64,000 bases of DNA from Quercus robur (Eukaryota; Streptophyta; Magnoliopsida; Fagales; Fagaceae): positions 29,221,530-29,285,529 of the forward strand of contig NC_065543.1 of assembly GCF_932294415.1 (NCBI RefSeq), in the 5' to 3' direction. Each line of letters begins with the position of its first letter. Within the stretch, counting starts at the first letter, position 1. Below are positions 1-64,000 of the stretch, piece by piece. The translations under genes and the position numbers were made by a program. Below the pieces are notes generated by a model that worked only from the letters and a program-made list of their open reading frames with translations, was not told where the DNA came from and made no database searches.

Positions 1-179
1 ATGATTATATTCTTTTTGACTTTGCAGTTGCAACAATTTTACTCTCCTTAGCGACTCAACTCACAATTATAGCAAATATTCAAATTATTGTTTTATTACA
101 TTTTGTATAATTTAAATTTCTTAGTGATCATCCTAAAATAAATTTCTAGAACAATATTTGCTCATCTGGAACCTCCCTC

Positions 180-310
180 ATTGAAACAATATTTTGTGGG
201 ATAGCAACCTTCATCTCCAACAAATTGAATAATTGGAAATTTTGTTCCCTACATGCCCGAATACACTCCTATTCCAAACATCCAGCTTTGTACGACAATG
301 TTTCCATACA
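180..310 (-). pseudogene. Possible LINE reverse-transcriptase fragment
   Basis: Read on the minus strand, a short stretch gives LDVWNRSVFGHVGNKI, which resembles the LxxWNRxVFGxV segment lying just upstream of the reverse-transcriptase core in plant L1-type LINEs. Stops follow at once and no catalytic motif is visible. The call rests on one motif recognised from memory. Confidence 0.3.
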
Positions 311-1127
311 TTGAATAATTGGAAATTCAGAGTCAAGCAACAAATTATTATTAATTAATCGCTAACCCATGTGATGCACGGGAAAGCTATTGTGTATAAA
401 GATGTAAACTATTCTTTTTCTCTTCCTCTTTGATTGTACATTAGGATTCTAGTCTTATAGTTCCTATCCTTGATATGAAATATTAATCTTGATATGAAAC
501 ATTAATTTACATAATGAAAAATAGAAATCAATCTTAAGTTTAAAATAAAATGAAGAATTAAATCTTTAACATCCTCACTTATCCATAAAACGTATAAAAC
601 ACAAATTTAAAGAACTACTTAATCAATATTTCAAATAAATTGAAAAATTGAAAGACAACTTTAAAGTGTTTTTTGCTACAACTAAACTTACGAAGAATCA
701 AACTAAAACCCTCAATTATGGGAAACTCAACTAAGGCCTTAATGGCTTAATGCCGCCTCATACTTGAAATTACTACAAAATACACAAGCATTTATTTCAA
801 GCCAAACATAATAAACCACCGCAGACCTATCAATTTTTCTTATGGTGCTTTTCAAACTTCTGCCTTCCAACACTTTAATTATACAAATATAATATTTATT
901 TATAAAGTAAAGAAAAAACAAAGATCAGAAACCTTTTAATTTGATTTTGGGTAGAAATAAACTCAAAGACCCATCCGCACGATTTAATTCTCCTTTTCTT
1001 TTGGTTACAGATAGATTGGTGCTCTTCCCAATCATTAGAAAAAAAAAAAATTTTATTTCATGTCACAAAGGTGGAGAATTTAAACACATAAATTGTTTAA
1101 ATTGAAGATACAAAATATTCTAAAATT

Positions 1128-1267
1128 ATAGGAATAAATATTCTAAAATTAATGATCTTGATGTCATTGTCTACTGGTCTATACATCGCATTGCCATCAA
1201 CCACTTGAAAATAAGAGAGTTCATACAATTTTCCTTCTTGCAGAAGAGGCTTGAACTTTTTAGCTAT
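1128..1267 (-). pseudogene. RPA/DUF223-like OB-fold exon fragment
   Basis: The minus strand encodes about 42 open codons containing KKFKPLLQEGKLYEL, then FQVV and MYRPVDNDIKI. This is the FxxLLxEGxxYxLxxFxV...YRP...KI pattern of the N-terminal OB fold in plant RPA70-like and DUF223 proteins, which bind single-stranded DNA. An in-frame stop lies just upstream and the frame runs into AT-rich sequence downstream, so this is a relict exon or a captured fragment. Such fragments are often carried by Helitrons, but no Helitron end was recognised here. Confidence 0.45.
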
Positions 1268-1663
1268 ATTATTTCAAATGATTGCATGTATTGAATTATT
1301 CTGCAAGTAAAGTGCATCAATTTTATATAGGTAGAGTTCATGGTATATATAATGATCGAACAATATTAAAAGCTATAGAAGAAAAACAAACCTGCTCATA
1401 GATTAAAATCATATTTAAACTAATAATATCATTATTTTTTGAGTTGATTGCATTCCACATCCTTGATATTCTGATCTTGACTTTCCAATTTTCTTTGTGT
1501 TTGTCTATACAAAGCTGATTAAGAAGAGAATATTACATCATCTTGGATCCCTACCTGTATAGATTAATAAAATTGAAAGTATTCGTACATTGAATGCATA
1601 ATCATGAACCTGGCTTTCTGCCCTCCTTGTACTTGAAATGTACTTGTATTTAACCATCAACAG

Positions 1664-1695
<32 letters not shown>

Positions 1696-2869
1696 ATACC
1701 TCTTGTGTCTCTTATAAAAGAATCCCATATTAATTAACAACAGTAGATTAAGCTGACGAACTCTTTCTCAATCAGTTGGGTCGAGAGGTGGATAGACTTG
1801 GACCTTACATTCATTGCCGCATCTGCAACCGTTGAAGCATTCCGGCCATTTCAAGTAGTAGCTTTTAAGGAATTAGAAAAAAGTAACTTGTAAGTACATA
1901 TTAATATATTATACAATCAAAAACTATACCAACGAACAAAACAGAGGACCATTAACCCTTCACGCCTCACCAAAACATAGCAAAGCAAATGAAGTAGGAC
2001 AAATACATAATAAATTATTACAAAGGCCTTTTTTGCCTGAAAACTTAGACTTCATTTAAAAAATAAATAAATAAATAAATAAAAAACACAAAAACAACAA
2101 CAATAACAAAGAAGCAGGACAGACGCAATAAAGAGAGAAACAATCACACAACTAAAACAGGCCAACATTGCTGGTTAACAAAGCCTTTGTTAACGTAGTC
2201 TGTAAAAGTTGGTAGCCTTTAATAGAACAATTTTCCTTCACCAACATGCAAACATGATATTGCAAATTCCATCGAAAGCAAATTCATCCACGCTAGCCCT
2301 TGGGATTCGAAAAATAGTAAATACATGTAAATAATTTAGTTTTATATATATACAGTCAAATACGTATTATTTCAGGCCAAATGCTTAGAGGATTTGGTGC
2401 ATAGGAAAGAACCAAGCAGAGGTTACCTTAATTCAAAACTTGAATCAAGAATTGTTATTTGAAAGAATCAAAGTTCAAATCAAATATCTCAAATTCAAAC
2501 CCAAATTAGCCTTCAAATATGGCCCCTATCAGCCATCAGGATTTGTTGTTTTTTTTTTATTTAGATCATTGAGACATTTTGTCAAACACTTACGGTTGGC
2601 CTATTTTCACAAAGGATATCAATTCTTATATCATTCTCTCAACCATTATACCAGCAAAACATGAGAAAGAGAAAGAATTACAGAGAGAAAAAGTAAGAAA
2701 GTTGGTGAATTTGTCAAACAAAATTGGATTTTGAATAACATACAAAAGACTTTGTATGTTTTGAATAAAAGGAAGATCGTTTATATATAAAATAAAATAA
2801 AAAAGAGAATAATCAAATAAGATAGCCAAATTGGATTGCAAACATATATTATTAAATAGAAACTCACCT

Positions 2870-3029
2870 GGAGAGGATACAGATTTTCAACGAAGGGTAT
2901 CGATTCATGTTGATGGGCTGGCCTTTCTTCACAAAGGATATTGGTTTGAGTGACAGAAGAAAGCTTGGAATGAAGGTAGAGAAGGGAAAAAGACCGGAGG
3001 CAGGGGAATATGTATGTAGAGAGAGGCAT
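2870..3029 (-). CDS. Candidate first exon of an unidentified minus-strand gene
   Basis: An ATG at 3027-3029 opens 53 codons that start MPLSTYIFPCLRSFSLLYLH, a hydrophobic, Ser-rich N-terminus like a signal or transit peptide. The frame ends at a good donor (CAG|GTGAGT, intron from 2869 downward). Inside the intron the frame soon meets stops. Possible downstream exons are the Cys-rich tail near 1768-1876 and the OB-fold fragment near 1200, but I could not join them in phase. It could equally be a relict. Confidence 0.25.
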
Positions 3030-3200
3030 GGAGGAAATTGTGTGTTTGAAGAAAGAGATGGGACTGCATGAAGAAGAAGTGAGGGAGTTTGATGAGCATG
3101 TGCTACTGTGTTTGCGTTGAAAGGGGAGTGTTTTTTTAATCGGGTTTCAGTTTTGGGCAGAAGGAAATTTTAGGGTTTTAGGCTTTTGGCTATTTTCTTT

Positions 3201-3562
3201 TACCTGAAATTTTCGGGTGTTTTTTTTTCTTTTTAATAATGTCGTGTTTTAGAAAAGTTTTTTTTTTTTAATATTGTGCTGACGTGGAAAATTGTGGGAG
3301 TTTCAAAGGTTTCGATTTTTTTACCTGAAATTTTTGGGTGTTTTTTTTTTCTTTTTAATAATGTCGTGTTTTAGAAAAGTTTTTTTTTTTTAATATTGTG
3401 CTGACGTGGAAAATTGTGGGAGTTTTAAAGGTTTCGATTTTTTTACCTGAAATTTTTGGGTGTTTTTTTTTTCTTTTTAATAATGTCGTGTTTTAGAAAA
3501 GTTTTTTTTTTTTTTAATATTGTGCTGACGTGAAAAAGTGTGTGAGTTTCAAATGTTTCATT
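3201..3562. repeat. Three 121-122 bp tandem repeats upstream of the cystatin-like gene
   Basis: Units start at 3201, 3322 and 3444, each beginning TACCTGAAATTTT and containing a long T run, GTCGTGTTTTAGAAAAG and TGCTGACGTGRAAA. Each carries a bZIP-type ACGT core (TGACGTGG at 3280-3287 and 3402-3409, TGACGTGA at 3526-3533). An (AT)n run follows at about 3563-3584. The array ends 260 bp before the cystatin start codon. Confidence 0.9.
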
Positions 3563-3820
3563 ATATATATATATATATATATATTACTATCTGTATTCGG
3601 TGTTAAAAACATTATTATATGTCGGCTAGTGGGCTTTCAACCAAAGCCGACTTAGGCTTGTGGGTTGCAATTAAAGCCATACGGCCCAACCATCTGCAAC
3701 AAATGGTAAAAATGTAAAGTAAATAGAAATGAGAATAGGGCTAAAAGAAACAACACGTGAGTGTGAGATCATCTATTTATTCATCATCGTAAAAAATAAA
3801 AATTTCTGATCTCATCTGAA

Positions 3821-6800
3821 ATGGCTATGGCGGCTGCTACTGCTGATGTCCTTGTCCCGAGGCTGGACGAAAAGCACGAGGAACTACAAGAGAAGAAGCA
3901 GAAGATGACAGATGAAGAAAGACAAGAGGAAGAAGACGTCCCCTATCGCGAGAAAGTTGGCTTACCTTTGGATGATGAACTTCAAGAGAAGAAGCAGAAG
4001 AAGACAGATGAAGAAAAACAAGACGTCCCATATCTTAGTGACGATGACGATGATGATTGTTTTCCTGGTGAGCTCCCTGAGATGACCCGTGCAGAATTGG
4101 CTTTGTATCATCAACAGGTTGAAGAAAGCGGGGTAAGCAATCATCGGATATAGTGAGTTTGTGCGTGATGATGCTCCCATGAATCTTGTCTCATTCTGAT
4201 TCGCAGGGCTTTGATGTTGACGACTTCTCCCACTCTTTCGCATGCGGTAGAATTGAGACGATGGGATTCAGGGGGGTCATTGATGATGCTGATAAGAAAG
4301 AACTTGGTGAATATTCTATGGAAGCAATCCACAAGTACAACACTGATGAGGTCTTTTCATAATCAAACCCCTTAATTAGTTACCTTTATTATTGCTGTTG
4401 GCTTTATTGTGTCTGGGACAATTTCTTGTAGAAGAAGAACTTTAAGTTCAAGGAGGTGGTGAAGGCAAATGTGCAGTGCGTTGAGGGCCTCATGTATTAT
4501 ATTACCTTCAATGCTGAGAATGCTTCTACTGCTACTATTGAAACCTTTCAAGCTGAAGTGTGGAGAGGAATTGGATTTGTAGAGGTCACATCTATTAGGG
4601 TAAAGCCCATCTCTATCTCCAAGCAAGGTAATTTCTTTTTCTATGCTCCATCAAATAAACCTTTGAAACTGCTCCTAAGTCATGCATTAGCTGGAAAAAG
4701 CATGATAATGTTTTACATTTGCAATTTCTTTTTTTGTATTAATTTGCTTGATGCATTCATGAGGTTACAATGCTGAGTTAACTTAGTTGGAGGCGAATGT
4801 TTGAAAAGGATCTACTCTCTAATAATACACGTCTTTTAACCTATTATGCTATTGCTCCTGCTTGACTTGTCTAGATTTGTAGCTTCAACCTTTTAGCGTG
4901 TGTGCATGTCCTTTGTTATTTGAATGATTACTTGAAAACTACCCTGTTTTAAGAGAGTTGTTATCATGCTTTGGGAACTTATTGTGCTTGGACTCATAGT
5001 TAGGATGTGTTTGAAACCTTCTATACATTTTATTTGGAAGATCTACTTTCTCTTATTTGCTTTTGGATTTTGATGAATTTAGGCTTAACGTCAAAAACTA
5101 CTAGTTTTCAAAACTTATTCTCGATCAAATTCGTGATATATCGGAGCCACTAAGACACTTTAGTTGTTATTTATGTTTTGGTTGTCATCTTCAGAACCCT
5201 TTAACTAGCTATTGCTGATTTATATTCTCTTACTACTTTTATGTTCCAGCGGTGCAGGCACCTTGATGCACCAAGAATATTGTTAATTTGAAACCTCGAA
5301 TTTTGGAATTTCACCGATGTAAATCTTTATCCAACTAAGGATTTTGTGGGGTTATTTTTTTTAATTACTTTCCTTATTGATGTACTCATTGGAAGCCTAT
5401 TTAAAATGGCTTTAGTAAGGATTTAAGGTAGACTTTGATGGTCGGAATTTTGTTCTGGAAATTCTTGAAGTGCTGGGTGTTGATTCCAAGCAAACCTAAG
5501 TGCTGATTCAAATGTGCAGTTGTTACGCTCCTTCAAAATACCACATTAAACACAATGGTGTTAAATTCTAAATGTCAGATGTGCACCACTGGGACCATAT
5601 CTTTAAAATCTTAAGATGCTCTCAAAATAAAATTTCCAAATGTCAGATGCCCCGATCAATTTATCCATCCAATAAAAAGATCTAGCACCCTTTTAGGCAA
5701 AACCCAAAAACTCCAAATGATCTAATTGAAGTCAAAACACCACAACTAATAAACCCTCTCACATGAATCAAAAGATAATACACTATCTCGCCACTATTTC
5801 AGCACAAACAATACCTGGCCACAATTTAAAAACCTCTTCTCCTTAGGTTGTCAACAATATCTTCCCTCACACCGCCATCCAAACATGAAAGGAAACTTGC
5901 ATAGGGGCCTTAACCCTCCAAATACTTTTTCAAGGAAAGATGACACAGATAAACCCTCTTAGCACGTTATAGTAAGAATGAATATCAAAACCCCCATTTT
6001 TCTTCAGTTTCCACCAAACACAATCCCCACTCACAGTAGGAGTATTAGACTCCAACATATGAAGAAAATTCAATTCCCAATTATTGAAATCACCAAGGAA
6101 TCACACATATCACTTTTTAATACGTTTACAATGTAAACAGCACCACATAAGCTTACATATACTTATATTCTATTGTTTGATCCATGTCTTACCTACATGA
6201 TTCTCTGATTTATTCTCTTATTTGAATACTTCGTTTCTAGCCAGCAAATGCCTTTTTTTTTTTTCCTGGTTAGAAAATGCAAGCTTATAAATTTTGAACA
6301 CTAAAGATGGAATCTATCTTCACTTGATTTTTTTTTTTTTTTTTCATTTGATATTCAGAAAAAATAAAAAAATAAATTGTTTCTCAACAAAAGCTTTATG
6401 AGATGCCAGTCTGAACTATGGATCCATAAAACCTATTGTTCTTACTAGATAACTTGGTGATGGACATTTAGTGATAATCTTAGATTTGAAATTATAATAA
6501 AGCTCCCAAGGGGTTGGAAAACTTCAAATTGCACTGTGCTTCTATGTTGCCTTGGCGGTTGTCCAAGTATGAAGGTTTTTGAAGGTTGGTAAAAGAACAT
6601 TGCTGAATACCCAAATAAAGATAAACTTCAAATTGCATGCAAGATGCAAGGAGTAAAAAAGAATCATGACCAATTGCAGCATGGGTGTAACTAATTATTG
6701 TGCAAGTGAGTAGGTTCCATTTGCTGATGCAGCAGAATATGGCCAAGGCAAAATCATGATTTGGTCATAGTTAGAATTGATTATTTAGGACTGTGGACCA

Positions 6801-6929
6801 GCTAGTCTAATAGCTCAAAAATGGCAAATAAGGCACTTGACATAGTTTTATTGCTTGGTGTTTTTGACCTTATTTTTGTTATTTGCAGGAAATGAAGACT
6901 TGGCAATATGCTGTTCGCAAAGTTCATGA
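3821..6929 (+). CDS. Phytocystatin-like protein (cystatin domain, acidic repeat N-terminus)
   Basis: Four exons join in phase: 3821-4132, 4207-4350, 4432-4627 and 6889-6929, giving 230 aa. Residues 137-149 (LGEYSMEAIHKYN) match the plant cystatin LARFAV-type helix. Residues 167-171 (QCVEG) fit the QxVxG loop that enters papain-like protease active sites, and W196 sits where the second binding hairpin is expected. Known cystatins inhibit C1A cysteine proteases. The first 104 residues are unusual: highly charged, with two copies of ELQEKKQK.TDEE..E..DVPY and a run of six Asp, so this is longer than a minimal phytocystatin. The donor of intron 2 (GAG|GTCTTT) is weak. Intron 3 is 2.3 kb and holds a LINE fragment. 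The last exon is the least certain: phase 1 splicing ends at TGA 6927-6929, but another frame stays open to TAA at 6955-6957. If intron 3 is retained, the frame ends at 4776. Confidence 0.75.
5545..6110 (-). pseudogene. Decayed LINE fragment (zf-RVT region) in a cystatin intron
   Basis: The minus strand of 5990-6110 reads FNNWELNFLHMLES, then GDCVWWKLKKNGGFDIHSYYN, and after a stop continues KSIWRVKAPMQVSFHVWMAV. This is the linker and zinc-binding reverse-transcriptase (zf-RVT) region at the C-terminal end of plant L1-type LINE ORF2. Several stops and frame breaks follow toward 5545 (WVLPKRVLDLF is still visible in another frame). It lies antisense in intron 3 of the cystatin-like gene and has no coding capacity left. 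Confidence 0.7.
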
Positions 6930-7890
6930 AGGTTGCTGGCAGTATTTTTCTATCTAAGTCAAATGGAGGGAAAACACTTTTTAAGTCTGAATTTAATATT
7001 ATGTATGGTAAGTTTAGGTTGATATTATGTTTTTGAGACTCTTGTTAAATTATGCAAGGATGTTCTACTCATAGGTTGCCGAATTAATGTGGCCTTTTTC
7101 ATCAAATGTCAAGCAAAGAAAATGCTCCTTTAGTTTCCTTTACTAAAGGGTTAATTTGACAATATTAAGGATGGGGACTGGGACATTGGAACTACACTTT
7201 TCCATTGCGTCCTTGAAGTTGTGTAGTGAGAGCGACCACCACCTCTAGCTCTTTTTGATTCATTGTAGTGCAGCTCGCATCTCAACAGGACACCCCCAGA
7301 TCCTTGCTCAAGGCTGCATCAAAGTGACAGTAACTAAATATTATAATGAAATCTTAGTTTTAAAGAGAGGATGTTTGAATCGTTGATAAATTACAGTCAC
7401 TGAGGAAATGGTTTGATGATAAAATCGTAGAATGAATCTTTTGTCTTTTTTTTTTTTTTTTAAGACGGATTTTTTAGGTCCATTTTTATCCAAAATCTCA
7501 AAACTTTTTAGATAACTCCGCTTGTGCTAACTTTCTAAGTAGTCCTAGCTTGAAAATTAAGTTATTCACTACCCCCATCCAAGGGACCCTCCCCCCTAGC
7601 CTCTTAGACGCTTTAAAGACTATGTTGAGACCAATTCTTCCATAGTTCAGCTTCTTAGTAGAATTTCTCTTGATTCCTCCTAGTTGTTAGTGTTCTTTTC
7701 TTTGGGCATTAAGATAATTGTTTTTTACACCCTAGTCTTCCTTAGTCTAGTGTTAATTCATATCCCACATTCTCTTAATTCTTAAAGTGAAATCCCATGT
7801 TCTGCTTAAAGCTTTACTTTTCTGCATGTATATATTGTTCCCATTTGAATTCTCAAGTCAATATTTATTTTTGTTCATAGTTAGTAGATT
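6930..7890. other. Intergenic, nothing recognised
   Basis: 3' flank of the cystatin-like gene, with poly-T at 7447-7463 and no coding frame or repeat boundary that I recognise. The left edge of segmental duplication copy A falls at about 7891. Confidence 0.5.
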
Positions 7891-8120
7891 GGTACCTTTT
7901 GGTTCCTCTAAGGGATCCTTGGGCCTTTATAAATTTCCTAAAACCATTAGGCAAAGACTACTTAGAGAATATGAAAACAATTCCTATATAAACTTTACAA
8001 ACAAGGATTATTTTCTCTTTTAATTGTTCAAATTCTTAAAAAACATGCACAGTTGCAACCACAAGATAAACTGCAACTTGCTTACAAAAAGCAATTTGAT
8101 CATCATTACTAATTCTCTTA

Positions 8121-8441
8121 GGGTCCGTTTGGATACAGCTGAAAACTGAAACTGAAAACTGAAAAACACTGTAGCGAAATAATTTTTAAATGTGTGAATA
8201 GTATCGTGGGACCCATTTTTAATGAAAAAGTTGCTGAAAAGTGAAATTTGTGAGTCCGTGAACAGTACACGATGTGCTGTGATTGGTCCAAAAAAATTTG
8301 AAAAGTCAAAGTTTGCGGCTACTGTTCATTGAACAGTGCATGAACAGTAGCCGCAACACCCAAAACGCGTGAAAAAAAAAAAAAAAAAAAAACAGACAAA
8401 ACGCAAACGCAGGGAACTTTCAGCCGAATCCAAACGCACTC
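8121..8441. mobile_element. Tourist/Harbinger-type MITE with empty site in the paralogue
   Basis: 321 bp, left end GGGTCCGTTTGGATACAGC, right end reverse-complementing to GAGTGCGTTTGGATTCGGC, flanked by TTA at 8118-8120 and 8442-8444. The duplicated segment near 29770 has the uninterrupted site ATTCTCTTAGAAC with a single TTA. A 3-bp TWA duplication and these ends indicate PIF/Harbinger mobilisation. No coding capacity. Confidence 0.92.
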
Positions 8442-8859
8442 TTATAACTTTTAATACTGATTCCTAGCCGAAAGAAATAAAATAAAATATATTTAAGGAG
8501 CCAAATAATGAACATAAACACAAATATAAATATATGCCTAAAAATATATATACATTACCTTAGTTTTTGGCTTACATTAGTCTCATTTTTGTCCTTGAAA
8601 AGGACAGTCTTCCTCAGTAGAAATTCCACTGTCCATTATTCACTTAAATGCTCTATTAATTGAATGTGTAGTAACCTTTTTTATCAAGTTTCTCGGGACT
8701 CAATTCACAACAATCTACCAACTCTTGTGGTGATAATGGAGTTATAACCCTATTGATGTGATTGTGAGTCTATAGAGCTTCTATGGCTCAAGGGGCCGCA
8801 TTGCCTAACAAGAATATTTAAAATAACTTATAATTTTTGGTTATAATAGAAGTTTTAAT

Positions 8860-9125
8860 ATATTAGAAAAAAAGCAATAACTTAAAATGAAGAAATCATT
8901 ACAATAAATTTATACAAATTATTTTTACAATTTATTGCAACGAAGTTATCGTTGCAATAATTTGATATTAATTCTTTTATAATCTATTACAATGCCTCAT
9001 ATGAAACTGCAACGAATATATCATTGCAATAATCTAATATCAATTATTTCATAATATATCGCAATTAAAAAATAAAGTAATTATCTACTACAATGAAGAT
9101 ATCATTGTAATAATTTAATCCAACT
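8860..9125. repeat. TTGCAATAA-rich AT repeat
   Basis: Repeated variants of ATTGCAATAATTTGATATTAAT; the paralogous stretch is 30200-30450. The same motif forms the AT-rich half of the 677-bp array at 23.7-28.8 kb, so the two arrays share an origin. Confidence 0.7.
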
Positions 9126-9648
9126 TATTTTGGTTAATTATGTAGTACACTATAATTATATTTATTTCGAGCTAAAAATCAAAAGCTAGAAGAAAATGAA
9201 GAGCTTTGTAAATAATTACTATAAGCATGTTGATATATACACACACATTACCTTATTTTTTGTTTTACAATATTCTCCTTTTTGTCCTTAAAAAGGATAG
9301 TCTTCTTTAGTAGAAATGTCATTGTCCATTATCCACGTAAATGCTCTGTTAATTGAATATGTGTAGTAACATTTTTTATTAGGTTTCTCGGGACTCAATT
9401 CACAACAATCTACCAACTCTTGTGGTGATAACAGAGTTATGATCCTATTAATGTGATTCAGAGTCTATAGAGCTTCTCTAGCTCCAGTGGCCTTGATTGC
9501 CCAATAAGAATCTTTAAACAATAAAATGGTAATACATTATAATTTTATTTATTTCAAGCTAAAAATCAAAAGTTAGAAGAAAATGAAGAGCTTTCTAAAT
9601 ACTTACTACAAGCACGTTCATTTCTAACTGGATGACTCCAATCCACTA

Positions 9649-11110
9649 CACTACAAAAAAAATTGGTTTTATAGCAGCCTTCCGGCAGTTTTGAAAACTG
9701 CCACTATAGGAGACCTAATGTGATGCTTTTAGGAACTGCCACAATAGGTTGACCTATTATGGCAATTTAAAACCAGCGCTATACTCTACTGCAACGCTTT
9801 ATGAAACTACCACAACATATTAAGCTATTACGGTGTTTCCAAGTACCGCTACAGGTTTTAAATTAATTAATTTTTTTTAAAATGACCTATTACAGCAATT
9901 TTAAAACTGCTGCTATGGGTTTTGCCGTAGGTAAGACTTATTATGGCAGTTTTAAAACTGCTACTATATAGTAAGACCTATTATAGCGGTTTCCAACCGC
10001 CACTATAGGTTTTTAATTAAATCTTTTTTTTTTACTGACCTATTATGGTGAGTTTAAAATTGTCGCTATATAGTAAGGCCTATTACCACGGTATCTAACC
10101 GTTGCTATAGGTTTTTAATTAATTTTTTTTTTCATTGATCTATTACGGCAATTTTAAAACCACCGCTATGTTCAAATTATTCACGGATTTGAATGACCTA
10201 TTGCAGCGGTTTTAAAATAGTCATAATACGTTTAAATTACAAAATTTTAAGAGGGCCTATTGTGATAGTTTTGAATCGCCGCAATAGGAATTCACAATAG
10301 AAATACCTATTACAATAGTTTAAAAACCGTTGCAATAAGATTAAAGTCAAAAACTGTGTTTACAGAATTCCTTTGTGAAATCCTTTGGATTTTGGTAATG
10401 GATTAGCGTTATTGTGTTATTTAGTAACGTTGATGTTATATAAACTTATAACATTGCCTTTATTATATTTAGGATGGTGATGATATGGCTGACCATTTTC
10501 CTACTGCACAAAATCAATCATCAGGGGAATCTCATCAAGAAATATGCTGCGGTTTTTTTTTTTTTTTTTTTAGGACTATTTAAATTATCTTGTTGCACTA
10601 AATGTATTAAATAGTTTGCAGCTTTGACATGACATTCTAGACATTTGGAATGTCTTGTACAGAGCATAACAATTATTATAGCTAGAAATTGTATTATTGT
10701 ATTTTATTAATTTGATAGCTTGAATATGTTTGATTATTGTGGGGTCTATATTGCGTGCGAAAACTAGATCTAGTCCTTTATTTAATATTGATTTTTGTTT
10801 AACCATAAACAGGTTGAGAAAACAAAATGCAGGAAAAATATTTTTGCTTAAATGTTTTTTTTTAAATGACCTATAGTAGCGCTTTTAAACTACCGCTAAT
10901 ACTGGTATTTTAAAAAGACCTATAGCAGCAATCTTGAAACTGCCACTAAAGGTAATATTGGAAAATTTTAAAAATGACTATAGTGGCAATTTAAAACTGC
11001 TGGTATAGGTTCAACCTACTATGACGATTTTCAATTTCTGAAAAGTGCCGGGTTAAAAAAAACCGCTGCTAAAGGTTATATTAGAAAAATATAAAAATAC
11101 CTATAGTAGT
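9649..11110 (+). mobile_element. CACTA (En/Spm)-like element, degenerate, copy A
   Basis: The left end CACTACAAAAAAA at 9649 is the classical CACTA terminus. It is followed to about 10345 by many subterminal units of the form CCTATTAYGGCRGTTTTAAAACYGCYRCTATAGG in alternating orientation. A unique middle part (10345-10855) includes an exon-like stretch starting after an acceptor at 10473 (DGDDMADHFPTAQNQSSGES). Further subterminal units cover 10855-11110. I did not find the matching right end TTTGTAGTG, so the element is truncated there. No transposase remains. Confidence 0.75.
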
Positions 11111-12807
11111 CGTTTATTATTGATGTTGCATGCGTTTTCAATAAATATGTTGGCTTATAAAAATAGTATAATTGTAAATTATAATTATAATGTTATATAT
11201 TAGACTATTAGTTATTAAAAAATATTTCTATATTAACATTATGAAGAAAATTTTAAAATAAACTTAGAATTTTTATATTTACTTAAATAATAAGAAACTT
11301 ATACTTTTTTTTTTTTTTTAAGAAGGTCATAGCTTAAAAGTTCATTAGCTTATTTAGATTAAAAATATAAACTAGTTAAAAGTACAAGTTTGCCTAAAAT
11401 AAGTGAGACTTTCTTAAGCCAACTTATAAGCTTAAAAGAAATGAATCCTTAGTGTGTAATCTTGTGTGCACTAGAAAATTGTTTCCTAATTGTTTGACAC
11501 TAGAGAGAATTATACTGAGAACTAATGTGACTTAGAAAAAAATAAATGAGTAATATTCATTAAAGACTAAGTTTGTACTAATAGTCATTCTCAAAAACAA
11601 AAATGTTTGTAGTAATAGTTAACTTACTAATGACAACGCAGTAAATGTAAGAGAATTTTAAAGCAAACGAATAGAATAAATTTGTACCATTTGTTTTGAT
11701 TTTTTTTTTTAGTTATTGACTTACACTTATATTTTCCATAAATTTATGGAAAATGAGATAAAAAATAATTTTAAAAAATTACAAGAATTTTAAATGGCTT
11801 ACCCCCATCTTTGGATCTAGAATTATAGCAAATATCTGCATCAATATAAAAACTCTATGTAAAACTTTTACTTTAAGAAAAAGAGGCCATAACAGAAAAG
11901 TAATAGCTGATGAAAAACAACACAGAGAAACCGAAGTTAAGCAAAGATATAATAGCAATTTAATGGAAAAACTAAATAAATAAATTAAAAAAAAAAAAAA
12001 ATCATGAAACCAATGATAACATAACTTCTTCAAATTTACAATAATCTAAGATATCTAGTCATTCTCTTAGAAACCAAGGATAAATACTATATCTATATTG
12101 ATACGCATGTTTGTACCCCACCACTAAAAACTATTAAATCTATTGAATCAAATCATTTATATATTCCGGAAAACTAAGAGCATGTTTGGATATGATTACA
12201 AACCAATATGTAAATAAAATTTCAATTAAAAAAACTATTACATTATATAAATGAGAAAAATATAAAATATTTTATAACTTCATTTTATTTAAGAATCAAG
12301 AGAATTTAAACTTGAAGCCCCTTTCTCACATATTTCCTTTATTCCATAAGTTTTTTTTTTTTTCACTTCCTAGTTTCTACCTAAAATCATGTGTTTTAAA
12401 TAATGCTTTTTCTTTTTTTATACAAGATAAAATTCTACTCTAATCTAATCAAAATGTATATGTGTGTGAAGCTCTCTCTTGAAGACTTGAACCCCGACAT
12501 TCCCCCCCCCCCCACCTCACAAGAACTTTATTCTTGTAGAATGACCATCAAACCAATTGTGCGCGGTGGTAATCATGTTATTCTTAAAACAAGCATATTC
12601 TTGTATACAAATATATGTAATTATAGATATATGACCATTAATAAAATCAACAAATAATTATAGGCTATATATTTATAGTTGCATGAATTTATGAAAATCT
12701 ATATCTATATACAATACAATAACATAAATAGGTCTAGACTCTGTATAGAGTTTTCATTTGAATTTTGACTTGTGAAATATTTATGTTATCCTTAGCGTGG
12801 AAACTAA
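11111..12807. other. AT-rich sequence with relict repeats
   Basis: No gene seen. About 12104-12180 matches the boundary sequence found at 23105 and 28845 (TTTGTACTTCACGACC..CTATTAAATATATTGAATC). C10 occurs near 12502. The frame across 12403-12657 has no recognisable features. Confidence 0.5.
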
Positions 12808-13118
12808 GGGTCCGTTTGGATACAGCTGAAAACTGAAAACTAAAAAATACTATAGCAAAATAATTTTTAAATGTGTAAATAGTACCGTGAGACCCATTTT
12901 TAATAAAAAAATTGCTGAAAAGTGAGGTTTGTGGTCCCGTGATTGAAAAGTTGCTGAAAATTTTATTAAAAGGTGCTAGAAAAGTTGCTGAGGTGTGCAC
13001 TATTCACACCTTTCCAGTCAACAATCATGGCATAGAGAATAAAAAAAAAGGGTGAAACGCGTTTTGCGTCCAGATGTGGACGCAACCTGGATGCAAAACG
13101 CAGTACCCAAACAGAGGC
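12808..13118. mobile_element. Tourist/Harbinger-type MITE, second copy
   Basis: 311 bp, left end GGGTCCGTTTGGATACAGC, right end reverse-complementing to GCCTCTGTTTGGG, with TAA at 12805-12807 and 13119-13121. Homologous flanking sequence at about 23600-23700 (TTATCCTTAACATGGAAACTAAG) is uninterrupted, giving an empty site. The first 100 bp closely resemble the MITE at 8121; the interior differs and includes a GCGTTTTGCGTCC-type inverted repeat. Confidence 0.88.
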
Positions 13119-13995
13119 TAAGGTTTTTTTTTTTTTTTTTTTCCTATGTATTTGTTGTATACTACCTAAGAAATACTCAATTAAGGGTGTGTTTAGTTCG
13201 AAGAAAATTGATTTCTAAAAATACTTTTTGAATTTAAGAGTGTTTAGGACGAGGGAAAATGTTGGTCAATCAGAAATTGTTTTTCGGTTGATTGTAGAAT
13301 AAAGGCACTTATGGTAGAAATTGGTTCATGCTTTCATTTTTCATAAAACCATTTCCGCCTCATTCAAAACTTATTAACCGAACCTCCCCCCTTACTGCCT
13401 ACCACCTAACCACCACCCCACTAATGTCCCTAGTTTCCAGTGGCCAACCATCGTCAAAGTGTCGGTATAGGTGCACATATCGGTACTCGTGCACATACCG
13501 ATTGTACCAGCCTGTACGGTATGGTATCCTTTTCCTTAGATGATATGCTATTCTTTAATAAATTTGTAGCTAAGGAACAATTCAATATTATATTTAGGCT
13601 TAAGTTTTTTTTAAACAAAATTAGAAACATATGGATCTAGGTCAACTTTGTGATTAGCTTTCTAATCATTCATTAAAAAATAATAATTACTTTGTGCATT
13701 TTGAAATTTGGACTTTTATAAATATAAGAACTTTTTATGAAATGAAATTTGCGATTTTTTTTTTTTTTTTTTTTTTTTTATAAAAGGGTAGGTATTTTAT
13801 TCATAAACTAATGGAATACTTCAAATTGAAATTTGGGATTTCAATAATATATATATATATATATATTATTTAAATTGTTACAATATACATAATACATGTA
13901 AATTATATTTCAATTTCCATATTCATCAAAATTAATTCACAAATAATAGAATAAATTAAACTCAAAAAATCTAAATAAAGGTAATAAAATAAACT
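13119..13995. other. Relict repeat DNA related to 23.4-23.7 kb
   Basis: 13181 onward (TTAAGGGTGTGTTTAGTT..) and 13540-13640 match 23692 and 23410-23520, so this is a diverged relative of the array flank. 13455-13515 has short interleaved repeats GTGCACATAYCGGT. A poly-T run spans about 13757-13779 and (AT)n lies at about 13846-13866. No gene seen. Confidence 0.5.
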
Positions 13996-14738
13996 TAGGA
14001 TCAACAAATAGCCCATTGCCCACGTCCCGACCCATTAGCCCGATGACTCGCTGGGATAATGAGCAGCCCGACCCATTTCTGTAGAGGCTCATGTGTAGCC
14101 CACTAGCCTAATGGGTCAAGCTATGAACTAGTTTTTATGATCATGGGGGCATAGTAGGTCAGCCCATTAGATTAGCCGTTGGCCCAACTTGTTGCCTAGT
14201 CCAATAACATGGAATTCATAACAAAAATATATATGAGAAGAATGGGGAATTGATCTTGAAACATTAAAGCAATTTTTTAAGCACATACTTAAGTGATTGT
14301 GTTAAAATTAATTTACTAAATATATTTTTCCAGTAGTCTAGCAACTTAAAATTTAATGATTGACATTTTTTAAATTAAAAGTTAAAAAAAGAAAAAATTG
14401 TTTAAAGCTTTAATAAAAAAATTTAATAGATTTGACCTTAAAAAAAATTAAATAAGTGTTAAATTCTTTTATTTTTTTCCTTTAGAAAAAGAGATCAATT
14501 TTTTCTTATTAAAAAAAAAGTAAAATAAGATGTTAACACAAGCCCATTAGTCCCAGCCCGGTAGCCTAGCATACTAAAGAAAAAATGAGCATTGCCTAAG
14601 GGTAGGATTATAAGCTAGGGATTTCTCTTTCAACCTAGCCTAACTTGGCCCATTAACTAGTCAACGGCTTGTTATGACCAGCCCATTGTGCCCATAGGCC
14701 TAGTAAAAATGGGCCGACTTGGCCTATTGGTGACCCTT
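13996..14738. mobile_element. hAT-like nonautonomous element
   Basis: The left end TAGGATCAACAAATAGCCCA and the right end (reverse complement AAGGGTCACCAATAGGCCA) form imperfect terminal inverted repeats. Flanks AATAAACT (13988-13995) and ATTAAACC (14739-14746) match at 6 of 8 positions, fitting an aged 8-bp hAT target duplication. Both subterminal zones are rich in AGCCCATTAG/CTAATGGG motifs. No coding capacity. Confidence 0.55.
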
Positions 14739-16767
14739 ATTAAACCTATATATATCTCCAGTTCAGTTGTGTTAGATGGGTTAAAAAAACTATCAACTTG
14801 AATCTGTTCCAACCTAAGGCGAAAAAGAATTCTAACTATTAAAGACAGTAACCCAAAGCATTCGGTGAAAATAGAAGAAGAAAAGTCAGAGCCTTCAACA
14901 GCTAGTTAACGGCTAGTTTCTTAATAGAAACGATGCCGTATAACTTAGCTTATTTATATTCTTAATGAAACGGATCGTTTTGGTATTCTGAGTATTGGTT
15001 TATGAAACGGAATGTTTAGTGTGTTGGGCATACTTCATCTTGTCGAAAGACTTCTTCCAATCCTTTGTTCCTATACTTGGTTTCAGAGTTTGCTTCAGAG
15101 AGCTCCAACTACCTCCAAGCCTTCCAACTGTCATTCCTTGATTCTCAGCGCATAATGTGGAGTAGGTTACTTTCAGTTAGAACGGTTATAGTCTTTAGAA
15201 CATTCTTGATGTATTTATGCTATATAAATAGTTTTGATGGTTGTAATTCATTTTAAGCTTCTGTGAAATATATTTCTCTGAGTATTCTTTTCAAATAACT
15301 ATCATAATTATCAAATTTCATATTAAGAAACACAAAGGGAGGGGGCGAGGGTGAAAGCAAGAGAGAGAGAGAGAGATGTTATTTGCATAGTTATGTCTTC
15401 CATTTTGTTTTGCTCAAAACGGCTTGGATTTTTCCTTCCAAGTAGTTAACCGATACAAATCTCTTATCTATTTCATCTCATTCTAAATTTCATCACATTC
15501 CTTTCCATTCTAAATTTCATTCTAAATTTCATCACATTCCTTTCCATCTATTCCAATAAGTTCCACCCAGTATGGTGATTTAGATTGGCATGTAAACGAA
15601 TTTTTTTTTTTCTTCTTAAACCCATAATTTTAAATACTTCACTCACAAATGACTTTTTATTATTATTTTTCCTTTAACAATATATTTCTCTTGTTTACAT
15701 TACTCACATGGCACATGGTTTTTTTCTTCACTTATATATGACATATTATATATTTATATTACGTAATGACAATATTAAGAATATGCATTATTTGATTTTG
15801 AATTAATAATTTGATATGGTATAATATAATGTGATGCAGACTTAGGTATGTATATACATAGCTTTAGCAGTAATCCCGAAATGGTACTCTGAAATAGACT
15901 AGTATCAAAATGTTTTGTTTTAACTTTTAATGGACAAATCGAAATGGGTCCAAAATAGTATTCAAAACATTATTTGAAGTTATCCATTTAGAAGAGCATC
16001 ATATAGCAACTAGGTTTGAGTGATTATGACAAGCACTGCCTTCAAATAAATAATGATTTTTAATTATTATAATTATTTTCTAACTCAATTTTTTTTTTCG
16101 ATACTAAATGTAAATACCTCATTTTGCAATTTTTTTCAACCTCGTTCTAAGTGCATATGGACATTTTACGGTGTAAGGAAAAAACTAATTTTTACCATTC
16201 AATATCTCTGCACTTAAAAGAAAAAAAGAAAAAAAAGTTTTAATTATCAAAATGACATTGCATGTGTTAAATCAAACCAACAGAATAAGAGTTATAACAA
16301 GTCGTTATGTTTGGTTCTTTAACATATAAACTGCTTTAAAAATCATTTTGAGAAACCTACTGACCAAGCTTACTTTTATGTATTTACTAAATGGATGTAC
16401 TCCCCCCCCCCCCCCTCCCCCCCAAAAAAAAAAAAAAAAAAAAACACTGGAACCTGCTAATTTTATGGGAACTTGTCAGATTGCATTAAATATAAGTATA
16501 TAACCAACCTACTTAACTTAAGGTTATTATTCTAGATTTTATGGTAAATATAGTAGTCCAAATCAGTGTTTTTATTTTGTTTGTGAACAGCACATGGGCC
16601 CCTAGCTTTTACAAGCATTCATAGCTCACCGTGAAAAGTCCAAGTTTGGGCCTATTGGTAAACCCACATAGGTCTAGTCTTTACTCTTTATCTTTCAAAA
16701 TACACTCCTTCAATCCTCCAAATAAAAACCATCGGCTTGGCCATATATGAAAATAAAATAGTAAATG
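14739..16767. other. Intergenic, no gene recognised
   Basis: AT-rich DNA with (GA)n at about 15362-15375 and a short duplication of TTCTAAATTTCATCACATTCC near 15484-15540. An abrupt C-run/A-run junction lies at about 16403-16443. No open frame with recognisable features. Confidence 0.5.
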
Positions 16768-17170
16768 GTAAATTAAACCCATAAAATTTGGGGTATTTGA
16801 ACTTTACACTCTAAAATTTCAAGATTTGAAATTTACCCTTTAAAGTTTAGGAATGTTTAGATTTTACACCCTCACGTTTCAAAACTTGGATTTTACCTTC
16901 TAAAGTTTGGAAGTGTTTAAATTTTACACCTCCAAATTTTGAAACTTCACGGCGTAAAATCCAAAAATTCCTAAACTTTAGGAATAAAATCCAAATTTTA
17001 AGAAATAAAATCCAAACACCCTTAAAATTTAGGGGGGTAAAATTCAAATTTTGAAACATTAGAGTTTTAAACACTTCCAAACTTTAGAGGGTAAAATCTA
17101 AATTCTGAAATTTTAAAATGTAAAATCCAAATATCCCTAAACTCTAAGAGTGTAATTTAAAATTTACACT
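16768..17170. repeat. Modular fold-back repeat (ACACCCTAAAGTTT family), copy 1
   Basis: The left half repeats the module CTAAAGTTTRGGRRTGTTTGGATTTTACACC; the right half carries its reverse complement (GTAAAATCCAAACACTYCCAAACTTTAG). The whole can fold into an imperfect hairpin about 400 bp long. Other copies are at 36712-37140 and four times in 38060-39765. Confidence 0.8.
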
Positions 17171-18748
17171 TATTTAACTCTATACGTTCCACTCCTTTGG
17201 ACTTTACTTTGTCTTTTCACATTTATCTAGATTAAGCTGCAATTAACTAATTGAATAACATACTAATAAAAAAGGAAATTAAAAGTGGATCATTTATATT
17301 GATAGATACACCAACTGAGACTGCTACTATATAATGATAGTGTATCAGTGTTGTAATTTATAAGATATTTAGGATTTTTTTTGGTAGTGATGTGTGTGAT
17401 TTATGGAGTAGTTTTTTTCCTGGTAGTTACTAAGCTTTTCTTTTTCTTTTTCTTTGTCTTTTAAGTTCATAAAAATTTACATATACTTTAAAAAAATTTG
17501 GTGAATCTTTACATACACCATAATTGCATACATTCCACTACTTAATGTTTGTAACTGAAAAGAAGTCCTTTGGTTACTGGAGGACATATCCTTTTTATTG
17601 TTTCATATTGTTCTTCCATTTATTGAATATAAATTGCAGAAATTCAGTTATAATTTTAAATTTCCATGGTTGTATTTAATGATTGATGATTTATTATAAT
17701 TGCGTGTACGCAACAGTTGATTTTCTTGAACTTTAAGGGTTTAAGTGTTTGGTTATTTAATATTATGATTTGAAGAGGTTGCTGAATTTAAATGTTAAGT
17801 AAGATTTTTTTCTCAAAAAAAAAAAATGTTAAGTAAAATGAGTTGTATGAGATTATTTTTAGATTGTTAAATAATTGGAGTTATAAATTTACCTAAAATG
17901 AGGAAAGGTCATGGAATATTTAGTTTATTATCTAATTTAATTAACAAATTCAGTATTAACACTCCTTATATTTAGTGTGAACATTCCTTAGGATTTAAAT
18001 TTATTTCTTGAACTTTAAAGGTTTAAATGTTTGGTTATCTAATATTATGATTTTGAGGAGGTTGCTGAATTTAAAGGTTTAAATGTAAAGTCAAATGAGT
18101 TGTATGAGATGATTTTTTTTTTTTTATTGTGAAATATTGGAGTTATAAATTTACCTAAAATGATGATAGATCATGGAACATTTAGTTTATTTATCTAATT
18201 TAATTAACAAATTCAGTATGAATACGCCTTATATTTAGTGTAAACATTACTTAGGATTTAAATTTATACATGTTTTTGTATGGATGAATACTTTATGAAA
18301 TAGAAATTCACCACCAGCAACTGCACTATAACTCGTGTCAAATTCCCTCTCCTTATAGTCCTTTCCATGTTCTCCATTAATTTTTATAGGTGAAAATAAT
18401 TGAAAAGTGTTTTAGCCTTTTAGGTAAACCTGATCAAGCCGGGGAGGTGGGGTCATTTGAAACAATAAAGTTCAATGGCTAAAAGGCTTCTTCATCAATA
18501 TAGGTATTGGCGTATTGCCACAAATAATTTAGCTGAATTGTGTGATGCCAGGTATGAATTAAATCTTGAATGGCAATCAGGTTACAAATATGTTAATTTG
18601 GAAATGGATTCCCAAACAGTGCTTAATTAGTTAACAACTAATTATGTTTTTGTACCAGATATTGTTATTTTGATATTTGATTGAAGGTGGGGACTAGACC
18701 GTCCACCTCAGACACGTTTTTTGTGAAGTTAGCAGGTGCACAGACGAT
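17171..18748. other. Intergenic with a local duplication
   Basis: About 17730-17950 and 18005-18250 are diverged tandem copies (both contain TTGAACTTTAARGGTTTAARTG and TAATTTAATTAACAAATTCAG). No gene recognised; 18430-18650 has slightly higher GC but no extended frame. Confidence 0.5.
17806..17823 (+). mobile_element. 18-bp micro-retroposition (TTTCTC-A tail)
   Basis: The insert TTTTTTCTCAAAAAAAAA lies between AAATGTTAAGTAAGAT (17790-17805) and AAATGTTAAGTAAAAT (17824-17839), a 16-bp target duplication with one mismatch. Confidence 0.6.
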
Positions 18749-19139
18749 ATGGTAAAAAGAAGCCTTAACCAAGAGAGCAAGGTTATGAAAAATATGAGAG
18801 TTGTCCCGCTTTTGTGTATCAACATTTTGTTTAGGACCTTGTGTATTTGGGCACACCACAATATGAGAGTTGTCCCACTTTTATGTATCAACCGTTTTGT
18901 ATTTGGGCACTCCACGAGCGTGCTCTACAGTTATATATCTCTAAATAAAACTTCCCTTCTGTGAGGGCTGGGGGCTAATTGAAAAATGCTCCCCCCCTCC
19001 CTTTATTTATTTAAATTACTGCTTATTTTGCAAAGTCTGCTGGCTCTAGATATGAAATGCTCTAGACATGCTCCGGTTCAACTTGAAATGCTCTAGACAT
19101 GGCCCAAATTCACTCTAACAAAACCCATACACTTAATTC

Positions 19140-19230
19140 TGATGTGGATGGGCTTTGAGGTCCATTAGAATTTTTGAGAGAGGTTGAAACTCTCAAAAAT
19201 TCTAATGGACCTCAAAGCCCATCCACATCA
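19140..19230. repeat. Perfect 41-bp inverted repeat, 9-bp loop
   Basis: Left arm 19140-19180 (TGATGTGGATGGGC...GAGAG) is the exact reverse complement of 19190-19230; the loop is AGGTTGAAA. The paralogous segment at about 33381-33415 has only the right arm, so the left arm and loop are an insertion specific to copy A. Loop plus the start of the right arm (AGGTTGAAACTCTCAAAAA) equals the 3' end of the SINE seen at 42609. Confidence 0.93.
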
Positions 19231-19551
19231 AAACTATAATTCACGATTACTTTTACGAACTTGTCATTCTAGGGACGCAACACATATGCCACACCATTTT
19301 ACTAATTGATAGAAAAATGCAGTAATTATGTTGTGATCTTTGTTGGTGGTTTGTGGAGATTTCTTTGAAAGAGTTTACTCTTTAATAACATTAAGCTTTC
19401 ATCAGAACTTCGACACAAAGAACAGCCTCTAAATCTGTTATAAGCAAAGATTATATGAATAGTTCTCATCATCCGGTTCCAACACTCATTGGTAGCAAGA
19501 AAACCAAAAGTCAACCTTATTCTGACATCTGCTCCTTTAAAGACTGCCACT

Positions 19552-20345
19552 TTATTCAACTGAAAACTCAAACAACATTGTGTGTTGATACTTCTCACCA
19601 GGTTCAACAACAATAGAAGGGAAGTTTGTTTGGTTTATGGCATTTGGGAATCCCTGAGTCTCCAAACATAGCCCGGCACCTCCTTTACCAACAACCCCAT
19701 TTACATAGTTCCCAGTGTAAAACTGCATCCCAGGGGCATTGCTTCACAAGTTAAGGATCCTCGAGCTTGATGGGCCCTGCACTTTCGCAGCATGTTTCAA
19801 ACCCATTTTTTCCTCCCCGCATGCCACAGTCTAGAACATAGTTTTGGTCATACCCTACACCAACCTCATGGATTGACTCACCTATCCTCTTCTCAGCAGT
19901 GAAATCAAAGGGGTATCCTTAACTGGCATGATTTCACCAGTTGGGATTGGGTTCTGATCCACAGGAGTAACATGGTTTGCCCTAATCTGAATTGAATGGT
20001 CAAGAACGTTTCCAGAGTTGTGGCCAGCTAAATTCCAGTATATATGCTGAGCTAAGCTGATTGGAGTTGGCTTGTTTGGCACAGCTTCCATGTCAAATCT
20101 CATTATTGTGCTTAAAGTAAGCGTGTTAGTTGCAGTCACAGAGACATCACCCGGGTAACCTAGTGACAGGAGAAACAGATATACGCAAATATGAGAGAGA
20201 GAATAAGAGACATTGAGCAAGAGCAAGAGAGACAAATTACCTTCCTCCCCATCAGAACTGTGATATTTGAAAGTGATGGATGGATTCTCGCCCTTCGTAA
20301 TATTAGTTGCCTCCCAAACCTTTTTATCAAATCCCTTGTGCCCAC
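19552..20345 (-). pseudogene. Galactose mutarotase 3'-half pseudogene
   Basis: Copies of exons 4 (20241-20345) and 5 (19552-20159) of the intact gene at 33823-36514. Exon 4 is still open ([18 protein letters not shown]). Exon 5 keeps [10 protein letters not shown] and the [12 protein letters not shown] histidine motif, but a frameshift near 19910 ends the frame just after VKDTP. Other indels include loss of 18 bp near 19676 and a short insertion near 19818. Exons 1-3 are absent: the duplication breakpoint lies in intron 3. It cannot encode an active epimerase because the Asp and Glu catalytic regions are out of frame. Confidence 0.93.
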
Positions 20346-20710
20346 CTAAAGAAAGGGGGAAAAGTTAGTGAGAAAGAGGGAGTGGGAGAGAGTATAATTC
20401 ATACTACATGAATATAGAACTTGCCCATTTTCAGTTACCTTAAAAGCAGACTTCTAAGAAAAAAGTAAGCTCACAAAATAAAACATAGGTTTTTTTTTTT
20501 TTTTTTTTTTGGGTTTCCAAAAGACTTTTCTATAATTGGAGTATAATCTTGATCTGAAGATTCTGAACTATGGGGAATACAGATCAATCCTACAAGCATA
20601 AAGTTCTGGTTTAGTTCTTGCAGGTACTAAGCATGTTTTTGAAATTCATTGGGGGTGTGGTGATTCAGAATTAACTTTGTGAGTAATACTTTGACTGATT
20701 TTTTGTACAG

Positions 20711-21103
20711 CATTGAGTGAGAAGCTTTATATTATCAGAGGAGGTTGCGGGGCTGGAAGGTACTTCTGACTCATATTGGTCAATATCTCCATACATTAAA
20801 TTTTCATTCATCTAATAATAAGTCCATGGACACATGCATCCTTATATATGCTAATAAAAAAAAGGTAATTTGCCTATTCATTTTCATGAGGCACGGTAAT
20901 CTGGTTATGCTGGGGACGTCAATTTTTATTACGAACTTTTTTTTTTTTTTTTTTTGGTTCTATAGCAGTGTAAAGATGGATAATCAATTGCATGCTGGAG
21001 TTCATATAGCCTCAGGAGCGGAAGCAGTGGCATTTGGAGCTCGACTGGGAATTAATACAAGACTGTTGTTTGATGTCATCACAAAAAGTGGGGGGACATC
21101 CTG
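20711..21103 (+). pseudogene. Two-exon fragment of a ketose-bisphosphate aldolase / 6PGDH-domain gene
   Basis: Exon a (20711-20759, phase 1 to 2) reads LSEKLYIIRGGCGAG. Exon b (20966-21103) continues in phase: SSVKMDNQLHAGVHIASGAE, then FGARLGINTRLLFDVIT and SGGTSW. Both have proper AG and GT borders. This resembles the C-terminal 6-phosphogluconate/3-hydroxyisobutyrate dehydrogenase-like domain in the large plant protein also carrying a class II aldolase domain (Arabidopsis At1g18270 type, from memory); the KxxNQL segment includes the conserved Lys/Asn. No flanking exons were found, so it is a captured fragment. It begins about 100 bp after the end of duplication copy A. Confidence 0.75.
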
Positions 21104-21298
21104 GTATGCAACTCTGTATTGTTCTAGTTATGACTGCTGAAATCTTAGTTTCAACCTTGGTCTCATTTGATGTAATCTTCTGTGTTTGCTAGTGTGAGCA
21201 CTGTTTGCTAATGAGTATCTAACAGTCTTGTGAGAGAAATTTCCTTTGGAGGATATGATGGTCTTAGTATGATTTTATTCACTAGTTGGGCTCTCCAC

Positions 21299-22718
21299 TC
21301 AAGGTTTTGAAACCCAAACCGGACCGTACGATTCAACCGGAAAAATCTCGAACAGTTCATATTTGCGGTTCTTTTAGCCTCAAGAACTGCTCTATGAGAA
21401 AAAAGCAGGGATCTGTGCGAACCACAGTCAGACCTCACGATTCTGAGAACCGTAATCAGACCGTTTCTCATGGTTTCCTACTTCCCATTGAATCTGAACC
21501 TAAAAAAATAAAATTAAAAAAAAAAACACAGAAAAGGAGAAAAGGAAGAAGACGACGACGAAGCAGGGGTGGCGCCATGAAGCAACTGCTTCTTCTTCTT
21601 CTTCTTTCTTTTTTTTTCTTCTTCTTCTCTATCCGTCTCCCTCTCTCCTTTTTTTGCTGAACTTTGTTATGTATGTGGTCTGGTTTCGCACTTTCTCTTT
21701 CTTTGTATTTGTTATGACTACACTGACACTAGCTACTAGCATTAGAAATATTGAAAGCTTCCTAAGCTCTCCATGTGTCTACAGTACACTGACACTAGCT
21801 GCCTAACATTGGAAACATTGAAAGCTTTTAAATTTTGAATAAAAGATGAGCTCTCCACGTGAAAGGAAAGAAAGGATAAATAATGAAAAGAATAAAAAAT
21901 CACAATTAAATGTTACTACAATATTTTTATAATGTTTCACAGTAAATTTTAAGTAACAGATTAGTATTAGTTAATATTGATGAGTAAAAAAATAATTTCA
22001 ATTGTAGGTTCAAATTAAAACTAGTAACTTTTCACATAAATTTTGTTGTGAAAGTATTGCTAAAAATGTTGTAGACTTCTTCGCTATTTCTGGAGACTTC
22101 TTCTTTGCTGCTGTGTGCTTTAGTGTCAACTACTAACATATAATGTTTTCTTGTTGTCAAGCACTTCCTTCTTGGGTTTTGTTATTTATTTAACTTTAAC
22201 AATTTTTAAATGCTTGGACATCTTCTGATCTAGCTTTTGATTTTTTTTTTTTTTTTTAATTCATAATAAATGGTGAACAGTGACTATTCAAATGGGCTTG
22301 GGAAAAAAATGATCGGCTGTCAAATGGGCTTGGCCATGAGCAAATAAACTAATTTGTCTCTTAACTGTTTTATTGGGTTTCATAAAATAAAAATTATTGG
22401 GTATTAAAGTGTGCTTTGTCATGACTTAAAAATAATTTAGAAACTCAATAGCTATTAATGTTTTTTTAGAATTTAATAATTTTTATTTGTATTATGAAAG
22501 TTATGTTATAAAAAAATACTATCTATATTTGTTTTGGACTATTTTAGTTAATTTTTCTATTTTTTATTAATTTAATGATTTTATATATATTTAAAATAAT
22601 TATTAAATTAATTATAACGTCATCACGGTTCGACCCCGGTTTAACCTCGGTTCGACCTCAAAAACCTTGAACCTCTTCTTTTTACGGTTCAATGAACGGT
22701 TCGAATCTGAAAACCTTG
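21299..22718. mobile_element. Candidate CAAGGTTTT-ended element
   Basis: The left end CAAGGTTTTGAAACCCAAAC and right end (reverse complement CAAGGTTTTCAGATTCGAAC) form imperfect inverted repeats. Next to both ends are ACCGGACCG / GGTTCGACC-type motifs, as in common plant nonautonomous elements with this terminus. The interior has GAA/CTT repeats (21530-21620). No convincing target duplication was found, so the class is open. Confidence 0.4.
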
Positions 22719-23691
22719 TTTATTACAATAACAAAAAATCATTGCAATAACATCAAAGTCATTGCAATAGTTTATGCAAGTTGTAATAAATTTTGAGGTA
22801 ATAAATTTGTGCAACAAAAAATTTCATTGCAATAATCACTAAATATTTTAATGACAACTTTGATGCAATGATATATATGTTGTTGCAATAAACAATTTAT
22901 TGCAATGATATATTTGTTATAATAAATAATTGTTTCATATTTGTCATTGCAATAGGTTGTAAAATAATTAATATCTATGTTGTTGCAATAAACAATTTAT
23001 TGCAATGATATATTTGTTGTAATAAATAATTGTTTCATATTTGTCGTTGCAATAGATTGTAAAATAATTAATATCAAGTAATCGCAATGATATATTCTCG
23101 TTTAATGTTTGTACTTCACGACCAACAACTACTAAATATATTGAATCAAATCATAACTGATTGAAGGAAATCCAAAAACTGCATTGTCATAGAAACGTAA
23201 ACTTCTTTCCATTTCCCATTATTTTTCTGAAAATTTTTCATTTTCAATCTAGTTCTCCAACACAAATAGGGAGATATTTATATCAATAATTCAATGTAAT
23301 AACCAAAGAATACAAAGTGAATTGGTATGAAATGCTTTATGCAATGCAATCTGATATGGTGAGACAGGTCCAACTTGGACCAAATATTCACTTCTCACTC
23401 CCTTGCTTCTCACTCCATGCTATTCTCTAATAAATTTCTAGCTACGGAACCATTAAATATTACATTTGGGCTTAAGTTTTTTAGTACAAAATTAGAAACA
23501 TATGGATCTAGGTCAGCTTTTAATAGTCAAACCAACAGATTAAGAGTTATAACAAAAGCAACTTTTAATGGTCAACAAGAAGAAGAAGAAGAAGAAGAAG
23601 AATTTTGAGTCATGAAATATTTATGTTATCCTTAACATGGAAACTAAGTTTTGTTTTATATTTATTTGTTATATACTACTTGAGAAATAAT
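22719..23691. repeat. AT-rich TTGCAATAA repeat and array flank
   Basis: 22720-23090 carries two ~101-bp subrepeats (TTGTTGCAATAAACAATTTATTGCAATGATATA..) like the AT half of the 677-bp unit. 23105-23260 matches 28845-28985, the sequence just after the array, so the array has related sequence on both sides. Diverged relatives of 23400-23700 occur at 13140-13640. Confidence 0.8.
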
Positions 23692-23865
23692 CAATTAAGG
23701 GTGTGTTTAGTTTAAAGAAAATTGATCAAGAAGAAGAAGAAGAAGAATTTATGCCTTAATGTGAGGGAGTTTCAAGAGTGAAAAAGAAAAACAATGACCT
23801 TTAATGTGACGGAGTTTCAAGAGTGAAGAAGAAAAGAATGTGAAAATTTTTGTAAAAGAAACTAA

Positions 23866-24590
23866 GGCTGCGTTTGAATCGACTTCAAACGCATTCCGGA
23901 AATGATTTTCCGGAAAATAGGTGTGTTTGGTTGGTCCGGAAAATTCTATTTTCCGGAAATTGAAATCCGTTGACCGAAAAAAAAGGCCTTTGACCACGGA
24001 AATCAATTACCGGCTCTATTTTCACTTCAAAGGATTTCCGGAAAAGAGAGAAAGAGAGAGAGAGAGAGAGCGCGAGCGCGAGGGAGAAGACCAGTCTGCG
24101 CCGATCTCCAGTCCTAAGACCAGTCCGACGACGGCTCGCCTTCGCGAGATCGCGCTGGATCGAGATCGCGATCGACGGCGTGATCTCGCGAAGCGTCGTT
24201 CGCGAGATCGCGCCGTCGATCGCGATCACGCCTTCGCGAGATCGCGCCGGATCGAGATCGCGATCTCGCGAAGCGTTGATCGCGATCTCGCGAACGCGAG
24301 ATCGCGCCGTCGCGAGATCGCGACGTTGATCGCGATCTCGCCTTCGCGAGATCGCGCCGGCGAGATCGCGATCCGCCGGCGAGATCGCGATCGCGCGATC
24401 TGGATTTGTGTTTTCTGCTTGTTTCTGGATTTGTGTTTTCCTTTCTTCTTTTCCAAACACTAGAAAATGTTTTCCGGAAAATTTTTTGAAATGCAACCAA
24501 ACACACAGAAATATTTTCATTTTCCAGAAATTAGCATTTCCGGAAAATATGTATTTTCCGGAAAACGTTTTACGGCAACCAAACACAGCC
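23866..24590 (+). mobile_element. Harbinger-like element with CpG-rich palindromic core, copy 1
   Basis: Ends GGCTGCGTTTG.. and (reverse complement) GGCTGTGTTTGGTTGCCG, flanked by TAA at 23863-23865 and 24591-24593. Neighbouring array units show the empty site GAAACTAAGTGAAG, so the borders are exact. Subterminal zones are full of TTTTCCGGAAAAT palindromes. A (GA)n run at about 24048-24072 precedes the GC-rich core. No transposase. Long open frames across the core, rich in RDRDLA-type repeats, arise from stop-free CpG repeats on both strands and are not taken as genes. Confidence 0.93.
24115..24400. repeat. TCGCGA / GATCGCGATC palindrome cluster
   Basis: Within about 260 bp I count 16 TCGCGA hexamers, many extended to GATCGCGATC or TTCGCGAGATCGCGCC. 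The block is far more GC-rich than its surroundings and could form many overlapping hairpins. A shorter version is at about 57305-57525. Confidence 0.93.
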
Positions 24591-27500
24591 TAAGTGAAGA
24601 AAAAGAATGACCTTTAATGTGAGGGAGTTTTAAGAGTGAAATGTGAAAATTTTTGTAAAAGAAAATGAGTAAAGAAGAAAAATAGTTTAAGCAGTCAAAG
24701 AATGCAAAGAGTATGAGTTGCTTTATATGGTGGAATCTAATATGGTGACAGGCCCAACTTGGACCCCTATTGACTTTACCGTACAACCATTCAAAGAATC
24801 AAATATTCACTTCTCTAATGCTACAGAACTATGCTATTACATTTGAGGTAATAAGTTTGTACAATAAAAATTTTCATTGCAATAATCACTAAATATTTTA
24901 ATGGCAACTTTGATGCAATGATATATATGTTGTTGCAATAAACAATTTATTGCAATGATATATTTGTTATAATAAATAATTGTTTCATATTTGTCATTGC
25001 AATAGGTTATAAAATAATTAATATCTATGTTGTTGCAATAAACAATTTATTGCAATGATATATTTGTTGTGATAAATAATTGTTTCATATTTGTTTCAAT
25101 TAAGGGTGTGTTTAGTTTAAAGAAAATTGATCAAGAAGAAGAAGAAGAAGAATTTATGCCTTAATGTGAGGGAGTTTCAAGAGTGAAAAAGAAAAACAAT
25201 GACCTTTAATGTGAGGGAGTTTCAAGAGTGAAGAAGAAAAGAATGTGAAAATTTTTGTAAAAGAAACTAAGTGAAGAAAAAGAATGACCTTTAATGTGAG
25301 GGAGTTTTAAGAGTGAAATGTGAAAATTTTTGTAAAAGAAAATGAGTAAAGAAGAAAAATAGTTTAAGTAGTCAAAGAATGCAAAGAGTATGAGTTGTTT
25401 TATATGGTGGAATCTGATATGGTGACAAGCCCAACTTGGACCCCTATTGACTTTACCGTACAACCATTCAAAGAATCAAATATTCACTTCTCTAATGTTA
25501 CAGAACTATGCTATTACATTTGAGGTAATAAGTTTGTACAATAAAAATTTTCATTGCAATAATCACTAAATATTTTAATGGCAACTTTGATGCAATAATA
25601 TATATGTTGTTGCAATAAACAATTTATTGCAATGATATATTTGTTATAATAAATAATTGTTTCATATTTGTCATTGCAATAGGTTATAAAATAATTAATA
25701 CCTATGTTGTTGCAATAAACAATTTATTGCAATGATATATTTGTTGTGATAAATAATTTTTTCATATTTGTTTCAATTAAGGGTGTGTTTAGTTTAAAGA
25801 AAATTGATCAAGAAGAAGAAGAAGAAGAATTTATGCCTTAATGTGAGGGAGTTTCAAGAGTGAAAAAGAAAAACAATGACCTTTAATGTGAGGGAGTTTC
25901 AAGAGTGAAGAAGAAAAGAATGTGAAAATTTTTGTAAAAGAAAATAAGTGAAGAAAAAGAATGACCTTTAATGTGAGGGAGTTTTAAGAGTGAAATGTGA
26001 AAATTTTTGTAAAAGAAAATGAGTAAAGAAGAAAAATAGTTTAAGTAGTCAAAGAATGCAAAGAGTATGAGTTGCTTTATATGGTGGAATCTGATATGGT
26101 GACAGGCCCAACTTGGACCCCTATTGACTTTACCGTACAACCATTCAAAGAATCAAATATTCACTTCTCTAATGCTACAGAACTATGCTATTACATTTGA
26201 GGTAATAAGTTTGTACAATAAAAATTTTCATTGCAATAATCACTAAATATTTTAATGGCAACTTTGATGCAATGATATATATGTTGTTGCAATAAACAAT
26301 TTATTGCAATGATATATTTGTTATAATAAATAATTGTTTCATATTTGTCATTGCAATAGGTTATAAAATAATTAATATCTATGTTGTTGCAATAAACAAT
26401 TTATTGCAATGATATATTTGTTGTGATAAATAATTGTTTCATATTTGTTTCAATTAAGGGTGTGTTTAGTTTAAAGAAAATTGATCAAGAAGAAGAAGAA
26501 GAAGAATTTATGCCTTAATGTGAGGGAGTTTCAAGAGTGAAAAAGAAAAACAATGACCTTTAATGTGAGGGAGTTTCAAGAGTGAAGAAGAAAAGAATGT
26601 GAAAATTTTTGTAAAAGAAACTAAGTGAAGAAAAAGAATGACCTTTAATGTGAGGGAGTTTTAAGAGTGAAATGTGAAAATTTTTGTAAAAGAAAATGAG
26701 TAAAGAAGAAAAATAGTTTAAGTAGTTAAAGAATGCAAAGAGTATGAGTTGCTTTATATGGTGGAATCTGATATGGTGACAGGCCCAACTTGGACCCCTA
26801 TTGACTTTACCATACAACCATTCAAAGAATCAAATATTCACTTCTCTAATGCTACAGAACTATGCTATTACATTTGAGGTAATAAGTTTGTACAATAAAA
26901 ATTTTCATTGCAATAATCACTAAATATTTTAATGGCAACTTTGATGCAATGATATATATGTTGTTGCAATAAACAATTTATTGCAATGATATATTTGTTA
27001 TAATAAATAATTGTTTCATATTTGTCATTGCAATAGGTTATAAAATAATTAATATCTTTGTTGTTGCAATAAACAATTTATTGCAATGATATATTTGTTG
27101 TGATAAATAATTGTTTCATATTTGTTTCAATTAAGGGTGTGTTTAGTTTAAAGAAAATTGATCAAGAAGAAGAAGAAGAAGAAGAATTTATGCCTTAATG
27201 TGAGGGAGTTTCAAGAGTGTAAAAGAAAAACAATGACCTTTAATGTGAGGGAGTTTCAATAGTGAAGAAGAAAAGAATGTGAAAATTTTTGTAAAAGAAA
27301 CTAAGTGAAGTAAAAGAATGACCTTTAATGTGAGGGAGTTTTAAGAGTGAAATGTGAAAATTTTTGTAAAAGAAAATGAGTAAAGAAGAAAAATAGTTTA
27401 AGTAGTCAAAGAATGCAAAGAGTATGAGTTGCTTTATATGGTGGAATCTGATATGGTGACAGGCCCAACTTGGACCCCTACTGACTTTACCGTACAACCA

Positions 27501-28845
27501 TTCAAAGAATCAAATATTCACTTCTCTAATGCTACAGAACTATGCTATTACATTTGAGGTAATAAGTTTGTACAATAAAAATTTTCATTGCAATAATCAC
27601 TAAATATTTTAATGGCAACTTTGATGCAATGATATAAATGTTGTTGCAATAAACAATTTATTGCAATGATATAATTTATATAATAAATAATTGTTTCATA
27701 TTTGTCATTGCAATAAGTTATAAAATAATTAATATCTATGTTGTTGCAATAAACAATTTATTGCAATGATATATTTGTTGTAATTAATAATTGTTTTATA
27801 CCGTACAACCATTCAAAGAATCAAATATTCACTTCTCTAATGCTACGGAACCATGCTATTACATTTGAGGTAATAAGTTTGTGCAATAAAAAATTTTATT
27901 GCAATAATCACTAAATATTTTAATGGCAACTTTGATGCAATGATATATATGTTGTTGCAATAAACAATTTATTGCTATGATATAATTGTTATAATAAATA
28001 ATTGTTTCATATTTGTCATTACAATAAGTTATAAAATAATTAATATCTATGTTGTTGCAATAAACAATTTATTGCAATGGTATATTTGTTGTAATAAATA
28101 ATTGTTTTATATTTGTTTCAATAAAGAAAATTGATCAAGAAGAAGAATTTATGCCTTAATGTGAGGGAGTTTCAAGGGTGAAAAAGAAAAACAATGACCT
28201 TTAATGTGAGGGAGTTTCAAGAGTGAAGAAGAAAAGAATGTGAAAGTTTTTGTAAAAGAAACTGAGTGAAGAAGAAAGTGAAGAAAAAAATGACCTTTAA
28301 TGTGAGAGAGTTTTAAGAGTGAAATGTGAAAATTTTTTTAAAAGAAAATGAGTAAAAAAGAAAAATAGTTTAAGTATTCAAAGAATGCAAAGAGTATGAG
28401 TTGCTTTATGTGGTGAAATCTGATATGATGATAGGTCCAACTTGGACCCCTATTGACTTTACCGTACAACTATTCAAAGAATCAAATATTCACTTCTCTA
28501 ATGCTACGGAACCATGCTATTACATTTGAGGTAATAATTTTGTGCAACAAAAAATTTCATTGCAATAATCACTAAATATTTTAATGGCAACTTTGATGAA
28601 TGATATATATGTTATTGCAATAAACAATTTATTGCAATGATATATTTGTTATAATAAATAATTGTTTCATATTTATCATTGCAATAGATTGTAAAATAAT
28701 TAATATCTATGTTGTTGTAATAAACAATTTATTGCAATGATATATTTGTTGTAATAAATAATTGTTTCATATTTGTCATTACAATAGATTGTAAAATAAT
28801 TAATATCAAGTAATTGCAATGATATATTCATTTCATGTTTGTACT

Positions 28846-29545
28846 TCACGACCAACAACTATTAAATATATTGAATCAAATCATAACTGATTGAGGGAAA
28901 TCCAAAAATTGTATCGTCATAGAAACGAAAACTTCTTTCCTTTTCCCTTTATTTTTCTAGAAATTTTTCATTTTCAATTTAGTTCTCCGACACAAACAGG
29001 GAGAAGGAGGCAAATAACTAAAAACAATATAAAAAAAATGTGAAAACGTAAACATCAAATCAACTAAGGTTCATAAAGATACATTCTCTTGAAACGGAGG
29101 AAAAAAAAAAAAGAATTTCTGGGAATTTACCATTTTCAATCTTCTTTTCCAACACAGACAATAGTTAATAAGCCATATAGAGAAAATGGGGCAAATAACC
29201 AAAAGACAGCATATCATAAACTGAGAAAACATAAACTTAAAATCAACTAGGGTTCATAAGTAGTTAAATATTAAACAATATCCTTTGTTAGATCTAAAGA
29301 ATATAAAAAGTAGTTAAATATTAAAGTTGTGGTGATATTCATCACACTAATGATTTTTAGATGATAGGATATGATACCCTATGAACAAGAGGGTATACTT
29401 TCTCTTCCATCTTAATCAAGACATGACCAAATCCAAGTATTTTTCCATAGCCATCATCTCTCTAATTTAAGCCCTATGAGTTTTTAATCAGCCAATAATC
29501 CTCTCCCTTCTCATGCCACACCCAGCGACAAGGATGACATGGGTA
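28846..29545. other. Array 3' flank
   Basis: 28845-28985 repeats the flank at 23105-23260. 28985-29080 and 29140-29260 are diverged tandem copies (GGGAGAA..GGCAAATAAC..AACATAAAATCAACTAGGGTTCATAA type). No gene seen; duplication copy B starts at about 29546. Confidence 0.55.
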
Positions 29546-30454
29546 CCTTTTGGTTCCTCTAAGGGATCCTTGGGGCCTTAATAAATTTCCTAAAACCATT
29601 AGACAAAGACTACTTAGAGAATCTGAAAATAATTCCTATATAAACTTTACAAACAAGGATTATTTACCCTTTTAATTGTTCATATTCTTCAAAAACATGC
29701 ATAGTCTCAGCCACAAGATAAAGTGCAACTTGCTTACAAAAAGCAATTTGATCATCATTACTAATTCTCTTAGAACTTTTAATACTAATTCCTTGCCGAA
29801 AGAAATAAAATAAAATAAAATATATTTAAGAAGCCAAATAATGAACATAAACACAAATATAAATATATGCTTAAAAAATATATACATTACCTTAGTTTTT
29901 GGCTTATAGTAGTCTCCTTTTTGTCCTTGAAAAGGATAGTCTTCCTCAGTAGAAATGCTATTGTCCATTATTCACTTAAATGCTCTGTTAATTGAATGTG
30001 TAGTAACATTTTTTATCAGGTTTCTCGGGACTCAATTCACAACAATCTACCAACTCTTGTGGTGATAACGGAGTTATAATCCTATTGATGTGATTGAGAG
30101 TCTATAGAGCTTCTATGGCTCTAGTGGTCGCATTGCCTAACAAGAATATTTAAAATAACTTATAATTTTTGGTTATAATAGAAGTTTTAATATATTAGAA
30201 AAAAAATCTTTGCAATAACTTAAAATGAAGAAATCGTTGCAATAAATTTATACCAATTATTTTTGCAATTTATTACAACGAAGTTATCATTGCAATAATT
30301 TGATATTAATTCTTTTAAAATCTATTGCAATGTCTCATATGAAATTGCAATGAATATATCATTGCAATAATCTAATATCAATTATTTCATAATCTATTGC
30401 AATGACAAAATGAAGTAATTATCTACTACAATGAAGATATCATTGTAATAATTT

Positions 30455-31389
30455 TGTTAAATATTAGCATTGATACACCATGTTGAATATGCTAGTATAG
30501 ATGCGAAAGCGAAAGTATAAAGTATAGAACACAGTAACGCACGAGGGTTACGTGGTTCAGCCTAACGGCCTACATCCACGGAGGAAACCCTAAAGGGTTA
30601 CATCAATAATATATTAGAGTGTAGTACAAATCCTGTGTTACAATGAATCATAACATGTGTATATATAGTAGACTAAACCCTAGACTAATAGACTTCTAGT
30701 ACAAGTAGGAGACTTGACTTGCACACAAAGTATAATTAGGCTTTGGCCTATACTAATGGGCTAATATATCTCTAACACCCCTCTCAAACTCAAGATGGAA
30801 GCTTGATGAAATCTTGAGATTTGATAAGGTTGAGAAGATCCCTTGAATGATGGCTCAGTGACGGTAGTTTGAGGAAGGCAATGGTCTTGCAGTGTTGATG
30901 CAACTTCTAACGGTGGCTTGACTATACCGGAGAATTTTGACGGCAGCAGTGGGAAGTCAAAGAAGATTAATGCAGCGAAAAAAAAACACCAAGGAAGACA
31001 AAGATTGCTCTTAAATATACCGCAAGAACAGAAAACCATGGCCACAGGAAGGTGGCTCTGATACCATATTAAATATTAGCATTGATACACCATGTTGAAT
31101 ATGCTAGTATAGATGCGGAAGCGAAAGTATAAAGTATAGAACACAGTAACACACGAGGGTTACGTGGTTCAGCCTAACGGCCTACATCCACGGAGGAAAC
31201 CCTAAAGGGTTACATCAATAATATATTAGAGTGTAATACAAATCCTATGTTACAATGAATCATAACATGTGTATATATAGTAGACTAAACCCTAGACTAA
31301 TAGACTTCTAGTATAAGTAGGAGACTTGACTTGCACACAAGGTATAATTAGGCTTTGGCCTATACTAATGGGCTAATATATCTCTAACA
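30455..31389 (-). mobile_element. TRIM retrotransposon (complete, both LTRs)
   Basis: Two 323-bp LTRs (30455-30777 and 31067-31389) run TGTTAAATATT..CTCTAACA; the second starts TATT by a single change, and I noticed about seven differences between them. On the minus strand the primer-binding site TGGTATCAGAGC (31055-31066, initiator tRNA-Met type) abuts the 5' LTR, and a purine tract GAGTTTGAGAGGGG (from 30778) abuts the 3' LTR. Target duplication AATTT is at 30450-30454 and 31390-31394; the paralogous empty site (TAATAATTTAATCC) is at about 9110-9123. The 289-bp interior has one open 94-codon frame but no gag or pol motifs, so the element depends on others. Confidence 0.96.
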
Positions 31390-31583
31390 AATTTAATCCA
31401 ACTTATTTTGGTTAATTATGTAGTACATTATAATTATATTTATTTCGAACTAAAAATCAAAAGCTAGAAGAAAATCTGCTTTGTAAATACTTACTACAAG
31501 CACGTTGATATATACACACACATTACCTTAGTTTTTGTTTTACAGTAGTCTTCTTTTTGTCCTTAAAAAGGATAGTCTTCTTT

Positions 31584-31599
31584 CTCAAAAAAAAAAAAA
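31584..31599 (+). mobile_element. 16-bp micro-retroposition
   Basis: The insert CTCAAAAAAAAAAAAA lies between identical 17-bp copies of AAAGGATAGTCTTCTTT (31567-31583, 31600-31616). Copy A near 9290 has the site once, proving an insertion. Confidence 0.9.
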
Positions 31600-31965
31600 A
31601 AAGGATAGTCTTCTTTAGTAGAAATGTCATTGTCCATTATCCATGTAAATGCTCTCTTAATTGAATATGTGTAGTAACATTTTTCATCAGGTTTCTCGGG
31701 ACTCAATTCACAACAATCTACCAACTCTTTTGGTGATAACGGAGTTATGATCCTATTGATGTGATTCAGAGTCTATAGAGCTTCTCTGGCTCCAATGGCC
31801 TTGGTTGCCCAACAAGAATCTTAAAACAATAAAATGGTAGTACATTATAATTTTATTTATTTCACGCTAAAAATCAAAAATTAGAAGAAAATGAAGAACT
31901 TTATAAATACTTACTACAAGCATGTTGATTTCTAACTAGACTTAGTAGATGACTCCAATCCACTG

Positions 31966-33012
31966 CACTACAAAAAACTGGTTTTATGGCAGCCTCCCAG
32001 CAGTTTTGAAAACCACCACTATAGGAGACCTAATACATCGTTTTTGGGAACTATCACAATAGGTTAAACTATTATGGCAGTTTAAAACCGGCGCTTTTCA
32101 AACCACCGCTATAGATACCCTATTGCAGCACTTTATGAAATAGCCACAACAAGTTAAGCTATTACGGTGTTTCCAAGTACTGCTAGAGGTTTTAAATCAA
32201 AAATTTTTTTTTTTTAAAATGACCTATTATAGCGGTTTTAAAACTACCACTATGGGTTTTTTCATAAGTAAGACTTATTACGGCAGTTTTAAAACTGCCA
32301 CTATATAGTAAGACCTATTACAGCAGTTTCCAACTGCCGCTATAGGTTTTTAATTAAAACTTTTCTTTTTAAATGACCTATTATGGCGATTTTAAAATTG
32401 CTGCTATATAGTAAGACCTATTACCGTGGTATCCAACCGTCGCTATAGGTTTTTAATTAAAATTTTGTTAATTGATCTATTGCAGGAATTTTAAAACCAC
32501 CTCTATGATCAAATTATTCGCGGATTTGAATGACCTATTGCAGGGGTTTTAAAATTGCCATAATACGTTTAAATTACAAAATTTTAAGAGGGCCTATTGC
32601 GACAATTTTGAATCGCCGCAACAGGTATTCACAATAGAAAGACCTATTACAATGGTTTAAAAACCGTTGCAATAAGATTAAAGTCAAAAACTGTGTTTAT
32701 AGAATTCCTCTGTGAAATCCTTTGGATTTTGGTAATGGATTAGTGTTATTGTGTTATTTAGTAACGTTATTGTTAAATAAACTTATAACATTGCTTTTAT
32801 TATATTTAGGATGGTGATGATATAGGTGACCATTCTCCTACTGCGCAAAATCAATCATCAGGGGAATCTCATCAAGAAATATGCCACTTGTGATTTTTTT
32901 TTTTTTTTTTTTGAGGACTATTTAAATTATCTTGTTGCAGTAAATGTATTAAATATTTTGCAGCTTTGATATGGCATTCTAGACATTTGGAATGCCTTAT
33001 ACTGAGCATAAC
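31966..33012 (+). mobile_element. CACTA-like element, copy B (truncated)
   Basis: Paralogue of 9649-10675: CACTACAAAAAAC terminus at 31966, subterminal inverted units to about 32690, and the same exon-like stretch at about 32812. It is cut off at about 33012 by the joint at which copy B skips 8 kb of copy A. Confidence 0.75.
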
Positions 33013-33151
33013 AATTTATGGTATTTATGGTAAAAAGAGGCATTGACCAAGAGAACGAAGTTGAAGATTATGAAAGTTGTCCCGCTTTTGTGTATCAGCG
33101 TTTTGTCTAGGATGTTGTGTATTTAGGCATACCCGCTTTTGTGTATCAGCG

Positions 33152-33351
33152 TTTTGCAAAGTCGGCTGGCTCTAGACAAGCTCCAGGTTCAACTTGAAAT
33201 GCTCTAGACATGGCCCAAATGTGTGAGGGTTGGGGGGTATATGCCTCCCTTTCTTTAATTTTATTTATTTAAATTACAGCTTATTTTGCAAATTCGGCTG
33301 GCTCTAGACACGCTCCAGGTTCAACTTGAAATGCTCTAGACATGGCCCAAA
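33152..33351. repeat. 132-bp-spaced direct duplication downstream of mutarotase
   Basis: TTTTGCAAAGTCGGCTGGCTCTAG.. through GACATGGCCCAAAT occurs at about 33152-33219 and again at 33284-33351. Copy A has one rearranged version near 19029-19108. Confidence 0.8.
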
Positions 33352-33822
33352 TTCACTCTAACAAAACCCATACACTTAATTCTAATGGACCTCAAAGCCC
33401 ATCCACATCCAAACTATATTAATAGATTACTTTTACGAACTTGTCATCCTACACACAAGAATATCATGCCCCAAAATTATTAGTTAATTAGTGTTTTCAT
33501 GACTTAGGGACGCAACACATATACCACACCATTTTACTAATTGATAGAAAAATGCAGTAATTATGTTGTGATCTTTGTAAGTCAAACAGCCAGAGTGAGA
33601 GAAAAGCACCCGCCCTTGGGAAGAGGGGAGATTTCTTTGAAAGAGTTTAACTCTTTAATAACATTAAGCTTTCTTTAGAACTTCGACACAAAGAACGGCC
33701 TCCAAATCTGTTATAAGCAGATTATATGAATAGTTCTCATCATCCGGTTCCAACACTCATTGGTAGCAAGAAAACCAAAAGTCAACCTTATTCTGACATC
33801 TGCTCCTTTAAAGACTGCCACT

Positions 33823-36514
33823 TTATTCAACTGAAAACTCAAACAACATTGTGTGTTGATACTTCTCACCAGATTGAACAACAATAGAAGGGAAGTTTGG
33901 TTGGTTTATGGCATTTGGGAATCCCTGAGTCTCCAAACATAGCCCGGCATGCTTTCCATAAACAGCGCCTCCTTTACCAACAACCCCATTCACATAGTTC
34001 CCAGTGTAAAACTGCATCCCAGGGGCATTGCTCCACAAGTTAAGGATCCTAGAGCTTGATGGGTCCTTCACTTTTGCAGCATGTTTCAAACCTGCTTTTT
34101 CCTCCCCACAGTCCAGAACATAGTTGTGATCATACCCTAAACCAACCTCATGGATTGACTCACCTATCCTCCTCTCAGCAGTGAAATCAAAGGGGGTACC
34201 CTTAACTGGCATGATTTCACCAGTTGGGATTGTGTTCTGATCCACGGGAGTAACATGGTTTGCCCTAATCTGAATTGAATGGTCAAGAATGTTTCCAGAG
34301 TTGTGGCCAGCTAAATTCCAATATGTATGCTGAGCTAAGCTGATTGGAGTTGGCTTGTTTGGCACAGCTTCCATGTCAAGCCTCATTGTTGTGCTTGAAG
34401 TAAGCGTGTAAGTCGCAGTCACAGAGACATCACCCGGGTAACCTAGTGACAGGAGAAACAGATATGAACAGCAAATAGGAGAGAGAGAATAAGAGACATT
34501 GAGCAAGAGCAAGAGAGACAAATTACCTTCCTCCCCATCAGAACTGTGATATTTGAAAGTGATGGATGGATTCTCGCCCTTCGTAATATTAGTTGCCTCC
34601 CAAACCTTCTTATCAAATCCCTGGTGCCCACCTAAAGAAAGGGGGGAAAAGTTAGTGAGAGAGAGGAAGAGGAAGAGAGAGTATGATTCATACTACAATG
34701 AATATAGAACTTGTCAATTTTCAGTTACCTTAAAAGCAGAATTCTAAGCAAAAAGTAAGCTCACAAAATAAAACAGAGGTTTTTTTTTGGGTTTCCAAAA
34801 GACTTTTCTATAATTGGTGTATAATCTTGATCTGAAGATTCTGAACTATGGGGAATACAGATCAATCTTACAAGCATAAAGTTCCAACTGGTATTGATTT
34901 TATATTATGCAGAAAGGCACTTCCATCCATCATTTTTGTCAAACGCTGAGTTATCGCATTGCATACAAACAATGAGTGCGGATTTGATTTGGTTTGATCT
35001 TTTAAACTTGCTCCAAGCCAGGATGTATGCCAAGCCACCAATAACACATGCATAGAAGAATCCCATTCATTATGTGCAAGTACTGATCTCACCCTTTCTT
35101 CATTGGCTAATTAGGGTAAAATACCAAAGGAGCCTCAAACAAATTTACTTTTCTAGAAAAAAAAAAAAAATCCAAGGAAATATTTTCCCATAAATTCTTT
35201 TTCATTACAAATCACTTTTAAACCCACAAATCTTTTAATATCTTTCAATTACAAAATATAAGAGAAAAAAAACCATGTCTTTCACACTATCACCAGCATG
35301 CTAGATGGTAATATTCAGGTTTGTCAAGAGTCAACACTAGCAATTAATTTTCGGAAAAACCAAAAAAAATATTATTAAAACTTTCAACATTCAAACACAA
35401 ATTAGTAACAATTTTGGCTAATTGCAAAATTAAATAGATGATCTCACAGATATTTAGAACCATGATTTTCATGCCACACTGCCTAGATAAGATTGATTCA
35501 GACTAGCATTAAGGATAAAGAGTTTCACGATTGTCATACCATGGAGACTGTTTGGGGGCTTGTTGATAGGCAAAGAGTAATCAACCCCATTGAGTTTAAA
35601 CTTCCCATCTTTGATTCGGTTTGCAACCCGACCAACGATGCTGCCAAAATAGGGTGCAGCACCTTTCTGATCATACATACATCAAAACCCACAAAACTAT
35701 GAGATTAAATCAATGTTCACCAATTTAGAATAAAGATAAAGCTAAACCCAATAATTGATCTAATAATATGTATATCGCTATGCCCAAAATCATAAATCAT
35801 ATTTTCATGAATACATAACAAACTTTAAAATAATAATAAAAAAAAATTTTAATTGTTACAACAAGTGGGGAGGGGATTTGAACCCGACCAGACAATGTCG
35901 TTGAGTTACAAGGTTTTTGGTAAATATATAACATAACAAATGTTAAATGACATTTCTGAAAAAGTAAATGGATTTCACACAATTATCAAATTATAAAACT
36001 TTATCAAATACAAAAGTAGAAAAATCCAATTTATGCAGAAATCATACACCAAAAAAGACATTGCAGATAAAGGTGGATAGAATTCACAGAAGCATAAAGT
36101 TGCAACCTTTACCGAATAAATTCCTTTGCTTTAACTATAATAAATAAACAATTCCAATCCATGCAGAAATCAATGCACCCAGAAGCAGTTTGACCAAAAC
36201 AAGATTAAAAATCAAATGGGCTTCAGAGAATATTACTAGATATGGTTCAAGAGAGTCGAATCCAAGAACAACATCAGCCAATTTGCCTTCAAAATCCACA
36301 GAAACCAGACATCAGCAACATTCCCACAAACCCAGAAAGAAATAATAATAATAAATGAAAAGACTTGGCAATTGGGAAAAGAATATATAATAAAAATACC
36401 ATCTTTGTCAGGTACAGACAAGGAAGTGATGGTGCAGCCCAGGTTGGTGATGAGTGCACGCATGGTTCCATTGTTGAGTTCGAAAAGCTCGGGCTTCAGA
36501 TTTTGATCGGCCAT
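33823..36514 (-). CDS. Galactose mutarotase / aldose 1-epimerase
   Basis: Five exons on the minus strand: 36400-36514, 36237-36286, 35540-35666, 34527-34631 and 33823-34442. All join in phase with GT/AG introns to give 338 aa, the usual family length. The enzyme interconverts alpha and beta anomers of galactose and glucose, probably in the cytosol; I see no signal peptide. Visible motifs: [13 protein letters not shown] and [12 protein letters not shown] (substrate loop, about 67-103), H171 in [10 protein letters not shown]237 in GYDHNYVLD and E303 in [18 protein letters not shown], the family's catalytic/binding positions. Start [16 protein letters not shown] fits plant homologues. A SINE-like fragment sits in intron 2 and a truncated copy of exons 4-5 is at 19552-20345. 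Splice sites were assigned by eye. Confidence 0.95.
35835..35925 (-). mobile_element. tRNA-derived SINE-like fragment in a mutarotase intron
   Basis: Read on the minus strand: AAAAACCTTGTAACTCAACG (A-box-like TAACTCAACG), then GGTCGGGTTCAAATCCCC (B-box GGTTCAAATCC) and a T/A-rich 3' tail. The spacing fits a tRNA-like pol III promoter. No full tRNA cloverleaf, so not a tRNA gene. Confidence 0.5.
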
Positions 36515-36711
36515 CGGGTTTTCTTTCAGTTTGAGAATTGAGAGATAGAGAGAGTGTGTACTCAGGTTCTGATTTCTGAGCTGTGAGAGAATCGGATACT
36601 ATTTCAAGTGAGTCAGATATGGCACAATGACGTAATATTCTCCTACTATGTCTATTGTCAGTTACGATTATGTTAATCCTCTCTCCTCGTACTTTTGGAA
36701 AGGATTTTTCC

Positions 36712-37140
36712 TTTAGATTAAATTGTAAATTATACTCTAAATTTGTAGCTGATTGGATCTTAGATCCTAAAATTTTAAATTTTAGAATTTACCTTCATAA
36801 AATTTGGAGTTGTTTGAATTTTACATCTTGACATTTTGAAATTTATATTTTACTCCCTAAAGTTCAAGGGTATTTAGATTTTACACATTGACATTTTAGA
36901 ATTTGGATTTTACTCCTTGAAATTTGGAAGGTATTTGGATTTTACACCCTAACGTTTCATAATTTAAATTTTATCCCCTAAATTTTAGGGATATTTGAAT
37001 TTTACTTCCTAAAATTTGGAAGTATTTGGATTTTACATCCTAAAGTTTTAGAATTGTGAGTGTAAAATCTAAACACTCCCAAACTTTAAGCGATAAATTC
37101 CAAATTTTGAAACTTCATAGTGTAAAATCCAAACACCTCA
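36712..37140. repeat. Modular fold-back repeat, copy 2
   Basis: Same modules as 16768-17170: three or four forward TTTGGATTTTACAYCCTAAAGTTT units, then GTAAAATCYAAACACTCCCAAACTTTAAG in reverse. It lies about 200 bp upstream of the mutarotase start codon, in its promoter side. Confidence 0.8.
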
Positions 37141-37246
37141 AATACTCGTTAAATAATATGTGTTAACATGTAATAGACTTGTGGGCTTTAGGCCCACTTT
37201 ATTTGTTTTGTTTAGCACACATACTTATACAACATATTTATTTGTA

Positions 37247-37835
37247 AGGGTGTTCGCGATGCAGTTTTGGACCATTTTTAGCACTGCACTTTGTAGTGAG
37301 GTTTAACCAAAATCATAACCACAACGCACTTCATTTTTGCAATCACATGAGTGGTGCAATGCGGTTTAGAGTTTAACCAAAACCATAATCGCATTACACC
37401 TCATTTTTGTGGTCACATGTGTAGTGCGATGTATAAGATACGATTTGAAACCAATAAATTTTTCAAATTTTGGGATTTTCTTACCTAACCCAAAACTAAT
37501 TTTTCCCTTTGTTTTGGATCAAATTTTAAACTATTGAGCTAGTTTTTCTTTATTTTGAGTTGACTTTTCTAGTCAACACTTACTTAGGTTATTAAACTTT
37601 TTTTTTTATTGAAAACTAGAGTTATTAAACTATTAATAATATATTTAATACTTAAAAAATAAATATATTAATATATAAAGGGTGCGGTGCCGTGTGATTT
37701 TTTTATTATAAAACCGCAAATTGCACTGCACCATACAATGCGGTGCACAATTAGTTGCGGTGCAGTGCAGTTATGCCATTTTACAAGCGCTTTTAGTGTG
37801 ATTTTTACAGTTTATGCGATTTAGTGAACACCCCT
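37247..37835. mobile_element. hAT-like nonautonomous element (AGGGGTGTTC ends)
   Basis: Left AGGGTGTTCGCGATGCAG and right (reverse complement) AGGGGTGTTCACTAAATCGC ends, with GTGCGGTG/AACCGCA motifs throughout. ATTTATTTGTAAGG (37236-37249) and ATTTACTTGTAAGG (37836-37849) flank it and differ at one position; part of this is the target duplication. A relative is at 43245-43982. Confidence 0.6.
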
Positions 37836-38014
37836 ATTTACTTGTAAGGCACAAATAATACTTCTATCATGGCATCAGAGTAGTATGCAAAGATTAATTT
37901 TTTTTAAAAAAAAAGTACATGTAAAGGTTTCCAACCAAAAAAGGCATATGAAAGTTTTTATGAACTTAAAAGACCATGGAAAATAAATACTTAATAACTG
38001 CAACTATCACTATT

Positions 38015-39800
38015 TCATAAATCACACACAACACTACAATGATCATCCTAAACATTTTATAAAGCGTAAATTGTAAATTACACCCTTAAAGTTTAGAGTG
38101 TTTGGATTTTATACCTTAAAATTTCAAAATTTGGAATTTATCTCCTAAAGTTTAGGAGTTTTTGGATTTTGCACCTCGACGTTTCAGAATTTGAATTTTA
38201 CCTCCTAAATTTTGGGAGTGTTTGGATGTTACACCCCAAAATTCTAAAACTTTAAGGTGTAAAATCTAAACACGTCCAAACTTTAGGGAGTAAAATCCAA
38301 ACATCCCTAAAATTTATGGGATAAAATTTAAATTCTGAAATGTTAGAGCGTAAAATCCAAATACTCCCAAACTTCAAAGGATAGAATTCAAATTTTGAAA
38401 TTTTAAAGTGTAAAATCCAAACACTTCCAAACTTTAATGGTGTAATTTGCAATTTTCTCTTATTATTATATTAGTAGTATTGTTTTTTGTTCAACAAAAC
38501 AAAGACGATGTAAAAACAAATTATTTAGAAAATAAAGTAAATGGTAAATTGCAAATTATAACCGTAAAGTTTAGGGGTGTTTGGACACCCTGAAATTTCA
38601 AAATTTAGAATTTATCCCCTAAAGTTTGGGAGAGTTTGGATTTTACACCTTAATATTTCAGAATTTAGATTTTACACCCTAAAGTTTGGAAGTTTTTGGA
38701 TTTTACACCTTCAAATTCTAAAACTTTAAAGTGTAAAATTTAAATACTCCCAAATTTTAGGGAGTAAAATCTAAACACCCCTAAAGTTTGAGGGGTAAAA
38801 TCTAAATTCTGAAATTTCAAGATGTAAAATCCAAACACTAACAAATTTTAGGGATGTAATTTGCAATTTACTTTATTATAAATAACAACACCATTCAGCA
38901 AAAAAATAATAATAATAATAACACACAACACTACAATGATCATCCTAAACATTTTATAAAGCGTAAATTGTAAATTACACCCTTAAAGTTTAGGGTGTTT
39001 GGATTATATATCTTGAAGTTTCAAAATTTGGAATTTATCTCCTAAAGTTTAGGGGTATTTGGATTTTACACCTCGACGTTTCAGAATTTGGATTTTACCC
39101 CCTAAATTTTGGAAGTGTTTGGATTTTACACCCTTAAATTCTGAAACTTTAAGGTGTAAATTCTAAACACGTTCAAACTTTAGGGAGTAAAATCCAAACA
39201 TCCCTAAAATTTATGAGATAAAATTTAAATTCTAAAATGTTAGAGTGTAAAATCCAAATACTCCCAAACTTCAAAGAATAGAATTCAAATTTTGAAATTT
39301 TAAAGTGTAAAATCCAAATACTTCCAAACTTTAACGGTGTAATTTGCAATTTTCTTTTATTATTATATTAGTAGTATTGTTTTTTGTTCAACAAAACAAA
39401 GACGATGTAAAAACAAATTATTTATAAAATAAAGTAAATGGTAAATTGCAAATTATAACCGTAAAGTTTAGGGGTGTTTAAACACCCTGAAATTTCAAAT
39501 TTTAGAATTTATCCCCTAAAGTTTGGGAAAGTTTGGATTTTACACCTTAATATTTCATAATTTAGATTTTACACCCTAAAGTTTGGAAGTTTTTGAATTT
39601 TACACCCTCAAATTCTAAAACTTTAAAGTGTAAAATTCAAATACCCCCAAATTTTAGGGAGTAAAATCTAAACGCCCCTAAAGTTTGAGGGGTAAAATCC
39701 AAATTCTGAAATTTCAAGGTGTAAAATCCAAACATTAACAAACTTTAGGAATGTAATTTGCAATTTACTCTATTATAAATAACACCACTATTCAGCAAAA
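38015..39800. repeat. 897-bp tandem duplication carrying four fold-back repeats
   Basis: GATCATCCTAAACATTTTAT occurs at 38041 and 38938, and the sequence stays collinear for the rest of each unit. Each unit contains two modular fold-back repeats (about 38060-38455 and 38530-38878; 38955-39350 and 39420-39765) bounded by GTAAATTGYAAATTA and TAATTTGCAATTT. (AAT)n tracts mark the unit ends. No coding frame. Confidence 0.88.
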
Positions 39801-40375
39801 AAAAAAAATAATAATAATAACACCACTATTCAGCAAAATAATAATAATAATAATAATAACACCACTAATCCATTATAACTTATTACTACATGTGTAACTA
39901 ACTATACCATATAATCAAAGCATTAACATACAACATGAATTAACTTATTAATTGCTAATCCAAATTTTCACAATTGTTAAAAGAGAATCGCTAAACTTTT
40001 TAGGCAATATCAAGATAAGATACACAAAGTTTCGTTTTTGTCTTCCATAGAAAAGTAGATTGTCCATACTTTCGTTTAATTAGTATTAGTACTGGAGAGT
40101 TCTCGTGTACCATGTGTTGCAAGCAAAGCAAGCCACATTGATCTATCAACAACTTGAATTGAATGTATACACATTCCAAGAGAATATGTGGACATATGCT
40201 TTACTGGTTTTATGACTTTATCACACTACTGATGTGTACAGTAATTCTTTAATTATTCTAATAATTTAATATTTTCAAGGTACTATTTAGTAAAATTATA
40301 TCATATACTATATAATAATAGTTTGACTTAAATTTTCAAGGTATTGTTTAGTAAAATTATATTATATACTATATA

Positions 40376-40790
40376 ATAAAAGTTAGACTTAGAAACTGTG
40401 ATTGCACCAAGTAGCTACTCTCACTAATTAGGATATATTTCCTCTAAGAGATAATATTTAACAATTGTTTTTTACTAATTAGTGAGAGTAGTCACTTGGT
40501 GTAATCACATCTCCTAAGTATAACTTTTATTATATATTATATGATTTCTAAACTTAAATCTCACACCATCCACGTTTTTGTTTTTGTTTTTTTCCTCAAG
40601 TTGCATGATTTAACAATAATTTAAATTTGTTTTTTACTAATTAGTAAGAGTAGCCACTTAGTGTAATCACAGTTTCTAAGTCTAACTTTTATTATATAGT
40701 ATATGATTTCTAAACTTAACTCTCACCTAACTCACGTTTTTGTTTTTGTTTTTTTCCTCAAGTTGCATGATTTAACAATAATTTAAAACA
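40376..40790. repeat. Inverted plus tandem repeat cluster
   Basis: Two ~162-bp direct units begin at about 40467 and 40630 (TTTTTTACTAATTAGTRAGAG..GATTTAACAATAATTTAA). 40376-40432 is an inverted copy of their start (AGTTAGACTTAGAAACTGTG..ACTCTCACTAATTAG), so the first unit can pair with it as a stem. Confidence 0.8.
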
Positions 40791-41651
40791 AATTTAAATT
40801 CTATTTAAACTAAAAGTCTATTATAAAATATTTCTAAATTTAAATCTCACACAACCCACATTTTTGTTTTTTTTCCTCAAGTTATATCTTATTAAATTAA
40901 TATTTTATTAGAATAATAAGTTACAAAACTCTTGACTAAGGGTTAAGATTTAACCAATAATTTAATTTAGATAAAGTTTTATCATCTAAGTTTTAGAAAT
41001 TTAAATTATACTCCAACTAAAAATCTATTATCATTTTTAGAACTTATATATATATATATATATATATTCAATTATGATTTTTCAATACAATCCTTCTTAA
41101 CCAATAAATCATTCCTATAATTAAATCCCACACAAGACACCCTACGCTGTTGTTTTTTTTTTTTTTTTTTTTTTTCAAAATGCAGCTTACACTTATGTTT
41201 TAATCTAATAAATTCATCTTACTTATTGTAAGTCTTATATATATATATATATATATATTCAAATTTTGTACTCTTTTGTGAATGTTTTTATTTTTGGTTT
41301 CGGTTATTGTATTGTACTGTATTTGTGAGTGTGTTGAGTTTTTTCAATTAGACTATCACTAGGAAAAAATCAGTATTAAATTATTATTGTTTGTGTTGGT
41401 TAGGAAATAGATTAAACATAACCCAAATAGAAACGATCAAACTTATACTACATCTCATATTAAGAAATTAACAAAAAGTACAAAGAGAATTTTAAAATAT
41501 GAAAATAGATAACATTGATAAAGTCTAAACTCTAAACAATCAAAATTTAAAGTAGTTTTTTTAATTAAAATTATTTACTTATTTTATAATTTATTATTAC
41601 TATTTATTTAATAATTTAGTTTTAATTATTCTAAACTTTTTGAGCTTACAT

Positions 41652-41750
41652 TTTTTTTTTTTTTTTGAGAAACAAACACACACACATATAGGGGAGAGGG
41701 AAAGAGGTTCTAAAACAATGACACATCACAACTCTACTCAAAAGCCATGG
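41652..41750 (-). mobile_element. 99-bp 5'-truncated retroposon with 15-bp target duplication
   Basis: The insert lies between two identical copies of TTTTTGAGCTTACAT (41637-41651, 41751-41765). On the minus strand it ends TTTGTTTCTCAAAA(A)n. The body upstream of the tail is unlike the SINE at 42609, so a different RNA was copied, apparently by a machinery preferring a TCTCAAAA end. Confidence 0.88.
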
Positions 41751-41811
41751 TTTTTGAGCTTACATATGAATCTTCATCAAGTCGTGTATCGTACGGAAAT
41801 AATACTAGTAA

Positions 41812-42444
41812 TGTGTAAGACAAAGCATTTTAAGAGAGAGAGAGGTCATGTTAATTGAGTGAGGTAATGGAGTTGAAAAGATTTTAATAGTATTATTCTA
41901 CATTAATATACAATATTATTGATTTAAAAAATTAATCTTCTTAAAAAAATGTAAAAAAATTTATGTCAAGTTTTTCAAAATAACCTCACTCAGAAATGTC
42001 CCAAACTCACTACTTACATCGTCTGCCAAATCATATATCAGATGATTTTCAAATTTTTAAGGATAAAATTTTAAATGTAGCAATTTAGTTGTATAATTCT
42101 TAATACATTTATTAATATCAATGTTGATGTTAATAAACGTTCAAAATTATACAGCTAAAGACTAAAGTGGTACATTTAAAATTTTGTCATTAAAAAATTG
42201 AAAACATGCGATTTATGACTTGGCAAGGGTGTGAGTGGTGAGTTTGGTACACTATTGAGTGGGGTCATCTTGAAAAATTGACATAAATTTTTTTACATTT
42301 TTTTCGGAGACTAATTTTTTTTAAATCAATTATATAGTATTTTAATTTAGAATAGTATAAACTCTTTCTAACTCCATTAGTTCACTCAATAAACATAACT
42401 CCTCTCTCTCTCTCTCTCTCTCTTAAAATGTTTTGTCTTACACA
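41812..42444. repeat. Giant imperfect palindrome (about 300-bp arms)
   Basis: TGTGTAAGACAAAGCATTTT at 41812 pairs with the inverse at about 42425-42444, and pairing continues inward through TTGAGTGARSTAATGGAGTT, CCAAACTCAC and AAAATTTTAAATGTASCA to a centre near 42128. GA/CT microsatellites lie at equivalent places in both arms. No terminal signature of a known class. A transcript would form a long hairpin. Confidence 0.88.
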
Positions 42445-42560
42445 ATTTTTTTTTTTTTGAGAGAGTTTCAACTTATGACGTCATCTCTCTCTCTCTCTCT
42501 CTTAAAATGTTTTGTCTTACACATTTTTTTTTTTAGAAAGTTTTAATTTATGGCGTCCTC
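42430..42560. repeat. Tandemly repeated SINE 3' tails with (CT)n
   Basis: The block (CT)n-TTAAAATGTTTTGTCTTACACA-(T)n-GAGAGTTTCAACTTATGGCGTC recurs at about 42430-42487 and 42508-42557, then again as the 3' end of the full SINE at 42594-42640. The first two copies keep only the last ~25 bp of the SINE, followed by new CT repeats. Confidence 0.85.
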
Positions 42561-42608
42561 TCTCTCTCTCTCTCTCTCTGTCTGTCTTAAAATGTTTTGT
42601 CTTACACA

Positions 42609-42772
42609 ATTTTTTTTTTCTGAGAGAGTTTCAACTTATGGCGTCCACTTCTGATATAGTTCTTTATCATCAGACCAAAACACCAATCAGTTTTTGGTGT
42701 AGACAGAGATTGAACCCCAAATCTCTTATTCAACCATCAGAGATTTTACCAATTGAACTAACTGGAACCCAC
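42609..42772 (-). mobile_element. tRNA-derived SINE
   Basis: On the minus strand the element starts GGTTCCAGTTAGTTCAATTG (A-box region), then GGGGTTCAATCTC (B-box), a body with GATTGGTGTTTTGGTCTGAT, and ends GTTGAAACTCTCTCAG with an A-tail. TCTTACACA at 42600-42608 and 42773-42781 is the target duplication. 164 bp; no coding capacity. Other tails with the same 3' end occur through the window. Confidence 0.85.
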
Positions 42773-42844
42773 TCTTACACATTGTTTTACTAAACAATAC
42801 ATAGTTGACATCCTTATTAATTTTCATTCACCTGATAAATATTG

Positions 42845-43210
42845 GGTAAACTACATATTTGGTTCCTATCGTATACACCATATTTCAATTTGATCCCTAA
42901 CTTTTCAATTGTATCAATTTAATCTCTAACCTTTCAGTATCGTGTCAATTTAATCTCTGTCATTATCTTTTGGATGAAAATTGACGATATATCTAATGGC
43001 CAAAATAAAAAATTAGCTTATGTTGATATGACAATAAACTAAAATTTTATTTTGACCGTTTACTATGTCAGCAATTTTCATCCAAAATATAACAGCAGAA
43101 ACTAAATTAACACGACACTAAAATTTTAAGGATCAAATTGACACAATTGAAAGATTAAAGACTAAATTGAAATATGGTGTAAAATATGCGGACCAAATAT
43201 GTAGTTTACC
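42845..43210. mobile_element. MULE-like MITE with long terminal inverted repeats
   Basis: GGTAAACTACATATTTGGTY at 42845 matches the reverse complement of the right end at 43210; similarity runs past 50 bp (..ACACCATATTTCAATTT..). AT-rich flanks give no clean 9-bp duplication. 366 bp, noncoding. Confidence 0.7.
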
Positions 43211-43244
43211 TTAAAATATTTTTCCAAATTGCAATTGACAATTT

Positions 43245-43982
43245 AGGGGTGTTTAGCAAATTGCTCAAACTGCACAACCCTACTCAACCCGACTAAAACC
43301 GCCTGTAAAATGAAGTAACTACAACACATTGTGCGGTTTTATAATAAGAAAACCACACAAAACTGCATTGCACCACATCCATATATATTTATCTATTTTA
43401 TATTAAATATATATTAATAATTTAATAATATATGAAATAAATGATCAGCCTAGCGTTAGTTCATTTCAATTTCATGTTAAAACGATTTTGCTTTGATTAG
43501 ATACACAATCAAAAGTTTAAAGCATCATTCACTTCTCCATCTCACTCTCATAAAATCAAAAATTTAGAAGTTTAATATTATTTTGTTTTGTTTTGTATAC
43601 TCTATATATTTGTGGTCCTTTTAGTTTAATATCAATCTATCATGATTTTTTTTTTTGTACATATTTGTGTTATTTTTTGTCACATAGATTATATTTAAAA
43701 ATAAAAAATAAAATAAAAAACTTACTATCATATTGTCATTATTATTTTTGAGGAAAAAAATTTACTATTGTCATGATTAATTGTAAATTAGAAATTGGCC
43801 ATGACATTTTTAAAAATATATTATCTCAAAACCGACCAAACCATACTTTGTATATTGCACTGCACCATACATGTACCGCAAAATTGAGGTGCAATGCGGT
43901 GTAGTACAGTTATGAATTTGGCCAAACCGCACCGTAGAGTACAATACTTAAAATGGCCCAAAACCACACTATGTACACCCCT
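43245..43982. mobile_element. hAT-like nonautonomous element, second copy
   Basis: Ends AGGGGTGTTTAGCAAATTGC and (reverse complement) AGGGGTGTACATAGTGTGG; the interior has GTGCGGTTTTATAATAAG and GTGCAATGCGGTG motifs shared with 37247-37835. No clear 8-bp duplication. Confidence 0.5.
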
Positions 43983-45378
43983 AACTGACATCTTTATTAA
44001 CTTTTATTTTTGTAAAAGTAATTATATTATTGGTGTAAATTATAATGTTACTTAATGGTAATTGTTGAGTACCTTATCATTAGACTCCCATTCCAAGGAT
44101 ATTTTTTCTTGATTGTCCTCCTATTTTTTGTGTTTATATATTTTTTTTTCTCATGTGGTATTTGTTCCTTGAATTGTTGAGGAATTCCTTCGATTCAATT
44201 ACGTTCCTTATTTCTTTCATGATAGAAGAATATAATTAAAAAATAGTTAATAATTATTATATATGAAGATTGATATTAAATTAAATTAATCTATTAGAAT
44301 GAAAGTATGGTCAGGAAAAAAAAAAAAAAAAAGCAAGCTTTTTAAAACATTACCTCTCAATCAAGGTTGCAGTCTCAGGTTTTTCTAAATTTATGTACAC
44401 TTTTGTTGTACTTGTAGATGACAAATAGTGTTCTACTGTATTTAATAAAAGAAAAATGTTAATTATCTACATGAACAGATATGTTTTTAAAAAATATATT
44501 ACCTCGAAATATGTTCACAATCGTAGATGTTACTACTAGTCTACTTACTACAACAAAGGGTCTCGGATTGTTGGTGTAAAAATCATCCTCAATTTGATCT
44601 GTTGCAAGTTCCCACAGAGTAATTATTATTTTGATTCCTTTGTTGGATGCAAAAGTATATGAGTTATAAATAGTCTAAAGTAATATTATTTAACAATTTA
44701 TTTTTATTTTTATTTTATTGTAGGAACATTATATAGCTTACTCTGCATTTATGTCTTATGATATCAATATTTCTCATTGGGACAATAGATACTTGACCAT
44801 GATCGTTTTCTACTGGTCCAATAGTTGGCTAACTAATTTGGAACATAATTTATTTAAAAAGAAATTAGAAACTCTTTTGTTTGTCGAAATAATAGTTTGA
44901 AGATGTTAATATGTTAAAGTATACATAATAAAAATAAATTTTGATATTCAAATCTAATCCGTTCATCTATAAGAACCTTGTCCAAAAGTGATCAGCTCTG
45001 AATTTTTTTCGGTTGACAGCATGCCACACTCTTGAAACTCGGACTTTTTTTTCTTTCCAATTCTGTTTTTGATTAGAAAGTTGCTTGATAAGATTGTAGC
45101 TCATTTTTTAATTGAAAATATTATCAATAGCTTGTATTCGATTCAGCTGAACTGTTGTTAGAATGGAAATACACATAATATATATATATATATATATATA
45201 TTTGCAATGATGTGCATAACAGAGCACAGTTGAAATCTGCTATGATGTTGATTTATCTTATGAAATAGAGAAAAAAAAAAGAAGTTTTTGGGAGGCATAA
45301 TAGAATATACCTTGTAAACTAGGAGTATTTTTCTCTTCAATAGAGAAACAAATAGTTTTGAGATGTAGTATAGAACAT
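43983..45378. other. AT-rich intergenic DNA
   Basis: No gene recognised. Contains poly-A at about 44317-44332 and an (AT)n run at about 45177-45200. Confidence 0.5.
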
Positions 45379-45392
45379 TTTTTTGAGAAACT
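45379..45392 (-). mobile_element. 14-bp micro-retroposition
   Basis: The insert TTTTTTGAGAAACT (minus: AGTTTCTCAAAAAA) lies between identical 17-bp copies of GATGTAGTATAGAACAT (45362-45378, 45393-45409). Confidence 0.88.
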
Positions 45393-45548
45393 GATGTAGT
45401 ATAGAACATACATTGTATATAACGAGTAATTTTTTATTTTTATAGTTGTTAGGTCATCTCTATTTATGTAAAGGGAAAATTTATTCTCTTGCTAGTTAGT
45501 TGCCTTTTGTATGGTTATCAAAAAGAAATAAATCTCATGGCATGTCTT

Positions 45549-45567
45549 TTTTTTTTTTTTTTGAGAA
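45549..45567 (-). mobile_element. 19-bp micro-retroposition
   Basis: The insert is T14 followed by GAGAA (minus: TTCTC plus A-tail) between identical 19-bp copies of AAATCTCATGGCATGTCTT (45530-45548, 45568-45586). Confidence 0.9.
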
Positions 45568-45689
45568 AAATCTCATGGCATGTCTTAAATAGCTTAAAAG
45601 TGGTTATGTTACTGCTATGTAAAAGTTTTTTTCCCTTTGAATTTCTAAGGTAACTTAAAGAAATTTGTTTACTTTCGTTTCAATCAATT

Positions 45690-45711
45690 TTTTTGAGAAA
45701 GAGGTTTCAAA
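45690..45711 (-). mobile_element. 22-bp micro-retroposition
   Basis: The insert reads on the minus strand as TTTGAAACCTCTTTCTCAAA plus A, close to the SINE end GTTGAAACTCTCTCA. It lies between identical 12-bp copies of TTTCAATCAATT (45678-45689, 45712-45723). Confidence 0.82.
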
Positions 45712-46434
45712 TTTCAATCAATTGGTATTCCGTTTGTAACCGAAAAAATAATACCGTTTCATGGAATTTATTTTTCATGTATATGAATTATGAAATAATG
45801 GCGATATTAATATATACATTCATAAAACCATCTTTGCCATATGAAAAAAAGCAAAGTATATTGCAATGACAAAAAACTTGAACAATTCTCACTTATTCAT
45901 TGCAATCCTGAGGTTTTATTTTCAACTATATCACAATATAAGCTTTCTACATTAAAGTCCCAGAAAATGACAGCAGCAATCTTTAGAAGATGTAAGGAGG
46001 TTGTACTATATTGTCTTCCATTTGAATTACGTGCTACAATCAAGCGAATTCTGACATTTTGAATTACAAATTCACTAAATCTACCCTAGCCATTTTAAAA
46101 TCTTTCACCAATCGATTACAATCACCCAGCATCTCCAATAACCCAACGACAATATCAGAATCTACGACATCTTTGTCATCTTTACGTACCACTGCACCAA
46201 TTCTATTACCTATTTTAAAACAAGTCTCCAATAATATACTAGATATCACGAAATGTATGATTATGGAATACATTACTATTTATTGAATTATTTCAAGTTG
46301 TAGTTAACTATTTTTGTTAAACCAACCAAAATGTAAATATATATATATATATATATATATATTTAAAAGCTTATTAAAGCAAATAAATCCTAATATATAT
46401 TATCATTCAAACTTTCCAAATAATATATTATCAT

Positions 46435-46448
46435 TTTTTTTTTTGAAG
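46435..46448 (-). mobile_element. 14-bp micro-retroposition
   Basis: The insert is T10 plus GAAG between AAATAATATATTATCAT (46418-46434) and AAATAATATATTATTATCAT (46449-46468), a target duplication with one extra ATT. The AT-rich target makes this one less certain. Confidence 0.55.
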
Positions 46449-46678
46449 AAATAATATATTATTATCATTCTAACTTTCCAAATAACAAAAGAAAAATTAT
46501 CACACGCAAGTTAATTTAAGTATTGAGCTTTTTACATTGATTACATACAAATGGATTAAGAAGCAGTTCCTAATGAAAGGGAAATTAAAATCAATAGTGA
46601 GTTTATTTTCTCAATCTACAAGGTACTTGATGTATGACCATCGTCTCTCCATCAATTGTTGCCTTTGCGCAAATCAAC

Positions 46679-49600
46679 CTACCTTGTTCTAACCAGTTCA
46701 AGTGGCAGAGATTCCATTGCCGTCTGAAATATGAGAAATCACAACTTCAGACAACAATTTAGGGCCATTCATCAATTAAAAAACACAAATAACCAGCTTT
46801 AGTAATAAAACTAAAAGATGCTTACCCAAAGCGTAGGGGTTGTGGGATCAGATTTTGGATGCAATTTATATAGCTGTGACTGAAAGCTTATGACTACGGA
46901 AACTTTGAATTCGATTGAAAATGGACTGCAGATATAATTAAAAAAATGGAGTCAACACTACTAGTAGTTTCAGTTGTATCTAATAAATACAATACTGGCA
47001 GTAGAAGAACCACAGAGCACATCAGCTGTATATATTTGTGAAGAACATGTGCTGAAATCTACTACATTTAGAAGGTATGGCAGCTCTGGTTTACCATCAT
47101 TGTTCTGTTTAACAAGACCAATTGTTACCAGGAAAAGGAACACCAAAGATATCAGAACTAAAAAATAAATTTAAATGTCCCCATCTTTGATTTTTTTTTT
47201 TTTTTTTTTTTTCTCATGTGTTAACTAAAGTTTAGTTGCCAACTTGCTGATTTGCCTAAATAATCTATATCACCCTTTCTAAAGTACAAAGCACGCACAA
47301 CACATGAATTCATATGATCTATTAAATTCTAGTTCCTAGGACAAACAGGCAAATTCTAATGGCTAAAAGTGTTGAACCAATCAAAGAAATCATATACAGT
47401 TGTCTTTTCAAACTTCCTAACTCCCTTAGGGAATTCACCCCCCACCCCCTTTTTTATTTAAGAAAAAAAAGAATAACATGAGAAGAAATGGGGGGCACCC
47501 TTGAGAAAAGCTTATTCCTCAAAAATATAGCAAGCAGCCACAAAATTCTATCATATGCAGATTAGGCTTCATGCTGTTGCATGGTCACAATAAAGATTGC
47601 ATGCATTTTGAAACACTGATCCTAAATATAATCATAAAAATCTTTAGTCTATCATGGGTCACACAAAACTAATCCCACATTTGTCAATATGCAAATGCCT
47701 TCATGTAAGCTAAAAACCAACTCCATTGCATCAAATGTGTTTAGTCTATAATTGATTGTTATGTCATTCAAATCTGAATAACAGAGAATAAGATTTTAAA
47801 ACATGGTGTGGTGGGTAAGGGTGAGAAAAGCTACAGATTTTAGGGTTTTTGAGGGAAGCATGGTCGGTATAATGGGCTGTTTCTGTACACTGATTTTGTA
47901 TTTTGGATAGATAGGATTTGTTTTTTGATGGGAAACGGGGTTGGGCATGGTCGGTGTAGTTCTGCTTAGAGCCTAAGCACAAGCCCACACCTAATTGAAG
48001 TAAAGCGTTCATTTTCAAATATAATTGATATTAACATATAAGGGGGAAAATGTTAAAAGAATATAAATACTAAAATATGTTTGGCCCATTAGCGAAAATT
48101 GATAGAGCATTGTGCAAGTAACTAATTTGTCACATACGAAATAATATAAATAACAATAAACACAAATCATGCTATGTTTGGGGTGAAAGTGAAACATAAC
48201 AAAATCAGTGCTTTGTTTTTAAGTTAAAGAGTGCAAATGCAACAGGCGGGGAAAAGCACTGGAGAGTAATAGAAGCAAACACAATATGTTCAGGAAAGGG
48301 AATCCCCCCCAAAAATAAAAGAAAAAGAGAAGAAGAAAGAGATATTGCTTTTCTTTAGGGGGAAGAATGAGGAAAGAGAGAACATGCCCAGAATTTTTCT
48401 TTTAAAGGGCCAAGCTTGAAAACATTCCCCAAAAAAAGTAAAAGAGCTTTCTCTTTGGCACTTAGGACTTTTCCAAAAAGTCCAAAGCACAAAGCGCTAA
48501 AAAGCACATATTTTTAGTAAACACACTTCACTTCAGTAATCAGAGGCGCTACACTCCTTGTGCTTTGGGTAAATTGAGATTTCTACGCAGTAAGGAATGG
48601 TTTCCAGATCTGATTGCGGGTTTGAAGAAGAATGGAGGTGCAGGAAATCAGAGAAATAAATTGACAGGATAAATTAAAGAAACATTCACAAGTCACAATA
48701 TCAAATGTCAAACCAAGAAAATCTGTAAATCTCAAGGTATCAAACACTAATTCAATAAAAGAGTTACAAACTTTTATAAACAAAAAACCCTAGTGTGAAG
48801 TACTGCTAACCCTTGAATAAAATATATCAAAATCAATCATATAAAACATTCACTATAAGAATAAGACTTACAAATCAATAAGGCCCAACAAGTACCATGA
48901 ATAATTAACCACAGAGCAAAAGACTTATTTTTTATTTTTTATCTATTCATAACCCTGGACCAAAAAGGTTTTCAATTGGATGTGCCTCTTCATTGACACA
49001 AGGGCGCCCCAAAGCCTTATAGTCTTGGCATGTGTCATATTCATACTCAATTGCCATTTGTTCATGGAAAAGTATTTCTTCATAAAAGAAAAGCCAAGAT
49101 GCTAATGCTCACTTTGACAAAATTAGTGGAAATAAATTTCTCATTGAGTTCAATTGGTAATCACACTTAAAAGTGCAATATAATTGGCTTTTGCTGTAAC
49201 AAATTTCCTCTCCCCTTGGGGCCAAAAACTTGTTAAAAAAAATACTCTTACAAAAATGTATTCAGATAAGATTTGAGAACAATTACTTATAACTAGCAAG
49301 TAGCAACTCACCCAGCTAAGATTGTTGGACAAGTCAAAAGGCGAGGAAGTATAATATAGATGGGCAGAGTCATATTATGACAGACATCTCCATCTGCTAT
49401 CTAACAAATGAAAAGAAATTATATAGCATGTTAAATATAATGTTAACTAACTTTAAATAAGTTAAAAAGATGTAAAATGTCACATGCCTGGGTACTCTGA
49501 ATCAGAGATGTTTCAGTTACAATTTTCTCCCCAAGAAGAATTGACTCTACACGGAGCAAATGAATGTCAATGGAGTAAATGGGAACTGCTGACGCTTCTA

Positions 49601-52123
49601 CAGTTAGTTCACCAGTGATAGGATCTGATAAAGAACATTGAGTGGACATCTTTCCTGTCACCCTGAATCCACCTAGTCAGTAACCTCTATTATCAGAAGT
49701 GGGATAATGTCATTACTATATTCTCAGATAATGTCATTACCATAATTTCAATACTAATCAAAGAGAGGATAAAAATAGAGGACACCTAGATAAGAATTTT
49801 TTTTTGCAATGCATCTAGGCTTTCAAGTATGCGGCCTTTTAAATGAATGAAAAAACAAAAAGACAAACATTTCCAGCATTCCACATAAATTGAAATTAGT
49901 ACTTCAAATGTTAAGGGACCAAAAAAAAAAAACAAGAGAAAGGGATAGCAGAGGAATGTGATAAGAAGCACACCTGATTTTAATTCAAGAAGTAGTGGAT
50001 GTCTTTGTGTGTCTTGAGTAATATAAAAGATAACCATTTCAGGAGAAACTGGTCGCTCGAGAAGATCATCTGATGACAGCATAACAAAAAGTAACTTAAT
50101 TTTATTATCTAGATAACATAAAGAAAGACTAAGACTGAATCATACCTTTATCACTTTCGACTATGAACTCCACTGTTGCAGATAATGTTTTTTGTAGGTA
50201 TCCTCTTATTATATCTACAGTTACCAGATACTATCAAAAGTGTTGTTAATCATCCACTGTCACTTAAATGTATAAGAAAAACAATGCCTAAATAAGGGAC
50301 GAAAACACTCACCTGAGCACTGATATTGGCTCCATGGAAGGTCTCATAAAATCTTTCTAGGTTGTCTTTTCCTGGCTGTCTCAAAAACATGGAAAATGGT
50401 ATCTGCCACAATACATGAACAATTATAAATTACAGAGGATACAACAGGAATATGCAATTCACAAATCTGTAACAAATAACAAACTAAACCAAAGATCAAA
50501 ACCAAAATGCATTTAGCATGACTTTGAAAGAGAGCAGAAAAGATAAGGCTACTAAAGACGTAAACCAGACAGGAGAAGAAAAGTAACTCAACCCTTTAAT
50601 TATTATTTTTTTTATGAGAAGCTGACAGAACATTTAAGCTAGAAAATATGTTACCTAAGTAAATTTTAGAATTATACAGAAGCATTCAAAATTCATGGTG
50701 GGAGTAAAAAGGGAAGTTCACACCACACATGAAGAGGAGAGAGCTTCCATAGCAGAACCTAGGAGACTTATAACTAATACTTGAGTCCCAATACCCAAGG
50801 ATACAACATTGCACATTTCTAAAGATAAACTATAGAGAAGGCCAATTTAAGAAGACCTTCAAGTTAAACTCTTTCATCAGTAGTGCTGCTGCTGCTGCAC
50901 CATTTTTGAAATCATGATATTGTGTCTGGTAGAATATTAATCAAACAACTAGATTCAGAATGTCCTAATAACTTAAGTTTTTGGGATAATCAATAATTCA
51001 TCATGGTATCAGAATAGGTGGTCTTAAGTTCGAACCCTGTCTTCACTCTACCTCTCATTTAAAAAATTTTAAAAATCTCGTGTTGGACCCCAATAATCAA
51101 GAGAGAATATGGTTCACATGTAACGGAGAGTGCAAAAACAATGGTCAAGTAATTAAATTTTCCATTTCCTAACCGTTTAAACGTTTGGGACAATTGGTAA
51201 TTTATCAATTTCAAAGCAAAGAATTGTAAAAAAAGAAAAAAGGATAGTTCTCCGGAGATGTAATACCTCTGTTGTACCCAAACCAATCTTCCCGGAAGGT
51301 CTAACCTCTGTACTCTTATTTCTGTTTCGAAGTAAGAGAAAACAAATTATCTGTACAAATCTCCATATGAGGCAAACATAAAAGTTAACTATCATGAAAG
51401 AAACAATCAACTAAGTAGCTCAATGGAATAGCTATTAATATTAATAGTTTATTACATTACAAATCATCACAAACATAATTAACATAGACCAAAAATAAAC
51501 ACAGAAACCGCAATTACACATTATATAGGAACCAGAATTCACATAAACTGAAAGGTATAATTGAGTTATGGCTTCAAAATATGAACTTCGCAAAATTAGG
51601 GCTTCTCAAAGATTGAACTTACAAAATGGAGATAGGCTTGACAACACCATATAAGGACTCAATAATTCCAGCCGATCCTCCACGAATCTTCAAACAAACA
51701 AAAGCATTTCAGTTGAGATTTTACCATGATAGAGAAACGAAAAGAGAAATAAATAGCTCTGTTTGGTTGCTGAGAAATAAGGAAAAAAAAAATACGAATC
51801 TCGTTTAAAAACAATATTTTCCGTCATTTTTTCTGGGAAACCAAACGGAGAGGACTGATTCAATCCCACCTGCAAATTGACGGATCCATTGACAGTGAGA
51901 CGAACACCATAGTGAGAAATGGAAGAAGAAGATTTTACTGTGATTTTTCCCTCCAGAGGTTCCTGAAATTCCAATACTCATCTTTTTAGAGAATAGAGAG
52001 AGACAGAAATAGTAGGTATCTATGTGTGTATATAGAGAATGAGAGAGAGAGAGAGAGAAAGAGATGAGCTACCGAAGGGTGATAGATACGACTTGCACGG
52101 GAAAGTTTGAGCTCTATTGACAT
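46679..52123 (-). CDS. VPS26C: VPS26C (DSCR3-type) endosomal sorting subunit
   Basis: Eleven minus-strand exons join in phase to 317 aa: 52073-52123, 51870-51962, 51623-51687, 51267-51321, 50313-50402, 50146-50230, 49974-50069, 49488-49672, 49312-49400, 46826-46925 and 46679-46723. The arrestin-fold protein starts MSIELKLSRASRIYHPSEPL and includes LTVNGSVNLQ, IRGGSAGIIESLYGVVKPI, FYETFHGANIS, ITQDTQRHPLL, GELTVEASAVPIYSIDIHLL, IADGDVC and a final LPLELVRTR, as in plant VPS26C and human DSCR3/VPS26C. The family works with VPS35-type and VPS29 subunits in endosomal cargo recycling. Exon 8 ends CAG|GCATGT, a GC-AG intron; using it keeps the frame and the family sequence. Intron 9 is 2.4 kb. GA repeats lie in intron 1. 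Confidence 0.95.
51005..51058 (+). repeat. SINE/LTR-derived fragment in a VPS26C intron
   Basis: TGGTATCAGAATAGGTGG is followed by TTAAGTTCGAACCCTGTC, a B-box-like or primer-site-like stretch seen in plant retroelement debris. A related piece (GTTTGGGACAATTGGTAATTTATCA) lies near 51184. Too short to classify. Confidence 0.35.
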
Positions 52124-52593
52124 TGTGAGACTGAGAGACGATGATTTGAATGAAGAAGCTAATATTATAAACCAGACTCATGAGTAAACAGACAAAAGCC
52201 TGGTAATCTAATCTAGCCTTTTATTTTTATTTTTTTATACTAGTACACAATTGAAAGTTTGGCGCATTGCTACTCTCCTCCCTCGTTCCCATACTAGTAC
52301 ACAATGCCCTCTCTTTTTTTCTTTTTCTTTTTTTAATTTATTGAGAGTTAACTAACATATCACTTGATTTTTGGTATAGGGTGAGATTTGAACATAAATA
52401 TGTTATTCAAAAACAAGAGATTTTACTAGAAGTTGAAATCCTACTTATTTTATTCCGATTTGAAGGTACATTTGCTTTTTACTAAAATTATATGTGTATG
52501 GGCTTTTCGTTTTTAGATCGTCAGACAAAATTTAGTTATAAAATTGGTTATAACTTAAGGCTACAAATTCACTCAGTAAAATAACTATTACAA

Positions 52594-53157
52594 CTGTGCA
52601 AGCCTGAAATGAGACTGTTGGGCTAAACCTCACTTGGACGCACAATTTATTTATAAAGTGGGCTTCAGGATTTTCTATTTTGGGTCGTTCTCGACACAGA
52701 GACTCAAAGTAATATTCCTCCTTTCTTCCTAAATGACTCTTCTTTCTCCCTTTTTTCTGAACCCTTTCTTCTTCCCCAACTTCTTCTATTTATAGTTTTA
52801 AGTTAGTGGGGAGATTATGATTACTGCCATTATTAGTGCAATTGAAGGTCCAATATTATATGTTATAAGTGGATGTTTAGGTGAGAGTGGAATGTAACGA
52901 TTATGGCCTTGGAACTTGGTTCCAACTCAGGTAAATTTGCTCGGTAATGATGTTCCCCGAGCATCCTATGGTACGCCTGGACAAGATTTCACTGATTGTT
53001 CGGAAAGTTTTATGCCGAGCATAGTTCAGGAGCCGAGGCCCAAAACTCGTATTCTTTGAAGACAGTTTCAAGCAGAGCTTAGGGCGACGGGGCCGTGCCA
53101 TTGGGCCTGAGTTTAGGGCCCATCTGGATCTTGGGACCTCGGTGCCGTACAATAACA
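52594..53157 (-). mobile_element. Possible solo LTR
   Basis: The minus strand begins TGTTATTGTACGGCACCGAG at 53157, has a TATA-like CTATAAATAGAAG at about 52785-52797, and ends near GGCTTGCACA at 52595, so it has TG..CA borders. GC content around 52900-53150 is well above the surroundings. No convincing target duplication or internal region was found. Confidence 0.4.
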
Positions 53158-53519
53158 TATTTTGAAAATTTAACCGTTATTTGCATGTTCTTTATGCTTT
53201 TAATACATATCTTAAATTTTGTGTCAATCGGATATTATTTACTATATAATCTATAAGTTTATATTTTATGCATAATTTTAAATTACAAAAACTTGCAATT
53301 TAAAAAATTTATTGATAACATATCTATTGATCTTTAATTTTTTTTGAAATTTTGCAAGTATGGAAGATGCAAGAAGAAGATATAATCCAATGATGGATTT
53401 GTCAAAATTCACCTCCAATAAAAAGATATTAAATAAGTTTGTAGGCTAAGGCTGCAACTAATTTTGTAGTTAAACTCTATCCGCCATGTAATACACGTTA
53501 TACCAAATATTTAATTTTA

Positions 53520-53929
53520 GGAGAAATTATATTTTACCATTCTAAACTATATCATTTATTACACTTTGTACCCTAAACTTTTTTAATGAACTTTTTGCAC
53601 TCTAAACAAAAACACTCGTTACACTTTGCACCCCAACATCAAGTTTGAGGTTAACTTGAATGGAAAAATATGATACCGCTTGAAAAGACTCAATTGCCCA
53701 TTTTCTCAATTCCTTAAAAATAAATAAGAAATTATACTTTACCATTATAAACTATCAATTACATTTCGCACCATAAACTTTGAATTTTCTTCTAAGTTAA
53801 TAGCAAACTTGATGTTGGGTATAAAATGTAACAATAGTCATAATTTAGAATACAAAACGTTCATTCGAAAAGGATAGGATATAAAGTATAATTTTGTATA
53901 TTATTTAGGTGGTAAAATATAATTTTTCC
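53520..53929. mobile_element. MULE-like MITE with 9-bp target duplication
   Basis: Terminal inverted repeats GGAGAAATTATATTTTACCA and (reverse complement) GGAAAAATTATATTTTACCA. Flanks TTAATTTTA (53511-53519) and TTAATTTTG (53930-53938) match at 8 of 9 positions. Interior repeats of CACTTTGYACCCYAAAC. 410 bp, noncoding. Confidence 0.8.
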
Positions 53930-53939
53930 TTAATTTTGT

Positions 53940-54345
53940 TGATGGCACATCGGCAAGATAAGAGTAGGCTACGGAGGAGACTGGCAACGTGATTGCCATG
54001 TAGGAGACAAGTAACAAATTAACATACCGAAACCCTTACGAGAGACAAACGGCATCAATCTACGAGAAATTGAATAATAGCAATTATCTCGGGTGGTTTT
54101 GTCTAAATGGGTGCACGTGAATACAAACAGTTACCTTGATGCAGTTACTAGAGGGTATTTTAGCCAAAATCTATAGATACGAAAGCAATAAAAACATGAC
54201 ACTAGCAGAAGGACAAGGCTAACTATCCGAGCCTCGAGTATAAATTATAAATAGGGAGAGATATTTCAACATTAAGACACAAAATTAGTCACAGAAATAC
54301 AAAGTATCATCTCTTTTTTATCAAAACAATCTGTATCAAAACATT
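53940..54345 (+). mobile_element. Possible LTR remnant
   Basis: Relatively GC-rich sequence with a TATA-like TATAAATTATAAATAGGG near 54239-54257, followed by a short leader that stops abruptly at a LINE-derived segment (54346). It resembles a gypsy-type LTR promoter region. Borders are not defined. Confidence 0.3.
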
Positions 54346-54671
54346 GAGGCAAAAGCTTTTGAAGTTGGCCTTCAGTTTACAAAGAATGTGGAATTACAGG
54401 AATTTAATTTAAAAGGTGATTCTCCAAATGTCTATCGTGTTCTTGCTAGATTATCTCCTTCCCCTGCTGTGGTAGCTCCTGTTGTGTATGGAATTCTAGA
54501 CTCTTGCTAGGAGGTTCGTTATGTAAGGTTTGCTCATGTGCCTAGGAAGGAAATAGACTAGCTCATCTTTTAGCAAAACATGCTATTGACATTGTTGGTT
54601 ATTTAGTTTGGATGGAAGAGAGTCCTTATTTTTTGGAACAAGCTCTTCACCATAATGTTGTCTTTTGTTAA
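54346..54671 (+). pseudogene. LINE-type RNase H domain remnant
   Basis: Reads EAKAFEVGLQFTKNVELQEF, GDSPNVYRVLARLSPSP, then after a stop at about 54508-54510 and a frame change LAHLLAKHAIDIVGYLVWME and ESPYFLEQALHHNV before TAA at 54669-54671. This is the plant RVT_3/RNase H-like C-terminal domain (EA..GL, GDS, LAHxLAxxA). Two breaks make it nonfunctional. Confidence 0.75.
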
Positions 54672-54828
54672 TTAACAAAGTTTTAGTTTTCCTATAAAAA
54701 GGAAAACAATTTGTAGGCTTGCAAGAGACTCTCATGCTTGTAAGTTTTTAAAACGGCCTATTATCAATTCAAGTGCATATATCACTTTGAATAGGTTTTG
54801 TTATCTTAAACTTGTTAATTTAGGTTAT

Positions 54829-55200
54829 TTCCTTGAAGTTAGATAATTCCCTTTGAATAAGTGTAAATTACTTAAACTAGCATAAAAATTGGTTTTGACT
54901 CAAACGATGGTTTGAAGGAAGTTTCCTCCAAACTTAATTGGAGGTAAACTTTTTTATTTATTTATAATTTTATAATTTGTCACATAATAAGTTGGAATAC
55001 TTCCAAACCTATAACCTCTTCCTTGAAGTTAGATAATTGCCTTTGAATAAGTGTAAATCACTTAAACTAGTATAAAAATTGGTTTTGACTCAAACGATGG
55101 TTTGAAGGAAGTTTCCCCCAAACTTATTTGGAGGTAAACTTTTTTATTTATTTATAATTTATAATTTGTCAAATAATAAGTTGGAATATGTTTGGAACCA
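54829..55200. repeat. 190-bp tandem duplication
   Basis: TTCCTTGAAGTTAGATAATT begins at 54829 and 55019, followed by near-identical sequence including GACTCAAACGATGGTTTGAAG. Noncoding and recent-looking. Confidence 0.9.
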
Positions 55201-56221
55201 AATTTTGTCCAAAGAAATTTAAATATTGAATGTCTTCGTTTAAAATATCAATTGACCAAGAGATGTCCAATTGTATACACACGTATATAAAAACTTATTT
55301 CATGCTTTTAAATTTGTCACTATGAAGTCACACTTTTATAATTGTATCAAATAAAGCCTCATTAGATTTTCTTTAATATTCTAACTAGAACACAATAAAA
55401 TTGCATATCAACATGCTTTTAACTTGATAGAAATATGATCGCAACCAACTTTTTTTCCCGAAAAAAGAGAGAGAACCTAACATTTATAAGGGAAGTCATG
55501 TAAGTAGTGGCACTTTGTGAAAGTATGACGTTTAATTTGTTATAATGATAAAACTTTTTTTTTTTTTTTTTTTGTTAAATTGGTTCTAAAGTTTCATAGT
55601 GTGTCAAATAATTACTCTATTTTCTCAATGTTTTTCTTTTCTTTTCTTTTTTTCTTTTAAAATTTGGCAAGAGCTTTAATTAAAAAGTTTGATCAGAAGA
55701 CACCTCTATACTCTATCATTTGTTCTTCTTCATCTTTCAGTTTTGTGTTTCCGTTTTGCTTTTTATCCACCCAAAAAAAAAAAAAAATCCTATTTTAATT
55801 TTGCTTTTTTTTTTAAAAAAAAATTTAATAGATAGATTGAAATTCTAATATAATGATGATATATATTTTAAAATTTCCACTTTCATTCTTATAACCATCA
55901 AATTATAAAGGATAATCTCATAAAAAAGGATAAACTTTAGCTACAACATAATTTGAAAGAAATTCCTTCAAACAACAACTTAGGTGGCATATTATAAAAT
56001 AACAAGCTTGTGTCCTAAAGTGTCAACTTAACAAAATCCTTTCCAACTTAACACTATTAAGCTCCCCCTCACCCTCTCTATCTCTCTCCGCCAGTTCCCC
56101 CACCCCTACCATGTCTTCGCCGTTCTCTCTCTCTCTCTCTCTCTCTCTCGGGTGCATGAAAACTTATTGAATCACATTTTACAATTTTTGAGTTGTGATT
56201 GAATCCCAATAAGTTTTACTC

Positions 56222-56272
56222 TCCCCCATCCCTCCCCACCCCCCCCCCCCCCTCCCCTCCCCTCCCCTCCCC
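56222..56272 (-). other. G-quadruplex-capable tract
   Basis: The plus strand is C-rich: a long C run followed by four TCCCC units. The minus strand therefore has at least five G4+ runs separated by single A residues, a strong quadruplex motif. Confidence 0.8.
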
Positions 56273-56831
56273 GGCGCAAACACTACTCTATCTAGCTCAT
56301 CAAAATCTCCAATTTCACAACTTGACCTCTCCTTATAGAATACGCAAATCTTCAATTTTGAATAAACCCATTTGTAATCTTTGATTGCATTGTAAACACC
56401 ACACACAAACTCTTAAACCACTGTCATTGTCAGTTCAAGCTCCTATCAAACCTTAATCCCATCGCCATATCAACATTTCTCTCCAGCTATCTCTGATCCA
56501 TTCTAAAATATTATTGCATTACAATCAATCCCTAAGCCACTTATCCTTGAGAACCCATCCTACATCTCACCCACACTTCCACATTCAATTATAAACAAAC
56601 CAAATAACCCTTGAAATCCTAACCCCTTAATCTTTTCATATTTAGCAAATAAGGTACTCAAAGTCAAAACTATGGCATAACAAACAAACACTCGCCTGTT
56701 ACTTGGCATGTGGTATTTGGAGTTTTTGGTAAATGCCGCATTAGGATTCTTAAAATAGGCTCAATTTCCTTGAAAATTCAGTAGCGATACAAATTAGATA
56801 AACGAGTCCACGTACAAAAGACAAAACTGTG

Positions 56832-56865
56832 CTTATCAAAAAAAAAAAAAAAAAAAAAGAGAAAG
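56832..56865 (+). mobile_element. 34-bp micro-retroposition
   Basis: The insert (CTTATC, a long A run, then GAGAAAG) lies between identical 15-bp copies of AAAGACAAAACTGTG (56817-56831, 56866-56880). Confidence 0.85.
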
Positions 56866-57081
56866 AAAGACAAAACTGTGGGTTGTTCCAAGGTCTGCTG
56901 CTCAAATAATAATAATAATAAAAAGTTGTTCCAATATCCTATCAACGAACGCATTGCTCCAACTTTTAGTACAGAGATGGTACCTGCATGGAACAGTAAA
57001 AAATCTACATCAGTGATTTTTTTTTGATGAATTACATCAATAATTTTGATAACTACCATGTCACTTATGCGAAATAGATAA

Positions 57082-57605
57082 GGTTGTCTTTGGTTCGTAT
57101 AAAAGCATTTTCGGAAAATATTCCATTTTTTGGAAATGCTATTTTTCGGAAAGGAAAATGTTTTTATGTGTTTGGTTGCATTTTGAAAAATTTTTCGAAA
57201 AATATTTTCTGGTGTTTGGAAAAGAAGAAGGAAAAGACAAACCCAGAAAAACACGGACAAAACCCAGAAAAAAAAAAATCGTCAACGATCGACTGGCTAG
57301 TTCGATGAGGGGCGAGATCGCGATCGACGCTCGACTGGGTTCAATGGCATGGTGCTTCACGAGATCGCGATCGACGCTGATCTCGCGAAGCGTTGATCGC
57401 AATCTCGCGAAGCACCGTGCCAATCGACGCTTTGCGAGATCGTGATCAGCGCGGTGCTTCGCAAGATCGCAATCTCGGATCGCGATCGACGGCGCGGTCG
57501 TTGGACTGGAGCTCGCGAGATTAACTGGTGCGTGCGATCGACATGGACTGGAGCTCGAGGTTTGCCGGCGATCATCGGATTGGACTGGAGCTCGGGGGCC
57601 TCTTC

Positions 57606-57675
<70 letters not shown>

Positions 57676-57849
57676 GAATTCATTTGAAGTGAAAACAGGA
57701 ACGAAAATTCATTTCCGTAGTCAAAGCCTTTTTTTTTTTTTGTCAACGGAAATCAATTTCCAGAAAATTCTATTTTCCGGACCAACCAAACACCTGCATT
57801 TCCAGAAAAGTATTTCCGGAAGTGATTTTCACCCAAAACAAACACACCC
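57082..57849 (-). mobile_element. Harbinger-like element with CpG-rich palindromic core, copy 2
   Basis: 768 bp, ends GGTTGTCTTTGG and (reverse complement) GGGTGTGTTTG, flanked by TAA at 57079-57081 and 57850-57852. Internal order is reversed relative to 23866-24590: CpG core with GATCGCGATC (57305-57525), a (CT)n run (about 57609-57673), then the GTCAACGGAAATCAATTTCC and TTTTCCGGACCAACCAAACA subterminal zone. Six TCGCGA are visible, some decayed. No transposase. Confidence 0.88.
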
Positions 57850-57934
57850 TAAATCTCCGATATTTTACCCATTCCCAGAAATCCTAAAATTTCTTTCTTC
57901 TCCTCTTCTTCTACTGCTCGAACATCATTGATCA

Positions 57935-58456
57935 ATGAAAACAATGCCTAGCAATCCAAAATCTCATACTCTCTCCCCTAATTTTCTCTCTCTATCCTCT
58001 CTCAGTCACCGCCCGCTCCTTCTTCATTCTCTCTGAAGACGATTTCAAAGACACCACCACATCCTCTTCTGATGACTACTCGGCCAAGTGGGACGAGTTC
58101 GACCCTGGCTCCTGGCGCTCAGTCTTCGAGCCTGACTCCAGCTACGCCAATCCTGTCTCTGTTTCAGAGCTCAATTCGATGCACACCTCTGGAGTCGCCA
58201 AGATGGTCTCGGTGGCGAGCTCGGGCAACACGCGGGTGATGGAGGAGGCTGTGTCGGAGATCGATGCAGCCGCATCTAAGGGACATGCATGTGCACGTGA
58301 TCGAGGTCGGTGCAAGGGTTTCTATACGGGACGGGAATGATGGGAAAGAGGAACAAATACAAAGCTTTACTGTTCCATCACTTCGCTGCCAATGGCGGTA
58401 ACATGCAGTCCAAGATGGCCCTCGCTTATACCTACAAGCGCCATGCTGTGAGTGAG
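57935..58456 (+). pseudogene. HRD3/SEL1L-type ERAD adaptor 5' fragment
   Basis: The frame reads a hydrophobic leader (PLSVTARSFFIL), SEDDFKDTTTSSSDDYSAKW, DEFDPGSWRSVFEPDSSY, RVMEEAVSEIDAAASKG, and after a frame change FHHFAANGGNMQSKMALAYTY. This follows plant HRD3A, the Sel1-repeat partner of the HRD1 ubiquitin ligase in ER-associated degradation, through its first Sel1 repeats. The ATG at 57935 is out of frame with the body, the stretch between GHAC and GMM is scrambled, and homology ends near 58456. It begins about 85 bp after the Harbinger-like element. Confidence 0.82.
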
Positions 58457-58459
58457 CGT

Positions 58460-59453
58460 CGAGGGGTTTTTACTTTTTTTTTTTAAATTTTCATTTGAAA
58501 AGTGAATTCATGTTCACGAGTTAATTCCACTGATAAAACCTTTTATTTTTTAATGTGAGATATGAAATTCAAATTTTACCTACCAAAATTGATTAATGAC
58601 TTGGTCTATTGAAAAAAAAAAAAACTATAGTTTGAAATTCTATATCACATACACCTATCAAAATATTAGTAATAGTAATAATAAAGATCAGTTTGAAAAA
58701 TAACAAGTTATTCATGTAATCGTGAAGCAATATCCAAATGTAAGAAAATCTACGACAAATTAGTGATCGTATTCAATATATTATATGTATGGTTTTTGCA
58801 CATTAAAACTTCAATTTTTTATTTTATTTTTAAAGGCATGATTCTACTTACTGATGTAAAAATATCTAGTTGTTACATCAAGTACAATTTATGTAGGTCT
58901 TTTTTTATATAATTAATTTAGAATCAAATTTATGTTATTTTGGTAAAGCAATAGTATAGATTTGTTTATTTTAGCTTAACATGTCCGCTTATTTATTATT
59001 CTTAACTAATCTATCGCTTTGTTTTTTTTTTTTTTTTTAAAGTCTTCACTTTATATACACATATATATATATATAATTTATTTTTTAAAATAAAATATTT
59101 CAATAAAAAAATTTTGTCCAAGCACACTATGAACATTTGTCAACATGAATTGTTACAAGAACATAACTTAAAAACAATATTAAACTCTAGAATTTAACAT
59201 GTATTGTGTAAAACAAGTTTTTACTTTTAATTATTTAGTTAGATTAATTTTGGGTTCTCTAAAGTTTAGTACATATGCCATTTAGTCCACTAATTCCTTA
59301 GACCACGTAGCTAAACTAAAATTTGACACATTATTAAAGCACTTGAATGCCTCACCCTTGCCTCCAAACAACAACTTTTCTTAGCTTTTAATAGGTTGGG
59401 CTATTTGTATGTCAAAGGCTATGGAGTAGACACGAAGAATTACACCAAAGTAA
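58460..59453. other. AT-rich intergenic DNA
   Basis: No gene recognised after the HRD3 fragment; poly-T at about 59022-59039 and (AT)n near 59060-59074. Confidence 0.5.
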
Positions 59454-59575
59454 TGGCCCATTTGGATGGAGGGGGAGTAGAGGAGAGTATAATAATATTG
59501 ATTAAAACTAAGCTAATTTTGTGTTAAATCTATTCTACTCTAATTTACTCTTCCTCCCTTCCCCTCAATCCAAAC
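59454..59575. mobile_element. MITE remnant interrupted by the copia LTR
   Basis: Left part GGCCCATTTGGATGGAGGGG, preceded by TAA (59451-59453). The right part CCCCTCAATCCAAAC is its inverted repeat, but it is cut off at the first base of the LTR. The missing outer bases are expected beyond the 3' LTR outside the window. Confidence 0.55.
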
Positions 59576-59829
59576 TGTTAAGGATAAGATTACCTTTGCC
59601 ATTCAAAACTCAAATATCAAGATCACACAACTAGAGGATAACAGCCAAGATTATCACAACAGCCAAGATTACAACAATCCAGCTCACAGATAACATTTAG
59701 CTGTTGTATATTTAAATTCAAACTCTTCATGTACATCTGAAACTATGTAACTGATCAGTGTATAAATGCAAAGAGCCTTCACCGTATTTGGTAAGGCAGC
59801 ACAATATCAATTTGTTGTTAGCTTTCACA
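59576..59829 (+). mobile_element. 5' LTR of a Ty1/copia retrotransposon
   Basis: 254 bp, TGTTAAGGATAAG..GCTTTCACA, with a TATA box TATAAATGC at about 59761. The left half of the target duplication should be CAAAC (59571-59575). The 3' LTR is beyond the window. Confidence 0.85.
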
Positions 59830-59841
59830 TGGTATCAGAGC
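59830..59841 (+). other. Primer-binding site (initiator tRNA-Met type)
   Basis: TGGTATCAGAGC directly follows the LTR, complementary to the 3' end of initiator tRNA-Met, the usual primer of plant copia elements. The same site is used by the TRIM at 30455-31389. Confidence 0.92.
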
Positions 59842-59865
59842 TTTTTTTGACTAACGTCAATTCCT

Positions 59866-62800
59866 ATGGCCAGCTCTTCCTCTTCTGACTCCACCAACAC
59901 CATTGCTACAGCCAATCCATCCTCTCACAACCTCATCAACCTTCACCACAATACCACAATCAAATTAACCCGAGACAACTATCTCCTTTGGAAAGCTCAG
60001 ATTGTTCCTTACATTAAAGGTCTCCATCTTTTTGGCTTTCTTGATGGAACCAAACCTGCACCCCCACAATCTATCACTAGCCAATCTTCAAATGGTGTAG
60101 CCACTGTCACTACAAATCCTGAATTCCTTCAGTGGCACCTTCAAGATCAACTTATCCTCAGTGCATTGACATCATCACTGTCAGAATCTATACTCACCCA
60201 TGTGGTAAAATGCCTCACCTCTCGAGATGTTTGGCAAACTCTTGAACGCATGTTCTCTTCTTAAGCTAGAGCATGACTCATGCAAATTCATTATCAAATT
60301 GCCACACTGAAAAAGGGCAATCTTTCTGTTGCAGATTATTTTCAGAGATACACCAATCTAGTTGATACTCTTGCTTCCATAGGAAATCCTCTAAATGATT
60401 ATGAGTTGGTCTCATATTTTCTGTCCGGTCTTGGCTCGGAGTATGATTCCTTTGTAACATCAATTACAACACAAGCGGATCCAATGACTCTTGGTGATCT
60501 TTACGGTCATCTTCTTGCTCATGAACTCAGGCTTGAGCAAAACCAACCTGCTGTTGACTTAGCTCTTGTAAGTGCTAACATTGCAGCAAAGAAAGGATCA
60601 TCACGAGGGGGTCATGGTGGTCGGTCTCAACAATTTTTCTCATCTGGTAGAGGCCATAACTCCAACAACAATAGCAACAGAAACTTCCGTGGCAGGGGGC
60701 GTGGTCGTGGTTCGACCTCTTTTTCTGGAGCTCCTCGCACCATCTGTCAAGTCTGCCTCAAACCCGAACATGATGCATTGGCTTGTTATCATCGATTTGG
60801 CAACTCTTATCAAAGGGATTCGAATCAAAACATGCAAGCTTATTTTGCTGCACCTTAACCTGTAATAGATCCTTCCTGGTATCCAGATTCTAGCGCAGCA
60901 CATCACATAACTTCTGATCTTGCCAATCTGAACATGCAAGCTGAAGAGTACACAGGTTCAGACCAAATCAAGATGGGTAACAGTACTGGTTTAGATATTA
61001 AACACATTGGCTAAACCAAAATTCTCACACCCACTACTTCTTTTCTTCTACATGATGTTTTGCATGTTTCTTTAATTAAAAAGAATTTATTGACTGTTCA
61101 CAAATTTACCAAAGACACCAACACTTATCTTGAATTTCATCCTTCTTGTTTCTTTGTGAAGGATCGAGCTACGGGGAAGGTTTTGGTGCAAGGCCCGAGT
61201 AACCATGGGTTATATTCATTTCCATCTTCTCTATTCCGTCGTCGTGGTCCTTCTTCTCGTCTAGTTTCCTCTGCATTTGTCAGTGAACGCGCCACACTCA
61301 CATAGTGGCATTCTCGTCTTGGACATCCAGCCTTGCGAGTCGTCTCTCATGTGGTTTCAAAGTTTGGTCTTCCAATGTTTGCAAATAAAATGGACAGCTC
61401 TTGTCCAGCGTGTCTTAGTTCTAAGAGTCATAGATTAATTTTTCCTTTATCTAATTCTCATGTAGCAGCTCCTTTGGAATTTATTTACGCTGATGTTTGG
61501 GGGCCGTCCCCTGTCTGTTCTAGCATTGGAAATAAATATTATGTTTCTTTTGTGGATTCCTTTAGTCGATACACATGGCTCTATCCAATGTCTTGCAAAA
61601 GTGATGTTTCTTCCATATTCCTCAAATTTCAAAAATATGTTGAACGATACTTTGATCTAAAAATAAAAACAATTCAATCTGATTGGGGTGGTGAATATCG
61701 CTCCCTCCACCAAATCCTCCAAAGTAATGGCATCTCACATCGGTTATCCTGTCCTCATACACCTCAACAAAATGGGGTCATTGAGCGTAAACACCGTCAC
61801 TTAGTTGAAACTGGCCTTGCTTTAATGTCTCATGCTGGTGTTACCTTAAAATTTTGGGATGATGATTCAAACGGCTTGCTATCTCATTAATCGATTGCCC
61901 ACTCCACTTCTTCAAAATTCCTCTCCTTATGAAACACTCTTTTGTTCCCCTCCTGATTACTCTCTCTTACGAGTTTTTGGTTGTGAATGTTGGCCTAATC
62001 TTCGTCCTTATACTGCCCATAAACTTCAACCTCGTTCTCTTCCTTGTATTTTTCTGGGCTATAGTTTGCTGCATAAGGGATACAAGTGTCTTCATTCTTC
62101 CACAGGCCGAATATATATCTCCAGAGATGTCATTTTTAAGGAGACCCATTTTCCTTTTCTAAACTCTTCACCCTTCAGTCCAATTTCTTCTCAGTCCACT
62201 GAGTCTGTCATGCCTATGGTTACCAAGTTTGGGCCGGCCCATTCACCTATCTCTACAAGCCCGATTCCTTCACTCACCTTACCAACCCACTTCACCATAC
62301 CTAGCCCAATCCTACAAAACCCAAAACAATCTGCTCCAAATGCCTTTCATCCTCCACCTGTAAACCCCATCTCTTCTTCCTTAGCTAACACCTCATCAGC
62401 TTCTTCTATAAGTGAACCAACTTTCCAACCTCAAAGTGAACCAACTATCCAACCTCAACCCACTGTTCAGCCAACCCACCCAATGACTACAAGGTCCAAG
62501 AACAATATTTCCAAAACCAAAAACCACACCGATGGCACCATCCGTTATCCCGTCCCCACGACTCTCTTGGCTGAACATGATTTTAGTGATTTTGAACCTA
62601 CTTGTTACTCTACAGCTTGTAAGTTTCCAGAATGGCGAGAGGCTATGAACAAGGAGTTTAATGCTTTGCTCAAAAACAAAACATGGGTCCTTGTTCCTCC
62701 AATGGCTGCCACCAATGTTATTGGCTGTAAGTGGGTGTTTCGCATAAAACGGAAAGTTGATGGTTCTATAGAACGCCACAAGGCCCGACTCGTTGCCAAA

Positions 62801-64000
62801 GGTTTTCATCAACGATTTGGAGTTGATTTCACTGAAACTTTCAGTCCAATTGTGAAACCTACAACGGTACGTATTGTGCTCTCCATTGCTATTTCTTTGG
62901 GCTGGCAAATTCGACAAATTGATGTCCATAATGCCTTTCTACATGGTTTTCTCTCCGAGGATGTTTTTATGCACCAGCCACCGGGATATGTCCATCCAGA
63001 CTATCCTAATCATATATGTAAACTTCAAAAGGCTCTCTATGGCTTAAAGCAGGCACCTAGAGCATGGTTTTCCAGACTTACTTCCAAGCTGATCTCACTT
63101 GGTTTCAAGGGTTGTTGTTCAGATACTTCACTTTTCATCTACAAAAATCATCTTTTTACTATGTATATTTTGATTTATGTAGATGACATCTTAATTACAT
63201 GCTCTAACTCATCTGCCATTACTGAGTTGATTTCACTACTTGGTGTGGATTTTGGCATTAAAGATTTGGGCTCTTTGAATTTCTTCCTCGGCATTGAAGT
63301 TCTTCCTCATGGAAATGGTGTTCTTCTTTCTCAAAGGCGATATATTCTAGATTTATTGAAGAAAACTAACATGCTTGAAGCTAAACCAGTCAATACACCT
63401 ATGGCTGCTTCAACTAGTTTATCTGCCTTTGATGGAACTTCTTATGAAGACCCCATACTTTTTTCGTAGCACAGTTGGAGGCCTGCAATACTTGGCTATT
63501 ACACGGCCTGACATTGCCTTTGTTGTTAATAAACTCTCTCAGTTCATGCACCGCCCAACTGTTACTCATTGGCAAGCTACTAAACGCCTTCTCCGATACC
63601 TCAAACATACACTCAATTTTGGTCTTCACTTCCAACGTTCCAATGTTTCTTTCCTTCAAGCATACTGCGATGCTGATTGGGCAAGTTCTCGTGATGACAG
63701 AAGATCAACTGGTGGCTATTGCATTTATCTTGGCACTAATCTCATCTCTTGGAGTTGCAAGAAACAAGCTACTGTAGCTCGTTCAAGCACTGAAGCCGAA
63801 TATAAAGCTTTGGCTAACACTACAGCAGAAATATCTTGGTTGACTTCTCTGCTTTTTGAACTTGGCTTTCCAGTTTTACCTTCACCTCTTTTATGGTGTG
63901 ACAACATTGGTGCTACATATTTATCCTCCAATCCTGTGTTCCATGCCCGTACAAAACATGTTGAAATTGATTTTCACTTTGTACATGATATGGTGGCGCG
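59866..64000 (+). pseudogene. Ty1/copia gag-pol polyprotein, broken and truncated by the window
   Basis: ATG at 59866 opens a copia gag (LTRDNYLLWKAQI). Then come a CCHC knuckle (about 60744-60785), a protease core with DSSA in place of the usual DSGA (about 60886), a GAG-pre/zinc-binding region, and integrase with its D..D..E triad (about 61490, 61679, 61783). Reverse transcriptase (62630-63320, YVDD at about 63176-63187) and RNase H (DADW, SSTEAEY, CDN) follow. Five in-frame stops lie at 60262, 60274, 60856, 61012 and 61303, with frame shifts near 61860 and 63465. The order IN-RT-RH marks copia. It cannot make a full polyprotein; the end of RNase H and the 3' LTR lie outside. Confidence 0.95.

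Follow-up and report, generated by a model that had tools for sequence, protein, structure and literature searches.

Two elements in the window (the whole 64,000-nucleotide stretch of Quercus robur DNA analysed here) belong to a family of Tourist-like, non-autonomous PIF/Harbinger MITEs with a CpG-saturated, palindromic and hypervariable core. We consider it probable that this family was mobilised in trans by larger relatives, that its core derives from their leader and was remodelled during gap repair, that its CpG density reflects the youth of the copies, and that one truncated copy was captured by a long-TIR family. The features of the window on which this account builds are given below.

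23691..28776, plus strand: host tandem array, unit ~677 bp; copy 1 lies in unit 1, the sister units are empty sites
23863..23865, no strand: 5' target-site duplication (TAA) of copy 1
23866..24590, plus strand: copy 1, full-length non-autonomous PIF/Harbinger MITE of 725 bp, young subgroup L8/R7 (genome relatives matching end to end; identity to the end consensus)
23866..24040, plus strand: copy 1 left end, left type L8, with TIR GGCTGCGTTTG and a TTTCCGGAAA-rich subterminal zone
24045..24090, plus strand: copy 1 GA/GC-type microsatellite, between left end and core
24135..24401, plus strand: copy 1 CpG-saturated palindromic core with 16 TCGCGA, direct and inverted repeats, hypervariable among copies
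24406..24590, plus strand: copy 1 right end, subterminal zone with TTTCCGGAAA, TIR GGCTGTGTTTGG as read from outside
24591..24593, no strand: 3' target-site duplication (TAA) of copy 1 (unit minus element and one TAA differs from its nearest sister by 4 mismatches in 686)
57079..57081, no strand: TAA target-site duplication of copy 2, low side
57082..57849, minus strand: copy 2, full-length, 768 bp, older, sister subgroup, CpGs partly decayed
57082..57266, minus strand: copy 2 right end (79% identity in alignment to the copy 1 right end)
57279..57600, minus strand: copy 2 core with 6 TCGCGA, 3 GATCGCGATC and CpG observed/expected 1.69
57602..57673, minus strand: copy 2 CT/GA microsatellite
57678..57849, minus strand: copy 2 left end (80% identity in alignment to the copy 1 left end)
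57850..57852, no strand: TAA target-site duplication of copy 2, high side

Two Copies and an Empty Site

The first-pass annotation had described two TAA-flanked copies in opposite orientation, and with copy 2 reversed the two align from end to end, their ends being 79-80% identical. Its count of 16 TCGCGA in the first core is borne out, all of them falling within 24142-24390 (copy 2 has 6); the window holds 24, against 1.38 expected from dinucleotide shuffles, and 24 was reached in 0 of 100 shuffles. The palindrome GATCGCGATC, reported for both cores, occurs seven times in copy 1 and three times in copy 2, and the GA/CT microsatellite is likewise present in each. The observed/expected ratio of CpG reaches 2.12 for core 1 and 1.69 for core 2, compared with 0.53 for the window as a whole; as single-stranded DNA, core 1 folds at -132 kcal/mol (shuffle mean -100, sd 3.3, n=200; z -9.7). 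The subterminal zones are common to both copies as claimed, but not through the exact motif TTTTCCGGAAAA, of which copy 1 has three and copy 2 none; CCGG is found eight times in the end zones of copy 1 and twice in those of copy 2, where CCAGAA is commoner (4 vs 1). Among the six stop-to-stop frames of copies 1 and 2 no Pfam family scored above its cut-off, and two sub-threshold matches fall where the GA tract reads as (Arg-Glu)n. Searches of viral_contigs with the exact end patterns returned 0 and 2 matches, taken as chance. Elsewhere in the window, frames at 59851-63469 (plus strand) resemble by eye a Ty1/copia polyprotein, and others at 19882-20364, 33823-34692, and 36236-36598 (minus strand) resemble, also by eye, duplicated aldose 1-epimerase genes.

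The host array of copy 1 supplies its empty sites. From flank to flank, the step between unit 1 and the next unit is 1405 bp, i.e. 677 plus 728, the excess being equal to the 725-bp element and one 3-bp duplication. Unit 1 without the element and one TAA differs from sister units by 4, 6, and 9 mismatches in 686 and by 15 in 674, and from a more diverged sister by 29 in 665. With so few mismatches to its empty sisters, the insertion postdates the separation of the units, unless conversion has homogenised them. Furthermore, copy 1 agrees with the end consensus of its subgroup at 174 of 174 positions on the left and 139 of 140 on the right, a single difference in 314, and a young copy is the best supported reading. 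Full-length array units were found only at 23691-28776 among the best 40 of 446 genome candidates; the units begin near TAAGGGTGTGTTTAG, which is Harbinger-TIR-like.

A Family on Every Large Contig

The assembly searched is the window's own (785.7 Mb, 42 contigs, 12 of them large). Copy 1 as query yielded 106 matches from the best 40 of 1,112 candidates and copy 2 yielded 98 from the best 40 of 1,010; among the matches listed for the two queries there are some 80 distinct places, some of them partial, on all 12 large contigs, and the family thus extends well past the two copies on which it was first described. We compared 60 loci (L011-L070, copy 2 being L050), which as top-scoring matches are biased toward sequences like copies 1 and 2; nine with partial or unclear ends were left out and 51 kept. 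Identical 3-bp duplications flank 46 of these 51 copies (19 TTA, 16 TAA, 4 GTA, and 7 others), the four GTA pairs representing one duplicated insertion. The TAA duplications noted for the window therefore recur across the family, with TAA/TAA or TTA/TTA in 35 of 51. Left TIRs are mostly GG(C/G)TGCGTTTGAAT or GGGTGTGTTTGTTT and right TIRs GGCTGTGTTTGGTT; the short TIRs are thus GGCTGCGTTTGAAT / GGCTGTGTTTGGTT plus close variants, of PIF/Harbinger type. The short TIRs of PIF/Harbinger elements are of the GG..TGTTTG type. A TIR motif of this type is also used for Medicago PIF/Harbinger elements in the study that describes them (PMC2213677). The 51 copies measure 623-909 bp and contain 7-21 TCGCGA in the 33 of copy-1 type and 3-12 in the 18 of copy-2 type. 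In the copies compared, ends are homogeneous within subgroups and cores heterogeneous.

We assign the family to the Tourist-like PIF/Harbinger MITEs because of these TIRs and duplications, the many copies, and larger elements with matching ends and DDE_Tnp_4/Myb-like exons (see below), evidence that also upholds the original label of a Harbinger-like family. That the core is an assembly artefact or a contaminant has a vanishingly small likelihood: the matches are spread over 12 of 12 large contigs, identical duplications border 46 of 51 copies, copy 1 has an empty site, and the cores of the duplicated loci L051, L052, and L053 are of equal length. We accordingly rejected contamination and assembly error. 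Two local arrangements deserve mention. At L021 (G000:C35:26952773-26955421) two MITE copies abut with one TAA in common. At L051, L052, L053, and L055 (G000:C2:94663938-94938054) one insertion is present four times at intervals of ~82-96 kb, apparently within a segmental duplication.

Relatives with a Transposase

A profile search of the assembly with PF13359 gave at least 177 matches (best 150 of 895 candidates). Around the first 30 of these loci a 12-of-14 rule, which also overlooked the weaker TIR pair of L101, detected no paired TIRs, and a search for MITE ends there gave nothing convincing; of three further loci that we read, matching ends were found in L101 only. This element has TTA duplications and TIRs, both of its ends align to the MITE ends at 74-81%, and its exons match DDE_Tnp_4 (PF13359) and Myb_DNA-bind_3 (PF12776) above cut-off. 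The L101 transposase exon as query gives at least 150 matches, of which the first 68 reach 84% identity or higher, and a 193-residue frame without stops occurs in 11 of the matches listed, including L104 and L106/L107. In L104 the element spans 1164-5895, with TTA duplications and both domains above cut-off; its left end is 84% identical to the MITE left type L10 and its right end 82% to right type R6 over 137 bp. Where L101 and L104 align to the MITE ends, the aligned stretch is 117-176 bp long at the left end and ~135 bp long at the right end. Autonomous-type Harbingers with like ends had been proposed as something to look for, and L101 and L104, with predicted transposase and Myb-like domains between matching ends, are candidates for that role. 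Ends were read in 11 transposase copies in all, and where they match the MITE consensuses they are 71-94% identical to them. The best match is the left end of L106/L107 (94% to L10), whose right TIR tip is missing; the right end of L121 did not match the MITE consensuses, and no left end among the 11 copies read was near-identical to the young type L8 (best 83%). L104, L108-L115, and their relatives have 193-residue stop-free transposase frames, very similar ends, and a leader of variable repeat number, which suggests a recent burst of larger Harbinger elements.

From these likenesses, larger Harbinger elements encoding a DDE transposase and a Myb-like protein presumably mobilised the MITEs in trans until very recently. 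The transposase would find what it requires in the ends, in the TIRs and, probably, in the subterminal TTTCCGGAAA motifs. The core had been suggested to act in transposase binding; this is unlikely, since TCGCGA is absent from all three larger elements read end to end (L101, L104, and L105). What these elements have instead is a CpG-rich stretch with GATC repeats (33 CpG per 250 bp in L104), which is preceded by the left end and a GA tract and in which the repeat number varies, by eye, among close copies. The MITE core occupies the place of this GA tract and leader, and probably grew from it: the leader's position and composition point to it as the source, the direct comparison with the MITE core giving a single weak match (67.5% over 197 bp, E 3e-4).

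Changing Cores beside Stable Ends

Cores differ between copies whose ends are nearly the same. Among 16 young copies, the cores of 11 pairs with 0-2 end mismatches in 315 are set apart by 1-6 gaps, each at least 8 bp long. The five pairs with 0-1 end mismatches average 2.6 differing core blocks, and the 23 pairs with at least 12 average 5.5, the core alignments being ambiguous. The palindromes and repeats of the core would ease template switching and slippage, and the likely occasion is gap repair following excision, in which a different copy would at times be the template. Gap repair with template switching would yield different cores beside near-identical ends, reassorted ends, and inverted-looking cores.

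Alternatively, the core may be a fast-mutating minisatellite that changes by slippage and unequal exchange independently of transposition, near-identical ends then reflecting recency only; we hold this to be rather unlikely. Duplicates of one insertion served as a test of in-place change, with flank identities compared, and they point both ways. Cores of L051, L052, and L053 show 2-3 mismatches, no gaps, and equal length, which speaks against such a minisatellite, whereas the core of the fourth duplicate, L055, departs from that of L051 by 14 and 10 bp, and in another duplicated insertion (L058, L060, and L065) core blocks of 20-54 bp differ among all three, block indels that a minisatellite would predict. 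Palindromic direct repeats also favour slippage. Rearrangement is thus not solely linked to transposition, and these duplicates speak against a core that changes only with transposition. Yet the rise from 2.6 to only 5.5 core blocks with end divergence is unlike a clock starting from zero, although saturation of the alignments could mimic it, and slippage does not explain how left and right ends came to be exchanged among elements, as described below. In-place core change appears rarer per end substitution than change between independent insertions: by hand count, 5 events per ~25 end substitutions in duplicates vs 5 per ~2 in independent insertions (conditional binomial P ~4e-4), an excess only suggestive because the quartet was picked post hoc and older cores are less palindromic.

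Some cores seem to have been inverted. Against L011, the inverted core scores higher than the direct one in L037 (102 vs 74) and L043 (84 vs 72), the outcome against L012 being mixed; this test is weak by itself, given the palindromic nature of the core and 12 further cores, mostly of copy-2 type, that also score higher inverted against L011, at low scores. The position of a right-inner tag, CAAGCCACAACCC, is a firmer sign than alignment scores. In many copies it lies ~170 bp from the right tip; in L037 it is flipped and lies ~240 bp from the left tip, and L024 has both placements.

Left and right ends have been reassorted. Left-end types comprise L8 (23 copies, including copy 1), L9 (3), L10 (8), and the copy-2 types (18). 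Between L8 and the 11 L9/L10 copies the left distance is 0.230 (the L8-L10 left consensus difference falling to ~15% once gaps are allowed globally) and the distance over the right outer 140 bp is 0.028, while between L8 and the 18 copies of the copy-2 set the values are 0.231 and 0.158; left types L8 and L9/L10 therefore have one recent right end in common. The inner marker that separates right types R6 and R7 (~45 bp) is partly a difference in repeat number, so we base reassortment on the left end vs the right outer 140 bp. The combination L8/R6 is seen in five of the copies compared, and L125, found by its core alone, mixes the types further. A similar pattern holds in the transposase-bearing element L106/L107: the right zone is identical to that of four siblings at 119 of 119 positions and to a fifth at 118 of 119, and the left end shows 20-21 differences in 174 to the siblings and 10 in 174 to L10. 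Exchange requires two elements, so slippage alone is insufficient. As mechanism we prefer template switching in gap repair over recombination between adjacent elements. In favour of the latter, the abutting pair at L021 shares its TAA, and tandem pairs of this kind could give chimeras through recombination.

Youth and Decay of CpG Sites

In an AT-rich, methylated genome the CpG density of the core had been attributed to youth, protection, or continual re-amplification. Youth is the best supported of the three, re-amplification receives some support from cores rearranged while the family proliferated, and protection receives none. The core values that follow count only sites still motif-like and may overstate core retention. 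In the 16 young copies the ends hold 273 CpG vs 4 TG/CA (0.986) and the core motif 388 of 406 (0.956), whereas in the 18 copies of copy-2 type the ends hold 189 vs 63 (0.750) and the core motif 247 of 306 (0.807). For the remaining subgroups, retention in ends and core is 0.928 and 0.983 (L8R6, 5 copies), 0.968 and 0.924 (L10R6, 8 copies), and 0.952 and 0.903 (L9R7, 3 copies). CpG density is mainly a matter of youth, and in this MITE family it tracks copy age rather than protection; CpGs would persist because the copies are young, decaying after insertion in ends and core alike.

An unmethylated or selected core, acting as promoter, insulator, or replication-pausing site, would also keep its CpGs, but we regard this as decidedly improbable. 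Similar CpG loss in the ends and core of older copies leaves special protection of the core unsupported, and the larger elements read end to end have no TCGCGA. What can be said for it concerns the ends and not the core: between the L8 and copy-2 consensuses the left ends have 9 CpGs in common (of 12 and 10) at 18.9% non-CpG difference, so lineages that kept moving retained CpGs. In the remaining comparisons of consensuses CpGs survive no better than the rest of the sequence, with 6 in common (of 11 and 10) at 25% difference for the L10 and copy-2 left ends, and 3 (of 6 and 5) at 14-16% for right ends between subgroup consensuses. We infer, with the reservation that the left end kept them in one comparison and the right end poorly, that lineages still moving retained several CCGG motifs, perhaps since the transposase would need them.

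The Core inside a Long-TIR Family

A query with the core alone disclosed 16 new places among the best 40 of 292 candidates. Of the five that we read, four have MITE ends on both sides; the fifth, L128 (G000:C39:7565593-7566874), does not, and inverted arms of 195 bp at 99% identity (within the stretch read) surround a core whose identity to MITE cores reaches ~80% across about 300 bp. With L128 as query there were 224 matches from the best 40 of 1,443 candidates, the arms recurring at many places and several matches running across the core; three more of the 16 core matches lie inside elements of this family (C39 at 9.09 Mb, C5 at 52.86 Mb, and C35 at 23.64 Mb). Among the matches listed, the arms are 98-99% identical at ~10 places and lower at others. 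The ends GGGATAATTACAGTAAACCC and identical 9-bp duplications are present in all four long-TIR copies with both flanks read. A 9-bp duplication with long TIRs, which we take to be the criterion for Mutator-like elements, points to such an affiliation for the L128 family.

In two of three further long-TIR interiors, L138 and L139, right-subterminal MITE sequence is present and breaks off at one and the same point, 119 bp short of the MITE tip; this common breakpoint implies that the long-TIR family took its core from a MITE copy. The simplest reading of these junctions is that a truncated Harbinger MITE was captured once and later amplified: a copy lacking 119 bp of its right tip would have been taken up by an unrelated long-TIR element and then spread with it. 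Pack-MULEs favour GC-rich pieces. A core of host or satellite origin, captured independently by two transposon families and not Harbinger-born, would account for its presence in two unrelated families and for the weak direct similarity of core and leader, but the breakpoint common to L138 and L139 and the MITE ends flanking four of the five new core matches read make it improbable. A bolder extension of the capture model would regard the core as a recombinogenic cassette that drives the exchange of ends, is shuffled at each transposition cycle, hops between superfamilies, and rides any active transposase; to this we give little credence.

Comparison with Known Systems

Like the Tourist MITEs, i.e. 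mPing/Ping-Pong of rice and PIF/Tourist of maize, the present family has a TAA/TTA 3-bp duplication, the same type of TIR, and a larger transposase-bearing relative. mPing is short and homogeneous, unlike the longer MITE family described here with its hypervariable GC-rich core. Both systems are named in the Medicago study (PMC2213677). The long-TIR family resembles the Pack-MULE and Pack-TYPE elements (see PMC8903248) in having captured and amplified foreign GC-rich DNA; it departs from Pack-MULEs in that what it captured is a MITE, truncated and with a repeat core, instead of a gene fragment, its Mutator-like character being defined by TIRs and duplication only. In pineapple, microsatellite-associated MITEs, likely Mutator-derived, have (TA)n target sites, and share with our family a recent burst and a link to dinucleotide repeats (PMC8449440), whereas the GA tract is here internal to the element.

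The closest parallel is MtPH-A6-4 of Medicago truncatula, a group of PIF/Harbinger elements in which 18 of 23 contain imperfect 60-bp repeats (2-35 of them), and for which abortive gap repair within the repeats was proposed and an inversion reported (PMC2213677). As in our family, there are PIF/Harbinger elements, some of them short, whose internal tandem array varies, together with an inversion inside the element and empty sites at paralogous positions, so a repeat-cored Harbinger remodelled by gap repair was already known (PMC2213677). The first-pass statement that no MITE of such architecture has been described was thus too strong. The two systems differ in that the Medicago elements have 60-bp repeats and a AAACNNCTTATT motif and ours CpG-saturated palindromes; neither reassorted ends nor export into another transposon family figures in the available part of the MtPH-A6-4 description (PMC2213677). 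For a CpG-saturated palindromic core we found no precedent in open-licence papers with a few search terms. As far as that literature goes, the core itself, the reassortment of ends, and its export to a second family are new, as are rearranged cores in copies with near-identical ends. Identical ends beside differing cores amount to a natural tape recorder of transposition, with which one may ask whether rearrangement happens in resting copies, at excision, or during gap repair, and the long-TIR elements add the case of a piece of one transposon superfamily riding inside another.
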